Below are positions 1-64,000 of a stretch of 64,000 bases of DNA, piece after piece. Source of the DNA: Paracoccaceae bacterium (lineage in GTDB: Bacteria; Pseudomonadota; Alphaproteobacteria; Rhodobacterales; Rhodobacteraceae). Positions within the stretch are counted from its first letter, which is position 1, and the number at the start of each line of letters is the position of its first letter. The position numbers and the translations under genes were made by a program. The stretch is taken from NCBI GenBank assembly GCA_014872875.1, contig WKFI01000021.1:124001-188000 (forward strand), written 5' to 3'. The notes under the pieces were generated by a model. The model made no database searches. It worked only from the letters and a program-made list of their open reading frames with translations, and had not been told where the DNA came from.

Positions 1-971
1 GCTTCCGCAACCAGCGTCCCGCCAGGACGTGTTACCGGGCGCAGGCTGTTCTTGACCGCGCCGGTCAGGCGTATGGTCTTGCCGGTATCTTCCAGCCCCG
101 CATTGCCGACATAGGCCGGGCGGGCCGGCTTGCGCAGAGGCGCTCGGCTGGGTGCACGACGGAACCCCATATCCAGAAGCTCGGCGACCTTGGCATTGCG
201 CGACGTCGAGGACTTACCGCCAAACACCGTCGCAATGATGCGTTCATTGCCCCGCTCGGCCGAGGCGACAAGGTTGAAGCCTGCAGCTCGCGTGTAGCCG
301 GTTTTGATCCCGTCGGCACCACGATAGGCATTCAGCAGGCGGCGGTTGGTGTTGTTCACGGTCTTGATGCCCGCGTGGGTCGAACGACGCGAGAACAGGT
401 TATAGTACTGGGGGAAGTCATACAGCATATGCCGTCCAAGCGTGGTCATGTCCCGTGCAGTAGACAAATGCCCGCTTTCTGTCAGGCCATGCGCGTTCTT
501 GAAGGTCGTCCGGGTCATTCCCAGAGCTTTGGCCGTTCGTGTCATACGGCGAGCAAACGCCGCTTCGGATCCGCTGATCGCAATACCGATGGCTGTGGCG
601 GCATCATTGGCCGACTTCACCGCCGACGCGCGGATCAGATACCGCAGGGCGATCTTTTGACCGGTGCGAAGGCCCAGTTTCGAGGGCGGCTCGGCGGCCG
701 CTTCCTTGGGGATACGGATCTTTGTGTCGAGAGAGATTTCACCGTTCTGCACCGCTTCGAACGCGATGTAGAGCGTCATCATTTTTGTGAGCGAGGCCGG
801 GTGTAGGCGCGTATCCGCATTGCGGGAATGCAGCACCTCCCCTGTGCGCGCGTCAATGACCATGGCTGCATAAGGGGCGGCCGCCGCGCTGAGCGGGATC
901 ACCACAAAGAGCCAGATGAATGTAAGAATGACCAAGCCCAAACGGGCCGGATGAATCTGCCGGACCTGCAC
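1..971 (-). CDS. D-alanyl-D-alanine carboxypeptidase (PBP5/DacF family), 3' end outside window
   Basis: Serine peptidase that trims the terminal D-Ala from peptidoglycan stem peptides in the periplasm. Reading from a GTG at 971 (preceded by AAAAAGG), the N-terminus has a hydrophobic export segment at about residues 11-32 ending in Ala-rich sequence. The three penicillin-binding motifs are all present: S60-L-T-K63, S120-A-N122 and a K-T-G in GIKTGYT about 100 residues later. No ATG exists between the upstream in-frame stop and the mature domain, so a GTG (or a TTG slightly downstream) must be used. The C-terminal anchoring region runs off the window, so whether it ends in an amphipathic helix or a SPOR domain cannot be seen. 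The family call is secure; the exact paralogue is not. Confidence 0.93.
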   Translation of the reverse strand, partial: MQVRQIHPARLGLVILTFIWLFVVIPLSAAAAPYAAMVIDARTGEVLHSRNADTRLHPASLTKMMTLYIAFEAVQNGEISLDTKIRIPKEAAAEPPSKLGLRTGQKIALRYLIRASAVKSANDAATAIGIAISGSEAAFARRMTRTAKALGMTRTTFKNAHGLTESGHLSTARDMTTLGRHMLYDFPQYYNLFSRRSTHAGIKTVNNTNRRLLNAYRGADGIKTGYTRAAGFNLVASAERGNERIIATVFGGKSSTSRNAKVAELLDMGFRRAPSRAPLRKPARPAYVGNAGLEDTGKTIRLTGAVKNSLRPVTRPGGTLVAE

Positions 972-1078
972 GGTTATCTGCCTTTTTCTGCCTCGCGCCG
1001 CCGATTTTTCGGCTGGCTTTTTTGCTCTTTATGAGAAAATCGTAACACAGCGAATCTGTTAAATAAACCAAAAGCTTT

Positions 1079-1097
1079 CTGCCTGTTTTTCAGGCAG
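1079..1097. terminator. Short hairpin between two minus-strand genes
   Basis: Perfect inverted repeat with 7-bp arms CTGCCTG and CAGGCAG around a T5 loop. It lies in the 223-bp gap between the carboxypeptidase start and the downstream CHMI-like gene end. There is only a weak T or A run beside it, so it is a possible rather than strong terminator. The rest of the gap shows nothing else convincing. Confidence 0.35.
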
Positions 1098-1194
1098 TTT
1101 GCGGATGTTCAACATCTAGTAGCAGGACGGAAATCAGCCCCAATCTGCAGGGACCCGATCCGGGGCAAGGTTGCGTCAGCAGACTATGCGACGT

Positions 1195-1530
1195 TCATTT
1201 TCGGGCCGCGTGATGCATGTTTGTGACATAGCTCGCACCGCTGAACGCCAGATCCAGGGAAAATGCGCAATCCTGCGTCAGATGCGTCTTGATCCGTGCC
1301 TCCAGATCATCCGACAGCGCCTTCAGAAACGCCGCATCCCGATGTGCCTTGGGCAGCAGCGAGATCGAAACGATGATATGCGTGTGGTGATACAGGTCGG
1401 TGGGATAGGCCCGGCCCTTGCAGGTACCGGCGCCTGCGTCGTGTTCAAGAATGGTGGCTTCGATTTCGGCCAGCATCGGCACAGGATCGAAGGCAAGATC
1501 CGAGGAGTATTTCAATTCGGCATGGGGCAT
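1195..1530 (-). CDS. 5-carboxymethyl-2-hydroxymuconate isomerase family protein (HpaF-like)
   Basis: Member of the CHMI branch of the tautomerase superfamily, 111 residues, close to the usual 110-130. The protein begins Met-Pro-His, so removal of Met exposes the N-terminal Pro that acts as the general base in this family. In aromatic catabolism CHMI isomerises 5-carboxymethyl-2-hydroxymuconate in homoprotocatechuate breakdown, but no other gene of that pathway is nearby, so the true substrate is unknown. AGGAAAAACC precedes the ATG. It lies 34 bp downstream of the HAD phosphatase on the same strand and is probably co-transcribed with it. Confidence 0.85.
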   Translation of the reverse strand: MPHAELKYSSDLAFDPVPMLAEIEATILEHDAGAGTCKGRAYPTDLYHHTHIIVSISLLPKAHRDAAFLKALSDDLEARIKTHLTQDCAFSLDLAFSGASYVTNMHHAARK

Positions 1531-1564
1531 GGCAGGTTTTTCCTGTTGTCAGTACGGGTCCGCG

Positions 1565-2257
1565 TTACCCGTCTATCCGGGCTATCAGATCAGGCAAGCC
1601 GCCCAAATCCGCAACCTCAAAAAAACGCTCAGACCCGGTTGGCGCTTCGGCGTGCTCGATCTCCCAGACCAGCCCGTGCGGCACGAATACCCCCCAGCCG
1701 CCGGCCTCGACCGCTGGCACCACGTCCGAGCGCATCGAATTGCCAATCATCATCGACTGCTCCGGCCCGTCCCCATGCTGGGCAAAGATCTGGGCGTAAA
1801 CCTGCGTGGTTTTTTCCGATACGATCTCGACCCCGTCAAACAGCTCCCCGAGTCCTGATTGCGCGAGCTTGCGCTCCTGATCCAGAAGATCGCCCTTGGT
1901 GATCAGAAGCACGCGATGAGTGGATGCCACTGATTCGACCGCTGCCCGCGCGTGGGGCAGCAATTCGATCGGATGGCGCAGCATCTCCTGCCCTGCGTCA
2001 ATCAGCTCGCGGATCACATGCGCTGGAACCCGATCTTCGGTCACCTCGATCGCAGTTTCGATCATCGAAAGAGTGAAGCCTTTGATTCCATAACCATAAT
2101 GCCCGATATTGCGCTTTTCCGCCGCCAAAAGCCGCTCAGCAAGGTGATCGGGATCTGCATAGTCCACCAACAAATCGGCAAACCGATCTTGGGTCAGGCG
2201 AAAGAACCGTTCGTTGTGCCAAAGCGTGTCATCAGCGTCGAAGGCAATTGTGGTCAA
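1565..2257 (-). CDS. HAD-superfamily hydrolase
   Basis: About 230-residue phosphatase-type HAD protein. Motif I is [11 protein letters not shown] at the N-terminus, with the two Asp that act as nucleophile and general acid. Motif II is LLITKGD, and motif III/IV lies in [14 protein letters not shown] helical cap of about 70 residues follows motif I. The start is uncertain: no ATG sits immediately before motif I, and a TTG at 2257 with AAGGA just upstream is the best candidate; a TTG at 2272 is the alternative. Extending further would run antisense through clpS. Substrate cannot be told from the sequence. Divergent from clpS. Confidence 0.85.
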
Positions 2258-2312
2258 GCGTCCTTGGGACAAATCTTGTTCGCTTTCTCTTTTCCAAACC
2301 CGTCCCGAGGCT

Positions 2313-2353
2313 ATATAAGCGTAGAAGCAATTTCCATGCCCGCAATTGCGGGC
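2313..2353 (+). promoter_or_regulatory. Candidate clpS leader: TATATAAG box and 16-bp palindrome
   Basis: Between the divergent HAD gene and clpS there is a TATATAAG (2313-2320) that could serve as a -10 element. Twenty bp downstream is a perfect 16-bp palindrome, GCCCGCAATTGCGGGC (2338-2353). The palindrome overlaps an in-frame ATG at 2336, so it could be an operator or simply coding sequence if translation starts there. No good -35 hexamer is visible. Confidence 0.35.
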
Positions 2354-2392
2354 GCCCTGAACAAGCGCGAAGTTTCGGACGTGACCCAAAAG

Positions 2393-2728
2393 ATGGTGCC
2401 CCTGATGATGTCGGACCACTCGGATGACGAATCCGAAACCGGCGTCCTGACCAAGACCAAGCCCAAGACCAAGCGCCCGCCGCGCTACAAGGTCCTGTTG
2501 CTCAATGACGACTACACTCCGATGGAGTTTGTGGTCCACGTACTGGAGCGTTTCTTTGGCATGACTCATGCGCAGGCATTCGAGATTATGCTGACCGTGC
2601 ACAAGAAAGGTGTGGCCGTCGTCGGTGTGTTCAGTCACGAGATTGCCGAAACCAAGGTTGGTCAGGTCATGGATTTTGCCCGCCGTCACCAACATCCCCT
2701 ACAATGCACGATGGAGAAGGAAGACTAA
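2393..2728 (+). CDS. clpS: ATP-dependent Clp protease adaptor ClpS
   Basis: Cytosolic adaptor that docks on the ClpA N-domain and delivers N-degron proteins to ClpAP. The 111-residue length fits the family. Signature sequence is visible: [20 protein letters not shown], then a conserved helix with MTVHKKG-like [12 protein letters not shown], and the C-terminal [11 protein letters not shown] motif. The disordered charged N-terminal tail before RPPRYK is typical. I chose the ATG at 2393; an in-frame ATG at 2336 would add 19 residues and cannot be ruled out. No clpA lies within view downstream. Confidence 0.95.
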
Positions 2729-2795
2729 GCTCTCCCTTGCCCCCATTGCACCTGTGGCCTAGGAACCCGCATTGCTTGTCTCGCGGGGAATACTC

Positions 2796-3782
2796 ATGTC
2801 CGTTCGTCTCACTCTCGCCCTATCCTCCGGGCTTTCTGTGCCGGATACGGGTCGGGTGCTGGTCCTGCATCCCACGGCCGGGTCCGATCTGACTGATCTG
2901 CCCAAAGACCGGGTTCTGATCCTTCAACCCCAGCGCCCGGACTTCGAGGTCTTCAGCGCGCAGGGATTTGAGTGTGTCGCCGAATTGCCTTCGGAGGACA
3001 GCTTTGCCATGGCCATCGTCTTTGTCACCCGGGCCAAGGCGCTGTCGCGCGACCTGATCGCGCGGGCTGCTGCCGTGACCGACGGACCGGTGATCGTAGA
3101 TGGGGCCAAGACCGACGGGATCGATTCGATCGTCAAGGACCTGCGCAAGACAGTGGACCTGTCTGCCCCCATCGCCAAGGCGCATGGGAAGATCTGCTGG
3201 TTCTCCACCCCCGCCGATCTCGGCTCGTGGCGCGCGCCGGAATTCACCGAGACCGATGGTTTCGTGACGGCGCCAGGTGTGTTTTCCGCTGACGGCATCG
3301 ACCCGGCTTCGCGCTTGCTTGCAGAGGCCTTGTCGGAAAAACTGGGCAGCCGTGTCGCTGATCTGGGTGCGGGCTGGGGTTATCTCTCTGCTCAGGTCCT
3401 CGGTCGTGAAACGGTGCAGAGCCTGCATCTGGTCGAGGCAGACCATGCAGCCCTGCGCTGCGCCCGGCGCAACGTGACCGACCCTCGTGCACAGTTTCAC
3501 TGGGCCGATGCCACCAACTGGGCAGCGCCCGAGGTTCTGGATTGCGTGGTCATGAACCCACCCTTTCATACAACCCGTGCGGCTGAACCTTCGCTGGGGC
3601 AAGCCTTCATTGCCACCGCCGCCCGTGCGCTGACTGGATCGGGGCAGCTCTGGCTGGTCGCCAATCGGCACTTACCGTATGAGGTCACCCTGTCCGAACG
3701 CTTTGCCAAGGTCGAGGAAGTCGCTGGCGACAACCGGTTCAAGGTGCTGCACGCCATTCGCCCCAAACGCAATCGCCGTTAA
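2796..3782 (+). CDS. RsmC/RlmG-like rRNA (guanine-N2) methyltransferase
   Basis: Class I SAM-dependent methyltransferase of about 328 residues with the two-domain layout of RsmC (degenerate N-terminal MTase-like domain, catalytic C-terminal domain). The SAM site is VADLGAGWGYLS. The catalytic motif IV is NPPF in VVMNPPFHTTRA, which is diagnostic of N2-guanine rRNA methyltransferases. RsmC acts on 16S G1207 of the 30S subunit. The ATG at 2796 has GGGGAA five bases upstream. It lies 67 bp after clpS. Position specificity (RsmC versus RlmG) is inferred. Confidence 0.85.
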   Translation: MSVRLTLALSSGLSVPDTGRVLVLHPTAGSDLTDLPKDRVLILQPQRPDFEVFSAQGFECVAELPSEDSFAMAIVFVTRAKALSRDLIARAAAVTDGPVIVDGAKTDGIDSIVKDLRKTVDLSAPIAKAHGKICWFSTPADLGSWRAPEFTETDGFVTAPGVFSADGIDPASRLLAEALSEKLGSRVADLGAGWGYLSAQVLGRETVQSLHLVEADHAALRCARRNVTDPRAQFHWADATNWAAPEVLDCVVMNPPFHTTRAAEPSLGQAFIATAARALTGSGQLWLVANRHLPYEVTLSERFAKVEEVAGDNRFKVLHAIRPKRNRR

Positions 3783-3910
3783 GTTCAACCCCGTACAGCA
3801 ATCCGCAGCCAGGAACTGCCGATACGGCGCGGACGTTGAAAAACTGGTTTTCAGGCGGCAGAACGCCCGCTAACTTGCCTCTCGCATCCCAGCCTCAGGA
3901 GCCTCTCACG

Positions 3911-4714
3911 ATGTCTTTTTCCATCTCAGGCAAAACCGCGATTGTCACTGGGGCCTCCAGCGGCATCGGGCTGGCCATCGGCAAGAAATTTGCCGATCAG
4001 GGGGCCAATGTCATGTTTGCCGACAACGATGAAAAGGCGCTGGCCAATGAGCTGGACAAGCTGTCCGAGGACGACAATGTCCGTTACTTCGCTGGCGACC
4101 TGCGCGAGAAACTGACCATAGCCAACCTTCTGTCGGCCACGATTGACGCGTTTGAACAGGTGGACATTCTGGTCAACGGCGCGCGGCAGGTGGTGGCTTC
4201 GGACCCGCTGGATCCCGACGACGGCTCCGCCGATACGCTGCTGAACCAGTCGCTGCTGCCGACCCTGCGCCTGTCGCAACAGGTGGCCAAGCGGATGATC
4301 AAGCAATCGGCAGACGACGAAGAAGAAACACCCGCTGGCACGATCATAACCCTGTCCTCGATTGCCGCGCGTCGCACCCACCCTGAGCTTCTGGCCTATT
4401 CCGTGACCTCGGCTGCGCTGGACCAGATGACCCGGTCATTGGCCGTGGCGTTGGCGCCGCATCGGATCCGGGTGAATACATTGGCGTTCGGCTCGGTAAT
4501 GAGCGCGTCGTTGAAGGATACGCTGAAAGACAACCGCGCATATCGCCATGATATCGAGGAACACACTCCGCTAGGCCGGATCGCAGCGCCCACGGAACTG
4601 ACCGACGCGGCACAGTATCTGGCCTCGGACGCCTCGGGCTTTATGACCGGACAGATCATGACACTGGATGGCGGTCGGACGCTACTGGATCCGGTGGCCG
4701 CCCCCGTACATTGA
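3911..4714 (+). CDS. SDR-family oxidoreductase with a non-canonical active site
   Basis: Short-chain dehydrogenase/reductase, 267 residues. The Rossmann glycine motif TGASSGIG (13-20) and the C-terminal DGG are normal. The catalytic tetrad is not: Ser149/150 and Tyr163 are present, but the Lys of YxxxK is Ser167 (sequence YSVTSAAL), and the usual NNAG is NGAR (89-92). The protein may therefore bind nucleotide without normal dehydrogenase activity, or catalyse differently. AGGAG at 3897-3901 sets the ATG at 3911. hemF starts 71 bp downstream on the same strand. Family secure, function open. Confidence 0.85.
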   Translation: MSFSISGKTAIVTGASSGIGLAIGKKFADQGANVMFADNDEKALANELDKLSEDDNVRYFAGDLREKLTIANLLSATIDAFEQVDILVNGARQVVASDPLDPDDGSADTLLNQSLLPTLRLSQQVAKRMIKQSADDEEETPAGTIITLSSIAARRTHPELLAYSVTSAALDQMTRSLAVALAPHRIRVNTLAFGSVMSASLKDTLKDNRAYRHDIEEHTPLGRIAAPTELTDAAQYLASDASGFMTGQIMTLDGGRTLLDPVAAPVH

Positions 4715-4758
4715 CGCAATACAGTTCGGTGTACGGCCTGTGCACAGGCTGTGTACGG
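4704..4758. promoter_or_regulatory. Symmetric repeat/palindrome cluster upstream of hemF
   Basis: Between the SDR stop and hemF there is a 14-bp palindrome GCCTGTGCACAGGC (4736-4749). It is flanked by two direct copies of GTGTACGG (4729-4736 and 4751-4758) spaced 22 bp apart, about two helical turns. CCGTACA at 4704-4710 is an inverted match to TGTACGG. This arrangement suggests a regulator-binding region for hemF. I cannot name the regulator; it does not match the FNR consensus. Confidence 0.45.
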
Positions 4759-4785
4759 GTTTGTGCCGCACAAAAAGGACCTCTC

Positions 4786-5679
4786 ATGACCGCATCCATG
4801 GACAGCGAAAAAGCAACTGCCTCGACCTGGTTCCGCGACCTGCGCGACCAGATTGTCGCCGCCTTCGAAGGGTTGGAAGACAACCACGATACCGGACCAT
4901 TGTCGGACCAGCCTGCAGGCCGGTTCGAGGTGACGCAGACCACACGGGCCTCGGATGATGGCAGCGATGCGGGCGGCGGATTGATGAGCGTCATGCGCGG
5001 TGGCCGGGTCTTCGAAAAGGTGGGGGTCAACATCTCGACCGTCTATGGGACCTTGGGCGAAAGGGCCCAGAACGCGATGGCTGCGCGCAAGGGCATCCCG
5101 GGCATGAAGGATGACCCGCGTTTCTGGGCTTCGGGCATTTCCCTTGTGGCGCACATGCAGAACCCGCACGTTCCTGCCGTACATATGAACACACGCATGT
5201 TCTGGACACCGCACGCCTGGTGGTTCGGCGGCGGGTCGGACCTGAACCCCTGCATCGAATATGATGAAGATACAGCCCATTTCCACGCCACCCAAAAGGC
5301 CCATCTGGATCCCCACGGACCGGGGCACTACCCTCGGCTAAAGGACTGGGCGGACGAGTATTTCTATATTCCCCACCGCCACCGCGCGCGGGGGGTCGGC
5401 GGCATTTTCATGGATGACTACTGCACGGATGACTGGCAGGCCGATTTTGCCCTGACTCAGGACATCGGGCGCGCCTTCCTGCCGGCCTTTGTGCCGCTGG
5501 TCGAAAAACGCAGGGTGCAGGGGTGGTCGGATGCCGACAAGGAAACGCAGCTGGTGCATCGCGGCCTCTATGCCGAATACAACTTGGTTTATGACCGGGG
5601 TACCAAGTTCGGGCTGGAGACAGGCCACGATGCCAATGCAGTGTTGATGAGCCTGCCCCCCATGGCGAAGTGGGTTTGA
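4786..5679 (+). CDS. hemF: Oxygen-dependent coproporphyrinogen III oxidase
   Basis: Oxidatively decarboxylates two propionates of coproporphyrinogen III to give protoporphyrinogen IX, using O2, in heme synthesis. The 297-residue length is usual. Conserved stretches include GGRVFEKVGVN, HMNTRMF, WWFGGGSDLNP and the metal-independent active-site segment GGIFMDDY near residue 205, followed by the C-terminal YAEYNLVYDRGTKFGL and MSLPP. AAAAGGAC lies seven bases before the ATG at 4786. It sits in a window that also holds hemC and hemE, though not in one operon. Convergent with the first of the small secreted genes, 7 bp away. Confidence 0.97.
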   Translation: MTASMDSEKATASTWFRDLRDQIVAAFEGLEDNHDTGPLSDQPAGRFEVTQTTRASDDGSDAGGGLMSVMRGGRVFEKVGVNISTVYGTLGERAQNAMAARKGIPGMKDDPRFWASGISLVAHMQNPHVPAVHMNTRMFWTPHAWWFGGGSDLNPCIEYDEDTAHFHATQKAHLDPHGPGHYPRLKDWADEYFYIPHRHRARGVGGIFMDDYCTDDWQADFALTQDIGRAFLPAFVPLVEKRRVQGWSDADKETQLVHRGLYAEYNLVYDRGTKFGLETGHDANAVLMSLPPMAKWV

Positions 5680-5686
5680 TCGGGCT

Positions 5687-6103
5687 TCAGCCTGCCCGCC
5701 ACATTTCACTTTCCACCCTGTCATAACAATAGTTTTGGGCGCTGGAGGCCCGCATATTGTCCCCGGCGCGTTTGACCCCGACCGAATAACTGGTCGACGT
5801 ATCTGCACCGGGCGGTGGGGTCAGTGAAAACTGAACCCCCTTGCGGCCTTGGCGGGTTACTGCCGGGCCGATGGGTTGCCAGATGTAAACCCGTTGTACT
5901 GCGGATGTGCGCAAGACACGGATGGCGTAGTCCCCCGCAGCACACCAATAGTCGATAGGGGCCGATCCAACCTCGCTGACGACCTCGAAAACACCACCTT
6001 GAACAGCGTTGACGTCGTGCCGGTTCCAGGCCTGAAACCCGAAGGCCAACCCGGGCAGTATGCCCAGCACTGCAGCCGTGATCAGTGTATTGAACTTGGG
6101 CAT
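5687..6103 (-). CDS. Secreted protein of unknown function, tandem paralogue A
   Basis: A 138-residue protein with an obvious Sec signal peptide (residues 1-22, ending GLAFG before FQAWN). The mature part of about 115 residues carries two cysteines, C54 in YWCAAGDYA and C126 in NYCYD, which could form one disulfide. It is closely similar along its whole length to the next gene (5' neighbour), also 138 residues. AGGAGG lies six bases before the ATG. I do not recognise a characterised family; the conserved core (QAWNRH, GVFEVVSEVGS, DYAIRVLRTSA, RAGDN, RASSAQNYCYD) is the best handle. Likely periplasmic or extracellular. Confidence 0.8.
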   Translation of the reverse strand: MPKFNTLITAAVLGILPGLAFGFQAWNRHDVNAVQGGVFEVVSEVGSAPIDYWCAAGDYAIRVLRTSAVQRVYIWQPIGPAVTRQGRKGVQFSLTPPPGADTSTSYSVGVKRAGDNMRASSAQNYCYDRVESEMWRAG

Positions 6104-6267
6104 GTTATCCTCCTGGGTCGGATGCTGCTTTTGAACTGCAGTCTTGCGATTGTTTCAAGGAACCAAAGCCTTCTACCGAAAGGTGAAAGGACCGGCATCT
6201 TGCAATGTGTTCGTATGTCTTCCGAGGAACCTGTATCCTCGTCAGGCAAATTAGAAACTGTGGATCC

Positions 6268-6684
6268 TCAGTTCTGGTCCCACTCATCTATGTCGAAACG
6301 ATCGTAGCAATAGTTCTGGGCGCTGGAAGCACGCAGATTATCGCCTGCACGTCTGACGCTGAGGGAATAACCGGGGTCGGTATTGGCCCCTTGCGGCGGT
6401 TGCAGAGAGAACTGCACTCCACGGCGACCTTGTTGGGTCAATGCGGGAGCAACGGGGCTCCAAATGTAAATCCTTTGAGTGGCAGAGGTCCTGAGAACGC
6501 GGATGGCATAATCTCCGGCAGCGCACCAATAGTCGGCGGCGCCCGAGCCGACTTCGCTTACGACCTCGAAAACGCCACCCTGCAATGGGTTGACGGTATG
6601 ACGGTTCCACGCCTGAAAGCCGAAAGCCAGGCTTGGAATTGTGACAAGGGTGGCTATCACGGGCAGCATTTTCAATTTGCGCAT
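6268..6684 (-). CDS. Secreted protein of unknown function, tandem paralogue B
   Basis: A 138-residue paralogue of the downstream gene, with the same layout: signal peptide to about residue 22 (SLAFG), then an identical block FQAWNRH, a shared GGVFEVVSEVGS, the C54-bearing YWCAAGDYAIRVLRTSA and the C-terminal RASSAQNYCYD. Divergence is concentrated in the signal peptide, the central loop and the last ten residues, where this copy is more acidic (FDIDEWDQN versus VESEMWRAG). GGAGG five bases before the ATG fixes the start at 6684. A 164-bp gap separates the two copies, so each may have its own promoter. Function unknown. Confidence 0.8.
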   Translation of the reverse strand: MRKLKMLPVIATLVTIPSLAFGFQAWNRHTVNPLQGGVFEVVSEVGSGAADYWCAAGDYAIRVLRTSATQRIYIWSPVAPALTQQGRRGVQFSLQPPQGANTDPGYSLSVRRAGDNLRASSAQNYCYDRFDIDEWDQN

Positions 6685-6817
6685 GGTGTCCTCCAAGTTG
6701 TGACTAAAAGCATACCAGCCCAACTAACGCGCAGAGCAAAAAATCCACTCCGGACACTGAAAGGTGAACTGTGGCGATCAAGAATTCACGCTCGCCCAAG
6801 CTGCACCAGGTATTGGA

Positions 6818-7735
6818 TCAGGCTCGCGTTGGCGCGAGGCCCAATTCAGCTGCGACACGGCGGAGGGTATCGATGATCAGCTCGTGTCCCGGAGTCAGTG
6901 TGTCGGAGCTGCGGGCCAGAAGCGCGATGTCTCGGTTGGCGTTGTCCAAGTTGAGGGGGCGCGTCACGACCTCGTCCCGGTGTATGGCCTGACGGCGGGC
7001 GAAAAGTTCTGGCAAGATGGCGACACCAACCCCGGTGGCGGCCATCAGCAGGATCGAATCGAGTGTGGTGCCTTCGTATTCATCCGAAATCACGCCGCCA
7101 CATTCTGCCGCCAGCGCATAGGCTATGCGGGACAGGCGGTGGCTTTGGTCCAGGGTCAGGAAAAGACGCCGGTCAAGGTCGGCAGCAGTGGCCCCGCCAC
7201 TGTATTTGGCCAGCGGATCATCGGTGGCCACGGCGATCCACAGGGTTTCGTTAAACAGACGCCGCTGGATCGTGTTGGGGTGATCTTCCGGGGTCGAGAT
7301 GATCAGATCGAACCGACCCGATTTGAGACCCTGTTCCAGATCACGGGTATTTTCCTCGCGCACCACGACGCGCAGCCCGGGCGTCCTCCGGTGGATTTCC
7401 TTGACCACACGGGGCAGCAGGTAGGGGCCGATTGATGGCAAGACCCCCAGCCGCAGTCGCCCGGCAAAGGGAAGGTCCGTCGTCATGGCAGAGCGCAGGT
7501 CCTGAACGTCACGCAGTATCTTTTGGGCGCGCAGAACGAATTCTTCGCCTTGCGCGGTGACCTGTGCTCCGCCGCGTCCGCGTTCAAAGATGCGGATGCC
7601 CAACTCTTCCTCGACCGTGGCAATCTGGGCCGAAAGGCTGGGTTGCGAGACGTTGAGAAGATCAGCGGCCAGACCGAAGCGGCCCAGCCGATGAACAGTG
7701 ACGATATAGTCAAGCTGGCGAAGGGTCGGGCGCAT
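6818..7735 (-). CDS. LysR-family regulator of the OxyR type
   Basis: 305-residue transcriptional regulator. The winged HTH occupies about residues 1-60 (LRQLDYIVTVHRLGRF then VSQPSLSAQIATVEEELG). The effector domain from about residue 90 resembles OxyR (LRLGVLPSIGPYLLP, LIISTPEDHP, GVGVAILPEL). Only one cysteine is present in the effector domain (AAECGG), so the Cys199/Cys208 peroxide switch of OxyR is not possible in its known form. It is divergent from sbtA, and an OxyR-style box lies between them, so regulation of sbtA is the likely role. The effector is unknown; a carbon or redox signal is speculation. Confidence 0.88.
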   Translation of the reverse strand: MRPTLRQLDYIVTVHRLGRFGLAADLLNVSQPSLSAQIATVEEELGIRIFERGRGGAQVTAQGEEFVLRAQKILRDVQDLRSAMTTDLPFAGRLRLGVLPSIGPYLLPRVVKEIHRRTPGLRVVVREENTRDLEQGLKSGRFDLIISTPEDHPNTIQRRLFNETLWIAVATDDPLAKYSGGATAADLDRRLFLTLDQSHRLSRIAYALAAECGGVISDEYEGTTLDSILLMAATGVGVAILPELFARRQAIHRDEVVTRPLNLDNANRDIALLARSSDTLTPGHELIIDTLRRVAAELGLAPTRA

Positions 7736-7753
7736 GGCGTCAGATCATTTTCA

Positions 7754-7790
7754 TAGTTTGAAGCTATATTAACTTTAGAAACATTATATT
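7754..7790. promoter_or_regulatory. OxyR-like tandem box in the LysR/sbtA intergenic region
   Basis: ATAGTTTGAAGCTAT at 7754-7768 matches the ATAGnTnnnAnCTAT half of the E. coli OxyR consensus at every fixed position. After exactly 7 bp a second, degenerate copy follows (7776-7790, TTAG...ATAT). Tandem units spaced by 7 bp are the footprint of an OxyR-type tetramer. It is also a T-N11-A LysR motif. Binding by the adjacent LysR protein is inferred. Confidence 0.6.
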
Positions 7791-7845
7791 GGGATTATGT
7801 TTCGCGACAAGGCACTGAGCCACAAATTCAAAAGTGGAACACTCA

Positions 7846-8811
7846 ATGCCAAACATCATCGACACGCTCTCCAGCAATCTTCTGGTGCCAACCATCCTGT
7901 TCTTTACTCTGGGCCTGTTGGCGGCGTTTGCCCGCAGCGACCTGTCCATTCCGGGCGGCGCGGCCAAGTTCATGTCGCTTTACCTGCTGCTGGCCATCGG
8001 GTTCAAAGGCGGTAGCAGCTTGGCCGAGCACGGGATCCATGTGGATCTGTTCCTCGCGATCGGGGCGGGGGTCGTGTTGTCGTTTCTGATCCCGTTTGTT
8101 GCTTTTGCGCTGCTCCGGGGCATGACGCGCTTGGACACATTGAACGCGGCGGCTGTGGCCGGACACTACGGGTCGATTTCCATTGTGACCTTCGTTACGG
8201 CAACCAGCCTGCTGGACTTGGTGGGGATGACGTTTGACGGGTACATGGTGGCAGTTGCGGCCGCGATGGAGGTGCCAGCCATCCTGTCGGCGCTTTGGCT
8301 GGCGCATCGCTCCAATGGCGACAAGGTAAAGAACAGCGGGTTGTGGCGGGACTTGCTGGCAAACGGGTCCATCGTGCTGTTGACCGGGTCGTTCTTTATC
8401 GGCGCAGTAACCGGCGGCAAGGGGATGGAAATGATCGCACCCTTCATCGTGACGCCGTTCACGGGCATCCTGTGTCTTTTCCTCTTGGACATGGGCCTGT
8501 CGGCGGGGCGCAGCCTGATGAAGAACCGGCATATGCTGTCGCCGGGTCTGTTCCTGTTCGGTTTGATCATGCCGCTGATCGGTGCCGGCTTTGCCTGGGG
8601 CGCCGGGGTTGCGGTAGGGCTGGAAGGCGGCAGCCTGTTCCTGTTGATGGTACTGTCGGCTTCTGCCTCGTATATCGCGGTTCCGGCTGCGATGCGGATC
8701 GCGTTGCCACAGGCGGAATCGGGGATCTACCTGACCATGTCGCTGGGGGTGTCCTTCCCGTTCAACATTACCGTGGGGCTGCCGTTGTACCTGTGGCTGG
8801 CGGCGGGGTGA
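7846..8811 (+). CDS. SbtA-type sodium-dependent bicarbonate transporter (Sbt_1/DUF897 family)
   Basis: Integral membrane protein of 321 residues with about ten hydrophobic segments in two inverted halves. Recognisable family stretches are PGGAAKFMSLYLLLAIGFKGG near residue 40, AGHYGSISIVTF (about 107), and the C-terminal AAMRIALPQAESGIYLTMSLG. In cyanobacteria SbtA imports HCO3- with Na+ to feed carbon fixation; in a non-photosynthetic roseobacter it may serve anaplerotic carboxylases or pH balance. The ATG at 7846 has GTGGA upstream; a GTG at 7834 would add four residues. No SbtB PII-like gene follows, which is unusual for the cyanobacterial pair. Divergent from the LysR gene. Confidence 0.88.
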   Translation: MPNIIDTLSSNLLVPTILFFTLGLLAAFARSDLSIPGGAAKFMSLYLLLAIGFKGGSSLAEHGIHVDLFLAIGAGVVLSFLIPFVAFALLRGMTRLDTLNAAAVAGHYGSISIVTFVTATSLLDLVGMTFDGYMVAVAAAMEVPAILSALWLAHRSNGDKVKNSGLWRDLLANGSIVLLTGSFFIGAVTGGKGMEMIAPFIVTPFTGILCLFLLDMGLSAGRSLMKNRHMLSPGLFLFGLIMPLIGAGFAWGAGVAVGLEGGSLFLLMVLSASASYIAVPAAMRIALPQAESGIYLTMSLGVSFPFNITVGLPLYLWLAAG

Positions 8812-8829
8812 CCGGGGGACTGACCCCGC
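8803..8829. terminator. Hairpin in the convergent sbtA/desaturase junction
   Basis: Arms GCGGGGT (8803-8809) and ACCCCGC (8823-8829) with a 13-nt loop straddle the sbtA stop codon and the 22-bp gap to the convergent desaturase gene. There is no T run, so this is at most a weak bidirectional terminator. Confidence 0.35.
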
Positions 8830-8833
8830 GGGA

Positions 8834-9775
8834 TCAACTGCGCCAACCAGCCTCGGCCAGGGCGGCGCCGTACCCATCGGCCACGCGCATCTCGGAGCCA
8901 AGCCCCTTGGCGATCAGCATTTGATGCATGCGCTTCAACTGCCAGCAGGGCACATGCATTACCATGTGATGTTCCAGATGGTAGTTCACCCAATAGGGCG
9001 CCACGAACAGGCGCATCACCGGCCCGGCCAGCGTGGTGCGCACATTCTGCAGCGGGTTTTCCGACTGTTCGGTCGCACCATGTTCGGCAATGTTACGAAC
9101 TCGCAGGACGAACTGGAACCAGGTCAGATAGGGCAGGAGCCAGAAGGCCAGCCCGTACCACCATTCGCCCATGAGGCTCATCACGAGGGCGACGGCGGCG
9201 AAAACCGGCAAGGCCTTCCACAGATGCGGGGCCTTGAAGCTTTGGGCGAAATCAGAGGCAGCGGCCTTCATCGCGTCCTGATCTCCGGCCAGCCGCAGCG
9301 ACATAAGGATCTGGCCGGTCAATTGTTTGACTCCGGTCCGACCTGTCAGATCGCGGGTGAACTTGCGTCTGAGCGAGGCTTTGGACGTCGGGAATTTTGA
9401 GCTGAGGACCAGATCTGGATCTTTATCGGTTTGCGTAAAACGGTGGTGGGTCAGGTGGTAGTGGCGGTAGGCTGCCAATTCGGCCAGGATGGGACGACCG
9501 CAGAGCCATTCGCCGATCAGGTCGTTCCATTTGCGTGATTTGAACAATGCGTTGTGGGCGGCTTCATGCATCAGGATTGCAAGGCCCAACTGGCGCGAGC
9601 CAATTACCATGACCGCCAGGACAAAGCTGAGTGGATTGGGCCAAAGTGCGAAAAGTAAAACCGCCAGAGCGATCACACCCCAGCAATGCAGCACCAACCA
9701 AAGGCCCATCAGGTTCGAACGTTCGGCCAAAGGCCGGATTTCGTCGCTGGTCAGGAAGGACTTGCCGGGAGTCAT
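8834..9775 (-). CDS. Membrane fatty acid desaturase
   Basis: Di-iron membrane desaturase or hydroxylase of 313 residues. The three histidine boxes are clear: HEAAH (70-74), HLTHH (107-111) and HLEHH near residue 265. Two hydrophobic hairpins lie at about residues 24-66 and 190-225. Family members introduce double bonds or hydroxyls into acyl chains or lipids at the inner membrane using O2. Regiospecificity and substrate (phospholipid acyl chain, carotenoid or ornithine lipid) cannot be read from the sequence. GAGGTG lies four bases before the ATG at 9775. Convergent with sbtA. Confidence 0.9.
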   Translation of the reverse strand: MTPGKSFLTSDEIRPLAERSNLMGLWLVLHCWGVIALAVLLFALWPNPLSFVLAVMVIGSRQLGLAILMHEAAHNALFKSRKWNDLIGEWLCGRPILAELAAYRHYHLTHHRFTQTDKDPDLVLSSKFPTSKASLRRKFTRDLTGRTGVKQLTGQILMSLRLAGDQDAMKAAASDFAQSFKAPHLWKALPVFAAVALVMSLMGEWWYGLAFWLLPYLTWFQFVLRVRNIAEHGATEQSENPLQNVRTTLAGPVMRLFVAPYWVNYHLEHHMVMHVPCWQLKRMHQMLIAKGLGSEMRVADGYGAALAEAGWRS

Positions 9776-9871
9776 GACGCACCTCGTTTGCTGTGCGTCA
9801 TGGTGCGGGTCGAGTGCTGCACCTGTCAAACGGGGCGTCACGTCACATCAGTTGGCCCGGAATTCCCGCGC

Positions 9872-10831
9872 TCAGCCTTTCCAGTCGAAGAAGCCCGGAC
9901 CTGCTTTGGCCAGCAGGTCCTTCGCCATTGCGCGGCCCAGTTCGACCCCGTCCGTGATGGCCGCGGTGCGGTCGTCGGCAATGGCTTCGGATCCGTCCGG
10001 GCGCAAAACCTCGCCGCGCAGGCGCAGGGTGTTACCGTCAAGCTCGGCCAGGCCAGCAATCGGAGTTTCGCAGGATCCATCCAGTGCGGCCAAAAAGGCC
10101 CGTTCGGCCGCAAGACGCTGACCGGTTGGGGCATCGTGTATGGCTGACAGCATTTCGGCAGTGCTGGTGTCATCCATACGGCGTTCGATTCCGATCGCGC
10201 CCTGGGCGACGGCGGGCAGCATGTCGTTCGTGTCGATGGCCGTTGCCGGAACATCTGCCATGCCCAACCGGTTCAAACCGGCCATGGCCAGGAACGTGCA
10301 ATCCGCCACCTTTTCCCCCAGTTTCTTCAGCCGGGTCTGAACATTACCGCGGAATTCGACCACGTTCAGATCGGGGCGGCGGTTGAGCAGTTGCGCCCGA
10401 CGACGCAGCGATGACGTACCCACAACGGCCCCCGGCTGCAAATCGTGCAGCGAGGTGAAGGAAGGCGATACAAACGCGTCCCGCACATCTTCGCGCGGCA
10501 GGTAAGTGTCGAGGATCAAACCCTCGGGCTGCGCGACTGGCATGTCCTTCATCGAATGCACGGCAATGTCGATGCCGCCTGACCAAAGCGCCTCTTCGAT
10601 TTCCTTGGTGAAAAGGCCCTTGTTGCCGATCTCCTTCAGGGGCCGGTCGGCGTCGATCATGGCTCGATTGTCGCCGGTGGTCTTGATCACCACGATCTCG
10701 AATGCCTCGGCTGGCAGGTCGAACGCCGTGGCCATTCGGTCACGCGTTTCATTTGCTTGGGCCAGGGCCAGCGGCGATCCGCGGGTGCCGATTTTAAGGG
10801 GCGAAGCGGGGGAGGGCAGGGTCATCGTCAT
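9872..10831 (-). CDS. hemC: Hydroxymethylbilane synthase (porphobilinogen deaminase)
   Basis: Polymerises four porphobilinogens into hydroxymethylbilane in tetrapyrrole synthesis. The protein of about 319 residues has the KIGTRGSPLALAQA N-terminus, GLFTKEIEEAL, the substrate-contact SSLRRRAQL (140-148) and Cys254 in DGSCETPIAG, which carries the dipyrromethane cofactor. Two close ATG codons (10831 and 10825) are possible starts; no strong Shine-Dalgarno is seen. It is divergent from hemE, sharing a 108-bp intergenic region. Confidence 0.97.
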   Translation of the reverse strand: MTMTLPSPASPLKIGTRGSPLALAQANETRDRMATAFDLPAEAFEIVVIKTTGDNRAMIDADRPLKEIGNKGLFTKEIEEALWSGGIDIAVHSMKDMPVAQPEGLILDTYLPREDVRDAFVSPSFTSLHDLQPGAVVGTSSLRRRAQLLNRRPDLNVVEFRGNVQTRLKKLGEKVADCTFLAMAGLNRLGMADVPATAIDTNDMLPAVAQGAIGIERRMDDTSTAEMLSAIHDAPTGQRLAAERAFLAALDGSCETPIAGLAELDGNTLRLRGEVLRPDGSEAIADDRTAAITDGVELGRAMAKDLLAKAGPGFFDWKG

Positions 10832-10838
10832 GACAGCA

Positions 10839-10917
10839 GCTTTAGTCGCGTCACTTTGCCCTGACAAGCGGATCCGCTATGGCTGCCCTTGACAATTTGC
10901 CGCCCAAGCTAGACCCA
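10839..10917. promoter_or_regulatory. Divergent hemC/hemE control region with 12-bp palindrome
   Basis: A perfect palindrome AGCGGATCCGCT lies at 10867-10878. On the plus strand TTGACA (10889-10894) could be a -35 element for hemE. On the minus strand TTGTCA (10867-10862) with a 17-bp spacer to TAAAGC (10844-10839) could serve hemC, but this would start transcription almost at the start codon. These are weak calls from pattern only. Confidence 0.35.
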
Positions 10918-10939
10918 AGCAGGCAAGAAAGACACGAGG

Positions 10940-11989
10940 ATGACCATGGCCGGACAAAAGAAACTGCTGCGCGCGTTGGCGGGGGAAACTCAGGACGTGC
11001 CGCCGATCTGGATGATGCGGCAGGCGGGCCGGTACCTGCCGGAGTATCGCGCGACGCGGGCGCAGGCCGGGGATTTCCTGTCGCTGTGCTACAATCCCGA
11101 ACTTGCGGCCGAGGTGACATTGCAGCCTATTCGCCGTTACGGGTTTGATGCCGCGATCCTGTTTGCCGATATTCTGCTGGTCCCCCAGGCGCTGGGCGCC
11201 GATCTGTGGTTTGTCACCGGGGAAGGGCCGCGCCTGTCCACGATCACGGAACAGGCAGATTTCGATGTGTTGAAACCGGTTGATGCGATTCACGAGACCC
11301 TGAACCCGGTTTATGAAACCGTGCGTATCCTATCCCGGGAATTGCCCGAAGAGACGACGCTGATCGGCTTTGCCGGTGCACCGTGGACCGTGGCGACCTA
11401 TATGATCGCGGGTCGGGGTACTCCGGATCAGGGCCCGGCGCATGCGCTTCGCGAGGGCAATGTTGCCCTGTTTGAAGCTCTGTTGGAGCGGATCACGGCG
11501 GCCACCATTGAGTATCTTTCGATGCAGATCCAGGCGGGCGCCGAATGCGTGAAGATCTTTGACAGCTGGGCCGGTTCGTTGAAAGGGGACGCGTTCCAGA
11601 AATATGCGCTGGAACCTGCCCGCGTCATCACGGCTGCGCTGAAGAAACGTCACCCCGGAATTCCGGTAATCGGTTTCCCACGGGAAGCTGGGGAAAAATA
11701 CGTTGGCTTTGCCAAAGCCACCGGGGTCGATTGCGTGGCGCTGGACAACTCGGTCGATCCGGTCTGGGCGGCGCAGAATGTGCAGGTCGATGGCTGCGTG
11801 CAGGGCAACCTGGCATCGCGCCACATGGTCACTGGCGGTCAGGATTTGGTGGATGAGACCCGCAAGATTGTCGAGGCGTTCCGAAATGGCCCGCACATCT
11901 TCAATCTGGGTCACGGCATTACCCCGGACGCAGATCCCGAAAACGTGCAGCTGATGATCGACACGGTTCGCAGCATGGGGCGGGTCTGA
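10940..11989 (+). CDS. hemE: Uroporphyrinogen decarboxylase
   Basis: Decarboxylates the four acetates of uroporphyrinogen III to coproporphyrinogen III. The 349 residues match family length. The active-site N-terminal block [17 protein letters not shown] (15-31) and the [27 protein letters not shown] and NLGHGI motifs are all present. The ATG at 10940 follows ACGAGG; ATG at 10946 is an alternative. The 54-aa downstream gene overlaps its stop codon, indicating translational coupling. Together with hemC and hemF this covers three steps of protoporphyrin synthesis within 7.2 kb. Confidence 0.98.
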
Positions 11990-12153
11990 TGGATTACAGC
12001 AAGTCGGGTGTGCCAAAGAAAGGCACCAACAAGCCGCTTCATTCTGAACATAACGCCAAGGGATCGCGCAAGAGCCCCTTTGGTGCCAAGGATGACAAGG
12101 CCGCGCTTTTGAAGCGGATGAAAGACGCGGCGGAGAAGGGCCAGAAGGACTGA
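11989..12153 (+). CDS. Small basic protein of unknown function coupled to hemE
   Basis: A 54-residue open frame whose ATG overlaps the hemE stop (TGATG). The product is hydrophilic and Lys-rich, with no cysteine, no membrane segment and a C-terminal helix-prone stretch (KAALLKRMKDAAEKG). Codon use and the tight overlap support real translation. The segment SPFGAK with an acidic-basic C-terminus recalls small uncharacterised proteins of Rhodobacteraceae, but I assign no function. Nucleic-acid or ribosome association is a guess from charge only. Confidence 0.65.
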   Translation: MDYSKSGVPKKGTNKPLHSEHNAKGSRKSPFGAKDDKAALLKRMKDAAEKGQKD

Positions 12154-12205
12154 AACCGATGCCCATGGCGCGTTGCGTTTAAACGGAAAACGCTACACGC
12201 ACTGG

Positions 12206-14053
12206 TCAATCGAACCGTCTAAGCACATTGGCTAGCCAGGGACGTTCGACCTCGGTCCCCTGATACATCGCGTGAAGGAAGCTGTGCGCGGTTGCCGGAT
12301 CGCTGGAGAAGGGGAAGCGGTGCAGGTGGGTTTCGTCAATCTCCTGCGCGGCCTCATAGATCACTTCGTCCTCTTTCACCGTTACCAGCACGCTCAGGTC
12401 CGCGATGGTTTCTGGATCGACGGCGGTGGGGTCGGCTGACAGGATCACGAAATCAGCCAGTTTGCCGACTTCGATGGAGCCTTTGTCAGCCTCCTCGAAA
12501 TGCTGATAGGCGGGCCAGAGCGTCATGGCTTTGAGCGCGGTCAGCGCGTCCACCCGCTGATGAGGCCCCAATATGTCGCCCGATCGGGTGCGGCGCGTGA
12601 CCGTTGCCCCCATCACCCTCATACTGTCCGGGAACGCGACAGGGGCGTCGTGATGGGTGCCGAACATCATGCCGCGGGTGCGAATCCAGCCGGTGGGCGA
12701 GATGTTTTCGGCGTTGATCGGCCCGACCGTGTGATCGCGGTGCCAGTCGCCCCAATAGAAGGTGTGCATGGGGAAGACCGACGGGAAGATGCCCAGCCGC
12801 TGCAGGCTGTCTACCTGATCTTCGCGCAGGAACTGACCATGGATCAGGACCGGACGGTTGTCCGCGTCCGGGTATGTCTGTTGCGCGGCGTCGATGGCTG
12901 CGATCAGCATGTCTGACGCGCCTTCGCCATTGGAATGGGTGATGATTTGCAGGTTGTTTTCAAAGCACCAATTGGTTGCGTCCCGCAACTGCTCCATGGT
13001 GATCGCGGCATAGCCTGCGTAGCCGGGCGGGTAATCTCCGACCGGATCGTAATAGGGACGGTCGCGCAAAGCAGTGAAGCCTTGCGGGGAGCCGTCGATG
13101 GTCAGTTTGCATCCGCCGACCCGAACGCCGTTTTCATAATCGCGCGAGGCGTTGGCCCCGATATAGTCGCGGGCTTCCAGCACATCCGGGAAGGCCACCA
13201 CGTCAATCGGCAGATCCCCGGCGGCCGCCACTTCTTTCAGGACCTCGACAATCTGTCCCGAAGACCGCCCCTCTTGCGCGGTGGTATAGCCGAAACGCGC
13301 CCACATCTGGCTTCCGGCCTTGGCAAATTCGCGCAGGCCATCTGGGCCCAGATTACCGATCATCGGCACCAGAGCGGCAAAGAAGGCGTATTCCTCCAGC
13401 ACGCCATCAGGTTCACCGGTTTCATCCTTGCGGATCACGCCCCCCGGAGGCGCCTTGGTGTCAGCATTGATACCGGCGAGTTCGAGTGCCTTGGAATTTG
13501 CGACGCCAAGATGACCGGATTGGTGGACGATGATGATCGGAACATCGGTTGAGACCGCGTCAAGGTCCTGACGGGTGGGATGGCGCAGCTCGGCCAGTTG
13601 CGCGTTGTCATAGCCAAAGCCGATGATCATGTCGGTCCGGGCCACGGTATCCGCATTGTCTTCGGCCCAGTTCCGAAGTGTTTGCTGCAGGCTGGCAATA
13701 TCAGTCACGTCGCCATCCGGCGGCGCCAGCAGGTTGGCGGACAGTGCCTGAAGCCCGCCCATGACCACATGGCCGTGACTGTCCACGAAGCCGGGTATCA
13801 TGGCCCGACCTGCCAGATCGAACATCCGGGTGTTGTCGGCCTTGTATCGGGTCAGATCCTGCAGTGTGCCCACGGCAAGGATGCGCCCGTCCTTGGTGGC
13901 GACGGCCTGCACATTTGGCTGGTTGTCGTCCACGGTCAGGATCGGCCCGCCGGAATAGATGGTGTCAGCAGTTTCCTGCGCGAGGGCCGAGGAAAGAGGA
14001 AACACGGCCAGAGACAAAACGAGGGCGGAGGCGCGAAGGGAAAACGGGCGCAT
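12206..14053 (-). CDS. Exported amidohydrolase (YtcJ-like, amidohydrolase family 3)
   Basis: 615-residue metal-dependent hydrolase with a Sec signal peptide (residues 1-23, cleavage after ALA-QE). The mature protein shows the composite beta-sandwich then TIM barrel layout: AMIPGFVDSHGHV with the metal-binding HxH, EEYAFF, a long barrel, and C-terminal SIEVGKLADFVIL of the amidohydrolase sandwich. YtcJ-like enzymes hydrolyse amide or formamide bonds of varied compounds; the substrate here is unknown. AGGAG lies eight bases before the ATG at 14053. Start codons further upstream would destroy the signal peptide. No partner genes adjoin; the convergent neighbour is the 54-aa gene after hemE. Confidence 0.9.
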   Translation of the reverse strand: MRPFSLRASALVLSLAVFPLSSALAQETADTIYSGGPILTVDDNQPNVQAVATKDGRILAVGTLQDLTRYKADNTRMFDLAGRAMIPGFVDSHGHVVMGGLQALSANLLAPPDGDVTDIASLQQTLRNWAEDNADTVARTDMIIGFGYDNAQLAELRHPTRQDLDAVSTDVPIIIVHQSGHLGVANSKALELAGINADTKAPPGGVIRKDETGEPDGVLEEYAFFAALVPMIGNLGPDGLREFAKAGSQMWARFGYTTAQEGRSSGQIVEVLKEVAAAGDLPIDVVAFPDVLEARDYIGANASRDYENGVRVGGCKLTIDGSPQGFTALRDRPYYDPVGDYPPGYAGYAAITMEQLRDATNWCFENNLQIITHSNGEGASDMLIAAIDAAQQTYPDADNRPVLIHGQFLREDQVDSLQRLGIFPSVFPMHTFYWGDWHRDHTVGPINAENISPTGWIRTRGMMFGTHHDAPVAFPDSMRVMGATVTRRTRSGDILGPHQRVDALTALKAMTLWPAYQHFEEADKGSIEVGKLADFVILSADPTAVDPETIADLSVLVTVKEDEVIYEAAQEIDETHLHRFPFSSDPATAHSFLHAMYQGTEVERPWLANVLRRFD

Positions 14054-14196
14054 GGAACACTCTCCTGAAAAGAACTCAAACACGTTGAGGGAGAGTACCA
14101 TGCAGGCAAGCACGCGCGAATACGACCTAAGGGGTGACCTTGCGTCTGCCCGGACACATATTCCGGTTGTCTGACAGTGCCGAACGGCCCCTGGAT

Positions 14197-15351
14197 CTAT
14201 TCGGTCAGGGTCCGAGCGATCAGTTCCTTCATGATCTCGTTCGACCCGCCATAGATCTTTTGCACGCGCGCGTCTGCGTACATCTGGGCGATCGGGTATT
14301 CCAGCATGTAGCCATAGCCGCCATGCAGTTGCAGGCACTCATCGACGACGTCGCATTGCATCTGGGTCACCCACCATTTCGCCATCGAGGCGGTGGCGGC
14401 GTCCAACTCTCCCCTCAGGTGTTTTTCGATGCAGTCATCCAGAAATACCCGAGCTACATGGGCGATGGTCTTAACCTCGGCTAGTTTGAACCGGGTATTC
14501 TGAAGCTCGATCAGGGCCTTGCCGAAGGCCTTGCGTTCCGAGGTGTAGGCAACGGTTTCCTCCAGTGCCTTTTCGATCACGGCAGCGCCCCCGAGGGCAA
14601 CCACCAGCCGTTCCTGTGGCAGGGCCTTCATCAACTGATAAAAACCTTGGCCTTCGACCCCGCCCAACAGATTTTCGGGCGGCACGCGGACATTGTCGAA
14701 AAACAGCTCGGACGTGTCCTGGCTTTTCATGCCGATCTTTTCCAGATTGCGGCCGCGACTGAAACCGTCGGCGTTTTCGGTCTCGATCATGATCAGCGAT
14801 ACACCCTTGGCCCCGGCAGACGGATCGGTTTTAGCGACAAGGATGATCAGGTCGGCCTGCTGTCCATTGGTGATGAAGGTCTTGGACCCGTTCACCACAT
14901 ATTCATTGCCGTCGAGCTTGGCCGTCGTTTTGATGTTCTGCAGGTCCGAGCCCGTGCCCGGTTCGGTCATGGCTATGGCGCAGACCATCTCGCCCGATGC
15001 CATTTTCGGAAGCCAGCGTTTTTTCTGATCTTCGGTGCCATAATCCAGCACGTAGCCCGCGCAGATCTGACTGTGGACCGAGTTGCCGAAACCCGAAAAG
15101 CCTGCGGCGCGAAACTGTTCGGTGACTATGACCGCTTCGTGCCGGAAATCGCCGCCCATGCCGCCGTATTCTTCGGGCACCGAGGCACAGAGGATCCCGA
15201 ATTCACCGGCCTTGTTCCAGAAGTCGCGGTCGATATGGCCCTGTTTCTGCCAGTGCTCTTCATGCGGGACCATTTCGTTGGCATAGAAATCACGCAGGCT
15301 GTCCTGCAGCAGGGTCAGTTCTTCGTCCATCCAGGCGGGTGTGTGGGGCAT
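14197..15351 (-). CDS. Acyl-CoA dehydrogenase
   Basis: FAD-dependent dehydrogenase of 384 residues, normal for the short/long-chain ACAD family. Visible motifs: the substrate/flavin loop CAIAMTEPGTGSDL, YVVNGSKTFITNG, the helix PQERLVVALGG, and the C-terminal IYGGSNEIMKELIAR. The last motif lacks Glu at the MCAD catalytic position (GGSNE instead of EGTxQ), so the base is probably in the preceding helix as in long-chain and isovaleryl-CoA dehydrogenases. AAAGGA precedes the ATG at 15351. It is 16 bp downstream of the CoA transferase gene, so the two act together. Substrate unknown. Confidence 0.93.
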   Translation of the reverse strand: MPHTPAWMDEELTLLQDSLRDFYANEMVPHEEHWQKQGHIDRDFWNKAGEFGILCASVPEEYGGMGGDFRHEAVIVTEQFRAAGFSGFGNSVHSQICAGYVLDYGTEDQKKRWLPKMASGEMVCAIAMTEPGTGSDLQNIKTTAKLDGNEYVVNGSKTFITNGQQADLIILVAKTDPSAGAKGVSLIMIETENADGFSRGRNLEKIGMKSQDTSELFFDNVRVPPENLLGGVEGQGFYQLMKALPQERLVVALGGAAVIEKALEETVAYTSERKAFGKALIELQNTRFKLAEVKTIAHVARVFLDDCIEKHLRGELDAATASMAKWWVTQMQCDVVDECLQLHGGYGYMLEYPIAQMYADARVQKIYGGSNEIMKELIARTLTE

Positions 15352-15367
15352 CGGATTGGTCCTTTGT

Positions 15368-16453
15368 TCAGGAGCGTTTGAGTTCGGCGCGGATGGCGTC
15401 ATCGTGTTGGCCGCGGGCCGGGCTTTCCGGCGGCGTCCAGTCTGGTTGGCCCTGGAAGCGGGGGGCAGGCGCGGCGTGCAGAATGCCGTCCGCCTCAACC
15501 CAGGTGTTTCGGGCATTCATTTTGTGTCCCTTGGCTTCGTCCGGGGTCAGAACAGGAGCGACACAGGCATCGGTCCCGTCGAACAGAGCGGCCCAATGGT
15601 CGCGCGGCTGGCTGGCAAAGATCTCGGCCAGCCTTTCGGTCAGCAGGGGCCAGAGCCCCTTGTCAAATTGGCGTTGGAAATCTGGATCGTCAGCCAGCCC
15701 CATCAAATCCAGGAACAGGGCATAGAATTTGGGTTCCAGACACTGCACGGTGATGAACCCGGCGTCGGCGGTTCGGTAGGTGCGGCTCCAATGTGGGCCA
15801 TCCAACAGGCTTTCACCGCGGGTGGGGTGGAAATTCCCGGCCTGCCGGATCGACAGAAGCAGGTTCATCATATGGGCCGAGCCATCATAGATCGCAGCAT
15901 CAACCACAGTACCCTGACCGGTGTCGCGGGCGTTCAGGATTCCGGCCAGTATCCCGACCGCCAGGTACATGGACCCGCCGCCGATGTCACCGACCAGTGT
16001 GGCCGGAGTTTGCGGAACATCGCCGGGGGCAGAGGCGTACCAGAGCGCGCCCGAAAGCGAGATGTAATTCAGGTCGTGGCCGGACGTGTGCGAAAGCGGG
16101 CTGTCCTGACCCCAGCCGGTCATGCGGCCAAAGACCAGCTTGGGATTGATCTGCTGGCAGGTCTCGGGACCGATGCCCAGTTTTTCCATCACGCCGGGGC
16201 GGAAGCCTTCGATCAGCCCGTCGGCGGTGGCGACCAGCGCCTTGAACGTGTCGATGTCGGAGGGATCTTTCAGGTCCAGCGCAATCGATCGTTTGCCCCG
16301 GTCGAGCAGAGACTTCTCCGGCATTCCCGGCGTCACTGCGCCGCCCTTGCGGTGGACGGTGATGACATCTGCGCCCAGATCTGCCAGCAACATGGCGGCA
16401 AAGGGGCCAGGACCCAGACCTTCGACCTCGATGATGCGAATTCCGTTCAGCAT
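15368..16453 (-). CDS. CaiB/BaiF family CoA transferase (or alpha-methylacyl-CoA racemase)
   Basis: Class III CoA transferase fold, 361 residues. The N-terminal VEGLGPGPFAAMLLADLGADVI and DLKDPSD, GLIEGFRPGVMEKLG, and MTGWGQDSPLSHTSGHDLNY blocks are those shared with alpha-methylacyl-CoA racemases (Amacr). In Amacr a His and Asp in this last block do the proton transfer; GHDLNYIS fits. It could either activate an acid by CoA exchange or epimerise a 2-methylacyl-CoA; the second would suit a branched or steroid-like substrate. GGAGAG precedes the ATG at 16453. A hairpin separates it from the SDR gene upstream. Confidence 0.88.
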   Translation of the reverse strand: MLNGIRIIEVEGLGPGPFAAMLLADLGADVITVHRKGGAVTPGMPEKSLLDRGKRSIALDLKDPSDIDTFKALVATADGLIEGFRPGVMEKLGIGPETCQQINPKLVFGRMTGWGQDSPLSHTSGHDLNYISLSGALWYASAPGDVPQTPATLVGDIGGGSMYLAVGILAGILNARDTGQGTVVDAAIYDGSAHMMNLLLSIRQAGNFHPTRGESLLDGPHWSRTYRTADAGFITVQCLEPKFYALFLDLMGLADDPDFQRQFDKGLWPLLTERLAEIFASQPRDHWAALFDGTDACVAPVLTPDEAKGHKMNARNTWVEADGILHAAPAPRFQGQPDWTPPESPARGQHDDAIRAELKRS

Positions 16454-16527
16454 GATCTCTCCTGTTTGTTCGTCGGCCAGTCTAGCCCGGCTTTGGTCGG
16501 GGTGAACCGATTTGACCCCCGCCGGGG

Positions 16528-16550
16528 GCGTTTTCTTGCCAAGAAAACGC
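16528..16550. terminator. Perfect 10-bp hairpin inside the catabolic cluster
   Basis: Inverted repeat GCGTTTTCTT / AAGAAAACGC with a 3-nt loop, between the SDR stop and the CoA transferase start. On the plus strand a T7 run follows nine bases later; in the transcribed minus direction it is followed by C/G-rich sequence, not U. It could be a REP-like element, an mRNA stabiliser or an attenuator that splits the operon in two. Confidence 0.5.
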
Positions 16551-16596
16551 GACGGATTTTTTTGAATTCCGTTCACCGCAGGGCTGTGGGGGCGGG

Positions 16597-17421
16597 TCAG
16601 ATGGTCAGTCCGCCACTGACGATCAGGGTCTGGCCCGAGACATAGTTGCTTTCGGGGATGCAGAAGAGATAGACGCCGCCGGCGGCCTCCTCGACAGTGC
16701 CAGCGCGGCCCATTGGGATCATGGCCTCCATCCCGGCGACCAGTTTCTTCGGGATGCCGACGCCCACCGTGTTGCCGTCCACGTCGATGGATTTCTTTTC
16801 GTCCGTCGCTTCGGTCAGGCGGGTTGCGATCATGCCAAAGGCCACGGCATTCACGTTCACCTTCATCCGGCCCCATTCCTTGGCCATCGTCTTGGTCAGG
16901 CCCACGATACCCGCCTTGGCCGAGGAGTAATTGGCCTGTCCCGCATTGCCGCCGGTTCCGGCGATGGACGATATATTGACCACTTTGCGGAACACCTCGC
17001 GCCCCTCCGCCGCTTCTTCGGCGGCCTGGGATTTGATAAAGGGCGCGGCGGCGCGCAGGATCTGGAACGGCGCTTTCAGATGCACGTCAATCATTGCGTC
17101 GAACTGGGCGTCGGTCATCTTGCCAATGAAGCTATCCCAAGTGTAGCCGGCGTTGTTGACGATGATGTCGATGCCGCCGAACTTGTCCAAACCTGCGCCG
17201 ATGAAATCCTCGGCAAAACCCGGTGCGGTGACGGATCCGGGGATGGCAATGGCCTTGCCCCCCAGCGCTTCGATCTCGGCTACGACCTCGGCTGCGGGAT
17301 CCACGTCCAGATCGTTGAGCACGATGTTCGCGCCATCCGCAGCGAGTTTCAGGGCGATGGCGCGGCCGATGCCACGGCCCGCGCCAGTGATGTAGGCGGT
17401 CTTGCCTGCGAGATTGGTCAT
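16597..17421 (-). CDS. SDR-family 3-hydroxyacyl-CoA dehydrogenase / 3-oxoacyl reductase
   Basis: FabG-like SDR of 274 residues with a complete active site: TGAGRGIG, NNAG, ISSIAG and YSSAK. The C-terminus SGGLTI and an insertion between the active site and C-terminus (DVDGNTVGVGIPKKL) are like the multifunctional-enzyme-type hydroxyacyl-CoA dehydrogenases. In this cluster it would oxidise the 3-hydroxyacyl-CoA made by the MaoC pair, with NAD(P). AAAGGAC lies about 12 bases before the ATG. It is 22 bp downstream of the MaoC gene on the same strand. Substrate unknown. Confidence 0.92.
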   Translation of the reverse strand: MTNLAGKTAYITGAGRGIGRAIALKLAADGANIVLNDLDVDPAAEVVAEIEALGGKAIAIPGSVTAPGFAEDFIGAGLDKFGGIDIIVNNAGYTWDSFIGKMTDAQFDAMIDVHLKAPFQILRAAAPFIKSQAAEEAAEGREVFRKVVNISSIAGTGGNAGQANYSSAKAGIVGLTKTMAKEWGRMKVNVNAVAFGMIATRLTEATDEKKSIDVDGNTVGVGIPKKLVAGMEAMIPMGRAGTVEEAAGGVYLFCIPESNYVSGQTLIVSGGLTI

Positions 17422-17443
17422 GGTGCCAAATGTCCTTTGAGTG

Positions 17444-17857
17444 TCAGGAAAGGGTGATGATGGCCTGTCCGGTCAGCTTGACGTCGCCATGCTGATCGGC
17501 GGCCTGAATTTTGAGTTTGATCTGGTTGTCCGGCAGTTTCTCGACCACCTTGCCGGAACAGGTGATCACGGCGTGTATCTGGGTGATCGCCACGAACCGG
17601 GTCGAAAACTCGCGGATCGCGGTCTGTGGGACCCAACCGGTCAGAAGGCGGCCCAGATAGGCCATGCCCAGCATTCCGTGGGCAAACACATCAGGCATTC
17701 CGGCCTGTTTGGCAAAGTCGATGTCGATATGGATCGGGTTCTGGTCTCCGGACGCGCCGGCAAACAGCGCCAGGGTCGTGCGTGAGATCGGTTTGGTGGT
17801 CAGGGGCGGCAGGGTATCGCCCGGTTGAACGTCCTCGTATCGGGGTAGGGCGGTCAT
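17444..17857 (-). CDS. MaoC-like (R)-enoyl-CoA hydratase, catalytic hot-dog subunit
   Basis: 137-residue single hot-dog protein. The hydratase-2 signature AGASGDQNPIHID is intact, with the catalytic Asp38 and His43. Adds water to trans-2-enoyl-CoA giving an (R)-3-hydroxyacyl-CoA. Its ATG overlaps the stop of the next MaoC-like gene by ATGA, so the two are translationally coupled and probably form a heteromeric double hot-dog, as known for ChsH1-ChsH2 type hydratases that accept bulky substrates. The pairing here is inference from context. Confidence 0.9.
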   Translation of the reverse strand: MTALPRYEDVQPGDTLPPLTTKPISRTTLALFAGASGDQNPIHIDIDFAKQAGMPDVFAHGMLGMAYLGRLLTGWVPQTAIREFSTRFVAITQIHAVITCSGKVVEKLPDNQIKLKIQAADQHGDVKLTGQAIITLS

Positions 17858-18306
17858 TGCGGATGCCTCACCACCAGGGTGCGGGTCATGCTGCCCACAT
17901 CCTGGCCATTCTGGTTTGCGGCACTGGTCTTGAGGATCACGAACTCCATGGCTCCGGCCTTCTTGTCATAGATGTCTTCCACTGCCGTGGTCAGTGTGAT
18001 GGTGTCCCCGGCACAGATCGGCGTGCCATAGGTGAAATGTTGTTCGGCGTGCAGGACACGGGCCAGGTCGATCTTCATCAGGTCGATGAAGTAGAACGGA
18101 TCGTCGCGTTCCAGATCCAGCGAGAACAGGAAGGTCGGTGGTGCGGGCAAGGCCGCATAGCCTGCCGCACGGGCCGCGTTTTCGTCGGTATATGTCTGGT
18201 CCGTGGCGCCGGTGGCCTTGGCAAAGGCGCGCAAGCGGCCCTTTTCGACATCCACGCTCAGCGGTTCAAAGCGATGCCCGATCAGGGAACGGTCTATCAT
18301 GGTCAC
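17854..18306 (-). CDS. MaoC-like N-terminal type (FAS1-dehydratase-like) hot-dog subunit
   Basis: 150-residue protein of the MaoC_dehydrat_N type: IGHRFEPLSVDVEKGRLRAF at the N-terminus, YTDENAAR, LPAPPTFLF and LHAEQHFTYGTPICAGDTI. It lacks the Asp/His hydratase motif of its partner, as expected for the structural half that shapes the acyl-binding tunnel. Stop and start codons overlap with the thiolase gene upstream and the MaoC gene downstream, so three proteins are made from a tightly coupled message. Function as a heteromer with the 137-aa protein is inferred. Confidence 0.88.
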   Translation of the reverse strand: MTMIDRSLIGHRFEPLSVDVEKGRLRAFAKATGATDQTYTDENAARAAGYAALPAPPTFLFSLDLERDDPFYFIDLMKIDLARVLHAEQHFTYGTPICAGDTITLTTAVEDIYDKKAGAMEFVILKTSAANQNGQDVGSMTRTLVVRHPQ

Positions 18307-19487
18307 TGAGCCTGATACATTGTGACGACACAGGCACCGCCCAGTCCCAGATTGTGCTGTAGCGCGGTGCGGGCGCCGTCTACCTGGGTGGTGCCGGCTG
18401 TACCGCGCAGCTGCCGGGTCAGTTCATAGCATTGGGCCAGACCGGTTGCGCCCAGCGGGTGACCTTTGGACAAGAGCCCGCCCGAAGGGTTCGTCACGAC
18501 CTGTCCGCCATAGGTGTTGTCGCCGTCGGCAATGAACTTGGGTGCGCCACCTTCAGGGCAGAGCCCCAGGCCCTCGTAAGTGATCATCTCGTTATGAGCG
18601 AAACAATCATGCAGTTCGACCACGTCAACGTCCTCGGCACCAATGCCGGCCTGGTCAAAGACCTGTCGGGCGGCCTCGGCGGTCATGTCATAGCCGACTA
18701 CGCGCATCATATCGTGGCTTTCGAACGTGCTGGGCGTGTCGGTGGTCATGGACTGACCGATGACCCGAACCTTAGTGTCCAGACCATGTTTCCGGGCATA
18801 GTCTTCACTGACCACGATGGCGGCGGCGGCTCCGCAGGTGGGCGGGCAGGCCATCAGCCGGGTCATGACACCGTCCCAGATCATCGGCGCGTCCAGCACG
18901 TCTTCGGGCGTGACCTCGGCCCGGAACAGGGCCAGTGGGTTGTTGACCGCGTGGCGGCTGGCCTTGGCGCGGATGCGGGCCAGATCGGTGAGGGTGGAGC
19001 CGTATTTCTCCATATGAGCCTTGCCCGCACCACCGAAATAGCGCAGCGCCAGCGGGATTTCGGACTGGCCGACCAGATCGTCGGTTTCTTTGTCGAACAG
19101 CTCGAACGGATCCACCCTGTCGGTGAAGTTCGAACCTAGAGCACCCGGCCGCATTTCCTCGAACCCTACAGCAAGGGCGACGTCCACGACGCCCGCTTCA
19201 ACTGCCTGGCGCGCCAAATAGAGCGAGGTCGAGCCGGTGGAACAGTTGTTGTTGACGTTGATCACCGGAATGCCAGTCATGCCTACATCATAAATCACCC
19301 GCTGCCCGCAGGTGCTGTCACCATAGACATAGCCTGCATAAGCCTGCTGCACCGCGTCATAGCTGATCCCGGCATCGGTCAGCGCGTCCCGGATCGCGGC
19401 GGCGCCCATTACGGGATAGGGTTCATTGGCGCCGGGTTTGGCAAATTTGGTCATGCCGACACCGGCGATAATTACGTTCTGGGACAT
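18303..19487 (-). CDS. SCP2/SCP-x type thiolase (lipid-transfer protein family)
   Basis: 394-residue thiolase of the sterol-carrier-protein type without a fused SCP2 domain. Active-site residues are all present: nucleophile Cys82 in NNNCSTGS, ELHDCFAHNE, and the final GGLLSKGHPLGATG His loop. Retained Cys82 argues for real thiolysis rather than the aldolase activity of Ltp2-like relatives, which lack it. It would release acetyl- or propionyl-CoA in the last step of the cluster's beta-oxidation. A strong GGGAGGAG precedes the ATG. First gene of the minus-strand operon, divergent from tetR. Confidence 0.92.
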   Translation of the reverse strand: MSQNVIIAGVGMTKFAKPGANEPYPVMGAAAIRDALTDAGISYDAVQQAYAGYVYGDSTCGQRVIYDVGMTGIPVINVNNNCSTGSTSLYLARQAVEAGVVDVALAVGFEEMRPGALGSNFTDRVDPFELFDKETDDLVGQSEIPLALRYFGGAGKAHMEKYGSTLTDLARIRAKASRHAVNNPLALFRAEVTPEDVLDAPMIWDGVMTRLMACPPTCGAAAAIVVSEDYARKHGLDTKVRVIGQSMTTDTPSTFESHDMMRVVGYDMTAEAARQVFDQAGIGAEDVDVVELHDCFAHNEMITYEGLGLCPEGGAPKFIADGDNTYGGQVVTNPSGGLLSKGHPLGATGLAQCYELTRQLRGTAGTTQVDGARTALQHNLGLGGACVVTMYQAQ

Positions 19488-19511
19488 GGTGGCTCCTCCC
19501 GCAGGGGTGAA

Positions 19512-19580
19512 TTACACTTGGGAGTTACTTTCGGTGAGGGCTGTGCAAGTGGTCAAGAACTGTGTAACTGATGAGTGTAA
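19512..19580. promoter_or_regulatory. Candidate TetR operator region
   Basis: The 126-bp divergent gap between the thiolase and TetR genes carries GTGTAA at 19562-19567 and 19575-19580 and its inverse TTACAC at 19512-19517, plus GTTAC (19524-19528) facing GTAAC (19564-19568). Repeated inverted elements of this kind between divergent genes suggest regulator binding to both promoters. The exact operator is not certain. Confidence 0.4.
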
Positions 19581-19613
19581 TAACCACGCGTCAGATACGG
19601 CTGGAGGGCCGGG

Positions 19614-20273
19614 ATGGGAAACAAGGCCTGGTCTGAAAACACCGGTGATCGCACTGAGCAGCGCGAATCGAAGCGGCGGGCCGTGCTGATGGCGGGGGCG
19701 CGTTTGTTCAATGATCAGGGGTACGAGCAGACCTCGCTCGAGGACATTGCAGAAGCGCTGAATATCACCAAGCGGACGATCTATTATTATGTCCAGAGCA
19801 AGGAAGAGATCCTGTTCGAATGCCAGCAGCTGGGGATGGAGTTTCTTCGCGAAACACTGGAGCAGTGTTACGATCACAGCATTCCGGTGGTCCGGCGGAT
19901 TCGCCTGTTGGTCGAGGGCTACTGCGCCTGGGTGTGTACTGATCTGGGGGCTTGCGCGCCGTTGGTGCGCGAGGTCAGCCTGTCGCAGGAAAGGCGTAGT
20001 GCCTTGCGGCAGGGGCGCAGGCAGCTGGACCATTTGTTACGCGAGATGATCGGGGAAGGTGTCAAGCAGGGTGCTTTGAAACCCTGTGATCCACGTTTGA
20101 TGGCTTCGGCCATTTTTGGAGCGCTGAACTGGGTGCCTTATTGGAATCGCGGCGATCAACAATTGCCGCCCGAACAGATCGCTGACGCTTACCTGGCCAT
20201 GATCACGGGCGGCTTGGTGCCGGTTTCCGGTTTTGAAGTCGGCGATGATCCAGTCGGGACCGATCGGGGCTGA
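19614..20273 (+). CDS. TetR-family transcriptional regulator
   Basis: 219-residue repressor type. The HTH is at about residues 40-62 (TSLEDIAEALNITKRTIYYYVQSKEE), a textbook TetR recognition helix. The C-terminal ligand domain resembles the KstR2/FadR-like group with a TetR_C lid, which often binds acyl-CoAs. GGAGGG precedes the ATG. It is divergent from the thiolase operon and 85 bp upstream of the crotonase gene, so it likely represses both until an acyl-CoA intermediate binds. The ligand is not predictable. Confidence 0.92.
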   Translation: MGNKAWSENTGDRTEQRESKRRAVLMAGARLFNDQGYEQTSLEDIAEALNITKRTIYYYVQSKEEILFECQQLGMEFLRETLEQCYDHSIPVVRRIRLLVEGYCAWVCTDLGACAPLVREVSLSQERRSALRQGRRQLDHLLREMIGEGVKQGALKPCDPRLMASAIFGALNWVPYWNRGDQQLPPEQIADAYLAMITGGLVPVSGFEVGDDPVGTDRG

Positions 20274-20358
20274 AATCCCAGCCGAACTCCGTGACGCGGC
20301 GTTGGATTTGTGGCGCGGGTAACCCCATGCCAGTTTTCCAAAAATAGGGGAGGAACCC

Positions 20359-21219
20359 ATGTCCACAATCCATTACGAAAAAGACGGTCGCATTGCGCGG
20401 ATCACCTTGAACCGACCCGAGGTGCGCAATGCCATCAATGACGAAATGCCTTTGGAAATTGCTGAGGCGGTGGCCCGTGCCGATGCCGACCCGGACGTAC
20501 ACGTGATGGTGTTGTCGGGTGCGGGGGAAGCGTTTTGTTCCGGATACGATCTTACATATTACGCCGAAGGCAACGGATCAGGTGAGGCAACCCAGCCAAT
20601 GCCCTGGGATCCGATCAAGGATTACAGCTTCATGTGGCGCAATACCCAGCATTTCCTGTCGATCTGGCGGGCGATGAAGCCGGTGATCTGCAAGGTGCAT
20701 GGGTTTGCGGTGGCGGGTGGGTCGGACATTGCGCTGTGCGCCGATCTGACAGTCATGGCCGATGATGCACTAATCGGATACATGCCCGCGCGGGTCTGGG
20801 GCTGCCCGACCACAGCGATGTGGGTTTACCGGCTGGGGGCCGAGAAGGCCAAGCGTATGCTGTTCACGGGCGACAAGATCACCGGTCGCGAGGCCGCCGA
20901 CATGGGGCTGGTCCTAGAGGCCGTTCACGCCGATGCGCTGGACGACCGGGTCGAGGCACTTGCGGCCCGCATGGCGACCGTCCCTATCAACCAACTTGCG
21001 ATGCAGAAGATGGTCATCAATCAGGCGATCGAGCAGACAGGCATGATGCAGACGCAGCGGTTGGCGACGATCTTTGACGGGATCACCCGGCATTCTCCCG
21101 AAGGCATCAACTTCAAGACCCGATCCGAGGAGGTCGGGTGGAAACAGGCCGTCGAGGAACGCGATCACGGCACCTTTGACTGGACGCAGAACTGCGAGAT
21201 CCCGAAAGGCAACCGCTGA
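20359..21219 (+). CDS. Crotonase-family protein with altered catalytic residues
   Basis: 286-residue enoyl-CoA hydratase/isomerase fold. The oxyanion-hole segments are recognisable (GEAFCSGYDL about 56-64; HGFAVAGGSDIAL 114-126). The two hydratase glutamates are not conserved: the first position is Asp123 (GGSDIAL) and the second falls in PAR (143-145) instead of PEV. It also has a longer insert and C-terminus than E. coli FadB-type hydratases. It may be an isomerase, hydrolase or decarboxylase rather than a hydratase, which fits a cluster that already has a MaoC hydratase. AGGGGAGGAA lies before the ATG. Confidence 0.87.
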   Translation: MSTIHYEKDGRIARITLNRPEVRNAINDEMPLEIAEAVARADADPDVHVMVLSGAGEAFCSGYDLTYYAEGNGSGEATQPMPWDPIKDYSFMWRNTQHFLSIWRAMKPVICKVHGFAVAGGSDIALCADLTVMADDALIGYMPARVWGCPTTAMWVYRLGAEKAKRMLFTGDKITGREAADMGLVLEAVHADALDDRVEALAARMATVPINQLAMQKMVINQAIEQTGMMQTQRLATIFDGITRHSPEGINFKTRSEEVGWKQAVEERDHGTFDWTQNCEIPKGNR

Positions 21220-21672
21220 TTATCTGACCTTGTTCGCGGGCACCATGCGGACCGAGCGATACGTCAGTTCTTGACCGGTCAGGCGATCGGTCAGAGCGGG
21301 CTCAATTTCGGTTCCGGTGTCGCGGGCGACGAAACGGAACGGTGCGGGGTCGTCATGCGGCAGGTTCCGCGCGGCCCAGTCGGTCATGGCCAGCATGACC
21401 GGGGCAAATTCCTTGCCTGCACGTGTCAAGCGGTAGTCATAGCGCACCGGTCGATCCTGGTAAGGTTCTCGCCGCATCAGGCCCAAGGCTTCGAGCTTTT
21501 TCAGACGTTCGGCCAACACGTGGCGGGTGATCCCCAGGTTTTCCTGAAACTGGTCAAACCGGCGGATGCCGCTCATCGCGTCGCGCAGGATCAAAAGGGT
21601 CCATCGGTCGCCCACAACGCCCATGGCGCGGGCCATGGGACAGGATTCGTCGTTCAGATCATTCCATTTCAT
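21220..21672 (-). CDS. HxlR-family winged-helix regulator
   Basis: 150-residue MarR-like dimeric regulator of the HxlR (YodB) type. The domain contains the core WTLLILRDAMSGIRRFDQF followed by LGITRHVLAERLKKLEALGLM and the wing PVRYDYRLTRAGKEF. The single cysteine near the N-terminus (ESCPMARAMG) is the position that senses thiol stress in YodB-type proteins. Its stop abuts the crotonase stop with no gap. It is divergent from the alpha/beta hydrolase, with a 39-bp nested dyad between, so self-regulation and control of the hydrolase are likely. Confidence 0.9.
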   Translation of the reverse strand: MKWNDLNDESCPMARAMGVVGDRWTLLILRDAMSGIRRFDQFQENLGITRHVLAERLKKLEALGLMRREPYQDRPVRYDYRLTRAGKEFAPVMLAMTDWAARNLPHDDPAPFRFVARDTGTEIEPALTDRLTGQELTYRSVRMVPANKVR

Positions 21673-21699
21673 AGGGCAGTGATAGCACGGTTTGACATG

Positions 21700-21738
21700 G
21701 TTCCAAAATAGAACTTATAGTAAGTTTGAATTTGGAAC
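21700..21738. promoter_or_regulatory. Nested 39-bp dyad, candidate HxlR operator
   Basis: Two inverted repeats share one centre at 21719: outer arms GTTCCAAA (21700-21707) and TTTGGAAC (21731-21738), inner arms AACTTA (21712-21717) and TAAGTT (21721-21726). It lies in the 96-bp gap between the divergent HxlR and hydrolase genes. The size fits two stacked HxlR dimers. Binding is inferred. Confidence 0.6.
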
Positions 21739-21768
21739 TCGCCTGTGATTCAAAGTTAGGAGGCCAAA

Positions 21769-22683
21769 ATGGCAGATGTTAGCTCAACCCGCCCTCTGGT
21801 CGCTCAATCCTTGCGCCGCCGGCGTGGAATCCGGCCAGCACCGATGTTCATGTCTGTCTTGTCCCGTGTTGCGCCGAATCTTGTCGCGCGGATGCTGGCC
21901 CGGGCCTTTGTCACGCCAAGGCGGCACAAGGCTCCCGTGCGTGAACTGAACTGGTTGAAAGACGCGGGAGCTACGCCTTTGAGACTAAGCGGTGGTCAGA
22001 TCGTACCGTTGTATGAGTGGTTGCCGTTGTCTGCACGACTGGTGGGCCGGCACCCGCCGACCGTTCTTTTGGTGCATGGCATGTCAGGCCGCGCAGGCCA
22101 GATGGGCGGTTCGGCCATGGCTTTGACCCGGGTTGGGTTTCGCGTGGTGGGGTTTGATGCGCCGGCCCACGGGGCCGCTCCGGGCAATAGGTTAAGCTTA
22201 CCTGAATTGGTGGAGGTTGTTGCCGATGTCGGAACTCATCTGGGTCCTTTGGCGGCGGTTGTCGCCCATTCGAACGGGGCGGCCGCCACCGTTGCTGCCC
22301 TGGCCGGTGGGATGAAGGCTGAGAAGGTTGCCCTGATCGCCCCACCCGAAAATCTGAGTGCATACCTGAACCGCCTGGCACGGCATTTGGGGGTATCGGA
22401 CAAGGTTGCAGGCAAGGCACAGGGGATCTTGGAAGAGCGGTATGGCGTTCGCTTTGAAGCCCTGCGAAGTGGTAAGCTGGCGCTTGGCCTTGGGCAACCG
22501 GCACTGATCGTTCACGACTGTGCAGATCGGATGGTGCCAATTTCGGATGGAGAGCGATTGGCCGACAGCTGGACGGGGGCTCAGATGGTCCGAACCAACG
22601 GGCTGGGCCACAATCGCATCCTGCGGGACGAGACGGTGCAAAAACGGATTCAAGAGTTTCTATCAGGCGGCCCGGGGCGGTGA
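21769..22683 (+). CDS. Alpha/beta-fold hydrolase
   Basis: 304-residue hydrolase. VLLVHGMSGR (about residues 97-106) gives the oxyanion region, the nucleophile elbow is AHSNGA (Ser in VVAHSNGAAA), the acid is likely Asp in HDCADRMVP and the His is in NGLGHNRIL. An N-terminal stretch of about 60 residues is positively charged and partly hydrophobic (MFMSVLSRVAPNLVARML), perhaps a membrane-associating helix. AGGAGG lies six bases before the ATG. Under likely control of the divergent HxlR protein. Substrate unknown. Confidence 0.88.
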   Translation: MADVSSTRPLVAQSLRRRRGIRPAPMFMSVLSRVAPNLVARMLARAFVTPRRHKAPVRELNWLKDAGATPLRLSGGQIVPLYEWLPLSARLVGRHPPTVLLVHGMSGRAGQMGGSAMALTRVGFRVVGFDAPAHGAAPGNRLSLPELVEVVADVGTHLGPLAAVVAHSNGAAATVAALAGGMKAEKVALIAPPENLSAYLNRLARHLGVSDKVAGKAQGILEERYGVRFEALRSGKLALGLGQPALIVHDCADRMVPISDGERLADSWTGAQMVRTNGLGHNRILRDETVQKRIQEFLSGGPGR

Positions 22684-22902
22684 CGTGGTCCCAGAGTTCA
22701 GGAGATCAGCAGTTCCTGATAACAAACACGCACAAAGATGTTTGTGGAAATCAAAACCTGGTCCGGCTTAGCTCTCAAGCCCAACAAATCAAGCGTGTTT
22801 CAGCGAAAAGACAACAGATCCGATGGGGTAGCCCCGCCGTAATGGTTGCAGATGCCCAAACGGTATCCGCCCTACAACTGGATTTTATTGGAGACTGAAA
22901 AC

Positions 22903-23379
22903 ATGATCCGTGCAGCAGCTATTGCAGTCAGCACCCTGATGGCCACCAGCGCATTCGCAGGCGGCAATTACAAAGACATCGTAGACACCGCAGCCACGAC
23001 CGAAGGCTTCAGCACATTGGTTGCTGCTGTACAGGCCGCCGGTCTGGTGGACACGCTGAAGGGTGAAGGCCCGTTCACCGTTTTCGCTCCCACGGATGAG
23101 GCGTTCGCAGCGCTGCCCGCAGGTACCGTCGAAAACCTGCTGAAGCCGGAAAACAAGGAACAGCTTATTGCCGTCCTGACCTACCACGTGGTGCCGGGCA
23201 AAGTGATGTCCACCGACCTTCAGGATGACATGACTGCCGTTACCGTGCAGGGCGGTTCGGTCACTATCGATCTGGACAATGGCGTGATGGTCAACGACGC
23301 CAGCGTCGCCGCGGCCGACATCGAAACCAAAAATGGTGTTATCCACGTCATCGACAAGGTGATCCTGCCCAGCAGCTAA
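22903..23379 (+). CDS. Secreted fasciclin (FAS1) domain protein
   Basis: 158-residue exported protein: signal peptide to about residue 19 (TSAFA-GG) and one FAS1 domain covering the rest. The H1 box [15 protein letters not shown] and the H2 box near the C-terminus ([13 protein letters not shown]) are present, with the YH motif in [12 protein letters not shown]1 domains mediate adhesion or protein-protein contact in the periplasm or outside the cell. GGAG precedes the ATG at 22903. The 219 bp upstream contain no gene and presumably its promoter. It ends at a strong terminator. Confidence 0.93.
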
Positions 23380-23404
23380 GTTGGCTTGCATCGGAAATCA
23401 GGAC

Positions 23405-23430
23405 AGGCGCGCAGGCAATGCGCGCCTTTT
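23405..23430 (+). terminator. Rho-independent terminator after the fasciclin gene
   Basis: Perfect 9-bp stem AGGCGCGCA / TGCGCGCCT with loop GGCAA, followed by TTTTC. It is 25 bp past the fasciclin stop and 20 bp before the convergent DMT gene end. Confidence 0.85.
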
Positions 23431-23450
23431 CTATGTGACAGTGTGCCGGG

Positions 23451-24431
23451 TCAGTACCGCCCTTTGACTTCGGCCCGGGCGATGGCGCGGGCTTTCTGTT
23501 GTTCCCGCAGAAAGACAAACAGGCCGGAGCCCATGATAAGGGCCATGCCCAACCAGACGACGGGCACAGGGAACTCCATGAAAAACACCCAGCCCCACAG
23601 CACTGCCAGAGGCAGCCCGATATATTCGAAGGGCGCCACCGTTGCGGCATCAGCCATGCGATACGCCTGACTGAGTGCATAACCCACCACGCCTGAATTT
23701 AATCCCAGCAGAATGAACCACACCCAATCCTGCCCCAGCGGCCAGGACCAGGCCCGCAAGAGGAAATGCAGACTGGGGTCTTCAACTCCTTCGGCAAATC
23801 TACCGTCGCCGGCTACAAGGAAGAAGGCGATCGAAACGAGGATAAAGACAAACTGGATATAGGCAGCCAGGGCCGAGGCTTTGGTTGTTGCACCCAGTTT
23901 GCGTGTGAATATCTGGTTGAGGGCATAGGTCAGCGCAGCGAAAACCGGCAAGAGCGACACGATCCGGCTGGCTGATCCGGTATCTCCACCCTCCCAGGGG
24001 CGTTGCATGATGATGACACCAACAAAGCCGACAATGACCGCACCAATGCGCATCGGACCGACATTTTCACCCAATAGCGGGATGGACAGGAGCGTGATGA
24101 ACAGGGGGGCTGCAAAGAAAAGCGCTGTGACCTCGGCCAATGGCAGGGCTGCAAGGGCCACGAAGAAGGTCATGTTGGCCATGACGACCAGCAGGCCACG
24201 AAAGGCATGCAGCCAGGGATGCTGGGTTTTCAGGATGGCCAACCCGCCTTCGTACTGCACGACCATGAGAGTGATCGTCAGCCCAATAAAGGACCGAGTG
24301 AACACGATCTGATGCAGAGGGTAGCCGCCCGAGAGCTGTTTGATCAGGACATCGTTGATCGAAATGGCGCACATCCCGATCAGAATGAAGAGAATGCCCA
24401 ATGAGGCGCGGTTTTGCGAATGCTCGGTCAT
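23451..24431 (-). CDS. DMT-superfamily (EamA) transporter
   Basis: 326-residue inner membrane protein with ten hydrophobic segments in two EamA repeats (repeat 1 about residues 11-145, repeat 2 about 160-310). The N-terminal half has the RSFIGL and FRGLLVVMANMTFF blocks typical of RhaT/EamA exporters, and the C-terminal half ends SGLFVFLREQQKARAIAR with a cytosolic basic tail. Substrate is unknown; relatives export amino acids or nucleotide-like metabolites. AGAAGGAC precedes the ATG at 24431. Single gene, convergent with the fasciclin gene. Confidence 0.9.
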   Translation of the reverse strand: MTEHSQNRASLGILFILIGMCAISINDVLIKQLSGGYPLHQIVFTRSFIGLTITLMVVQYEGGLAILKTQHPWLHAFRGLLVVMANMTFFVALAALPLAEVTALFFAAPLFITLLSIPLLGENVGPMRIGAVIVGFVGVIIMQRPWEGGDTGSASRIVSLLPVFAALTYALNQIFTRKLGATTKASALAAYIQFVFILVSIAFFLVAGDGRFAEGVEDPSLHFLLRAWSWPLGQDWVWFILLGLNSGVVGYALSQAYRMADAATVAPFEYIGLPLAVLWGWVFFMEFPVPVVWLGMALIMGSGLFVFLREQQKARAIARAEVKGRY

Positions 24432-24598
24432 AATATGTCCTTCTGTTTGACCGCTAGCACACTGGGCATGCCTGTCCATCCTTTTCTGCTACGCCCTTGG
24501 GCATAGGCAATTGGTCGTAACGGTCTTGGCAGCGCGGTTCACGCTCCGCTAGGAAGGGCGACAAGCGAGGAGAAGCAGGCGAGGAAAAGGAGACCCCC

Positions 24599-25117
24599 AT
24601 GCAGATGTCCGACCAGAAGGAGATCCTGGCAGATCCCGCAACAGTCTATGCAGCGCTGTTGAACCCCGAGGTTCTCAAAGCCTGCGTTCCTGGCGCCAGC
24701 GAGGTGACGGGAACCCCCGAAGACGGCTATCAGGCGACAGTGACCCAGAAGGTCGGCCCGGTGAAGGCCACGTTCAAGGGGCAGGTCACAATGTCCGACA
24801 TGGTGGAAAACGAAAGGCTGACCATAACCGGCGAAGGCAAAGGCGGTGCCGCGGGATTTGCCAAGGGCGGCGCCGAAGTGAAGCTGACTGCAACCGATAC
24901 GGGTACATTGCTTTCGTATGACGTGGACGCCAAGGTCGGCGGCAAGCTGGCGCAGCTGGGCAGCCGGCTGATCGACGGGTTTGCAAAAAAGATGGCAGAT
25001 CAGTTTTTTGTCAACCTTCAGGAGCAGCTTGGGGGTGTCCCGGAGACCGAAGCCGAAGAAACCTCCGACGAGGCCGAGAAGAAGGGCTGGTTCAGCAAGA
25101 TCACCGGGAGGGAGTGA
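24599..25117 (+). CDS. CoxG-like SRPBCC protein
   Basis: 172-residue protein of the carbon monoxide dehydrogenase subunit G family (SRPBCC fold). Family stretches: PEVLKACVPGASEV, GPVKATFKGQV, and KVGGKLAQLGSRLIDGFAKKMADQFF. In CO-oxidising bacteria CoxG recruits the dehydrogenase to the membrane; here no coxSML genes adjoin, so the role is open. The last 30 residues are acidic then basic (EAEETSDEAEKKGWFSKITG), perhaps a membrane contact. AGGAG lies nine bases before the ATG. Single gene, hairpin immediately after its stop. Confidence 0.88.
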   Translation: MQMSDQKEILADPATVYAALLNPEVLKACVPGASEVTGTPEDGYQATVTQKVGPVKATFKGQVTMSDMVENERLTITGEGKGGAAGFAKGGAEVKLTATDTGTLLSYDVDAKVGGKLAQLGSRLIDGFAKKMADQFFVNLQEQLGGVPETEAEETSDEAEKKGWFSKITGRE

Positions 25118-25118
25118 T

Positions 25119-25146
25119 CGCGCAGAAATGCACAGTGTTCTGCGCG
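25119..25146 (+). terminator. Hairpin directly after the coxG-like gene
   Basis: Perfect 9-bp arms CGCGCAGAA / TTCTGCGCG with a 10-nt loop that itself contains CAC/GTG. It starts one base after the stop codon. No T run follows, so termination would be weak or Rho-assisted. Confidence 0.5.
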
Positions 25147-25217
25147 GCTTCCCAACTGGCCCCTTTCGAAAAGGCGCGCTAAGTTGCCCGAACTGATCGG
25201 TTCACTTCGGGGGTGAC

Positions 25218-26147
25218 ATGTCCGTAATTCTGTCCATCAAGGACCTGCGCAAATCCTACGCGGGCGGGTTCGAGGCGTTGAAAGGTGTGTCCCTGGACAT
25301 CGAGGAAGGCGAGATACTCGCTCTTCTTGGGCCCAATGGAGCGGGAAAGACCACCTTGATTTCAACGGTCTGCGGGATCACCACGCCCACGTCAGGGTCG
25401 GTGACCGTGGGCGGGCATGACATCCTGACGGATTTCCGCGCGGCGCGGTCACTGATCGGTTTGGTCCCACAAGACATCTTTCTGGAGCCGTTCGAGAAGG
25501 TTTGGAACACGGTGCGCTTTTCCCGCGGATTGTTCGGCAAACCGCGTGACGATTCCAAGTTGGAAGAAATCCTGAAAAAGCTGAGCCTGTGGGAGAAACG
25601 CTTGAGCCCGACAAAGGAATTGTCAGGGGGCATGAAACGACGGGTCTTGATCGCCAAGGCGCTGGCGCATGATCCGCGGGTTCTCTTTCTGGATGAACCG
25701 ACGGCAGGGGTCGATGTCGAGTTGCGCAAGGACATGTGGGACATCGTGGCCGAGTTGAAGGCCAGCGGCGTGACCATCATCCTGACCACCCATTACATAG
25801 AAGAAGCCGAAGCCATTGCCGACCGGGTGGGTGTCATTCGGGGCGGAGAATTGTTGTTGGTGGAGGAAAAAGACCAGTTGATGCAGCGCATGGGGCGCAA
25901 ACAATTGGAAGTGCAGTTGACCGATCCAATCACCGAAGTTCCCGCATCGCTCGCCCATCTGAACCTGGAGCTGGGACAAGGGGGCGGATCGCTGATCTAT
26001 ACCTACGACACGCGTGCAGAGCGCACAGGCATAACTGCGTTGTTGAACGAGGTAGCGCAGGCTGGGCTGGTACTGGCCGATGTGCAGACACGGCAAAGCA
26101 GCCTGGAAGACATCTTTGTGGGGCTGGTGTCGGAGGACGTGGTATGA
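25218..26147 (+). CDS. ABC transporter ATP-binding protein (ABC-2 exporter type, YadG-like)
   Basis: 309-residue nucleotide-binding subunit. Walker [10 protein letters not shown] (about 37-45), Q-loop VPQD, signature LSGGMKRR, Walker [11 protein letters not shown] and switch His in TTHYIEEAE are all present. The 80-residue C-terminal extension is typical of the drug or polysaccharide export group. It couples ATP hydrolysis to transport through the permease encoded next, whose start overlaps this stop (ATGA). Substrate unknown. Confidence 0.95.
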
Positions 26148-26905
26148 ACTGGACCGGGATACTCTCGATTTATCGCTATGAAATGACGCGTTTTTTTCGC
26201 ACGTTGTTACAAAGCTTCGTGTCGCCGGTCTTGTCTACATCGCTCTATTTCGTGGTCTTTGGCGCCGCCATCGGCAGCCGGATCGAGGAGGTGGACGGGG
26301 TCGATTACGGGGCATTTATTGTGCCGGGTCTGATCATGCTGAGTGTGATGACGCAATCGACGACCAACGCGAGCTTTGGCATCTATTTCCCCAAGTTCAT
26401 CGGCACGATTTATGAACTTCTGTCTGCACCGATCAATTTCCTGGAAATCGTGATCGGCTATGTCGGTGCGGCCGCGACCAAGGCTCTGTTTATTGGTTTG
26501 GTGATCCTTGGCACCTCGTCCTTGTTCGTGGATTTACATATTGCGCATCCGCTGGCGATGATCCTGTTTCTGGTTCTGACGTGCCTGAGCTTTGCGTTGA
26601 TGGGCTTCATCATAGGCATTTGGGCAGGCAATTTCGAACAATTGCAACTGGTGCCGCTGCTGATTGTGACGCCCTTGGTGTTTTTGGGTGGATCGTTCTA
26701 TTCGATCTCGATGTTGCCGCCGATCTGGCAGAAAATCACGCTGTTCAACCCTGTCGTCTATCTGATCTCGGGTTTTCGCTGGTCCTTCTTCGGGCAGTCC
26801 GACGTGCCGGTCGCAATCAGCCTGGCAGCGATTTTTGGTTTTACGCTGCTGTGCCTTGGCGTGATCTGGTGGATTTTCAGGACCGGTTGGCGCATCAGAT
26901 CATGA
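26144..26905 (+). CDS. ABC-2 type permease (YadH-like)
   Basis: 253-residue inner membrane protein with six hydrophobic segments. The N-terminal [22 protein letters not shown] and the TM5-6 block [14 protein letters not shown] are the ABC-2 permease signatures of the YadH/NodJ group. It pairs with the preceding ATPase, with which its start overlaps by four bases. Homodimer with two ATPase copies expected. Relatives export lipid-linked or polyketide-like compounds, but cargo cannot be inferred here. Confidence 0.94.
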
Positions 26906-27026
26906 AGGCGCCACGTTGAACCGGCGTTGCAAATTTGCACGGACTTGTGTGATTTTTGCCTGCCGTCGCGTTTAAGCCGGGGCGCGTGCCTTGTTTCGGG
27001 GCAGGGGGCATTCTACATCGGCCTGC

Positions 27027-27824
27027 ATGAAACTGCGCCTGCCCTTTATCAAAAACCCGCCACTTGTCTCGGTCGTGCGCCTGCACGGTGCCATTGGCAT
27101 GGCTGCGCGGGGGGGGCTGAACGACGCCGCACTGGCCCCTGTGCTGGAGCGTGCATTCCGCAAAGGCAAACCCAAGGCAGTCGCGCTGGAGATCAATTCT
27201 CCCGGCGGATCGCCGGTGCAAAGCTCGTTGATCGGGGCGCGCATCCGTCGTCTGTCGGATGAGACCAAGGTGCCGGTCATTGCCTTTGTCGAAGATGTTG
27301 CCGCCTCGGGCGGGTATTGGCTGGCGGCCTCGGCGGATGAGATTTACGGCGATGACAGTTCGATCATCGGCTCTATCGGGGTGATTTCGGCCAGCTTTGG
27401 TGCGCATGTATTCTTGGCGCGGCAAGGGATCGAGCGACGGGTTTATACCGCCGGCAAATCCAAGTCGATGCTAGACCCGTTCCGGCCTGAAGATCCCAAG
27501 GATGTGACCCGGCTGAAGGGTCTGTTGGGCGATATTCATGAGAATTTCATTGCCCATGTGAAAGAGCGTCGTGGCAACAAGTTGGCGGCCGAGACTGATC
27601 TGTTCACTGGTGAAATCTGGCTGGCGCGGCGTGCTGCCGAACTGGGTTTGATCGATGGGATTGGCCATATCGGCCCCAAGATGAAAGAGCGTTTTGGCGA
27701 CAAGGTGCAGTTCCGCCGCTACGGCATCCGCAAGCCGTTACTGGCCCGGTTTGGAGCGCAAATTGCGGGTGACGCGCTGGGCAGCATCGAGGAGCGCGCC
27801 GAATTTGCGCGCTACGGGTTGTGA
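27027..27824 (+). CDS. S49 family serine peptidase (SohB/SppA type)
   Basis: 265-residue single-domain S49 peptidase. Nucleophile Ser94 is in VAASGGYW, and the general base is Lys146 in AGKSKSML, 52 residues later as in SppA of Bacillus. INSPGGSP (57-63) supplies the oxyanion loop. These enzymes degrade signal peptides or membrane protein fragments. There is no obvious N-terminal membrane anchor beyond a short hydrophobic start, unlike SohB. The ATG at 27027 lacks a good ribosome site; a TTG 36 bp upstream is possible. Next gene begins one base after the stop. Confidence 0.9.
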   Translation: MKLRLPFIKNPPLVSVVRLHGAIGMAARGGLNDAALAPVLERAFRKGKPKAVALEINSPGGSPVQSSLIGARIRRLSDETKVPVIAFVEDVAASGGYWLAASADEIYGDDSSIIGSIGVISASFGAHVFLARQGIERRVYTAGKSKSMLDPFRPEDPKDVTRLKGLLGDIHENFIAHVKERRGNKLAAETDLFTGEIWLARRAAELGLIDGIGHIGPKMKERFGDKVQFRRYGIRKPLLARFGAQIAGDALGSIEERAEFARYGL

Positions 27825-27825
27825 C

Positions 27826-27999
27826 GTGATCCTCAAAATCGTCTCCCTCTTTCTGGTAGTTATGGCGGCGCTGGCCATGTTCGGGAAACTCAAGGTTCCC
27901 GGAGCAAAACGGTTGTCCTCGGCTCGCTGTCCAAAATGCGGGCGCTTCAAGATCGGCAAAGGCCCTTGTGGCTGTAGCAAGGGAGGGCGTCGGGGATGA
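27826..27999 (+). CDS. Small membrane protein with a zinc-ribbon-like Cys motif
   Basis: 57-residue frame starting GTG at 27826, one base after the S49 stop, and ending by ATGA overlap with the exchanger gene. Residues 1-18 form one hydrophobic helix (ILKIVSLFLVVMAALAMFG). The C-terminal basic half has CPKCGRFKIGKGPCGC, a Cys-x2-Cys and Cys-x-Cys set able to bind one zinc ion. Position and the coupled codons argue for real translation. No function is known to me. Confidence 0.75.
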   Translation: MILKIVSLFLVVMAALAMFGKLKVPGAKRLSSARCPKCGRFKIGKGPCGCSKGGRRG

Positions 28000-28943
28000 T
28001 GCCATGGCTGGCCTCGGGCCTGGGTCTGATCATTCTGCTTCTGGCAGGCGACGCGCTGGTACGCGGTGCAGTGAACCTGAGCCTGCGGCTGGGCGTTCCG
28101 GCGATGATCGTCAGTCTGACCATCGTGGCCTTTGGTACCTCTGCCCCGGAGTTGTTGATTGCGATTTCTGCAATTCTGGACAATGCCCCCGGCATCGCGC
28201 TGGGCAATGTGGTGGGGTCCAATACTGCCAATATTCTGCTGGTGCTTGGTGTTCCAGCGATGTTGTCGGTTCTGCACACCAGCGAATGCGATACGCGCAA
28301 GACCTATATTTTCATGTTGATCGCGTCGGTCCTGTTCATCGCGCTGGCGTTCTGCGGGATCTTCACGATCTGGTCGGGGCTGATCCTGCTGGCTGCTCTG
28401 GCGCTTGTGCTGGGGGATGCATTCCGTGAAGCGCGCGCGCATCGACGCGCGGGGTGCGTGGATGATCTGGAAGACATTGAAGAGGCCGATCCCGACATGC
28501 CATATTGGCGCATCGGGATCTATTTGGTGCTGGGTCTGATCGGCCTTCCACTGGGGGCGGACCTGCTTGTGGACAACGCCACCATCATTGCGCGCATGTA
28601 CGGGATTAGCGAAACCGTAATCGGTTTGACTCTGGTGGCGGTCGGGACATCTTTGCCCGAGCTGGCAACCACGGTGATGGCTGCGCTGCGTCGTCAGGCG
28701 GATGTCGCGCTGGGCAATGTTATCGGGTCGAACATGTTCAACCTGTTGGCCATCATCGGTGTGGCTACCTTTGTTGGACCGATCCCCGTGGATCCGGCGT
28801 TCCTGGAGTTCGATCTGTGGGTGATGCTGGCGGCGTCGCTGGTGTTGATCCCTTTCGTGTTCTTCAAGAAAGACATCACAAGAACGTGGGGTGTCGCGCT
28901 GACCTGTCTTTATTTCGTCTACGTACTAACTATCCTTCACTGA
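27996..28943 (+). CDS. Calcium/sodium antiporter (CaCA family, YrbG-like)
   Basis: 315-residue membrane protein with about ten hydrophobic segments and the two alpha repeats of cation exchangers: AFGTSAPELLIAI with GNVVGSNTANILLVLG, and AVGTSLPELATTV with GNVIGSNMFNLLAIIG. The conserved Glu in both PEL motifs bind the cation. A central acidic loop (DLEDIEEADPD) may bind Ca2+. Exchanges Ca2+ for Na+ or H+ at the inner membrane. Starts by ATGA overlap with the 57-aa gene. Confidence 0.95.
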   Translation: MMPWLASGLGLIILLLAGDALVRGAVNLSLRLGVPAMIVSLTIVAFGTSAPELLIAISAILDNAPGIALGNVVGSNTANILLVLGVPAMLSVLHTSECDTRKTYIFMLIASVLFIALAFCGIFTIWSGLILLAALALVLGDAFREARAHRRAGCVDDLEDIEEADPDMPYWRIGIYLVLGLIGLPLGADLLVDNATIIARMYGISETVIGLTLVAVGTSLPELATTVMAALRRQADVALGNVIGSNMFNLLAIIGVATFVGPIPVDPAFLEFDLWVMLAASLVLIPFVFFKKDITRTWGVALTCLYFVYVLTILH

Positions 28944-28970
28944 TCGAAAACGGTTTCGGCGAGGGACGGC

Positions 28971-29750
28971 ATGACACGGGCATTGGTGACCGGCGCAGCG
29001 CGGCGTGTAGGCAGGGCTTTGGCTCTGGAACTGGCGCGGCGTGGTCTTGATGTTGCGATCCATTTCAACAGATCCGAGGGTGAGGCTGCCGAGGTTGCCG
29101 AACAGGTCCGCGCCTTGGGGCGCAAGGCTTGTCTCGTTCAGGCCGACCTGCTGGACGAAGCCGCTACCGCCACACTGTTGCCGCGGGCGTCGCAGGCGTT
29201 GGGCGGGCCAATCACCTGTTTGGTCAATAATGCCTCGATCTTTGAGCACGACACACTGAAAACGGCAACGTCTGAAAGTTGGGACCGCCATTTTGGCAGC
29301 AACCTCCGCGCACCTTTTGTCCTGATACAGGCGATGGCTGCGCAAGAGCTTGGGCACAGTACGGATGCAGCCGGGGAGCCGGTGGCCAACGGTCTGGTTG
29401 TTAACATGATTGACCAACGGGTGCGCAAGCTCACGCCAGAATTCATGACCTATACATTGGCGAAATCCGCTTTGTGGACCCTGACCCAGACAGCGGCTCA
29501 GGCGTTGGCCCCGGATATTCGCGTCAACGCGATCGGGCCAGGGCCAACGCTGGCGGGCGTGCATCAGAGCGCGCAAGGTTTTGCGCGCCAACGTGCCAGT
29601 ACGGTTCTGAAACGGGGAGTAAACCCGGACGAAATAGGTGCTGCTTTGGGATATTTCCTGAGCTCACCCGGCGTCACTGGGCAGTTGCTTTGCGTCGATG
29701 GCGGACAGCACCTGGGATGGCAGACGCCGGACGTTCTCGACCTGGAATGA
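28971..29750 (+). CDS. SDR with pteridine-reductase signature (FolM/PTR1-like)
   Basis: 259-residue SDR. The glycine motif is TGAARRVGRALA: the Arg-Arg-x-Gly form that marks NADPH-dependent pteridine reductases (PTR1, FolM). NMIDQR places the Asp used for pterin binding, and YTLAK is the catalytic Tyr/Lys pair. FolM reduces dihydromonapterin and dihydrofolate. The likely role is tetrahydropterin or folate supply; no folate gene adjoins to confirm it. GAGGGAC lies before the ATG. Followed by a 303-bp gene-free gap. Confidence 0.82.
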   Translation: MTRALVTGAARRVGRALALELARRGLDVAIHFNRSEGEAAEVAEQVRALGRKACLVQADLLDEAATATLLPRASQALGGPITCLVNNASIFEHDTLKTATSESWDRHFGSNLRAPFVLIQAMAAQELGHSTDAAGEPVANGLVVNMIDQRVRKLTPEFMTYTLAKSALWTLTQTAAQALAPDIRVNAIGPGPTLAGVHQSAQGFARQRASTVLKRGVNPDEIGAALGYFLSSPGVTGQLLCVDGGQHLGWQTPDVLDLE

Positions 29751-30053
29751 GGTGTGGATTGGTGAGCGGGGCATGCAAGTTTTGCACCGCTCCGGATTTC
29801 GTTACCAAAGCGTTACAAAAATGTCTTTAATTTCAAAATCTTGTCCTGTATGCAAAATTATATTGTTTAATATCAATGAGTTATTTTTGTGCCTATTTTT
29901 TAATCAGTTAACGAAATGGCCCTGTTTTCAAGGGAAAAACCCCACTCTGTGAAAGATATCTTCACAGTTATCCACAAGTTTGGTGGATTTGTTTTTCCTT
30001 GATCCCGATGGCACAAGATTGCAGCCAGCAGCGGAGAATCATATTTCTGTCAC
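29751..30053. promoter_or_regulatory. AT-rich gene-free gap with DnaA box and IHF-type site
   Basis: No gene is supported here. The first 50 bp hold a nested hairpin (GAGCGG...CCGCTC enclosing TGCAA...TTGCA). From about 29815 to 29960 the sequence is far more AT-rich than the window average. It contains TATCAATGAGTTA (29871-29883), an exact match to the IHF consensus, and TTATCCACA (29968-29976), a perfect DnaA box, directly preceded by an inverted repeat CTGTGAA/TTCACAG (29947-29967). It also must hold the uvrC promoter. Confidence 0.55.
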
Positions 30054-31925
30054 ATGACTGACTCCTCGGACACGACCCCGCCCCCCGCACGCACCGGATA
30101 TGCCGTTATTCAGGATCATCTGAAGACGCTGGATCATTCGCCCGGTGTGTACCGGATGCTCGATGCGGAAAGCCGCGTGTTGTACGTGGGCAAGGCACGC
30201 AACCTGCGGGCGCGGGTGTCGAACTATGCTCGGCCGGGGCATTCGGGGCGGATCGAAAAGATGATTTCCCAGACGGCCGCGATGATGTTCCTGACAACGA
30301 GGACCGAAACAGAAGCGCTGCTTTTGGAGCAGAACCTGATCAAGCAGCTGAAGCCGAAATACAACGTGCTGCTGCGCGACGACAAAAGCTTTCCGAATAT
30401 CCTGGTGGCCAAGGATCACGACTATCCGCAGATCAAGAAGCACCGGGGAGCCCGGAAACAGAAAGGCACTTATTTCGGACCGTTTGCCAGCGCCGGTGCG
30501 GTGAACAGAACCCTCAACCAACTGCAAAAGGCGTTCTTGTTACGCAACTGTTCGGACGCCATGTTCGACAGCCGATCACGGCCTTGCCTGCTGTATCAGA
30601 TCAAGCGCTGCTCGGGGCCATGTGTGGGCAAGATTTCAGAGGCCGACTATGCCGACAGTGTGCGTGATGCCGAACGTTTCCTGTCTGGGCGGTCCACCAA
30701 GGTGCAGGAGGACCTGGCGGCCCAGATGCAGGAAGCTTCGGACGCTATGGAGTTCGAACGGGCCGCCGGTCTGCGAGACCGGATCCGGGCGTTGACCCAG
30801 GTGCAGACAAATCAGGGGATCAACCCGCGTGGTGTGGCCGAGGCTGATATCGTTGCCCTGCATATGGAGAGCGGTCAGGCCTGCGTGCAGGTGTTCTTCA
30901 TTAGAGCCAACCAGAACTGGGGCAATCAGGATTTTTATCCGCGTGTCGGCGCTGATGTCAGCGCGGCCGAAGCGATGGAAGCTTTTCTGGGTCAGTTCTA
31001 CGACAACAAGGAACCGCCCCGGCAGTTGATCCTGTCGGATGGGATCGAAAACGCCGATCTCATGGCTGACGCCCTGAGCGAAAAGGCAGGGCGCAAGGTC
31101 GAGATCCTTGTCCCTCAGCGGGGCGAAAAGGCGGAACTCGTTTCAGGCGCGCTACGCAATGCCCGCGAGGCACTGGCACGAAAAATGTCGGAAAGCGCCA
31201 CACAGGCGAAACTGCTGCGTGGTGTGTCTGATGCGTTCGATCTTGAAGGGCCGCCACAGCGGATCGAGGTCTATGACAACTCGCATATTCAGGGCACCAA
31301 TGCTGTCGGCGGGATGATCGTGGCGGGCCCCGAGGGCTTCATGAAGAACGCCTATCGCAAGTTCAACATCCGCGGCGGCGACCTGACACCTGGAGACGAT
31401 TTCGGCATGATGAAAGAGGTGCTGAACCGCCGGTTTGCGCGCCTTCTGAAAGAGGATCCGGACCGTGACAAGGGTCTGTGGCCGGATCTGTTGTTGATCG
31501 ATGGCGGCGCAGGCCAGGTCAGCGCGGTGCAGCAGATCATGGAAGAACACGGTGTCGAGGACATCCCGATGGTAGGTGTCGCAAAAGGCATCGACCGGGA
31601 TCACGGCAAGGAAGAATTTCACCGCACCGGCAAGCGCCCATTTGCTCTGCGTCACAACGATCCCGTGTTGTATTACATCCAGCGTTTGCGGGACGAGGCG
31701 CACCGATTTGCCATCGGAACGCACCGTGCCAAACGGGCCAAGGCTGTCGGGGCTACGCCGTTGGATGAAATCGCCGGAGTCGGCGCTGCCCGCAAACGGG
31801 CCCTGCTGGCGCATTTCGGAAGCGCCAAGGCGGTCAGTCGTGCCAATCTGGCCGACCTCAAGGCGGTAGACGGCATTTCGGAAGGATTGGCGCAGAAGGT
31901 TTACGACTTTTTCCATGATCGGTGA
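30054..31925 (+). CDS. uvrC: Excinuclease ABC subunit C
   Basis: Endonuclease that makes both incisions in nucleotide excision repair together with UvrA/UvrB. 623 residues, normal. Domains in order: GIY-YIG nuclease (SPGVYRML...LYVGKA, about 28-110), the Cys-rich [18 protein letters not shown] domain ([14 protein letters not shown], about 235), RNase H-like 3' incision domain ([19 protein letters not shown]), and C-terminal helix-hairpin-helix pair. Starts ATG at 30054; no good ribosome site but no other start keeps the GIY domain. First of a plus-strand series up to moaE. Confidence 0.98.
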
Positions 31926-31976
31926 CTTGTCATTCCGTTCGCCCTGCGCTTGGCTGCGTGGAGCAGGGAGAGAGAC

Positions 31977-33134
31977 ATGCCGATCATGAAGGGGTTTCCG
32001 CCTGATCCGGCGGACAGGGTCACTTTGGCGAACTGGCGGACACAGCCATATTCCTCATGGGCCTTTCATCACGTGCGCGAAATCGTGCCCTCGGCCGAAA
32101 TCGCGCATGATCCGGAAAATGTTTGGGAGTTGGCCCGGGGCGCACAGCTGGTCTCCAATGAAGAAATCGAGGCGGTTCTTGCCGGAACGCAGACGGATGC
32201 TGTGGTTGTGTTGCATAAAGGCCGGATCGTGCATGAGATGTACCGAAACGGGATGACGGCCGGCGACCCGCATATCCTGATGTCGGTTTCAAAGTCGATG
32301 TTGGGACTGCTGGCGGGATGCCTGCTGGGAAAAGGTTTACTGGATCTTGACGCTCCGCTGACAAGCTATGTGCCGGAATTGGCTGAAACGGCCTATGCCG
32401 GGGCCACCGTGCGACAGGCGTTGGACATGCGGGCCGGGGTTTCGTTTTCCGAGGATTACGAAGCGCTGTCCGGACCGATCATCGCATATCGCAAGGCCGC
32501 CAACTGGAACCCGGTTGAGCCCGGCGATGTCGTCCCAGATCTGCGCAGTTTTCAGTTGATGCTGACCGAGCCGGATGGGCCCCACGGCGGTCGGTTTCAC
32601 TATGTCTCTCCCGTGACGGACCTGTTGGCCTGGGTCTTTGAGCGCGCGACTGGCACGCGCTATGCAGACCTGATGTCGGAACATTTGTGGCGACCGATGG
32701 GGGCCGAGAAAGCGGCCTATATCACGGTTGACCGAATTGGCGGCGCCCGCGCTGCCGGAGGCATGTGCGTGACGGCGCGTGATCTGGCGCGGGTGGGCGC
32801 GTTGATGTGTCAGGGGGGCGCGCGTGACGGCAAATCGGTGATTGCCGGCACCTGGTTGAACGATATCGTCCACAATGGAGATCGGCAGGCATGGGTCGAG
32901 GGTGACTTTCACGATCGCTTCGCGATGTATGACATGTGCTATCGTTCCAAGTGGTATGTTCACCGGGGGGAGGCGCCATTGATCCACGGAATGGGGATTC
33001 ACGGTCAGTACCTGTTCGCAGATCCAACACGGGACCTTTCGATTGCGCTTCTTTCCTCCGAGGCTGACCCGGTCAGCGATCATGCATTCGCGCCTCGCAT
33101 GGCGTTGGTGCGGCTGCTGCAGGCAGCAGTTTGA
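31977..33134 (+). CDS. Serine hydrolase, beta-lactamase class C / esterase fold
   Basis: 385-residue penicillin-recognising-type hydrolase. Ser103-Val-Ser-Lys106 is the SxxK pair, FHYVSP about 100 residues later supplies the Tyr (YxS/N position), and IHGMGIHGQY near the C-terminus stands at the KTG-like position (HGxG). Such proteins are usually esterases, peptidases or 6-aminohexanoate-dimer hydrolases (NylB-like, fold identical) rather than true beta-lactamases. There is no signal peptide, so it is cytosolic. GGGAGAG precedes the ATG at 31977. Substrate unknown. Confidence 0.87.
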   Translation: MPIMKGFPPDPADRVTLANWRTQPYSSWAFHHVREIVPSAEIAHDPENVWELARGAQLVSNEEIEAVLAGTQTDAVVVLHKGRIVHEMYRNGMTAGDPHILMSVSKSMLGLLAGCLLGKGLLDLDAPLTSYVPELAETAYAGATVRQALDMRAGVSFSEDYEALSGPIIAYRKAANWNPVEPGDVVPDLRSFQLMLTEPDGPHGGRFHYVSPVTDLLAWVFERATGTRYADLMSEHLWRPMGAEKAAYITVDRIGGARAAGGMCVTARDLARVGALMCQGGARDGKSVIAGTWLNDIVHNGDRQAWVEGDFHDRFAMYDMCYRSKWYVHRGEAPLIHGMGIHGQYLFADPTRDLSIALLSSEADPVSDHAFAPRMALVRLLQAAV

Positions 33135-33189
33135 TCGGCGTGTCACCGAGCCTCTTTCCTCGGGACGCCTGTCGGGATAAACCGGGCCC

Positions 33190-33861
33190 ATGAAATGGAA
33201 TTTGCCCAACATCCTGACCATCCTGCGGCTGCTGGCAGCGCCGGGTGTCGCCGTTATGTTTCTTTACTTCACACGGCCCTATGCCGACTGGCTGGCGCTG
33301 CTGTTGTTCATGGGGGCGGCAATCACGGATTTCTTCGACGGCTATCTGGCGCGGGCCTGGAAACAGGAAACCAAGATCGGTGCCATGTTGGATCCGATCG
33401 CCGACAAGGCGATGGTCGTGATCGCTTTGATGGTGATCGTGGGCTATTCGACGATTCACTGGACACCTTGGCTGGTGCTGCCTGCAACCGTTATCCTGTT
33501 CCGTGAAGTGTTTGTGTCGGGCCTGCGGGAATATCTGGGAGATACGGCCGGTACTCTGAAGGTCACCAAGCTGGCCAAATGGAAGACGACGGCGCAAATG
33601 ATCGCCATTGCGGTGCTTTTCGGACAAGGGATTTTTGAACATTACTTGGGCATGTCCGCCTTGGGCATGGATCAGCAACTGGTGGATCAGATCATGTCCG
33701 GGGAAGTCGAAGACCTGCAAGGGCTTCGTTGGAAGTTCGAAGGTATGATCTGGACCGGGCGTGTGGGTCTCTGGCTCCTGTGGATTGCAGCGGCTCTGAC
33801 ATTGATCACGGGTGCGGATTACCTACGTAAAGCCATGCCTCACCTGAAGGAGACACGGTAA
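33190..33861 (+). CDS. pgsA: CDP-diacylglycerol-glycerol-3-phosphate 3-phosphatidyltransferase
   Basis: Makes phosphatidylglycerol phosphate at the inner membrane, the committed step to phosphatidylglycerol and cardiolipin. 223 residues with multiple hydrophobic helices. The CDP-alcohol phosphotransferase motif DGYLARAWKQETKIGAMLD (about 50-68) with the following D-x3-D is intact. The moaD start overlaps its stop (TAATG), which is an unusual operon partnership between lipid and cofactor genes. The N-terminus MKWNLPNILTILRL is typical. Confidence 0.96.
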   Translation: MKWNLPNILTILRLLAAPGVAVMFLYFTRPYADWLALLLFMGAAITDFFDGYLARAWKQETKIGAMLDPIADKAMVVIALMVIVGYSTIHWTPWLVLPATVILFREVFVSGLREYLGDTAGTLKVTKLAKWKTTAQMIAIAVLFGQGIFEHYLGMSALGMDQQLVDQIMSGEVEDLQGLRWKFEGMIWTGRVGLWLLWIAAALTLITGADYLRKAMPHLKETR

Positions 33862-34106
33862 TGGATATTCTCTATTTCGCCTGGGTGCGTGAACGGATCG
33901 GCGTTCCACGTGAACGGGTTGAGAGCGGTGCAGCCACGGTGAATGACCTGGTCGCAGAATTGCGGGCAAGGGAAGAGCGGTACGAGGCCGCTTTTGCTGA
34001 TCTATCGGCGTTGCGGGTGGCTTTGGACCAGGAGCTTTCCGATTTCGACGCGCCGCTTGAGGGTGTACGCGAGGTAGCCTTTTTCCCACCGATGACCGGA
34101 GGCTGA
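33861..34106 (+). CDS. moaD: Molybdopterin synthase sulfur carrier subunit
   Basis: 81-residue ubiquitin-like protein whose C-terminal Gly-Gly is thiocarboxylated and donates sulfur to precursor Z for molybdopterin. FFPPMTGG is the family ending (FxPPVxGG). Start overlaps the pgsA stop; moaE begins four bases after the stop. Together MoaD and MoaE form the synthase heterotetramer. Confidence 0.95.
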   Translation: MDILYFAWVRERIGVPRERVESGAATVNDLVAELRAREERYEAAFADLSALRVALDQELSDFDAPLEGVREVAFFPPMTGG

Positions 34107-34110
34107 TCCA

Positions 34111-34554
34111 GTGAGGATTTCCGTTCAGGAAGAACCGTTTGATCTGGGGGTTGAGGCTGAAGAATTTGCTAAGGGCGCCGATGAGGTTGGCGCGGTCGTC
34201 ACTTTTACCGGCGTTGTACGCGACAGTGATGCAGGCGGGATGCAGGTGATGGAGATCGAACACTACCCCGGCATGACTGAAAAGGCTTTGACCCAGATAG
34301 CCCAAGAGGCCGTTCAGCGCTGGTCCTTGGGAGACGTGCTGGTGATCCATCGCCATGGCAGGTTGCGGCCCGGGGATCGGATCATGATGGTGGCCACGGC
34401 GGCTCGCCATCGTAAGGCTGCGTTCGAGGCGGCGGAGTACCTGATGGATTATCTGAAATCCCGGGCTCCGTTCTGGAAGAAAGAGATCTCCGCTGATACG
34501 GCGGATTGGGTCGCTGCCAAGGACGAAGACGAAGACGCGTTGTCCCGCTGGTAA
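34111..34554 (+). CDS. moaE: Molybdopterin synthase catalytic subunit
   Basis: 147 residues, GTG start at 34111 preceded by GGAGG. Family motifs: GAVVTFTGVVRD, EHYPGMTEKAL, HRHGRLRPGD and the catalytic Lys segment APFWKKE (the Lys that contacts the MoaD C-terminus). Converts cyclic pyranopterin monophosphate to molybdopterin with sulfur from MoaD. Last plus-strand gene before a convergent junction; a dispersed repeat follows its stop. Confidence 0.96.
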   Translation: MRISVQEEPFDLGVEAEEFAKGADEVGAVVTFTGVVRDSDAGGMQVMEIEHYPGMTEKALTQIAQEAVQRWSLGDVLVIHRHGRLRPGDRIMMVATAARHRKAAFEAAEYLMDYLKSRAPFWKKEISADTADWVAAKDEDEDALSRW

Positions 34555-34557
34555 ATT

Positions 34558-34620
34558 GTGCGCCTGCGGCGCGCAGGTTGTCTCGTCGTTGCCCTTCGGG
34601 CGCCTCCTCGGGGATTGGCG
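34558..34620. repeat. Dispersed 62-63 bp repeat, copy 1
   Basis: Begins three bases after the moaE stop. It shares GTGCGCCTGCGGCGCGC, then TCTCGTCGTTGCCCT and CGGGCGCCTCCTCGGG with the element at 63185-63246, in the same order and spacing (six-base variable linker, one substitution and one indel). Internal dyads suggest it folds as RNA. The remaining 140 bp of this convergent gap carry no supported gene. Confidence 0.8.
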
Positions 34621-34763
34621 CCGGGTGACAGAGAGCTTTACTTGAATGGCCGCGGCAAGACGCGAGGTGCGTTTGCGCGGCGCCTTGGCACACTGTCCGT
34701 GATAGAGCCCCGCGATGCGGCCCCTCGGGGCAGGACCAGAGCGCGGGAGCTGTTTGTGTCGGT

Positions 34764-35078
34764 CTATGTGTTCAGCCGGGCGCGCAGCTCTTCGGCTTCC
34801 TGACGCGCATCGCGCAGCCCGTCCATGGCAGCACGCAATTCGGCTTCGGTCTGGGTGAGCTGGTTCGTCAGCTCGGCCTCACGCTGTTGCAGGTAGGTGA
34901 TTGCCTGATCGCGGGTTTCTTCGGCTTCGTGCAGCTCCTGGCTCATCCGGTCCAGATCGGCCACGTCGCTTTGGCGTACACGGGTAAATCGATGGACCAG
35001 CCAGTTCGCAAACCACCCCAGCGCGAACGCCACGAACAGGATGATTGCGGTTGTGATGATGAACTCAGTCCTGTTCAT
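34764..35078 (-). CDS. Small membrane-anchored coiled-coil protein
   Basis: 104-residue protein: one N-terminal membrane helix (residues 7-28), a short basic stretch, then a long charged heptad-like helix to the C-terminus (about 40-104, rich in Glu, Leu, Arg and Gln). It recalls LapA/YtxH-like small proteins but I assign no family. Its ATG overlaps the last 14 bp of the upstream OmpA-domain gene, so the two are coupled; GGAGACC lies before it. A possible role is organising the envelope near the OmpA-domain protein. Confidence 0.8.
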   Translation of the reverse strand: MNRTEFIITTAIILFVAFALGWFANWLVHRFTRVRQSDVADLDRMSQELHEAEETRDQAITYLQQREAELTNQLTQTEAELRAAMDGLRDARQEAEELRARLNT

Positions 35079-37116
35079 TTCCGGTCTCCTGTGTGGCGTT
35101 TTCCGGCGCAGTTTCAGGGGCGTCCACCGTGTCGGTTTCAGCTTCGGTCGTATTTGCGCCGTCGTCTGGGCTTTCGCCTGCTTCGCCGTCCTGCGTTGTG
35201 ATGTCAGCCTCGGCCTCTTGCTCGGAAGCGCTTTCGTCCTGCTGCGAGACCTGGGTTTCGGCGTCTGATGCAGCTTCGCTCGATGCGCCTTGCGCGGCGG
35301 CGACATCGGGGCGGATAAGCCAGAATTCGATGCGCCGGTTGGCTTCACGCCCTTCTTCGGTGTCGTTGGGAGCGATCGGGCGGCTTTCGCCATATCCAAC
35401 GGCAGCCAAGGCTGCTGTGCGAACACGCCGGGAGCGCAATTCGTTCAGAACCGACTGAGCGCGGGCCTGGCTGAGCTGTTGGTTCATTTCCTCACGACCT
35501 TGGCTGTCCGTATGACCCTGAATTTCCATTCGGATCGGTCCGCAATCCTGAAGCAGATCGGCGATGGCGTTCATCGTATCGAAAGACGCAGCCGAAACAG
35601 TGGCAGATCCGGGGTCGAAAGCAATCTTGGACGCAGTCTGGATCTCGGCAATGCGTGCTTCGCACAGCTCGGGGTCCGGGGCCTTGTCTTCGGGTTCGGG
35701 CGGTGGACGGAAGGTGATCTCGAGGTCGAAGGTCTCTGCCTCGCCCAGCTTGTCGGAAAGCAAGCGTGCCACTTGAGCGCTGACTTCTTCGCGCTGGCTG
35801 ATACCCCAGACTTCCATGTGGTCGGGGGTGACGCGGAGATAGCCGTTCTTCAGATGAGACAGTGCTTCGATCCCGGTCAGCACTCGAACAGGCCAGTCGA
35901 TCGGCATGTCGGAAACCACGCGTGCGGCCGTATAGACGTTTTCGACACCGAACCTGGCCTGAGCATAGCTTTCGGCCATGGTCTTGAGGTTGTCATCATT
36001 GACCCGACCACGCAGCTGAACCAGGCCTTCCGGGCTGAGTGTGGCGGTGAATTCGGGGACAACGTTGGTTGCGCTGTCATCTGCAGGCACTGGGAGCACG
36101 GCGTGCAGGGCAAAGACCTCGGGCAGGGCGGTTTCCAGTTCACCAACGACCCGTTCGAACAATGCGTCCTCGGTGCCCTCGGCGGCGACCAGTGTGATAT
36201 CGGCGTTTGAGATCGTGACATTACCACCGCCTATTTTGGAGAGCGCGGAGATGCTTTCCACAGCAGCGGTAGACCAATTCGGTGATGGTACGCCCATGCC
36301 AATGACACAAGTGGCTGGCGCGGCCAGACCGGCGTCTTGGGCGGCGGCCAGGATACGCTTGCGCGAGGTTTCACTCTCGGCGGAACAGGCATCGAAACGT
36401 CCGCCTGCCTCGTCAAGAATGAAGCGCAGAATGAACGGCGTGATCACAGGGCGCGGGGCGGCGATATCCAGTGACAGGCGCAGGCCCGGAGGGGCTGCGC
36501 GAGTGAGCCGGGCGGTCAGCGCGTCTTTCTCTTCGCGGCTGTCGGCAATGGCGGTAACCGTTACCTGACCTGCAGCGACCGAAATCTTGGAACGGGGTAG
36601 TTCGCGCAAGGCGACCAGAGAGAAACCGATGGCGTCCTCCCAACCGCGCGGGATGGGATAGGAGGCATATTCGATAAGGTTGGCAAACGAATTGCCTCGG
36701 GCGATGTCCTGCAAGTTCTCAACCAGAGCTTCCTTGTCGGATTGACTGGGTAGCAGGCCGATGATTGTGATGCCCGAATCGTTACGCAGGATTTCGGCCG
36801 AAAACGCGGGCGCGACCGGTCCGCCGGATGGGGCGATCTGCATCTGGTCAATGATGCGGGCCGCGTCCACAACCCCCCCAGTCAATGAGATCGCCGTAAA
36901 TCGAGTCGCCTCATCCGCTGCGACGCCTGACAGGATCACCTGCAATCCGTTGGCTGAGACTTCAGCCCAGCCGTGATCGGCGGCGTCCAGGGTACGGCGT
37001 ACGGCGATCTCGGTATTGTCCTCGATCGCGGTGACCGCGAAGCTGGCGGTTAAGAGGCTCAGACCCGCTGCTAGGGCAAAGCTGGAGGCGGCAGTGACGA
37101 GAAAAGAAATGCGCAT
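35065..37116 (-). CDS. Large OmpA-domain envelope protein with acidic tail
   Basis: 683-residue exported protein. Signal peptide about residues 1-30 (SLLTASFAVTA). The middle 400 residues contain repeated BON-like modules of about 70-80 residues (GLQVILSGVAADEATRF; ITIIGLLPSQSDKEAL; VQLRGRVNDDNLK), with cysteine-containing linkers. A peptidoglycan-binding OmpA domain follows at about 500-610 (IQGHTDSQGREEMNQQLSQAR, GYGESRPIAPNDTEEGRE). The last 70 residues are very acidic (E/D/T/A-rich) and likely disordered. Starts ATG 37116. Periplasmic, bound to the wall. Specific role unknown. Confidence 0.85.
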   Translation of the reverse strand: MRISFLVTAASSFALAAGLSLLTASFAVTAIEDNTEIAVRRTLDAADHGWAEVSANGLQVILSGVAADEATRFTAISLTGGVVDAARIIDQMQIAPSGGPVAPAFSAEILRNDSGITIIGLLPSQSDKEALVENLQDIARGNSFANLIEYASYPIPRGWEDAIGFSLVALRELPRSKISVAAGQVTVTAIADSREEKDALTARLTRAAPPGLRLSLDIAAPRPVITPFILRFILDEAGGRFDACSAESETSRKRILAAAQDAGLAAPATCVIGMGVPSPNWSTAAVESISALSKIGGGNVTISNADITLVAAEGTEDALFERVVGELETALPEVFALHAVLPVPADDSATNVVPEFTATLSPEGLVQLRGRVNDDNLKTMAESYAQARFGVENVYTAARVVSDMPIDWPVRVLTGIEALSHLKNGYLRVTPDHMEVWGISQREEVSAQVARLLSDKLGEAETFDLEITFRPPPEPEDKAPDPELCEARIAEIQTASKIAFDPGSATVSAASFDTMNAIADLLQDCGPIRMEIQGHTDSQGREEMNQQLSQARAQSVLNELRSRRVRTAALAAVGYGESRPIAPNDTEEGREANRRIEFWLIRPDVAAAQGASSEAASDAETQVSQQDESASEQEAEADITTQDGEAGESPDDGANTTEAETDTVDAPETAPENATQETGNEQD

Positions 37117-37190
37117 GGGCAGTCAGGGTAGTCCCCAGGGTCTTCGGTCGTGAGTGATCCTGTCATATAGATCAGATTGCGAGGGTTCAA

Positions 37191-38153
37191 TCACGCGAAG
37201 AGCGCTCCCAAGAAGAAGATGAGCGGAATAAGGCCGGTATCCCGGTTGACGCGAAAGAGTTTCAGCAGCGTATCGTTGTTTTCGATATCCAGTGCTCTGA
37301 GCTGCCAAGTCAGATGCCAGCCCATCGCCCAAGGGCCGGCCAGTGCCAATACAAGCGCCAGCACGGAGCCGTTGGGCATCACCGCCCAGATCACCGCCAG
37401 TCCCATCAGGCAGACAATGGTAACAAGGAAGCGGCGCAACCAGCGTGGCGTATCGGTGCCAAAAAGACGTGCCGTGGACTTAATGCCGATCAGGGCGTCA
37501 TCTTCGGTATCCTGATGGGCATAGATCGTGTCATAGAACAGGGTCCAGGCGATGCCCGCGAGGTACAGCATGACTGCTGGCCAATGCAGCGCTCCGGCAT
37601 GCGCGGTCCAAGCCAGCATTGCGCCCCAGTTAAAGGCGAGGCCCAGAAAGACCTGAGGCCACCAGGTGAACCGTTTGGCAAAAGGATAGATGGCAACCGG
37701 CAGCAGCGACAGCACACCAAGGGCAATGGCAGCGCGGTTGAAGGTGAGGAGAATCGCCAGCGCGAGCAGGCACTGGATCGCCATCCACAACAACGCCTGT
37801 TTCACCGACACTTGTCCCGATGGGATCGGGCGAGAGCGCGTACGTTCGACGCTGCCGTCAAAATTGCGATCGGTAATGTCGTTCCAGGTGCAGCCCGCAC
37901 CACGCATCAACCAAGCACCAGCGGCACAACCAATCGCAATCCAAAGATCCTCCCATCTGGGGTTTTGATTCCATAGCATTGCCAAAGCCAATCCCCACCA
38001 ACAGGGGATCAGAAGGAGCCAGGTGCCAATCGGTCGATCCGCGCGGCTGAGCCTCAGATACGGGCGGCTCCAGGCCGGGGCCTTGGTATCGACCCAGTTT
38101 CCGGAAACTGCATCTGCGACCTGACCATCTGGTGTTGGGGCGTTGCCTTGCAT
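37191..38153 (-). CDS. ubiA: 4-hydroxybenzoate polyprenyltransferase
   Basis: Membrane prenyltransferase (320 residues, nine hydrophobic segments) that adds the polyprenyl chain to 4-hydroxybenzoate in ubiquinone synthesis. Both Asp-rich motifs are present: NDITDRNFD (in GCTWNDITDRNFDG) and DTIYAHQDTEDD. The ATG at 38153 is 12 bp from the divergent rsmE start, so the two share an extremely short promoter region. The N-terminal 30 residues before SRPYLRLSRADRPIGTWL are a hydrophilic extension. Confidence 0.95.
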   Translation of the reverse strand: MQGNAPTPDGQVADAVSGNWVDTKAPAWSRPYLRLSRADRPIGTWLLLIPCWWGLALAMLWNQNPRWEDLWIAIGCAAGAWLMRGAGCTWNDITDRNFDGSVERTRSRPIPSGQVSVKQALLWMAIQCLLALAILLTFNRAAIALGVLSLLPVAIYPFAKRFTWWPQVFLGLAFNWGAMLAWTAHAGALHWPAVMLYLAGIAWTLFYDTIYAHQDTEDDALIGIKSTARLFGTDTPRWLRRFLVTIVCLMGLAVIWAVMPNGSVLALVLALAGPWAMGWHLTWQLRALDIENNDTLLKLFRVNRDTGLIPLIFFLGALFA

Positions 38154-38165
38154 ATGTAAGCTCTC

Positions 38166-38891
38166 ATGAGTGCGAAAGTCAGGCTGTATGTAGATCACCC
38201 GCTGGGTGCGGGGCAATCGGTTCCTTTGGATCGGGATCAGGCGCATTACCTGTTTGGGGTGATGCGCCTGGCGGTGGGGGCCCGGGTGGCATTGTTCAAC
38301 GGAAAGGACGGGGAATGGCTGGCGGAAGTGGCCGAGGCCGGCAAACGGGGCGGTTCGTTGACCTGCGAAGAACAGACCCGATCCCTGCAGATGCCGCCTG
38401 ACTTGTGGTTGATCTTTGCACCGATCAAGAAGGCGCGCACCGATTTCATCGTTGAAAAAGCCGCCGAAATGGGGGCTGCGCGCATCGTGCCGGTGCAGAC
38501 CGAGTTTACCAATTCGGAACGCATTCGACAGGATCGGTTGCAGGCCCATGCGGTTGAAGCGGCCGAACAATGTGGCGGCACCTTTGTGCCCGAGGTTGCG
38601 GATCTGGTGAAGCTCAACCGCCTGTTGGATCAATGGCCCGAGGGGCGGCAGTTGATGTTCTGCGATGAGGCCGAGGTGGGATCGGCCTTGCGCTTGGCCT
38701 CGGCCGAGAAAGGACGGCCCTGGGCAATTCTGATTGGGCCCGAAGGTGGGTTCTCCGAAGCTGAACGCAGCCGATTGAAAGCGTTGCCCTTTGCTCATGT
38801 AGTCAGCCTCGGGCCGCGAGTGTTACGGGCCGACACGGCGGCAGTGGCGGCGATGACCGTCTGGCAGCAGGCTTTGGGAGACTGGCAATGA
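38166..38891 (+). CDS. rsmE: 16S rRNA m3U1498 methyltransferase
   Basis: SPOUT-class methyltransferase, 241 residues. N-terminal PUA-like part (HYLFGVMRLAVGARVALFNG), then the knotted domain with KKARTDFIVEKAAEMGA, NSERIRQDRL, AAEQCGG and the SAM loop LIGPEGGFSEAE followed by SLGPRVLRADTA. It modifies U1498 of 16S rRNA in the 30S subunit. Its stop overlaps the GNAT start by ATGATG. Divergent from ubiA. Confidence 0.96.
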   Translation: MSAKVRLYVDHPLGAGQSVPLDRDQAHYLFGVMRLAVGARVALFNGKDGEWLAEVAEAGKRGGSLTCEEQTRSLQMPPDLWLIFAPIKKARTDFIVEKAAEMGAARIVPVQTEFTNSERIRQDRLQAHAVEAAEQCGGTFVPEVADLVKLNRLLDQWPEGRQLMFCDEAEVGSALRLASAEKGRPWAILIGPEGGFSEAERSRLKALPFAHVVSLGPRVLRADTAAVAAMTVWQQALGDWQ

Positions 38892-39733
38892 TGCGCGAAG
38901 CAGTGCCTGCTGACGCAAAGGCCATCGACGCGTTTCTGGCGGAATATGCCGAAAGCTCCATGTATCTTCGGGGCAATCTTGCACGGCACGGGATCGGTTT
39001 TGGCGACGATGATCATTCGACCCGGTTCTTTCTGGTTGGAGAGGGCCGTGTCGAAGGCGTTCTGGGGATCACAAAAAGCGGGTATTTGATGGCACAGGTG
39101 CCGGGCCTCACCGAAGACGTGGCTGGGAGCTTTCTGCATCTGATTGCCGATCGACCAGTAATGGGTATGACCGGGGTATCCCAGCAGGTCGAAACTGTTC
39201 TGACTGTGGCCGGCCTGCAGGACGCAACCTTCCAGCTGCGCCACGACGAACCGCTTTACCGGCTGGATCTGAACGACTTGCCGGAGGAGCCGGAACCCTG
39301 CCGTCCGATGACCGCAGTAGATTTGGACCTTCTGGTGCCTTGGTTTGCTTCCTATCTCGTGGATACGGGGCAGGCGGATGCGGCCAAGGCAGCCGAGATG
39401 GCCCCTGACCGTGCGCGGGCTGATCTGGCCGGGCGGCGGGTACAGTTGCTGATTGAAGACGGGCGACCGGTTGCCATGGCCAACCTCAACGCTGTTGTGG
39501 GCTCGCATGTGCAAGTCGGCGGTGTTTATGTGCCCACTGAAACGCGCAGTGCAGGGCTGGGCCGTCGGGTGACCATCGGGCTTTTGCAGAATGCGCGCCA
39601 ATACAGGGCCAATACTGCTGTTCTGTTTGCCAACAATGCTCCGGCCGCCAGCGCTTATGAAGCGATCGGGTTCGAACAGATCGGTTGGTACGGGATCGCA
39701 TTGTTGGCCCAACCTGAAAGGCTGAGCGTATGA
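38888..39733 (+). CDS. GNAT-family N-acetyltransferase
   Basis: 281-residue acetyltransferase with a longer N-terminal GNAT-like half and a C-terminal catalytic half; the acetyl-CoA motif is the VGGVYVPTETRSAGLGRR block (R/Q-x2-G-x-G/A in RSAGLG). SAYEAIGFEQIGWY is the usual C-terminal strand. Acceptor unknown. Coupled to both neighbours by stop-start overlap, so it belongs to the rsmE-to-AhpD series. The two-lobed form is common in Rhodobacteraceae. Confidence 0.87.
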   Translation: MMREAVPADAKAIDAFLAEYAESSMYLRGNLARHGIGFGDDDHSTRFFLVGEGRVEGVLGITKSGYLMAQVPGLTEDVAGSFLHLIADRPVMGMTGVSQQVETVLTVAGLQDATFQLRHDEPLYRLDLNDLPEEPEPCRPMTAVDLDLLVPWFASYLVDTGQADAAKAAEMAPDRARADLAGRRVQLLIEDGRPVAMANLNAVVGSHVQVGGVYVPTETRSAGLGRRVTIGLLQNARQYRANTAVLFANNAPAASAYEAIGFEQIGWYGIALLAQPERLSV

Positions 39734-40257
39734 GTTTCATCCGCCCTGAAGCCAAAGCCGCCCTTTGGCGGGTTAGGGAGATCTTGGCCGGATTCGGGCT
39801 GTCTGCACTGGGCCTGTATTGGGTGGTTGGCCCGCAGGGATTGTTGGGTTTGATGGGGGGGGCGATGCTGCTGCTTGGGGCCATCACCACGACTATCGGC
39901 ATTCAACGTGCACGGTTCCGCATGGGGGTGGGCGGCCCCGGTGTGGTACAGGTGGACGAAGGCCAGATCTCGTATTTCGGGCCGCTGACAGGTGGTGCGG
40001 TCGCATTGTCCGAGCTTGAACGGCTGGTGCTGGACCACACCTCGCGTCCCGCTCATTGGGTGCTCGACAGCCCCGGTCAACCCAGCCTGCATGTGCCGGT
40101 GAACGCAGAAGGTAACGAGGCACTGTTTGACGCGTTTAGCGCCCTGCCAGGGCTGAGGACCGAACGGATGCTTGCTGAAATGCGGCGCTCGGGTCCTCAC
40201 CAGGTTGTCATCTGGGAAAGGGTCCCGGAATCCCGCCCTCTGCACAGGCTGCATTGA
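39730..40257 (+). CDS. Membrane protein of unknown function
   Basis: 175-residue protein with two adjacent hydrophobic helices (about 19-37 and 42-58) and a soluble C-terminal half of about 115 residues that looks PH-like in strand pattern (VVQVDEGQISYFGPLTGGAVAL, SELERLVLDH). Its start overlaps the GNAT stop by ATGA. No known motif is recognisable. The conserved context between rsmE/GNAT and gshA suggests housekeeping. Confidence 0.78.
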   Translation: MSFIRPEAKAALWRVREILAGFGLSALGLYWVVGPQGLLGLMGGAMLLLGAITTTIGIQRARFRMGVGGPGVVQVDEGQISYFGPLTGGAVALSELERLVLDHTSRPAHWVLDSPGQPSLHVPVNAEGNEALFDAFSALPGLRTERMLAEMRRSGPHQVVIWERVPESRPLHRLH

Positions 40258-40320
40258 CACTGGCGATGATTCCGCCCACGACTGACCGTTCAAGATGAAT
40301 GAACAGCACGGAGCAAGCCC

Positions 40321-41691
40321 ATGTCGATCCCTCAGTCCGGCGGCGGGCCGATCGAACGCCACGAACAGCTGGCGGAGTATCTGGAAGCGGGTTGCAAGCC
40401 GCGCGAAGACTGGCGCATCGGGACCGAGCACGAGAAGTTCGGGTACTGCAAGGACACGCTGAAACCCCTGCCTTATGAAGGGCAGAGGTCTATTTTGGCG
40501 GTGCTGGAAGGGCTTAGGGATCAGCACGGCTGGGCTCCGTTGGAAGAAGGCGGCAAGCTTATTGGCTTGGAAAAGGACGGGGCCAATGTCTCGCTCGAAC
40601 CTGGCGGGCAGTTGGAGTTGTCCGGCGCTCCGCTGGAAACGATCCACGAAACCTGTGACGAGGTGAACCAGCACCTGAAGGACGTGAAAGACATCGCCGA
40701 CAAGATCGGCGTGGGTTTCATTGGCCTCGGCGCCGCTCCGATCTGGAGCCATGAACAAATGCCCGTGATGCCCAAGGGCCGTTACAAGCTGATGACCGAC
40801 TACATGGATCGGGTCGGCACGATGGGCAAGACCATGATGTACCGGACCTGTACCGTACAGGTAAACTTGGATTTTGCCTCCGAAGCGGACATGGTCCAGA
40901 AACTGCGTGTGGCGCTGGCGCTGCAGCCGGTTGCCAATGCTTTGTTTGCCAACTCGCCTTTCCTGGATGGAAAGCCCAACGGTGTGAAATCCACCCGGGG
41001 TCTTGTCTGGCGTCACCTTGATGACGCGCGTACCGGCATGTTGCCCTTTGTGTTCGAAGAAGGCTTTGGATTTGAAGGTTGGGTGCAATACGCGCTCGAT
41101 GTGCCGATGTACTTCGTCTATCGCGACGGCAAGTATATCAATGCTCTGGGTATGTCCTTCCGCGACTTCCTCAAGGGCGAATTGCCAGCCTTGCCGGGCG
41201 AAACTCCGACGCTCAGCGATTGGGCCGATCACCTGACGACGGCCTTCCCCGAGGCGCGGATCAAGAAATTCATGGAAATGCGCGGCGCCGATGGGGGCCC
41301 TTGGCGGCGTCTTTGCGCGCTGCCCGCGTTTTGGGTTGGCTTGATGTATGATCAATCCTCGCTCGATGCGGCGTGGGATCTGGTCAAGGGCTGGGATGCG
41401 GAAACCCGCGAAGCGCTGCGCGTCGCAGCATCAGAACAGGCGCTGCAGGCGCAGGTGGGCGGCATCAACATGCATGACCTGGCCCGCGAGGTTGTTGCAA
41501 TCTCCGAAGCCGGTTTGAAAGCGCGCGCCAAACCCGGTGCAGGGGGGCTGGTCCCGGACGAGACCCATTTTCTGAATGCTCTCAAGGATAGCATCGAAAA
41601 CGGCAAGACGCCGGCTGACGAATTGCTGGATCATTACCACGGTGATTGGGACGGGGATCTGACCCGGATCTATTCGGAGTACAGTTATTGA
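40321..41691 (+). CDS. gshA: Glutamate-cysteine ligase (plant/alphaproteobacterial type)
   Basis: First enzyme of glutathione synthesis, ATP-dependent. 456 residues of the type shared by plants and alphaproteobacteria. Motifs: IGTEHEKFGY near residue 37 (substrate and metal-binding), SLEPGGQLELSG, YMDRVGTMGKTMMYRTCTVQVNLDF, RGLVWRHLDDARTGM and TAFPEARIKKFMEMRGADGGPW. An upstream 63-bp gap separates it from the previous gene; a ribosome site GAGCAAG is weak. The AhpD-like gene overlaps its stop. Confidence 0.97.
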   Translation: MSIPQSGGGPIERHEQLAEYLEAGCKPREDWRIGTEHEKFGYCKDTLKPLPYEGQRSILAVLEGLRDQHGWAPLEEGGKLIGLEKDGANVSLEPGGQLELSGAPLETIHETCDEVNQHLKDVKDIADKIGVGFIGLGAAPIWSHEQMPVMPKGRYKLMTDYMDRVGTMGKTMMYRTCTVQVNLDFASEADMVQKLRVALALQPVANALFANSPFLDGKPNGVKSTRGLVWRHLDDARTGMLPFVFEEGFGFEGWVQYALDVPMYFVYRDGKYINALGMSFRDFLKGELPALPGETPTLSDWADHLTTAFPEARIKKFMEMRGADGGPWRRLCALPAFWVGLMYDQSSLDAAWDLVKGWDAETREALRVAASEQALQAQVGGINMHDLAREVVAISEAGLKARAKPGAGGLVPDETHFLNALKDSIENGKTPADELLDHYHGDWDGDLTRIYSEYSY

Positions 41692-42179
41692 GCCAGCGGA
41701 TTCCGTCTGTTGCGGCTGAGGATCAGACAGAAGCTCAGAGTGTGGCATTGCGCAGAGTTCGGGCCGCTTGGGGGCGCGACCTCAACATATCTAATGCAAT
41801 GGCGCACAACCCCACGGTGCTGGAAGGGTTTCTGGCGTTCTGGATCGCCTTGGACAAGTGTGGACTGTCTGCCGAAGATCGGGAAGTGATCTGCATGGAT
41901 ATGGCGGTCCAGAACGGCTGCCATTACTGTGTCCCGGCCCATCTGAACATGTCCCAGACACGCGGCGTGGATATGGAGATCATCACCAGCATCGCCAAAG
42001 GTGAGCTGCTGGAGGGCGACACCCGCCCGGCAAAGTTGCAACGCCTGACCCGACGTTTGGTCGCTGAAGGCGGGCAATTGGTCGCGATCCTGGCCGAGAT
42101 TGCCCATTGTCATTTCACCAATAGCTTCAACCGTTTGGCGCAGACCGAACCGGACGCCCATTTCCCACCAACGCTTTGA
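41688..42179 (+). CDS. AhpD-like carboxymuconolactone decarboxylase family protein
   Basis: About 163 residues of the AhpD-like alpha-helical fold. The redox/catalytic pair CHYC is in VQNGCHYCVPAH. The C-terminal FTNSFNRLAQTE matches peroxidase-related AhpD proteins. No ATG exists before the domain: I use the TTG at 41688, which overlaps the gshA stop (TTGA) and gives the start SQRIPSV; this is inferred. A redox role next to gshA is sensible (alkyl hydroperoxide or thiol-peroxide metabolism), unproven. Confidence 0.8.
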   Translation: MSQRIPSVAAEDQTEAQSVALRRVRAAWGRDLNISNAMAHNPTVLEGFLAFWIALDKCGLSAEDREVICMDMAVQNGCHYCVPAHLNMSQTRGVDMEIITSIAKGELLEGDTRPAKLQRLTRRLVAEGGQLVAILAEIAHCHFTNSFNRLAQTEPDAHFPPTL

Positions 42180-42644
42180 CACCGATCCGGTCGAGCTCCG
42201 GTATCACCGGCTGGAGGCGTTGCCAGGTCCCTGAGTGGCCAATCTGGCGGCAAGTTCGGGTGGGCGGCTGATCGATACTTTTGCAAACATGTGATATTCG
42301 CTGCGGTCGCGTTTCAGACAGGCATGCCGCTCCGAGACCCCGCGCTGGCCTTTCTCGATGCCTCACGTGTAGGTGGCGTCCCGATGGGTTCCTTGCCGCG
42401 AAACCGGTGTCATGCATTGTGCGGCAAGCCGTTCCAAGCGCAGGAGCGCGACAATCCCAGCGTCTCGAAAAACTTATCTGCTGTCACTGGCCTGAGGGTG
42501 ATGTGCAGAATGGGTGGATCTGATCGCCCAAGCGATTCACGCCCCGCCTTTGTCCCCTTCGTCCTACTAAGGATGAAGTTTAAAATGGCAGGGAAATGAA
42601 ATTCGTTGGTGACAGAAATGGCTGGAGGAAGCTTGCGAGGCAGG
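42180..42644. other. Gene-free stretch
   Basis: About 465 bp between the AhpD-like gene and the terminator of the YHS gene. Short open frames exist on both strands but none has a ribosome site, family resemblance or coding-like continuity. I found no tmRNA, RNase P, SRP or 6S signature. A minus-strand frame at about 42190-42345 reads like decayed coding sequence (no start, few codons) and may be a gene remnant. Confidence 0.5.
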
Positions 42645-42646
42645 AA

Positions 42647-42677
42647 AAAACCGGCAACGCGTCGCGCTGCCGGTTTT
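42647..42677 (-). terminator. Terminator after the YHS gene
   Basis: AAAACCGGCA / TGCCGGTTTT perfect 10-bp arms around an 11-nt loop. Both flanks are A/T runs, so it can end transcription in either direction. It lies 19 bp downstream of the YHS gene stop. Confidence 0.85.
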
Positions 42678-42695
42678 CCGGGTTGAGAGGTCCGG

Positions 42696-43172
42696 TTATT
42701 GCGCTTGCAGCTCTTCCGGGGTTTTATCTGCGATGTCGGTCCAGTTGGTGTCGGCCGAGTTGATGAAGCCCGGAATGTCGCCTTCCCAGCGGGCCTGAAT
42801 GTCCTGCGACAGGTTCAGGTACAGCTTGTCATCGACGATTTTCCAATGGTTCGGATCCCCGTCGAATTTGAAACCCATTGCAGTGCCGAAGGCGCAGTAG
42901 CCGCCATAGGCCGGGGCGTAGGCTTCTGGGTTGGCTTCAAACTGGGCTTTGTTCTCTTCGGACGCAAAGCGATAGGTCGCATCGTTGTAGACTGCGGTGA
43001 TCTTGTAGCTGCCCTTGGTCGGTTCGCCGGCGGTGAAATAGGCAACCGGATCATAGCCTTGCAGCGCGAGACCCGTGGATGAAGCGTTGATGTCCACGCC
43101 TGCCGCCAGGGCCGAAGTGGCCAGAGCAACCGAGAGCGCTACACCACTGATCAGAGCTTTTACCTTGTTCAT
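42696..43172 (-). CDS. Exported YHS-domain protein
   Basis: 158-residue secreted protein: signal peptide to about residue 23 (TSALAAG), then the YHS-type fold (GLALQGYDPVAYFTAGEPTKG, YGGYCAFGTAMG). The single Cys sits in the conserved GYCAFG of this family. Related proteins are implicated in metal or tungstate/molybdate handling or copper delivery, but no function is proven; periplasmic. Ends at a strong terminator and has a 229-bp upstream region containing only a hairpin and a likely promoter. Confidence 0.9.
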   Translation of the reverse strand: MNKVKALISGVALSVALATSALAAGVDINASSTGLALQGYDPVAYFTAGEPTKGSYKITAVYNDATYRFASEENKAQFEANPEAYAPAYGGYCAFGTAMGFKFDGDPNHWKIVDDKLYLNLSQDIQARWEGDIPGFINSADTNWTDIADKTPEELQAQ

Positions 43173-43376
43173 GGGATTTACCTTTCGTGTTCAGTTTGGC
43201 CTGTCTGCCGTAATTGCGTCTGGCCGAGTTCGTGTTCCTGTCGAGCGACGAAATCGCGTCGTCTCGCCAAGACATCTGGCAATGGCGAGGATCACGTTCA
43301 AAACAAGCTATTGTGTTTGTGCAGAACCGAAAAATGGATGTGCGGCAGTACACAATCACATCCGCTTGAGCCTTGG

Positions 43377-43401
43377 TTCAAAGGCGCAAAACGCCTTTGA
43401 A
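43377..43401 (-). terminator. Hairpin after the DUF805 gene
   Basis: TTCAAAGGCG / CGCCTTTGAA perfect 10-bp arms with a 5-nt loop, ending at the base beside the DUF805 stop codon. No U run follows on the transcribed strand. Confidence 0.55.
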
Positions 43402-44268
43402 TCATGGGTTCTGTTTCAAGATCCGTTCCCGATAGAGCGCCTTGACCTCGGCCTTGCGCCGCAGGGCCATGACACGTTCTTCCTCGGCCGTGCGTTCGAT
43501 CAGGGCAGCATATCCGGCAAACGGGTTGCTGCCATCCGCGTTACGCTGGCGGATCGGATCGTTCCGGGTTTGACCGCCATGACCGTTTTCGCCATGGGAA
43601 GATGGCATCAGCATGAATACGAGGTAGGTCGAGATCGCGATCAGCGGTCCGAATAGCAGGATCCCCAGTGCAACCATGGCCATAGCAGTGTCGACAGGAT
43701 CACTGGAGAACCCATTTTGGAGATTCTGCGCTCCGGCCTGAAAATTCACCGGCTCCAGGTGGTCCATCAACGCGGAAAGCGCGGTGTGCCAGTTCACATA
43801 TCTGGCGGCGTCAGCAAACTCATACGCAAACAACCACAGCGTATTGGGGTCTTCGACCGACGGGATCATCGAAATGGCGACGGCAAGCCCGGCCAGAACC
43901 ATCTGCAATTGCGGATGTGCAGAGGCCATCCCGAGTGCAGTCATCAGGCTGAGAAACAGCGCCGTATACGGCAGGGTCACCCATTTGCCACTGCGCCCGC
44001 TGTCTTGCAGGCGCCGGATGGTAAGCGTGAAACGGGGGATCAGGGTAATCAGGAACAGGATGACCCAACTGTAGCTGAGCGGATTCAGGGATGGCGGTTC
44101 GCGGTTCAAAAGCTTGTCCCAGAAGCTCATCACATCAAGAACAAAAAACGCCAAAATCGAAAGCCACACGATCGGCATGACGCACCAGAACTCGCTGCGC
44201 GTCGCGCGGCCGTCGATCTGGAAGTACCGGAAGAAGAAGTTTTCGAATGCACTGAAAAAGGTTCGCAT
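43402..44268 (-). CDS. DUF805 membrane protein
   Basis: 288-residue membrane protein. The N-terminal half is a DUF805 domain: YFQIDGRATRSEFW at about residue 14, a helix, then RFTLTIRRLQDSGRSGKW. Four to five membrane segments follow. The middle (about 125-185) is a periplasmic-like insert absent from short (120-aa) DUF805 proteins. The C-terminal 70 residues are soluble and charged, ending KAEVKALYRERILKQNP. Function of the family is unknown. The ATG at 44268 has no strong ribosome site. Confidence 0.87.
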   Translation of the reverse strand: MRTFFSAFENFFFRYFQIDGRATRSEFWCVMPIVWLSILAFFVLDVMSFWDKLLNREPPSLNPLSYSWVILFLITLIPRFTLTIRRLQDSGRSGKWVTLPYTALFLSLMTALGMASAHPQLQMVLAGLAVAISMIPSVEDPNTLWLFAYEFADAARYVNWHTALSALMDHLEPVNFQAGAQNLQNGFSSDPVDTAMAMVALGILLFGPLIAISTYLVFMLMPSSHGENGHGGQTRNDPIRQRNADGSNPFAGYAALIERTAEEERVMALRRKAEVKALYRERILKQNP

Positions 44269-44417
44269 GGAACAGCCCGCCAAATATCTTTCTCAAATTG
44301 GGTGGCAGGCGGTTCTGGCAGAATTGCGGCAGAATTTTGGGAAAATGCTCTGATTTTAGATATTTACGGAGATTTTACGGTAGGTGAGGCCGAGTCGGAA
44401 GTGGCGTCAAAGTCAGG

Positions 44418-45023
44418 TTATTTCTGGCCAATTCGCGGTTCGGTGCCAGCGCGCAGGCGCGTTATGTTTGCGGAATGACGCCAGAACACCAGCAGGGTCA
44501 GTGCAATGCCCAAAAACAGGGTGTTGCCGTGGCCCAGGAACACCGCCCAGATTGTGGACGCGCCCGCAGCCATCAGGGCCGAAAGGGACGAGATTCGCGA
44601 CAGAACGGCCGTCACCAGCCAGGTCAGGCAGCAGGCCACACCCACTGGCCAGGCCAGAGCCAACCAGATACCCAGAAAGGTGGCAACGCCCTTGCCACCC
44701 TTGAAACCCAGCCAAACCGGGAAGCAATGACCGACAAACGCGGCAAAGCCCGCGATCTGCGCGGCATCTTCGCCTGCCAATGCACGCGCGAGCAGAACCG
44801 CCACGGCACCCTTGCCGCCATCGAAGACCAAAGTCAGGAACGCTGCCTTTTTGGAGCCGGTGCGCAACACGTTCGTGGCACCGATATTGCCGGATCCAAT
44901 CTCGCGCAGGTTGCCCAGCCCCATGAAGCGGGCAAGGACCATTCCAAAGGGCACCGAGCCCAGACCATAGCCTATCACGGCCCAAAGCAGCATCAGGGGC
45001 AGGGCGGTTTCAAGACTTGGCAT
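44418..45023 (-). CDS. plsY: Glycerol-3-phosphate acyltransferase PlsY
   Basis: Polytopic enzyme that transfers an acyl group from acyl-phosphate to glycerol-3-phosphate. 201 residues; SVPFGMVLARFMG, GSGNIGATNVLR and GHCFPVWLGFKGGKGVAT are the three conserved active-site loops. Last gene of the pyrB operon: its start is 2 bp from the pyrC' stop. With pgsA this gives two phospholipid genes in the window. Confidence 0.97.
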   Translation of the reverse strand: MPSLETALPLMLLWAVIGYGLGSVPFGMVLARFMGLGNLREIGSGNIGATNVLRTGSKKAAFLTLVFDGGKGAVAVLLARALAGEDAAQIAGFAAFVGHCFPVWLGFKGGKGVATFLGIWLALAWPVGVACCLTWLVTAVLSRISSLSALMAAGASTIWAVFLGHGNTLFLGIALTLLVFWRHSANITRLRAGTEPRIGQK

Positions 45024-45025
45024 TG

Positions 45026-46303
45026 TCAGCTCCGATAGACTGGGTTTCCGGCCACATAGGTCGCCAGCACCCTACCTTGCATCCGCTGCCCGTCAAACGG
45101 TGTGTTCTGGGATTTCGAATGGAGTTTGAAACGGTCCAGTACAAAAGGCACGTCGGGGTCGAAAAGGACCAGATCGGCGGGCGCGCCTTTGCTCAGGCGG
45201 CCAGAGGTCAACCCCAAACGATTGGCCGGGTTCAACGACAAGGCGCGGAACAGGGTGGGCAGGTCCAGATATTCCCCGTGATAAAGACGCAGCGCCGCTG
45301 GCAGCAGCGTCTCCATTGCGACGGCTCCGGCAGCGGCCTCTTCGAACGGCAACCGTTTGCTTTCTTCGTCCTGCGGTGTGTGCATGGAACTGATGATGTC
45401 GATCAGGCCGGACTTGACCGCCTCGATGACCGCCAGCCGGTCATCTTCGGCGCGCAGGGGCGGCTTCACTTTGAAGAAGGTCCGATAATCCGCCACGTCC
45501 AGCTCGTTCAGCGTCAGATGGTGGATCGAGGTGCCCGCGGTGATGTCCAGTCCGTTGCGCTTTGCGCGTTCCAAGGCGGGAAGCGCACGGGCGGTGGTGA
45601 TCTGATCAGCGTGGTATTTTGCACCGGTCATTTCCAACAGGGCAATATCCCGGTCCAGCCCCATGCGTTCAGCCATGGGTGAAACGGCGGGCAAACCGCG
45701 CAGCGACGCGAATTTACCGCTGGTGGCAGCTGCGCCTTTGCTCAAACCCGGTTCCTGCGGATGTGCCACGACCAAGGCGTCCAATGATTTGGCATAGGTC
45801 AACGCGCGGGAAAACACCTTGGTTTCGGTCAGAACATGGTCGCAATCGGTGAACGCCACCGCGCCCGCATCCATCAGGAAGCCGATCTCGGTCATCTCGC
45901 GGCCTTCGCGGCCCTTGGTGAGGGCAGCCATGGGCAGCACTTTGACCGGTGCGTCCGCCTGAGCGCGGCGGGTGATGAATTCCAGCGCCTCGGGCGTATC
46001 GATGCAGGGTGTGGTGTCCGGGCGGGTGATCATGGTGGTCACCCCGCCTGCCGCTGCCGCACGCCCGGCGGATTTATAGCTTTCCTTGTGCCGTTCGCCC
46101 GGTTCGCAGACCTTGATGCCGATATCGACGATGCCCGGCGCCAGGCACTGCCCGCCGCAATCCACTTTCTCGTCCGCTGCGGGTTCATCTCCCGCTGTCC
46201 CCTTGTCCGCGATCCGACCATCGCGCAGCAACAGCCACCCCTGGTGGTCGGTCCCGGCCTCAGGGTCGATCAGGCGGGCATTTGTGAAAAGGGTGGTGGT
46301 CAT
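45026..46303 (-). CDS. Dihydroorotase-like protein with lost metal ligands (PyrC')
   Basis: 425-residue class I dihydroorotase homologue encoded with pyrB. The metal-binding HxH that active enzymes have in DxHxHLREPG is replaced: here D60-I-G62-I-K64-V-C-E-P-G. The DxAPH motif is also altered (SSMHTPQDE: Asp to Met). Other residues such as HHLTLNE remain. So it cannot bind the zinc pair normally. Such inactive PyrC' subunits are known in Pseudomonas, where they hold the ATCase dodecamer together. It overlaps the upstream small gene by ATGA and is followed by plsY after 2 bp. Confidence 0.9.
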   Translation of the reverse strand: MTTTLFTNARLIDPEAGTDHQGWLLLRDGRIADKGTAGDEPAADEKVDCGGQCLAPGIVDIGIKVCEPGERHKESYKSAGRAAAAGGVTTMITRPDTTPCIDTPEALEFITRRAQADAPVKVLPMAALTKGREGREMTEIGFLMDAGAVAFTDCDHVLTETKVFSRALTYAKSLDALVVAHPQEPGLSKGAAATSGKFASLRGLPAVSPMAERMGLDRDIALLEMTGAKYHADQITTARALPALERAKRNGLDITAGTSIHHLTLNELDVADYRTFFKVKPPLRAEDDRLAVIEAVKSGLIDIISSMHTPQDEESKRLPFEEAAAGAVAMETLLPAALRLYHGEYLDLPTLFRALSLNPANRLGLTSGRLSKGAPADLVLFDPDVPFVLDRFKLHSKSQNTPFDGQRMQGRVLATYVAGNPVYRS

Positions 46304-46683
46304 GTCTTCGCCCTTTCGATCGCGGCAACGGTGGCGGCCGGATTGGCCTGGTATTTGATCAGGTATTTGTTCCCGTCGCGGGTAATCACCTGCACATAGC
46401 TGCCCATGGATCGGCAATGAGCGATGTTTGCGACCGCAATCTGCTGACCTCCGGGGCCCGCAAGCACCGAGTCCGACAGGGTCCAGGTGGCGGCCAGCTC
46501 CTCGCTTGCAGCGTAGGTGCCACGCAGAGCAATGGCGGCCAACCCGCCGATTGCGCCGGTCCAGACATGGGGGCTATCCAGCAGCCACAATAGCGCCATC
46601 GCTGCGGCCATGCCGAAGGCGGCCATCCAGGCATGGGCGCGGATGTAAGCGCTGCGGTCGGGGGTGAAGGTGGTTTCCGTCAT
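46300..46683 (-). CDS. Small membrane protein in the pyrB operon
   Basis: 127-residue protein with two hydrophobic helices (about 17-36 and 42-56) and a soluble C-terminal half of beta character (WTLSDSVLAGPGG, VQVITRDGNKYLIKY), reminiscent of a bacterial PH-like domain. Starts ATG 46683, 14 bp after the 177-aa gene; its stop overlaps the pyrC' start. No known family named with certainty. A role in membrane or ATCase function is unsupported. Confidence 0.8.
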   Translation of the reverse strand: MTETTFTPDRSAYIRAHAWMAAFGMAAAMALLWLLDSPHVWTGAIGGLAAIALRGTYAASEELAATWTLSDSVLAGPGGQQIAVANIAHCRSMGSYVQVITRDGNKYLIKYQANPAATVAAIERAKT

Positions 46684-46697
46684 CTCAGAACCTTACC

Positions 46698-47231
46698 TCA
46701 GAACACCAGGGCCAGGATCACGAACGTGATCAGCGTCATCATGATTGCGAACAGTGTAAAGCCGATGCGCCGGGCGCGGGCGCGGGCTTCGCGTGGTGGA
46801 AGTTTCGGAGCCGAATGCGGTTTGGCGCTTTCGGTCTGGATCTGGGTTCCCGACCAGTCGGTGCCGGGTTCCGCAAGCTCGGCAATCAATTGGATCGGTT
46901 CGGCCGGAGTCAGGCGGGTGTCCTGCCCTCCAAACGCGCGGCTGCGCAGGATCAGCACCCAGCCTTCCTGCGCGTCCAACGCGAATTTGTGCGGTGCCAA
47001 AGAGTCGTCTGGGATGCCGCAGCCTTCGCTCAGGTATCCCAACAGGCCCAGTTCCTCCAGATCCTTGACCGGGAAGATTTCCACATGGTCGCGGTCCAGA
47101 TCGCGGGAGCCCAGAACCTGCTCCAACGCGCCGGGCTCGGACAGGAACTTGGCCTGTTCGGGCGGCATGTCGAGGGACAAAATGCGGATCTTGCCGCGCT
47201 CACCCGCCGGGATATGGATCACGTCGCTCAC
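46698..47231 (-). CDS. Tail-anchored-like protein of unknown function in the pyrB operon
   Basis: 177-residue protein, mostly soluble, with one hydrophobic segment at the very C-terminus (about 155-177, [20 protein letters not shown]) after a basic stretch, hence a tail-anchored topology. N-terminal block [17 protein letters not shown]. Coupled by ATGA to pyrB upstream. I recognise no characterised family; it appears typical of Rhodobacteraceae pyrB neighbourhoods. Confidence 0.8.
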
Positions 47232-48178
47232 GCAGGGGCGCCTTCGCGTGCCGCCCGCAGGTTCCGGGCCAGAAGATCCATCGCGGCCATGCGGACGGCG
47301 ACGCCCATTTCCACCTGTTCCTGAATGACCGAACGGTTGATGTCATCGGCGATGGTGCCGTCTATCTCGACCCCGCGGTTCATCGGGCCGGGGTGCATGA
47401 CGATGGCGTCGGGCTTCGCCAGCGCCAGCTTTTCGGCGTCCAGCCCGTAGCGATGATAATATTCCCGCTCAGACGGGATGAAGCCGCCGTCCATGCGTTC
47501 CTTCTGAAGGCGCAGCATCATCACGACGTCCACGTCCTTCAATCCTTCGCGCATGTCGTCGTAAACTTCGACCCCGAACTCCGAGATCTGGCTGGGCATC
47601 AGTGTCGGTGGGCCGACCAGACGGATGCGGTTTTCCATCTTGCCCAGCAGGATCAGGTTCGACCGGGCCACGCGGGAATGGGCGATGTCGCCGCAGATGG
47701 CGATGTTCAGCCGGTGCAGGCGGCCCTTGGCGCGGCGGATGGTTAGCGCGTCCAAAAGCGCCTGGGTGGGATGTTCATGCTTGCCATCGCCCGCGTTCAA
47801 CACGGCGCAGTTGACCTTTTGCGACAGCAGGTCCACCGCGCCGGAATGGGGGTGGCGTACAACCAGCAAATCAGGATGCATCGCGTTCAGCGTCATCGCC
47901 GTGTCGATTAGGGTTTCACCCTTTTTGATCGAGCTGGCCTGCATCGCCATGTTCATCACATCCGCGCCCAACCGCTTGCCCGCCAGTTCGAATGATGCCT
48001 GCGTGCGGGTCGAGTTCTCGAAGAACATGTTGATCTGGGTCAGGCCCTGCAGCGTGTCGGAATGTTTCACGCTCTGGCGGTTCAGATCGACGTAGGTGTC
48101 GGCCAGATCCAGAATGGCGGTGATTTCCTGCGGGTGCAGCTGTTCGATGCCAAGAAGGTGCTTTTGACGAAACGTCAT
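47228..48178 (-). CDS. pyrB: Aspartate carbamoyltransferase catalytic subunit
   Basis: Catalyses carbamoyl phosphate plus aspartate to carbamoylaspartate in pyrimidine synthesis. 316 residues with [12 protein letters not shown] (carbamoyl phosphate binding), the 80s loop, the HPTQALLDA motif and [13 protein letters not shown]. No pyrI regulatory gene adjoins; instead an inactive dihydroorotase-like gene follows in the same operon, as in the Pseudomonas-type holoenzyme. First gene of the pyrB-to-plsY operon. Confidence 0.98.
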
Positions 48179-48251
48179 GGCGTGTGCTCCCTACCGCGAT
48201 GTTGGGGGGCTTATAGGGGTGAGCCGCAGCAATGGGCAAGAGGGCGGGTGA

Positions 48252-49196
48252 TCAATATCCGACTTCCCGATCCACCTGCCCTGCGGGTTTTTGTCCCGCC
48301 TCGAAGGCGGCTATGCCATTGGCAATGAAACGTGCAACCGTTTTCGGGTCGGCGTCCCCTGCGACGTGGGGAGTGATTTGCACACGGTCATGACGCCAGA
48401 ACGGGTGATCGGCCGGGAGCGGTTCGTTTTCGAATGTGTCGAGTGCGGCCATGGCGGGGCGGCCCAGGGCCAGGGCAGACAACAAGTCCTGCTCGACCAG
48501 GTGAGCGCCGCGGCCCAAATTGATCAGGAGAGCATCCTCACGCATCTGCTCAAGGAACCTGGTGTTCAGGATACCGACTGTGTCCTTGGTCAAAGGGAGC
48601 AGATTGACCACTGCAAGGTTTTCCCGGGCGATTTGATCCAGCCCTGTGTTGCCGGTTACGACGCGCGTGCCGTCCGGCTCTGTCCGGGCGCGGGAGGCAT
48701 AGGCTGTCACTGGGTAACCCAACCCGCGCAACGACCCAGCCAGGCAGGCGCCGATCCGGCCGAAACCCAGTATGCCGACCGGAAAGCGCGACGGCGCGGT
48801 ACGGTTGATCACGGACCATTCCCTTCGGCTCTGTTGCTGCGCATACCCCGCCATCTGGCGCTGCCTGTTGACGATTTGCCAGATCGCAAACGCCGCGATC
48901 ATCTGGGCCTGCTCCGGGACAATGACGCGGCTGACCGAAGTTGTAGAAGGCAGGCTGCTGGCTCTTAGGATCGCGTCCACTCCGGCCCCGACGCTGGAAA
49001 CCAATGCGAGGTTCGGATAGGGGGCAAAATCGTCCGGGCCCGGAGCAAAGGATAACGCGTGGTGAATGGTTTCGGGATCCGCGACTTCATCTGGGTACTT
49101 CAATGTGATCCACGGCGCACATGCATTCAGCTCCTCGCCCAGATATGCTTTGAGGTCATTTTTTTGGCACAGGCAAACGAGATCGACAGGCTGCAT
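48252..49196 (-). CDS. D-2-hydroxyacid dehydrogenase (glyoxylate/hydroxypyruvate reductase type)
   Basis: 314-residue NAD(P)-dependent enzyme. The Rossmann motif is GILGFGRIGACLAG, and the catalytic set is Arg in NLGRGAHLVE, Glu in FENEPLP and His in ITPHVAG. This matches GhrA (glyoxylate and hydroxypyruvate reductase), but without kinetic data the substrate is provisional. The CGGAG before the ATG at 49196 decides the start. Divergent from the uracil-DNA glycosylase gene and 73 bp upstream of pyrB. Confidence 0.87.
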   Translation of the reverse strand: MQPVDLVCLCQKNDLKAYLGEELNACAPWITLKYPDEVADPETIHHALSFAPGPDDFAPYPNLALVSSVGAGVDAILRASSLPSTTSVSRVIVPEQAQMIAAFAIWQIVNRQRQMAGYAQQQSRREWSVINRTAPSRFPVGILGFGRIGACLAGSLRGLGYPVTAYASRARTEPDGTRVVTGNTGLDQIARENLAVVNLLPLTKDTVGILNTRFLEQMREDALLINLGRGAHLVEQDLLSALALGRPAMAALDTFENEPLPADHPFWRHDRVQITPHVAGDADPKTVARFIANGIAAFEAGQKPAGQVDREVGY

Positions 49197-49345
49197 GTAT
49201 TCTCCGAAACAGGCTGGATTTTCACGCACACTAAAAGGCGACTGCCAAAGGATAAAGGTGTTGTGCACCCGTCTTGGTGCCGTCCTTTGGCTTGGGCTTC
49301 GTTTGCCGGTTCCCCTTGATCGGGGGAGGAGGTAGCCTGCGCCTC

Positions 49346-50116
49346 ATGGAATCGGCCCTGGACTTTCATACGGCGCGAGCGTTGCTCGAATGGCAGATCG
49401 AACTCGGCGTAAGCGAGACGATCGGCGATGTCCCCGTGAACCGGTACCAGCTGGAGCAAAAGGCCCCAAAACCCAAGGGTACGCGGGCGGCGTCGGATAC
49501 GCCGCCACCGAAGCCGAAGGCGGTTGACCCGGTAGATGTGGCACAGAAAGCCGCACGCGCGGCGGAGTCCCTGTCCGGGTTGCGTGCGGCGATGGAGAGC
49601 TTTGATCTGTGCGATCTCAAGAAAGGCGCGCGCAATCTGGTGTTTTCAGACGGTCAGGCGGGCGCGCGGGTGATGATCATCGGCGAAGCGCCCGGTCGGG
49701 ATGAAGACCGGCAGGGCAAGCCTTTTGTGGGGCGGGCCGGACAATTGCTGGATCGGATGCTGGCGGCCATCGACCTGAACCGCGACAGCAATGCGTATAT
49801 CACCAATGTGTTGCCCTGGCGGCCGCCACAGAACCGCGATCCTTTGCCGGCCGAGATCGGCATGATGGTGCCGTTCCTCAAGCGCCATGTCGAACTGGCG
49901 CAGCCGGACCTGTTGATCCTGATGGGCAATATCAGCTGCCGGGCCGTGCTGGGGAAACAGGGCATCACCCGGTTACGTGGCAATTGGGCCGAGGCCTGGG
50001 GCAAACCGGTCATGCCGATGTTCCACCCGGCCTATCTGCTGCGGCAGCCGCATATGAAGCGAGCGGCCTGGGCGGACTTGCTGGAGGTCAAGGCCCGGCT
50101 GGGAGCACTGTCGTGA
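49346..50116 (+). CDS. Family 4 type uracil-DNA glycosylase
   Basis: 256-residue glycosylase that removes uracil from DNA. GEAPGRDED (113-121), VLPWRPPQNR (155-164) and HPAYLLR (227-233) define the family 4-type fold. Only two cysteines exist (C89 and C198); the Cys of the canonical NVVKCRPP motif is Trp158 and the fourth ligand position is non-Cys, so the usual [4Fe-4S] cluster is probably absent. A long N-terminal extension (about 85 residues, Pro- and Lys-rich linker) precedes the domain. Coupled to the phosphoesterase gene by GTGA overlap. Confidence 0.88.
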   Translation: MESALDFHTARALLEWQIELGVSETIGDVPVNRYQLEQKAPKPKGTRAASDTPPPKPKAVDPVDVAQKAARAAESLSGLRAAMESFDLCDLKKGARNLVFSDGQAGARVMIIGEAPGRDEDRQGKPFVGRAGQLLDRMLAAIDLNRDSNAYITNVLPWRPPQNRDPLPAEIGMMVPFLKRHVELAQPDLLILMGNISCRAVLGKQGITRLRGNWAEAWGKPVMPMFHPAYLLRQPHMKRAAWADLLEVKARLGALS

Positions 50117-50712
50117 AGATCCTGGCCTTTTCCGACCTGCATCTGAACCGGGCGCGCGCGGCCGAACTGGTGTTGGCCAGTGGTGGTGTTGATCTGGTTA
50201 TAGGGGCCGGGGATTTCTGCAATGTCCGGCGCGGGCTGGATGAGGCGATGCACCTGCTCATGGGCCTCAAGGCACCTATGATCGCGGTGCCGGGCAATGC
50301 CGAAAGCGCAGAGGAACTCCGAGAGGCTGCCTTGCCGGGAACAACCGTGTTGCACGGAGAGGGATGCGAGGTCGAAGGCTTGCGGGTTTTTGGCCTTGGA
50401 TATGGTGTGCCTGTAACCCCGTTTGGCAGCTGGTCCTGCGACCTAAGCGAGTTGGAAGCCGCAACCTTGCTGGCACCGTGTGAGACCGTGGACATCCTGA
50501 TCACCCACTCGCCGCCCAAAGGCGTGGCGGACCGGACCTCGAGCGGGGTCTCGGTCGGTTCAACCGCGATTCGGGCTGCCATTGAGCGGGTCGAGGCAAA
50601 GGTGGCCCTGTGCGGCCATGTTCATGATTGCTGGGGAGAACGCGGAATTATCGGCAACACCGAAGTAATCAATCTTGGGCCGCACCCCAATTTCTTGGAG
50701 ATCCAGACGTGA
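50113..50712 (+). CDS. Metallophosphoesterase
   Basis: 199-residue calcineurin-like phosphoesterase starting GTG at 50113. Metal-binding motifs: FSDLHLN (DxH), GAGDFCN (GD), PGNAES (GN in place of GNHE), THSPP and CGHVHD (GHxH). The nucleotide or protein substrate is unknown; the short size resembles the Icc/YfcE-like group. The stop is overlapped by the LysE gene (GTGA). Downstream of the uracil-DNA glycosylase, so it could be coupled to DNA repair, but this is only context. Confidence 0.9.
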   Translation: MKILAFSDLHLNRARAAELVLASGGVDLVIGAGDFCNVRRGLDEAMHLLMGLKAPMIAVPGNAESAEELREAALPGTTVLHGEGCEVEGLRVFGLGYGVPVTPFGSWSCDLSELEAATLLAPCETVDILITHSPPKGVADRTSSGVSVGSTAIRAAIERVEAKVALCGHVHDCWGERGIIGNTEVINLGPHPNFLEIQT

Positions 50713-51329
50713 TTGACCCCATTACTCTGATGGCCTTTGTGCCTGCGTCCCTGGCGCTTAACCTGACGCCCGGAGCCGACATGATGTATGCGTTGGGCCA
50801 AGGGCTCAAGTCCGGTCGAAAATCCGCCGTTGCTGCAAGCGCAGGGATTTCGATGGGCGGGCTGATACATGTTCTGCTGGCAGGTTTAGGGCTGGGGGGA
50901 GTGGTGGCAGCCTTACCTTGGGCTTTTGAAGTGATCCGCTGGGTCGGGGTGGCCTATCTGCTCTATTTGGCCTGGGGTGCTTTTTGCGGCAGTGCCGTGG
51001 GGCGTGAGACGCCCATGGTCAGTACTGGCCAGGCGTTTCGCAAAGGGCTGATGGTAAACCTGACCAACCCCAAGGTTATTCTCTTTGTCTTGGCCTTCAT
51101 ACCGCAATTCGTGGACCCGACTGCGGGTCCGATCCTGCCGCAATTTCTGGTTTTGGGTGCGATCATCAGCTTTGGCGGGTTTTTCATCAATGGCGCAGTT
51201 GGTGTTTTTGCCGGATCTGCTGCGCAGATCTTGACCGAAAGCAAGGGCGCGCAGATTTGGTTGGGTAGAGTATCGGGTACCATATTTGCCGGGCTGGCCA
51301 TGCGGTTGGCCGTAATGGAAAGGGCGTAA
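50709..51329 (+). CDS. LysE/RhtB-family amino acid exporter
   Basis: 206-residue inner membrane protein of the LysE/RhtB type with six hydrophobic segments. GTG start at 50709. NLTPGADMMYALGQG is the N-terminal signature (PGP-like motif) and KGLMVNLTNPKVILFVLAFIPQF the central one. Exports amino acids or derivatives such as homoserine; cargo unknown. Its stop is 5 bp before moaB. Confidence 0.92.
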   Translation: MIDPITLMAFVPASLALNLTPGADMMYALGQGLKSGRKSAVAASAGISMGGLIHVLLAGLGLGGVVAALPWAFEVIRWVGVAYLLYLAWGAFCGSAVGRETPMVSTGQAFRKGLMVNLTNPKVILFVLAFIPQFVDPTAGPILPQFLVLGAIISFGGFFINGAVGVFAGSAAQILTESKGAQIWLGRVSGTIFAGLAMRLAVMERA

Positions 51330-51334
51330 CCCAA

Positions 51335-51877
51335 ATGTCGCGCATTGACGAAAGCCGGGAATTCATCCCTGTCCGCATCGCTGTTCTGACAGTTTCAGAT
51401 ACTCGGTCGTTGGAACAGGATCGTTCGGGACAGGTTCTTGAAGACCGCTTGATTAAAGCCGGTCACGTGTTGGCGGATCGCAAGGTCCTGCCTGATGAAC
51501 GCGACGAGATCTCGGCGCAGCTGCGATCCTGGATTGCCGATCCGGATGTGGATGCGGTGATTTCGACCGGGGGCACGGGACTCACCGGGCGCGATGTAAC
51601 GGTGGAAGCGCATCGTGACGTTTATGAAAAAGAAATCGATGCATTCGGGACTGCTTTCACCATGATCTCCATGGAGAAGATTGGTACTTCTGCGATCCAA
51701 TCGCGGGCGACCGCCGGTGTGGCGGGTGGGACCTATCTATTTGCGCTGCCGGGCAGCCCAGGGGCCTGCAAGGATGCCTGGGATGGAATTCTGTCGCTGC
51801 AACTGGATTATCGCCACATGCCCTGCAACTTCGTCGAAATAATGCCGCGATTGGAAGAGCACAAGCGACGGAAGTGA
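51335..51877 (+). CDS. moaB: Molybdenum cofactor biosynthesis protein B
   Basis: 180-residue MoaB/MogA-fold protein that adenylylates or binds molybdopterin before metal insertion. STGGTGLTGRDVT, the key GTG loop, lies in the centre, and the C-terminal LPGSPGACKDAW is characteristic. Further from moaD/moaE (17 kb) but same pathway. Four-gene tight run with the glycosylase, phosphoesterase and exporter. Confidence 0.95.
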   Translation: MSRIDESREFIPVRIAVLTVSDTRSLEQDRSGQVLEDRLIKAGHVLADRKVLPDERDEISAQLRSWIADPDVDAVISTGGTGLTGRDVTVEAHRDVYEKEIDAFGTAFTMISMEKIGTSAIQSRATAGVAGGTYLFALPGSPGACKDAWDGILSLQLDYRHMPCNFVEIMPRLEEHKRRK

Positions 51878-51983
51878 TGCTGCATCGCGTTTAACCCCCC
51901 GTAACTGCTTTGTGGCTTGGAGAATTCCGGGTCGGGCACTAGGTTTATAGGCATCCCCCGAAGACCAATAGGGATAGGTAGAC

Positions 51984-53438
51984 ATGCGATTTCTGCGGCA
52001 AAGCCTGATCGGAGTAGTTCTGGCGTCGATCACACTCGCCCTGCTGGTCTATGCGGGGCAACTGACGATGCAGGCCGTTCAGGAGCGGCTGAGCAACGAA
52101 CGGCCTGCGCCGCCACCACGCGAACGTGTTTTTGCGGTCAATGTGGTGACAGCTCGAATGGAGGCGATCACTCCCGTTCTTCCTGCTTTTGGTCAAATTC
52201 AGAGTCGTCGGACACTGGAGCTGCGGACCGCAATGCGGGGACGGGTGACAAGCCTGGCTGAAAATTTTGAGGAAGGCGGGAGCGTTCGCGCAGGGCAGTT
52301 GCTGGTCGAAATCGATCAGGTCGATGCCCGAGCCGCATTGGACCGGGCTCAGGCAGATTTGCAGGATGCCGAAGCGGAAACCCGTGATGCGGCTCGCACG
52401 TTGGCGTTGGCGGAACAGGAACTGGAGGCTGCCGAGGCACAATCCGACCTGCGTCAGCGCGCGTACAGGCGGCAAGTGGATCTGCAGCAGCGCGGTGTTG
52501 GGACAGCTGCTTCGACCGAGGCGGCGGAACTGTCTGCGGCATCCGCGCGTCAGGCGGTGTTGTCTCGGGGGCAAGCTTTGGCGCAGTCCGAGGCGCGGGT
52601 GGATCAAGCCAAAACCCGTCTGGCCCGGGCGTTGATCGCATTGAAAACGGCCGAGCGGGACCTTCGGGAAACCTCGGTTTTTGCCGAATTTGATGGAACC
52701 TTGCAGGGTGTCACTCTGGTCGAGGGTCGCTTGGTTTCGGCGAATGAAAAGCTGGCAGAGCTGGTGGACCCGAAGGCGCTGGAAGTGGCGTTTCGCGTGT
52801 CAACCGCGCAATATGCGCGTTTGTTGGACGAGAACGGCGATCTGATCCGGTCGCCGGTGACCGTCTCACTGGATGCAACCGGGGCTGGGTTGACTGCAAC
52901 CGGACGTGTCAGCCGTGACAGCGGTGCGGCAGGCGAAGGGCAATCGGGACGTCTGATTTATGCCCGCTTGGATTTGGCGCCGGGTTTCAAGCCCGGTGAC
53001 TTCGTGACCGTTTCGGTTCAGGAACCAGAGATCGACAATGTCGCCAAAGTGCCGTCTTCGGCTTTGGACGCGGCGCGGACTGTTTTGGTACTGGGACCGG
53101 AAGATCGGTTGGAAAGCCTTCCTGTGCAGCTGATCCGCCGCCAAGGAGATGCCGTGTTGATCCGAGGAGAAGGGCTGGAAGGGCGTGAAGTTGTTGTCGG
53201 CCGCACACCGCTTCTGGGAGCCGGCATCAAGGTACGCCCCCTGCGCCAGGACGCGGCTGCACAGCCCGAAGCCACCATGCTCGAGCTGAGCGACGAACGC
53301 CGGGCCCGTCTGGTTGCTTTTGTTCAGTCCAATGAACGCATGCCGCAAGAGGCCAAAACCCGCGCCTTGGAATTGCTGGGAAACACCCAGGTTCCTGCGC
53401 GGCTGGTGGAACGGATAGAATCCCGGATCGGGGGGTAA
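51984..53438 (+). CDS. RND efflux periplasmic adaptor (membrane fusion protein)
   Basis: 484-residue adaptor subunit: N-terminal membrane helix (residues 8-28), lipoyl-like halves around LVEIDQVDARAAL and VFAEFDGTL, a long coiled-coil hairpin (about 115-230, rich in A/E/Q/R), a beta-barrel, and an extended C-terminal helical tail (about 425-484) not seen in standard AcrA-type proteins. Links the pump to an outer membrane channel, whose gene is not in the window. A 106-bp gap upstream may hold the promoter. Forms one operon with the pump gene 6 bp downstream. Confidence 0.93.
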   Translation: MRFLRQSLIGVVLASITLALLVYAGQLTMQAVQERLSNERPAPPPRERVFAVNVVTARMEAITPVLPAFGQIQSRRTLELRTAMRGRVTSLAENFEEGGSVRAGQLLVEIDQVDARAALDRAQADLQDAEAETRDAARTLALAEQELEAAEAQSDLRQRAYRRQVDLQQRGVGTAASTEAAELSAASARQAVLSRGQALAQSEARVDQAKTRLARALIALKTAERDLRETSVFAEFDGTLQGVTLVEGRLVSANEKLAELVDPKALEVAFRVSTAQYARLLDENGDLIRSPVTVSLDATGAGLTATGRVSRDSGAAGEGQSGRLIYARLDLAPGFKPGDFVTVSVQEPEIDNVAKVPSSALDAARTVLVLGPEDRLESLPVQLIRRQGDAVLIRGEGLEGREVVVGRTPLLGAGIKVRPLRQDAAAQPEATMLELSDERRARLVAFVQSNERMPQEAKTRALELLGNTQVPARLVERIESRIGG

Positions 53439-53444
53439 TCAGTC

Positions 53445-56400
53445 ATGATGCGTGATCTGCCCCGATCGGCTGGCGGTTTGCTGAGTTATTTCACCCGACA
53501 CCGAACGGCTGCCAACCTTTTGTTGGTCATTCTGCTGGTGCTGGGCGCAGCGGCCATTCCGAAAATGCGCGCGCAGTTCTTTCCGGATGTGATCGTCGAA
53601 AATGTCCGTGTGATCGTCGAATGGGACGGTGCCGGCCCGGAAGATGTGGACAACGCCATCGTTCAGGCGCTGGAGCCGGGGCTGTTGGCCGTGGATGGTG
53701 TCGAAAGCTCAAGTTCGATTTCCCGTGAGGGCAGCACGACCATTACGCTGGAGTTCGAACCCGGCACGGAGATGTCCAGGGCGGCCGATGACGTACAGAA
53801 TGCCGTTGACTCGGTGACAACTCTGCCCGAGGAGGCCGAAGACCCCAAAGTGCGCAGGGGGGTCTGGCGCGACAGGGTCACGGACGTGGTCATAACCGGT
53901 CCGATCGGGCCGGATCAGCTGGGCATTTTTGCTGACGAGTTGGTCATTCGTCTGTTCGAGGTGGGTGTGACACGCACCACGATCCGAGGACTTGCGGCGC
54001 CTCAGACCCTGATTGAAGTCCCTTCGGCCAACCTGATCATTCATGACATCACCATGGGCGAAATCGCCTCGGCGATTGCCGAAGAAGTGGATGCAGATCC
54101 TGCGGGGGACGTGACAGGAGCCAATGCGCGTGTCCGCACCGGAACCGAAAAACGCGACCCGGACGATATTGCCGCCATCGTGCTGCGGTCGAACCCGGAC
54201 GGGTCTACGTTGACCGTCGGCGATGTCGGAACCGTGCGGCGGGAAGGGGTTGACCGGAACCGATCCTATTTCGTCGGCGAAAACCCCGCCATGTCCATCC
54301 GGGTGGATCGCTCCAATGCGGGTGACGCCATTGATGTCCAGTATCAGGTGCAGGAAGTCGTGGACGATCTTCAGCTGTCACTGCCGCAGGGTGTCACGGC
54401 GGAGCTGATCCGAACGCGGGCCGAGGCGATCACCGACCGTCTGGACATTCTGGTGGACAATGGCTTGGTGGGCCTTGGGCTGGTTGTCTGCCTGCTCTTT
54501 CTTTTCCTGAATGCCCGGATTGCCTTCTGGGTGGCGGCGGGCATTCCGGCGGCAATGTTTGCCGCCATCGCAATCATGTATGCCGCCGGGCTGACGATCA
54601 ATATGGTCAGTCTGTTTGGGCTGATCATTACGCTGGGCATTGTTGTGGACGACGCCATAGTCGTGGGCGAACATGCGGATTTCCGCGCGCGTCGGCTTGG
54701 CGAACATCCGGTTGTCGCCGCGGAAAATGCCGCACGTCGTATGGCGATGCCGGTCTTTGCCGCAACGCTGACCACGGTGATTGCATTCTTTGGCTTGACC
54801 GCCATCGGCGGTCGGTTCGGCGAATTGATCCGCGATATCCCCTTTACGGTGATTGCGGTACTGGTGGCTTCGCTGGTGGAGTGTTTCCTGATCCTGCCTA
54901 ACCATATGAGCCATGCGATCGCTCATTCGGCCAAACAGCATTGGTATGACTGGCCGAACCGTATCGTGAATGCTGGCTTTCGATGGATCCGCGATCATGT
55001 GTTCCGCCCGTTGATCGGCTGGGTCATTTGGGGGCGTTATGTTGTACTGGCCGGGACAATTGTCATTCTGGCCAGCCAGTTGGCGCTGTTTATCGGCGGT
55101 GACGTTAAATGGCGTTTCTTCAACGCGCCCGAACGCGGTTCGGTCACCGGCAATTTTGCCATGGTCGAAGGTGCAACCCGTGCGGACACGCGTGAGATGA
55201 TGCGCGAAATGCAGCGCGCCACCGAAACATTGGGCGCGGAATATGAAGAGAGATATGGCCGCAATCCTCTGAGCTATGTCATGGCCGAAATCGGTGGCAA
55301 TGCCGGGCGTGGCATGTCCGGGGTCGAAGCCAAGGATACCGATTTGCTCGGCGGCATTTCGATCGAATTGATCGACGCTGATCTGCGGCCTTATTCCAGC
55401 TTTGCCTTTGTCGGTGAGCTACAGGACCGGGTACAACGACATCCCTTGGTTGAGAACATTTCGTTCCGCAGCTGGCGGTCGGGGCCGGGCGGTGACGCCT
55501 TGGATGTCCAGTTCTTTGGCACCGATGTGGATACGCTCAAGGCGGCGTCCGAAGATCTGAAGACTGCCCTTTTGCGCTATGCCGAGGTTTCTGCTGTCGA
55601 GGATAACCTAGCGTATGACAAGGAAGAACTGATCCTGGATCTGACGCCTCAAGGTCAGGCGTTGAATTTTACCATCGACAGCTTGGGGCGGGCCCTGCGA
55701 CAGCGGCTGAACGGAATCGAGGCCGCGACCTATCCCGACGGCCCGCGCAGCGCCACGATTCGCGTGGAATTGCCCGAGGGTGAGCTGACGGCGGATTTTC
55801 TGGAAAGAACTCTGCTGCGATCTCCGGGCGGCATTTATGTCCCGCTGGCCGATATCGTTTCGGTCGAGCGGCGCACCGGCTTCTCTACCGTGCGGCGTGA
55901 AAACGGCGTTCGGGTCATCTCGGTCACAGGCGACATTTCCGAGGACGACCCTGCCCGTGCCGAAGCGATTGCCACCGATCTGGAGACCGAAATTCTGCCC
56001 AAGATCGCCAGCGAACGACAGGTCGAATGGCGGCTGTCCGGTTTGAGCGAACAGGAAGACAACTTCCTCAATGACGCCCGCACCGGTTTGGTCCTGTGTC
56101 TTACGGGGATCTATCTGGTCCTGTCCTGGGTCTTTGCCAGTTGGACCCGGCCGCTTGTGGTCATGGCGATCATTCCCTTCGGCTTGGTTGGAACGATCTG
56201 GGGGCATTACCTGTGGCAGGTGCCGCTGAGCATGTTCACCGTGGTCGGGCTGTTGGGCATGACCGGGATCATCATCAACGACTCGATCGTCCTGGTCACT
56301 ACGATCGACCAATATGCCAAGGAGCGAGGGCTTTTGCCGTCTATCGTCGAGGCTACGTCGGACCGCTTGCGCCCGGTATTGCTGACAACCTTGACCACTG

Positions 56401-56864
56401 TTCTAGGCCTGGCACCTTTGATGTATGAGCAGTCCCAGCAGGCACAGTTCCTGAAACCTACGGTGATCACACTGGTATATGGCTTGGGGTTCGGGATGCT
56501 GCTGGTGCTGCTGGTGGTGCCGTCGTTGGTCGCAATCCAGAACGACCTGTCCCGACCGTTTACGGCCCTGCGGCGTTCACTGGCGAGCCCGGGTTGGGTC
56601 CGTCTCGCGGTTCTGGTTGCGGGCCTGCCCAGCTTGGCCTGGCTGGCGGCGACCTTGGGGTTCGCTGTGCTTCACGGTACTTTGCCAGACCCACTGCTGT
56701 CATTCGTGCCGCAGCTGGAAGGCATGACGCCGATGCGGGCTGCCTTTGTGGCATTCATTCCCGGCGTGTTGATGATTGTTCTGGGGGTCTATCTGGTCGC
56801 GGCGCTGGTTTATGTGCTGGCGCGGCGAAGGTCGCAGGCCAGGACGGCAAGCTCGGCCACCTGA
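53445..56864 (+). CDS. RND efflux transporter (AcrB/MexF superfamily)
   Basis: 1139-residue proton-driven inner membrane pump. Twelve core membrane segments and two periplasmic loops are visible, with the charged pair in TM4 (GIVVDDAIVVGEHADF, two Asp) and the second-half GMTGIIINDSIVLV. The C-terminus extends about 100 residues beyond the usual and carries two more hydrophobic segments (LAVLVAGLPSLAWLAATLG; FIPGVLMIVLGVYLVAALVY), which is unusual. Substrate cannot be read. Its last 55 bp overlap the convergent Nudix gene. Confidence 0.95.
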   Translation: MMRDLPRSAGGLLSYFTRHRTAANLLLVILLVLGAAAIPKMRAQFFPDVIVENVRVIVEWDGAGPEDVDNAIVQALEPGLLAVDGVESSSSISREGSTTITLEFEPGTEMSRAADDVQNAVDSVTTLPEEAEDPKVRRGVWRDRVTDVVITGPIGPDQLGIFADELVIRLFEVGVTRTTIRGLAAPQTLIEVPSANLIIHDITMGEIASAIAEEVDADPAGDVTGANARVRTGTEKRDPDDIAAIVLRSNPDGSTLTVGDVGTVRREGVDRNRSYFVGENPAMSIRVDRSNAGDAIDVQYQVQEVVDDLQLSLPQGVTAELIRTRAEAITDRLDILVDNGLVGLGLVVCLLFLFLNARIAFWVAAGIPAAMFAAIAIMYAAGLTINMVSLFGLIITLGIVVDDAIVVGEHADFRARRLGEHPVVAAENAARRMAMPVFAATLTTVIAFFGLTAIGGRFGELIRDIPFTVIAVLVASLVECFLILPNHMSHAIAHSAKQHWYDWPNRIVNAGFRWIRDHVFRPLIGWVIWGRYVVLAGTIVILASQLALFIGGDVKWRFFNAPERGSVTGNFAMVEGATRADTREMMREMQRATETLGAEYEERYGRNPLSYVMAEIGGNAGRGMSGVEAKDTDLLGGISIELIDADLRPYSSFAFVGELQDRVQRHPLVENISFRSWRSGPGGDALDVQFFGTDVDTLKAASEDLKTALLRYAEVSAVEDNLAYDKEELILDLTPQGQALNFTIDSLGRALRQRLNGIEAATYPDGPRSATIRVELPEGELTADFLERTLLRSPGGIYVPLADIVSVERRTGFSTVRRENGVRVISVTGDISEDDPARAEAIATDLETEILPKIASERQVEWRLSGLSEQEDNFLNDARTGLVLCLTGIYLVLSWVFASWTRPLVVMAIIPFGLVGTIWGHYLWQVPLSMFTVVGLLGMTGIIINDSIVLVTTIDQYAKERGLLPSIVEATSDRLRPVLLTTLTTVLGLAPLMYEQSQQAQFLKPTVITLVYGLGFGMLLVLLVVPSLVAIQNDLSRPFTALRRSLASPGWVRLAVLVAGLPSLAWLAATLGFAVLHGTLPDPLLSFVPQLEGMTPMRAAFVAFIPGVLMIVLGVYLVAALVYVLARRRSQARTASSAT

Positions 56865-57244
56865 TCCAGAAGCTGCAACTCCGGCGCGTGCAGGTCCTCG
56901 GCGGAAACCCAGCGCGCATCGGCGGCGTCATCCGCGGCAATTGGCGTGCCGCTGACATAGTCACACAGCACCGCGGCGAGCATATAGTGTCGGGTAACCT
57001 GATCCTGCTCGTCGCGCAAAATCACGTCGATATTGGTGAGATAGGAACGGGGGGTCGCCACCACGCCCGTCTCTTCCTGCAGCTCGCGAACAGCGGCGTC
57101 TAAAGCTGTTTCGCCAAGCTCCACATGTCCGCCGGGAAACCCCCAGCACCCTTTTCTGGGTTCCTTGCCGCGCTGTACCAGAATCACGTGATCGTCTTGG
57201 GCGACAACTGCGATGGCCCCCAGTATCGGAGCATTCGCGCTCAT
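56810..57244 (-). CDS. Nudix hydrolase
   Basis: 144-residue Nudix-fold pyrophosphatase. The Nudix box is GGHVELGETALDAAVRELQEETGV (23 residues spanning the G-x5-E-x7-REUxEExGU pattern), with REL-x-EE. The substrate is unknown; this group cleaves NDP-linked or oxidised nucleotides. The start at 57244 overlaps the upstream DsbD-alpha-like stop (ATGA); the alternative ATG at 57256 is possible. The 3' end overlaps the RND gene by 55 bp on the other strand. Confidence 0.9.
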   Translation of the reverse strand: MSANAPILGAIAVVAQDDHVILVQRGKEPRKGCWGFPGGHVELGETALDAAVRELQEETGVVATPRSYLTNIDVILRDEQDQVTRHYMLAAVLCDYVSGTPIAADDAADARWVSAEDLHAPELQLLDQVAELAVLACDLRRAST

Positions 57245-58059
57245 CCCGCGCTGCATCCCCGGACGTCCACCGCATGGTTCCGACCCAGAACGGTGATCCG
57301 GATCTGGGACCGGTCCAGAGCATAGGCTTCGCCCTCAGTGTGAACCAGTTCCGAGGTGGCGACCAGCGTTCCGCCTTTGCGCTCACTACGGGTTTCAGAA
57401 GCCCATAGATCCGGATGTCCCGGTTCGATTACGGCCACTTCGGTCCCACCTGCCGAGGGCATCGACAGATGCGCCTCAACCCGCATGCCATCTTTGGTAG
57501 GGGTCAGATGACATATGGCCGAGGTCACCCCGGCCTCCCGCGCGGAATATGGTCGCGAGGCAATTGCAGCAGCAATTGCAGGGTTGCGACCGGCTTGGGG
57601 GTCCAGCGCATGATCGAACTTCAGCTCGGACGGGACGCAGACATCTTTGCACACGCCCAGTTCCATCCGGCCCTTCAGGCGGACAGGTTTGCCCGGTTTG
57701 GAGGGCTTGATCTCGACCGGCAGGACCAGCTGGTCCATATATCCAATGGTCTGATAGCCTGACGTTTCAAAGACAGATGGCGTTGGCCAGGTAAACGCGA
57801 CCTCGCCGACATTTCGTGATCCGCGCCAGTTGAACAACGGTGGGATGCCCGCATCGCCGGGCGACCGCCAATAGGTCTTCCAGCCGTCTTTGAGCGTCAG
57901 CCGCAAGGCCGCCCGATAGGTTCCGTCCTGTGTCCGTCCGCCATCCAGTACTTCGATCCGAACCAGATCGTCCATCGAGTCGCCGGCTTTGGCCGCGGAA
58001 ATGCCGCTTGTGGCGGTCAGGGCCATCGCCAGGGCGGAAGCTGCAAGTATCATCCTCAT
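57241..58059 (-). CDS. Exported DsbD N-terminal-like (DsbD-alpha) protein
   Basis: 272-residue protein with signal peptide (residues 1-26, AAKAGD) and a DsbD_N-type domain (DGWKTYWRSPGDAGIPP, YTW-like AFTWPTPSVFET, and the redox pair GVCKDVCVP at about residue 137-145). This is the periplasmic thiol module that in DsbD receives electrons, but the transmembrane and C-terminal thioredoxin domains are absent here. So it probably passes reducing equivalents to partners on its own. Divergent from yqgE. Coupled to the Nudix gene. Confidence 0.85.
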   Translation of the reverse strand: MRMILAASALAMALTATSGISAAKAGDSMDDLVRIEVLDGGRTQDGTYRAALRLTLKDGWKTYWRSPGDAGIPPLFNWRGSRNVGEVAFTWPTPSVFETSGYQTIGYMDQLVLPVEIKPSKPGKPVRLKGRMELGVCKDVCVPSELKFDHALDPQAGRNPAIAAAIASRPYSAREAGVTSAICHLTPTKDGMRVEAHLSMPSAGGTEVAVIEPGHPDLWASETRSERKGGTLVATSELVHTEGEAYALDRSQIRITVLGRNHAVDVRGCSAG

Positions 58060-58221
58060 GCTCAATACATGCGCCTTGTTGCATGAAATGCCAAGTCACG
58101 TTCCGGTCAGGACGGAAAACATGTTGCCGCACTTGATCACACGCGTCCGGGAGGTCATTGTTGATCCTATGGGAGCCGCGCGTGAACCAGGAGAGACGGG
58201 CTTGTTTCAAAAGAGAAATTC

Positions 58222-58779
58222 ATGGATCTGACTGGAAAACTCCTGATTGCGATGCCGGGCATGGGTGACATGCGGTTCGAACATTCGGTCGTTTATCTGT
58301 GCGCCCACTCTGAAGATGGCGCCATGGGGCTGATCGTTAACAAGGCGGCCGTGGACGTACGCATGTCAGAGTTGTTCGAACAGTTGGAGATCAAGCCGAG
58401 TGAACCCGGATCCGACGACATTCCAATTCATTTCGGCGGGCCGGTAGAGACGGCGCGGGGGTTCGTCCTGCACAGTTCGGACTACGACGCGAGCTTACAT
58501 TCCATGAGCGTGGATGAAGTCTTTTCAATGACGGCCACGCTGGACATTCTCGAAGACATTGCTGCAGGAACCGGGCCGGCTAAAATGCTGATGATGCTTG
58601 GCTATGCCGGTTGGGGACCGGGGCAGTTGGAAAACGAGATTGCAATGAATGGCTGGCTGACCACGGACGCTGCACCCGAGCTGGTATTTGATTTGCCGGA
58701 CATTCAGAAATGGGAGGCGGCGTTGCAGACTTTGGGGGTGGACCCGCTGAGTTTGTCGGGCAGCGCGGGGCATGCCTGA
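58222..58779 (+). CDS. YqgE/AlgH family protein (UPF0301)
   Basis: 185-residue protein of the UPF0301 (YqgE) family. Signature stretches: [67 protein letters not shown]. Biochemical role unknown; in Pseudomonas AlgH was linked to alginate regulation, but evidence is weak. GAGAAATTC before the ATG. Divergent from the DsbD-alpha-like gene, convergent with the Sua5 gene. Confidence 0.94.
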
Positions 58780-58855
58780 ATAGAAGACTCGCGCTTGGCA
58801 GACGAGCTTCATCGCGCATTCCGGCCATGAAGCCAAAGATGAAACTGATCTGCGA

Positions 58856-59803
58856 CTACCTTGGTGCAGCCGCCCGTTTCAGGCGGTCGTTGATGGCGAC
58901 GCCCAATCCATGATCGGGGATCGGGGCCACAGCTATGGATCGGCCCAAGCCGTCCAGCTGATGCAGGTGGCCAAACAGGTTGGCCGCAGCCTCGACAAGA
59001 TTGCCGCTGTCCGACAAGTTCAGATCGCAAGCGACGGGACCGAAGCCCAGATACAGCTCATCTTCTCGCGCGGCTTCGGCGTTCAGGCGCACGCTGGCTC
59101 GCGGTGCGTAATGGGACATCAACTGCCCCGGCGCGGTCAGGGGATCCGAAGAATTCCGCGCGATCAGGGGCGTGTGCAGAGCCGCTTCAAGGGCTTCGGC
59201 CGGCACACCGCCGGGGCGTAGAAGCATGGGTTGTTCTCCTGCCAGACCAACGATGGTTGATTCCAGCCCGACTGAGCAAGGACCATCATCAACGATGGCG
59301 GCAATGCGACCGTCCAGACCGGCTTGCACGTGCAGGGCCGTTGTCGGGCTGATACGGCCCGAAGGGTTGGCCGACGGGGCCGCAACCGGTCCGCCAAGCT
59401 TCGCCAGCAGGCGGCGCGCGGTGTCATGCGCGGGGACACGCACAGCCAGCGTATGCAGGCCAGCTGTCACGAGCTCAGACACGCCATGTCCGTCTTTTAG
59501 TGGCAGCACCAGAGTCAAAGGCCCCGGCCAGAAGGCGGTGGACAGGATCTCGGCCCAGTCGTGCCACTCAACCAAGTCGCGGGCGGCCTCGCTTGAGGCC
59601 ACATGGGCGATCAGCGGGTTGAAACTGGGGCGGCCCTTAGCAGCATAAATACCTGCAACCGCTTCACCCTGACGGGCATCTCCGCCCAAGCCATAGACTG
59701 TCTCGGTAGGGAAGGCCACAAGCTCTCCGTCGCGCAAAAGCGCTGCGGCGCGGTCCAGGTCTTCCTCGGAATCGGACAAAATGACGGTACGTTTCGGGCT
59801 CAT
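58856..59803 (-). CDS. L-threonylcarbamoyladenylate synthase (Sua5/YrdC)
   Basis: 315-residue two-domain Sua5-type enzyme that makes threonylcarbamoyl-AMP for tRNA t6A37. YrdC domain: AFPTETVYGLGGDARQ, AKGRPSFNPLIAHV, WPGPLTLVL, and PSANPSGRISPT with the KR/SxN site. C-terminal Sua5 domain (SHYAPRASVRL) of about 110 residues. It acts with TsaB/D/E, not in the window. Start ATG 59803. Divergent from the acyl-CoA dehydrogenase gene. Confidence 0.95.
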   Translation of the reverse strand: MSPKRTVILSDSEEDLDRAAALLRDGELVAFPTETVYGLGGDARQGEAVAGIYAAKGRPSFNPLIAHVASSEAARDLVEWHDWAEILSTAFWPGPLTLVLPLKDGHGVSELVTAGLHTLAVRVPAHDTARRLLAKLGGPVAAPSANPSGRISPTTALHVQAGLDGRIAAIVDDGPCSVGLESTIVGLAGEQPMLLRPGGVPAEALEAALHTPLIARNSSDPLTAPGQLMSHYAPRASVRLNAEAAREDELYLGFGPVACDLNLSDSGNLVEAAANLFGHLHQLDGLGRSIAVAPIPDHGLGVAINDRLKRAAAPR

Positions 59804-59944
59804 GCTCTGACGCGGCGTTTTGGTTGCTTGAAAGATGGCCCCCGATCAGTAAGGAACCAAGGCCACTCACATACCGGCGCTGTCATCGGATTCCAACCCT
59901 GCAGTCAGGTCCGCGCCGCCCGCAACACAGCCAAGAGGACGCTC

Positions 59945-61648
59945 ATGACCTATCGCGCGCCTGTTCCGGACTATGAATTCCTACTCAAGAACGTGGTGGA
60001 CTTTGACCAGGTCCCTGCCACGGAGCGCTTTGCCGAAGCGTCCGAAGATCTGGTGTCTGCCATCATCTCTGAGGCGGGTAAAATGTGCGAAGAGGTGCTG
60101 GCCCCACTGCAGCGTGGGGGCGATCTGGAGCCTGCGCGACTGGAAAACGGTGTTCTGCGCAGCTCGCCCGGGTTTTCGGACGGGTGGAAAGCGATTGCAG
60201 AAGGCGGTTGGTTGGGAATCAGCGCGCCCACCGATCAGGGCGGCATGGGGCTGCCCATGTCTCTGACGACCGTGGTCAATGAAATGATGAGCGCGGCCTG
60301 CCTGTCGCTGCAATTGGCCCCTTTGATGAGTCAGGGTCAGATCGAAGCCCTCGAACACCACGCCAGCGATGCATTGAAACAGCTCTACCTGCCCAAGCTG
60401 ATTTCGGGGGAATGGTCCGGGACCATGAACCTGACCGAACCGCAGGCCGGATCGGATGTTGGCGCACTCAGCTCCAAGGCCGAGCCCAACGGGGACGGAA
60501 CTTTCGCGATTACAGGGCAGAAGATCTATATCAGTTGGGGTGATACGGATTTCACGGAGAACGTTTGCCACTTGGTGCTGGCGCGTCTGCCCGATGGGGT
60601 ACCCGGGACCAAGGGGATTTCGCTGTTCCTGGTGCCGAAATACCTGCCGGATGCGAAAGGCAATCCCGGTCAGCGCAACGATCTGAAAGTCGTGAGCCTG
60701 GAACACAAGATGGGTCTGCACGGTTCACCGACATGTGTCATGCAATATGACGGTGCGACAGGTTGGCTGGTCGGAGCGAAGCACGGTGGCATGGCAGCGA
60801 TGTTCACAATGATGAACAACGCCCGCCTGGGGGTTGGTGGCCAGGGTGTTGGAGCCGGTGAAGGCGCCTATCAGCATGCCTTGGCCTATGCGTTGGACCG
60901 CAAGCAGGGTAAGACGCCTTCGGGCAGCATCGCAGACCATGCAGATGTGCGCCGGATGCTGATGGAGATGAAGGCGGATCTGTTTGCGGCCCGAGCCATC
61001 CTGCTGGCCAACGCCGTCGCGATCGATATGGAAACCGCAACCGGAGAAGCAGATTGGGCTGCCCGGGCCGCCTTCCTGACTCCGATTGCCAAGGCATTCG
61101 GTACCGACACCGGAATTCGCGTCGCCGAAACCGGGATTCAGGTACATGGCGGCATGGGTTTCATAGAAGAAACCGGAGCGGCCCAGTATTACCGCGACGC
61201 GCGCGTCACGACGATCTACGAAGGGACCAACGGTATCCAGTCCATGGATCTGGTCGCCCGCAAAATGATGGATGGTGGCGATATGGCCCATGCCCTGATC
61301 GACGAGATCGAGGAACAGGCCGAACGCGCCCGCACGACCCATCCGAACATGGCCGAAAGCGTCTGGCAGTCCTGCGAAAGCCTGCGAGAGGCGACCGAGT
61401 GGCTGACCGAACAGGATGACCTGCAGAACCGCTTTGCCGGGTCGGTGCCGTATCTGCGCGCTTTCGCGCGCGTGCTGGGCGCGCATTTTCACCTGAAATC
61501 GGCGATGGCCGATCTGGGCGGTCCGCGCGAAAAGCTGGCCCGGTTCTACATCAACCGGATGCTGCCGGAACATGCGTCGCTGTTGGCTGCAGCCACGGAT
61601 GGGGCGGCAAACACCTTTGGTTTGACCTTGGATGAATTGGCAGGTTGA
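59945..61648 (+). CDS. Acyl-CoA dehydrogenase, DmdC type
   Basis: 567-residue FAD enzyme of the long DmdC type (standard ACADs are about 380). NLTEPQAGSDVGAL, IYISWGD, GLHGSPTCVMQ and VHGGMGFIEETGAAQ are the family blocks; catalytic Glu426 is in TIYEGTNGIQ. The C-terminal domain of about 120 residues is the DmdC/AcdA extension. Roseobacters have several DmdC paralogues, of which only some act on methylthiopropionyl-CoA from DMSP; this copy is not beside other dmd genes so that role is unproven. AGAGGAC precedes the ATG at 59945. Confidence 0.9.
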   Translation: MTYRAPVPDYEFLLKNVVDFDQVPATERFAEASEDLVSAIISEAGKMCEEVLAPLQRGGDLEPARLENGVLRSSPGFSDGWKAIAEGGWLGISAPTDQGGMGLPMSLTTVVNEMMSAACLSLQLAPLMSQGQIEALEHHASDALKQLYLPKLISGEWSGTMNLTEPQAGSDVGALSSKAEPNGDGTFAITGQKIYISWGDTDFTENVCHLVLARLPDGVPGTKGISLFLVPKYLPDAKGNPGQRNDLKVVSLEHKMGLHGSPTCVMQYDGATGWLVGAKHGGMAAMFTMMNNARLGVGGQGVGAGEGAYQHALAYALDRKQGKTPSGSIADHADVRRMLMEMKADLFAARAILLANAVAIDMETATGEADWAARAAFLTPIAKAFGTDTGIRVAETGIQVHGGMGFIEETGAAQYYRDARVTTIYEGTNGIQSMDLVARKMMDGGDMAHALIDEIEEQAERARTTHPNMAESVWQSCESLREATEWLTEQDDLQNRFAGSVPYLRAFARVLGAHFHLKSAMADLGGPREKLARFYINRMLPEHASLLAAATDGAANTFGLTLDELAG

Positions 61649-61652
61649 TTCG

Positions 61653-62696
61653 GTGACAAGCGTACCTGAAGTCTCGGTTCGTACCCCGTGGGAAACCCCA
61701 CCGGCACAAGGCGAAGCCATCGAAGTTGCCGAAGGCGTATTGTGGATGCGGCAGCCGCTCCCGATGAAACTGGACCATGTCAACGTCTATGCGTTGGATG
61801 ACGGCGACAGCTGGACAATTGTCGATACCGGATTTTCGACCCGCAAAAGCCGGGCGATCTGGGACGAGCTGATCGCCGGTCCCTTGAAAGGTAAGCCGAT
61901 CCGTCGCGTTGTCGCCACGCACCATCACCCCGATCACATCGGTTTGGCGGGGTGGTTCCAGTCCGATCACGGGTGCGAGCTGGTGACAACGCGGACTGCC
62001 TGGCTGTTTGCCCGGATGTTGACGCTTGACGTGCAAGAGGAATGGCCGGCCGAAACACTGGCCTATTATCGTAGCGCCGGCATGGACTCGGCAATCTACG
62101 AGCAGCGCGCCAAGGACCGGCCCTTCAACTTTGCCGATACGGTCTATCCGATGCCTTTGGGCTTTACGCGGATCAAGCAGGGGGACGTGTTCCGCATGGG
62201 CGGGCGCGATTGGGACGTTCATATCGGCAACGGGCACGCGCCTGAACATGCGACCTTCTGGAGCCGGGATGACAATCTGGTCATCACCGGGGATCAGATC
62301 CTCAGCTCGATCAGCCCCAATATCGGTGTTTATGCGACCGAGCCGATGGCCGATCCGCTGGCTGACTGGCTTGAAGCGTGTGAACGGTTGTTGCAGCTGG
62401 CCCGCCCTGACCATTTGGCGCTGGGCGGTCACAAACTGCCGTTTGCGCGGTTGCCGCTGCGGATGCGGCAGCTGATCGACAACCATCACGGCGCGTTAGA
62501 GCGCCTGCTGGATCATCTGGACAAGCCGATGAGCGCGGCGGAGTGTTTCTCTCCTTTGTTCAAGCGCAGGATCGGCACCGGTGAATACGGGCTTGCGCTG
62601 GTTGAAGCGGTGGCTCATGTAAACCATCTGTACTGTATCGGTCAGGTGACGCGCACGCGCCGCGATGATGGAGCCTGGCTGTACCAACGCAAGTAA
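61653..62696 (+). CDS. Metallo-beta-lactamase-fold hydrolase
   Basis: About 347-residue MBL-fold protein. The metal motif is HHHPDH (H90, H92, D94, H95), the second His is in IGNGHAPEH and the Asp is in ITGDQIL, with a C-terminal helical region containing HVNHLY. This architecture (MBL plus a C-terminal winged-helix-like tail) is that of lactonase/thioesterase and glyoxalase II-like proteins (LACTB2). I chose GTG at 61653 (gives TSVPEVSVR-PWE-like N-terminus); an ATG at 61632 overlapping the previous gene by 17 bp is the alternative. Probably co-transcribed with the DmdC-like gene. Confidence 0.85.
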   Translation: MTSVPEVSVRTPWETPPAQGEAIEVAEGVLWMRQPLPMKLDHVNVYALDDGDSWTIVDTGFSTRKSRAIWDELIAGPLKGKPIRRVVATHHHPDHIGLAGWFQSDHGCELVTTRTAWLFARMLTLDVQEEWPAETLAYYRSAGMDSAIYEQRAKDRPFNFADTVYPMPLGFTRIKQGDVFRMGGRDWDVHIGNGHAPEHATFWSRDDNLVITGDQILSSISPNIGVYATEPMADPLADWLEACERLLQLARPDHLALGGHKLPFARLPLRMRQLIDNHHGALERLLDHLDKPMSAAECFSPLFKRRIGTGEYGLALVEAVAHVNHLYCIGQVTRTRRDDGAWLYQRK

Positions 62697-62713
62697 AGTG
62701 CAAAGGGACAAGC

Positions 62714-63166
62714 ATGAGCGACGAAATTTCGACATCGGCCGAGGCCTTGGAAGCCTCGATCCTGCCATGTGTGCACGAAGTCCATGCCGACCCTGAGGCC
62801 TGCGCCGGCCTGAAGAATGTTCCCGAAGCGTTGAGCCAGCCTGCGGACCACAAAAGCCCGTCACGATGGGCCTATGAGCGGTTGATCTTGTATATCCGTA
62901 ATTTTGAGGAGCAGCTGGACAGCGAGCACGAAGTGGCAATGGGTTTTGTTGGCGGAAATACAGGCGTGCTGCGAATCGAGGGGTTGGGTTACTTCGATCC
63001 CGACATCATCACGTTCTATGGCTCGGATGATCACGGTGCCAAGACCCAGCTGGTTCAGCATGTAAGCCAGCTGAATGTGATGTTGCGCGCGCTGCCAAAA
63101 CCCAGTGAAGCGGCCCCCGCGCGGCGGATCGGCTTCCGTCTGGCCTCGGACCTGGTCGAGAGCTGA
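62714..63166 (+). CDS. DUF6173 family protein
   Basis: 150-residue soluble protein. The C-terminal two-thirds (SPSRWAYERLILYIRNFEEQL, MGFVGGNTGVLRIEGLGYFDPDIITFYG, LVQHVSQLNVMLRAL) match the DUF6173 family, mostly alphaproteobacterial. No catalytic residues can be proposed. AAAGGGAC lies before the ATG. 17 bp after the MBL gene, so in the same transcript. A dispersed repeat follows within 20 bp of the stop. Confidence 0.82.
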   Translation: MSDEISTSAEALEASILPCVHEVHADPEACAGLKNVPEALSQPADHKSPSRWAYERLILYIRNFEEQLDSEHEVAMGFVGGNTGVLRIEGLGYFDPDIITFYGSDDHGAKTQLVQHVSQLNVMLRALPKPSEAAPARRIGFRLASDLVES

Positions 63167-63184
63167 ACGGATCGCTGGCAAAAG

Positions 63185-63246
63185 GTGCGCCTGCGGCGCG
63201 CCTGATATCTCGTCGTTGCCCTGCGGGCGCCTCCTCGGGAATGGCG
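63185..63246. repeat. Dispersed 62-63 bp repeat, copy 2
   Basis: Second copy of the element at 34558-34620, same orientation. Shared blocks: GTGCGCCTGCGGCGCGC, TCTCGTCGTTGCCCT, CGGGCGCCTCCTCGGG. Here the variable linker is CTGATA and the loop base is G, giving GCCC-TGC-GGGC as a small hairpin. It lies 18 bp downstream of the DUF6173 stop. Confidence 0.8.
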
Positions 63247-63321
63247 TAAGGCCTGAGTGATACGCCCTTGCCGATGGTTGGGCTTATGCTCCAAGATGGT
63301 CAAAAGCCCGGAGCGCCGATT

Positions 63322-64000
63322 TGAGCCATCTTTCCATTGTTTTCAAAGCCTATTCCGATGCCCTGTCGCGGTGGCGGATCATTCTTCCCGTGTACCTGTT
63401 CCTGCGGGTGCTGGCCTTTGCCATAATTGCGCCGCTGATCGGTCTGTTGATCAATGCAGCGGTGGCCTTGTCGGATCAGCCGGCCCTGACCGATCAGGAC
63501 ATTGCCATGTTCCTGTTGACGCCTGCGGGGTTTGTTCTGGGATTGATCGTGCTGAGCGTGATCCTGGCTTCGGAGATCGGTAGTTTTGCGGTCATTGCCG
63601 AAACACTGCGTCTCCCCGAGCGTAGTCCGCTTCGTCTGGCGCGCCTGGCAATTGCCGCAGTGGTGGCACGGGCGCGGGCGCTGACGGTGTTTTCGGCCAT
63701 GTTCATCCTGCGGGTTCTGGCGATTGCTTTGCCCTTCCTGCTGGTCTGCATGTTGATCGCGTTGTGGAAGCTGACCGAGTTCGACATCAACTACTACCTG
63801 ACTTTCAAGCCTCCCGAGTTCTGGGTTGCGGTTGCGCTGATTGGCGGGATCCTTCTTGCGATGGCATTGGTCCTTCTGTTCCGTCTGAGCGGCTGGGCCA
63901 TCACAGCACATCTTGTACTGTTTGGCGGCCTAGCGCCCGGTTCGGCATTTGTCGAAAGCCAGGCCCGCATGGAGGGCCAGCGTGGTCAATTGCAGATGCA
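63322..64000 (+). CDS. Glycerophosphodiester phosphodiesterase, N-terminal membrane domain (partial)
   Basis: Frame begins TTG at 63322 with GGAG seven bases upstream and runs off the window after 226 codons. The visible part has five to six hydrophobic segments with short loops, matching the membrane domain (GPDPase_memb) that precedes the catalytic GDPD barrel in this family: the start reads HLSIVFKAYSDALSRWRIILP and later ESQARMEGQ. The catalytic domain (RxxE...) is expected outside the window and is not seen. Hydrolysis of glycerophosphodiesters from lipids is the likely role. No ATG is available in frame. Confidence 0.75.

Follow-up and report, generated by a model that had tools for sequence, protein, structure and literature searches.

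A TetR-flanked gene cluster of a Paracoccaceae bacterium that looks like a route for beta-oxidation of 2-methyl-branched acyl-CoAs

We asked which substrate is degraded by the gene cluster at positions 14197-21219 of the window (the whole 64,000-nucleotide stretch of DNA that was analysed), which the first-pass annotation had described as a TetR-controlled degradation cluster for a CoA thioester of unknown substrate. Our analysis narrows the likely substrate to a 2-methyl-branched, probably isoprenoid, acyl-CoA. The enzyme families (the SDR subtype stays open), catalytic residues, gene order and two repeated sites are read directly from the sequence. Every gene of the cluster is present with an intact reading frame in the ORF list and Pfam backs each assignment, so the described arrangement around a divergent tetR gene holds; gene starts are the likely ones, taken from open frames. 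From the thiolase gene to the SDR gene, neighbours either share 4 bases or leave a spacer of 22 bp, and 16 bp separate the genes for the alpha-methylacyl-CoA racemase (AMACR) and the dehydrogenase; the 143 bp between the SDR and AMACR genes are the sole such gap in the minus-strand run. We compared the cluster with 80 named thiolase loci, the best 80 of at least 571 confirmed, in which close relatives are over-represented. Loci ending at contig ends were scored as being without the missing genes, and percent-identity thresholds for locus neighbours were set by us. Motif counts cover 90 loci, these 80 plus 10 further. A YtcJ-like amidohydrolase encoded downstream was considered as a module part and rejected, with 0 of these best 80 of at least 571 loci carrying it.

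The thiolase (18303-19487, minus strand) is of SCP2 type 1, scoring 459 bits against the zebrafish SCP2-thiolase versus 207 against the next different solved relative, and its 394 residues include no SCP2 domain. It occurs in 11 of 198 Rhodobacteraceae genomes at E<=1e-90. The NNNC, HDCF and GHP motifs, which we take to play the roles they have in SCP2-type thiolases, are invariant across an alignment of nine of the 11 thiolases found in Rhodobacteraceae, the window's among them (all but L023 and L025).

The CaiB-fold protein (15368-16453, minus strand) had been called a CaiB/Amacr-type transferase, a label that we replace: by sequence it is a racemase of the AMACR/MCR type and not a CoA transferase, with 305 bits to Mycobacterium tuberculosis MCR (1x74) versus 122 to the best solved non-racemase, YfdE (4hl6). 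Counted along the alignment, His, Asp and Glu of the window protein match His126, Asp156 and Glu241 of MCR, which passages of PMC10967716 give as the catalytic residues. Among 25 related AMACR frames from the 90 loci, all keep the His motif GHD-x-N and 22 match a pattern of our own for the Asp segment. That the protein is instead a transferase standing in for a ligase in substrate activation is highly improbable: its fold family is CoA_transf_3 in Pfam, and of the seven NCBIfam models that match it six describe transferases, one an isomerase and none a racemase, yet those scores lie far below the cut-offs, and the racemase bit scores and the conserved His/Asp/Glu set speak against it.

The acyl-CoA dehydrogenase (14197-15351, minus strand) is of the LCAD type by Pfam, solved relatives and motifs, scoring 398 bits against human LCAD (8w0t) and 397 against an uncharacterised bacterial protein (2pg0). 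Its alignment to 8w0t contains the Glu of an LPQER segment, which we take to be the LCAD-type catalytic position instead of the YEG segment, and YGGSNE, reading YGG where other members read YEG. In 31 related frames from the 90 loci, LP-x-ER was found in 29, YEG in none and our own YGG pattern in 9. The hydratase is split between two side-by-side proteins assigned by Pfam, solved relatives and motif: a HadB-like catalytic MaoC subunit, R-specific in type (17444-17857, minus strand), that bears the GD-x-NP-x-H motif as SGDQNPIH, and a HadA-like FAS1_DH/MaoC-N partner (17854-18306, minus strand) that lacks it. This division recurs in 29 of 30 catalytic frames and 0 of 30 partner frames from the 90 loci. 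The closest solved relatives of both subunits are HadA and HadB of mycobacterial fatty-acid synthesis, not the peroxisomal hydratase. The SDR (16597-17421, minus strand; Pfam and solved relatives) is a probable (3R)-3-hydroxyacyl-CoA dehydrogenase, with 200 bits, summed over two stretches, to yeast MFE-2 (2et6) versus 166 to FabG-type enzymes, a comparison that does not settle the subtype.

These families bear out the earlier description of a full beta-oxidation round built from parts for branched or bulky chains: at the family level, and with the SDR subtype open, racemase, dehydrogenase, R-hydratase, 3R-dehydrogenase and SCPx-type thiolase are encoded together. On this gene content it is fairly probable that the minus-strand run performs 2-methyl-branched beta-oxidation, converting a 2-methylacyl-CoA, probably isoprenoid, to propionyl-CoA and a shorter acyl-CoA. 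We infer the substrate, stereochemistry and ligase as follows: an acyl-CoA ligase encoded elsewhere would form the CoA ester, AMACR would interconvert the 2R and 2S epimers, the LCAD-type dehydrogenase would yield the 2-enoyl-CoA, the hydratase of one catalytic and one inert subunit would add water R-specifically, the SDR would oxidise the 3-hydroxyl, and the SCP2-type thiolase would cleave the 2-methyl-3-oxoacyl-CoA to propionyl-CoA and the shortened acyl-CoA. The cluster resembles a bacterial counterpart of the animal peroxisomal pathway for methyl-branched fats, made of familiar parts under its own presumed repressor. According to passages of PMC8919083, SCPx alone cleaves branched chains in peroxisomes and AMACR is required for 2R-methyl ones; mutants in mcr no longer grow on rubber and methyl-branched isoprenoids (Arenskotter 2008, cited in a passage of PMC8538451). 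Speaking against this reading are the kinship of both hydratase subunits to HadA/HadB, an SDR score almost as high for FabG, the many Rhodobacteraceae in which AMACR occurs without this thiolase, and a candidate ligase that does not follow the thiolase. Term searches of the main texts of an Alcanivorax pristane proteomics study (PMC6850023) and a Dietzia pristane transcriptomics study (PMC12472514) found no mention of a racemase or MaoC. In the genome, two proteins exceed the methylmalonyl-CoA mutase cut-off and could serve propionyl-CoA. The genome also encodes two PhyH-family proteins, which we left unused as a clue to alpha-oxidation.

The ten proteins scanned with Pfam in and beside the cluster include no acyl-CoA ligase, as had been noted at first, and the substrate may become a CoA ester through a ligase encoded at another site. 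A solitary module-type ligase is encoded elsewhere in the genome, at G000:C2:745269-746834, and is a candidate for the missing enzyme, as a lead only. We rejected the idea that this ligase tracks the thiolase in Rhodobacteraceae: each occurs in 11 of 198 genomes with hardly any overlap, both being present only in this genome and in G153, whose ligase is 44% identical. AMACR is found in 7 of 10 ligase genomes versus 39 of 149 overall (hypergeometric 0.003, or 0.009 without this genome, uncorrected for kinship; G153, the eleventh genome with the ligase, is not among the 149).

Control by the TetR-family regulator (19614-20273, plus strand; Pfam), divergent from the thiolase, gains support from two inverted 18-bp sites that are the sole exact copies in the genome. 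The motif, ATTACACT-N4-AGTTAC, has exactly two copies in 4.76 Mb, both inverted within the 126-bp tetR/thiolase gap, and two in the window versus 0.04 expected; it was picked by inspecting the tetR region itself. The pair surfaced via a k-mer count and was not caught by a repeat search with a distance limit of 40. Predicted operator 1, ATTACACTTGGGAGTTAC (19511-19528, plus strand), sits upstream of the thiolase gene, 24-41 bp from its start, and predicted operator 2, ATTACACTCATCAGTTAC (19564-19581, inverted, minus strand), upstream of tetR, 33-50 bp from its start. Only the exact copies are distinctive, since at two mismatches the genome holds 4 matches versus 10 for a backward control. From these sites we infer that TetR would bind one before each divergent gene and be released by a CoA ester or acid of the pathway. 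The genome motif search found no operator copy at the candidate ligase, and promoter-like matches numbered 3 versus 3.0 by chance. In 6 of the best 80 of at least 571 confirmed loci, a similar TetR (34-38%) is likewise encoded divergently to the thiolase.

On the other side of tetR, 85 bp downstream, lies a crotonase-fold protein of the PRK08272 type (20359-21219, plus strand). Its description as atypical stands, as in the alignment to 5zai Pro and Arg occupy the positions that we take to be those of the two crotonase active-site glutamates. Its place as a module step probably does not: no crotonase at >=45% identity occurs at any of the best 80 of at least 571 confirmed thiolase loci, and the protein belongs to an older hemE-AMACR-crotonase locus. 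G031 and G038 have their AMACR and crotonase genes next to hemE, separated by 133 and 141 bp, and lack the thiolase. AMACR occurs in 39 of 149 Rhodobacteraceae genomes at E<=1e-100, many of them without this thiolase; hemE was not found in two of the 39 (G009 and G136), and the neighbours in 18 further Rhodobacteraceae AMACR regions (3 at hemE) give no substrate clue. A further reading is that two unrelated units adjoin here by chance: the old locus, and a thiolase-MaoC-SDR-TetR block that was acquired separately and has a substrate of its own. G031 and G038 would fit this, as would a thiolase tree in which the hemE-locus thiolases share one origin in 12% of 200 bootstrap trees. We consider this reading very unlikely, as the AMACR-thiolase pairing recurs: 20 of the 24 AMACR loci have it at sites other than hemE, and so do plasmids.

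In those 24 loci, among the best 80 of at least 571, no more than 10 kb separates AMACR from the thiolase, and 21 of the 24 have the same dehydrogenase type. Because 15 of these 21 (11 from Massilia) show neither MaoC nor SDR above our thresholds, racemase and thiolase seem to form the core. Many Proteobacteria have the module, which is also plasmid-borne in two phyla, with the full enzyme set near ligases on one Cupriavidus and one Rhodococcus plasmid; the thiolase-MaoC-SDR part is also present in Solimonas. The earlier remark that no named pathway with exactly this set was known is revised, as the set has precedents: the combination is that of branched-chain beta-oxidation and recurs in Proteobacteria and on plasmids. 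In the open-licence literature searched we found no description of this operon, and current annotation names the plasmid copies of the racemase 'CaiB/BaiF CoA-transferase' and those of the thiolase 'lipid-transfer protein'. We tentatively propose an undescribed, partly plasmid-borne module that handles 2-methyl-branched isoprenoid acids, such as those derived from the phytol of chlorophyll or from pristane. Racemase and SCP2-type thiolase would be its core, to which a dehydrogenase, a split hydratase and an SDR can be added, and it would recur in alpha- and betaproteobacteria as well as on a plasmid of an actinobacterium; here it may have formed around a resident racemase-crotonase pair, with a dedicated TetR, twin operators and the crotonase, now behind that regulator, in a new role.

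Other substrates have to be weighed against a 2-methyl-branched isoprenoid. It is unlikely that the cluster oxidises different bulky chains or chains with rings (aryl-propionates, cyclic terpenoid acids), with the racemase acting on their alpha-substituted CoA esters. The very different neighbourhoods of the module make several substrates possible, but the types of the dehydrogenase (LCAD) and the thiolase (SCP2 type 1) point to long aliphatic chains, and AtuA or a carboxylase pair adjoins 20 of the best 80 of at least 571 confirmed loci, the full set standing together with AtuA, a carboxylase and two ligases in L068. Only 3 of these best 80 combine such a cluster with AMACR (>=40% identity); since the thiolase also occurs in AtuA/carboxylase clusters without AMACR at that identity, the thiolase alone is no proof of a 2-methyl substrate. 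We regard degradation of sterol or bile-acid side chains, where AMACR and SCP2-type thiolases also act, as quite improbable. Some Burkholderiales thiolase-MaoC-SDR blocks adjoin pairs of acyl-CoA dehydrogenases only remotely related to that of the window (22-28%), which presumably recall steroid-type heteromers, and peroxisomal enzymes of the same types process bile-acid precursors, according to passages of PMC8919083. Against this, the proteins scanned include no DUF35 partner or ring genes, and steroids become less likely because KshA_C has no match in this genome, a single marker that exceeded the cut-off in 0 of 14 control genomes and would miss anaerobic or unusual routes. Within that scope, the initial remark that steroid ring genes are absent agrees with our search.

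If the 2-methyl-branched reading is right, the cluster offers a testable gene set for the use by Proteobacteria, marine Rhodobacteraceae included, of methyl-branched isoprenoid acids from sources such as oil and the side chains of chlorophyll, and bacterial models for the human AMACR/SCPx pathway; a racemase beside an SCP2-type thiolase would be a genomic marker hidden under present annotation names. Among known systems, Ltp2 is linked with ChsH1/ChsH2. These and the steroid side-chain Shy/Sal systems (abstracts of PMC11321319 and PMC12329534) have MaoC hydratases and thiolase-fold enzymes, as here, whereas the proteins scanned include no DUF35 partner, the genome gave no KshA match and the window's thiolase is closest to SCP2 type 1. 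The Atu/Liu acyclic terpene pathway also degrades isoprenoid acyl-CoAs and adjoins the same thiolase in some relatives, but, as passages of PMC4097962 describe, it carboxylates the methyl group, whereas the window AMACR fits 2-methyl branches; the Pfam scan of the cluster proteins found no AtuA or geranyl-CoA-type carboxylase, and AtuA is encoded elsewhere in the genome. Actinobacterial Mcr catabolism of isoprenoids and rubber likewise needs AMACR for methyl-branched isoprenoids (passages of PMC8538451); it belongs to another phylum and the link published there is mcr, yet the Rhodococcus plasmid bears the full set. Peroxisomal branched-chain beta-oxidation shares the racemase, R-hydratase and thiolase types, and probably the 3R-dehydrogenase type, with the window cluster. 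It uses an oxidase where the window has a dehydrogenase closest to mitochondrial LCAD, and in the window the hydratase and 3-hydroxyacyl dehydrogenase are separate proteins, the hydratase split in two in HadAB-like fashion, all in a single bacterial gene cluster with TetR and a thiolase free of the SCP2 domain.

The first-pass annotation had placed eight genes at 14197-21219, and frame and domain scans bore out all eight frames there. The minus strand carries, in order going away from tetR, genes for an SCP2-type thiolase, a FAS1_DH/MaoC-N subunit, a MaoC subunit, an SDR, a CaiB-fold protein and an acyl-CoA dehydrogenase, while the plus strand carries tetR and, 85 bp downstream, a crotonase-fold gene. 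The first four minus-strand genes overlap or have 22 bp between them, and the CaiB-fold and dehydrogenase genes are 16 bp apart, but the SDR and CaiB-fold genes are separated by a 143-bp gap containing an 11-bp inverted repeat, so that a single transcript of all six genes is likely rather than assured. This repeat (16528-16550) is perfect, with 1 base between its arms, and in full is absent from the 11 related hemE or alpha-methylacyl-CoA racemase (AMACR) loci compared. A YtcJ-like amidohydrolase with a signal-peptide-like start lies between hemE and the dehydrogenase gene (12206-14053); it is found at 0 of 80 related loci and is thus probably unrelated to the module. The genome of the strain is 4.76 Mb in 26 contigs, with the window on contig C5, and its Rhodobacteraceae placement derives from the nearest named thiolase relative.

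We compared each enzyme with solved structures. The CaiB-fold protein scores 305 bits to Mycobacterium tuberculosis AMACR versus 122 to the best solved non-racemase, and in alignment it retains all three catalytic residues of the racemase, as named in an excerpt of PMC10967716. The thiolase scores 459 bits to zebrafish SCP2-thiolase type 1 versus 207 to the next different solved relative, and its motifs are unchanged across nine aligned sequences, the window's among them. The dehydrogenase scores 398 bits to human mitochondrial long-chain acyl-CoA dehydrogenase versus 397 to 2pg0, an uncharacterised bacterial structure. It has Glu within LPQER, the segment of the catalytic Glu in LCAD-type enzymes, and Gly at the place of the YEG Glu in other members. 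Among 31 related frames, LP-x-ER is present in 29, YEG in none and a YGG pattern of our own definition in just 9. The hydratase motif is present in one MaoC subunit and missing from the other, a division repeated in related frames (catalytic subunit 29/30, partner 0/30). Among solved structures these subunits are closest to mycobacterial HadB and HadA-like proteins and match peroxisomal hydratase just weakly. The SDR has its best solved match in yeast MFE-2, and FabG follows closely.

The thiolase and tetR starts are 126 bp apart, and this gap holds two predicted operators, ATTACACTTGGGAGTTAC on one strand and ATTACACTCATCAGTTAC on the opposite strand, one 24-41 bp upstream of the thiolase start and the other 33-50 bp upstream of the tetR start. 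With up to two mismatches, a scan of the window found only these two matches (0.04 expected), and none of 100 shuffled controls gave two. Genome-wide, the same tolerance gave 4 matches (2 exact, 2 with two mismatches) and the backward control gave 10, so the exact copies alone stand out. Because the motif was first spotted by inspecting the tetR/thiolase region itself, what can fairly be counted as evidence is that 14 fixed letters recur and that no exact copy occurs elsewhere in the genome. A similar TetR (34-38%) is divergent from the thiolase at 6 of 80 named loci. Eleven other loci were checked for perfect six-letter inverted repeats near the thiolase start; L034, L051 and L071 have them, and the same test gave none at that place in the rest. 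The predicted sites imply a local switch; none lies at a distant acyl-CoA ligase candidate (G000:C2:745269-746834).

The thiolase occurs in 11 of 198 Rhodobacteraceae genomes at E<=1e-90, including the strain's own. Among 80 named thiolase loci, the best of 571 confirmed and all from other genomes, we found AMACR (40% or more) in 24, the dehydrogenase in 30, the catalytic MaoC in 29, the SDR in 41, a ligase of one family in 17, AtuA or a carboxylase pair in 20 and the crotonase in none. Thiolase, MaoC, SDR, dehydrogenase and AMACR are all present in 6 of these 80; another 15, 11 of them from Massilia, have thiolase, dehydrogenase and AMACR with MaoC and SDR both below thresholds. L092 belongs to this group and encodes an SDR at 45%. 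On one plasmid of Cupriavidus oxalaticus and one of Rhodococcus pyridinivorans, each typed conjugative, the full set is present (45-62% identity), and AMP-binding ligases are encoded close to it; on the Rhodococcus plasmid the racemase is ~6 kb from the far end of the other genes, with ligases and crotonases between. Pseudosulfitobacter pseudonitzschiae plasmids account for 34 of 85 plasmid records matching the thiolase, and an alga is named as source in 18 of 19 records of this species among the matches listed. The algae named are diatom genera, and a tie of these plasmids to algal isoprenoids is possible.

The crotonase-fold protein (20359-21219, PRK08272 type) lacks both catalytic glutamates, with Pro and Arg at the two places in alignment. 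It occurs in 15 of 149 Rhodobacteraceae genomes (E<=1e-60), at 83-84% identity in six, and its gene is near both hemE and AMACR in G031, G038 and G110. Of the 149 genomes searched, 39 have AMACR, and in 8 of these, the strain's own counted, it is no more than 5 kb from hemE. In G031 and G038, which have no thiolase at E<=1e-90, AMACR and crotonase are divergent neighbours beside hemE, 133 and 141 bp apart, and the HxlR and hydrolase genes that come next in the window are also retained in G031; in the window, an SDR-MaoC-MaoC-thiolase-TetR block of ~3.9 kb stands between AMACR and crotonase. Four other loci (L018, L029, L035 and L037) have a block at hemE in a different gene order, with no crotonase of the window type within the stretch examined. 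The window and L028 form a pair in the thiolase tree, which is compatible with one or two origins. L028 (NORP86), the closest thiolase relative (80%), has thiolase and AMACR alone next to hemE; the 21 kb examined contain neither MaoC nor the module SDR nor the dehydrogenase.

Neighbouring genes offer hints to the substrate. L068, a locus with the full set, also has AtuA (cut by the locus end), a biotin carboxylase and two ligases, and AMACR occurs together with carboxylases at L031 and L059. In other Rhodobacteraceae, thiolase and SDR lie inside AtuA/carboxylase clusters in which no AMACR reaches 40%, a setting that ties the thiolase to isoprenoids and not to 2-methyl branches. The strain has AtuA away from the cluster, and a separate Atu-type pathway may exist there; at 10799-16236 of L133 (contig C15 of the same genome), AtuA is followed by two frames that by eye resemble acyl-CoA carboxylase subunits. 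KshA_C, a single marker for which no control genome scored above the cut-off, had no match in the strain. Growth on rubber and methyl-branched isoprenoids is lost in mcr mutants (Arenskotter 2008, as cited in an excerpt of PMC8538451). From these neighbours, the strain's AtuA, the KshA_C result and the mcr mutants, our best guess is isoprenoid acids, with other branched or bulky acids also possible. The L068 ligase has one clear relative in the strain, 51% identical (next 34%), with no module-family gene nearer than ~9 kb. AMACR is present in 7 of 10 genomes with this ligase versus 39 of 149 overall; since the ligase co-occurs with AMACR and not with the thiolase, its assignment as the missing ligase of the module is a lead.

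The open-licence literature, surveyed through titles, the opening lines of abstracts and counts of terms, with most subscription papers outside its scope, yielded no recognised description of such an operon, which appears uncharacterised so far; the chemistry of the module is already known. We infer that the module would act on 2-methylacyl-CoA, which would be racemised and then dehydrogenated, followed by R-hydration, 3R-oxidation of the product and, last, thiolysis that would release propionyl-CoA. Two proteins of the strain above the methylmalonyl-CoA mutase cut-off could receive the propionyl-CoA. This route is suggested because the enzyme kinds of the module are the same as those of animal peroxisomes acting on pristanate and bile-acid precursors; there, SCPx is the sole cleaving enzyme for branched chains and AMACR is required for 2R-methyl chains (excerpts of PMC8919083).
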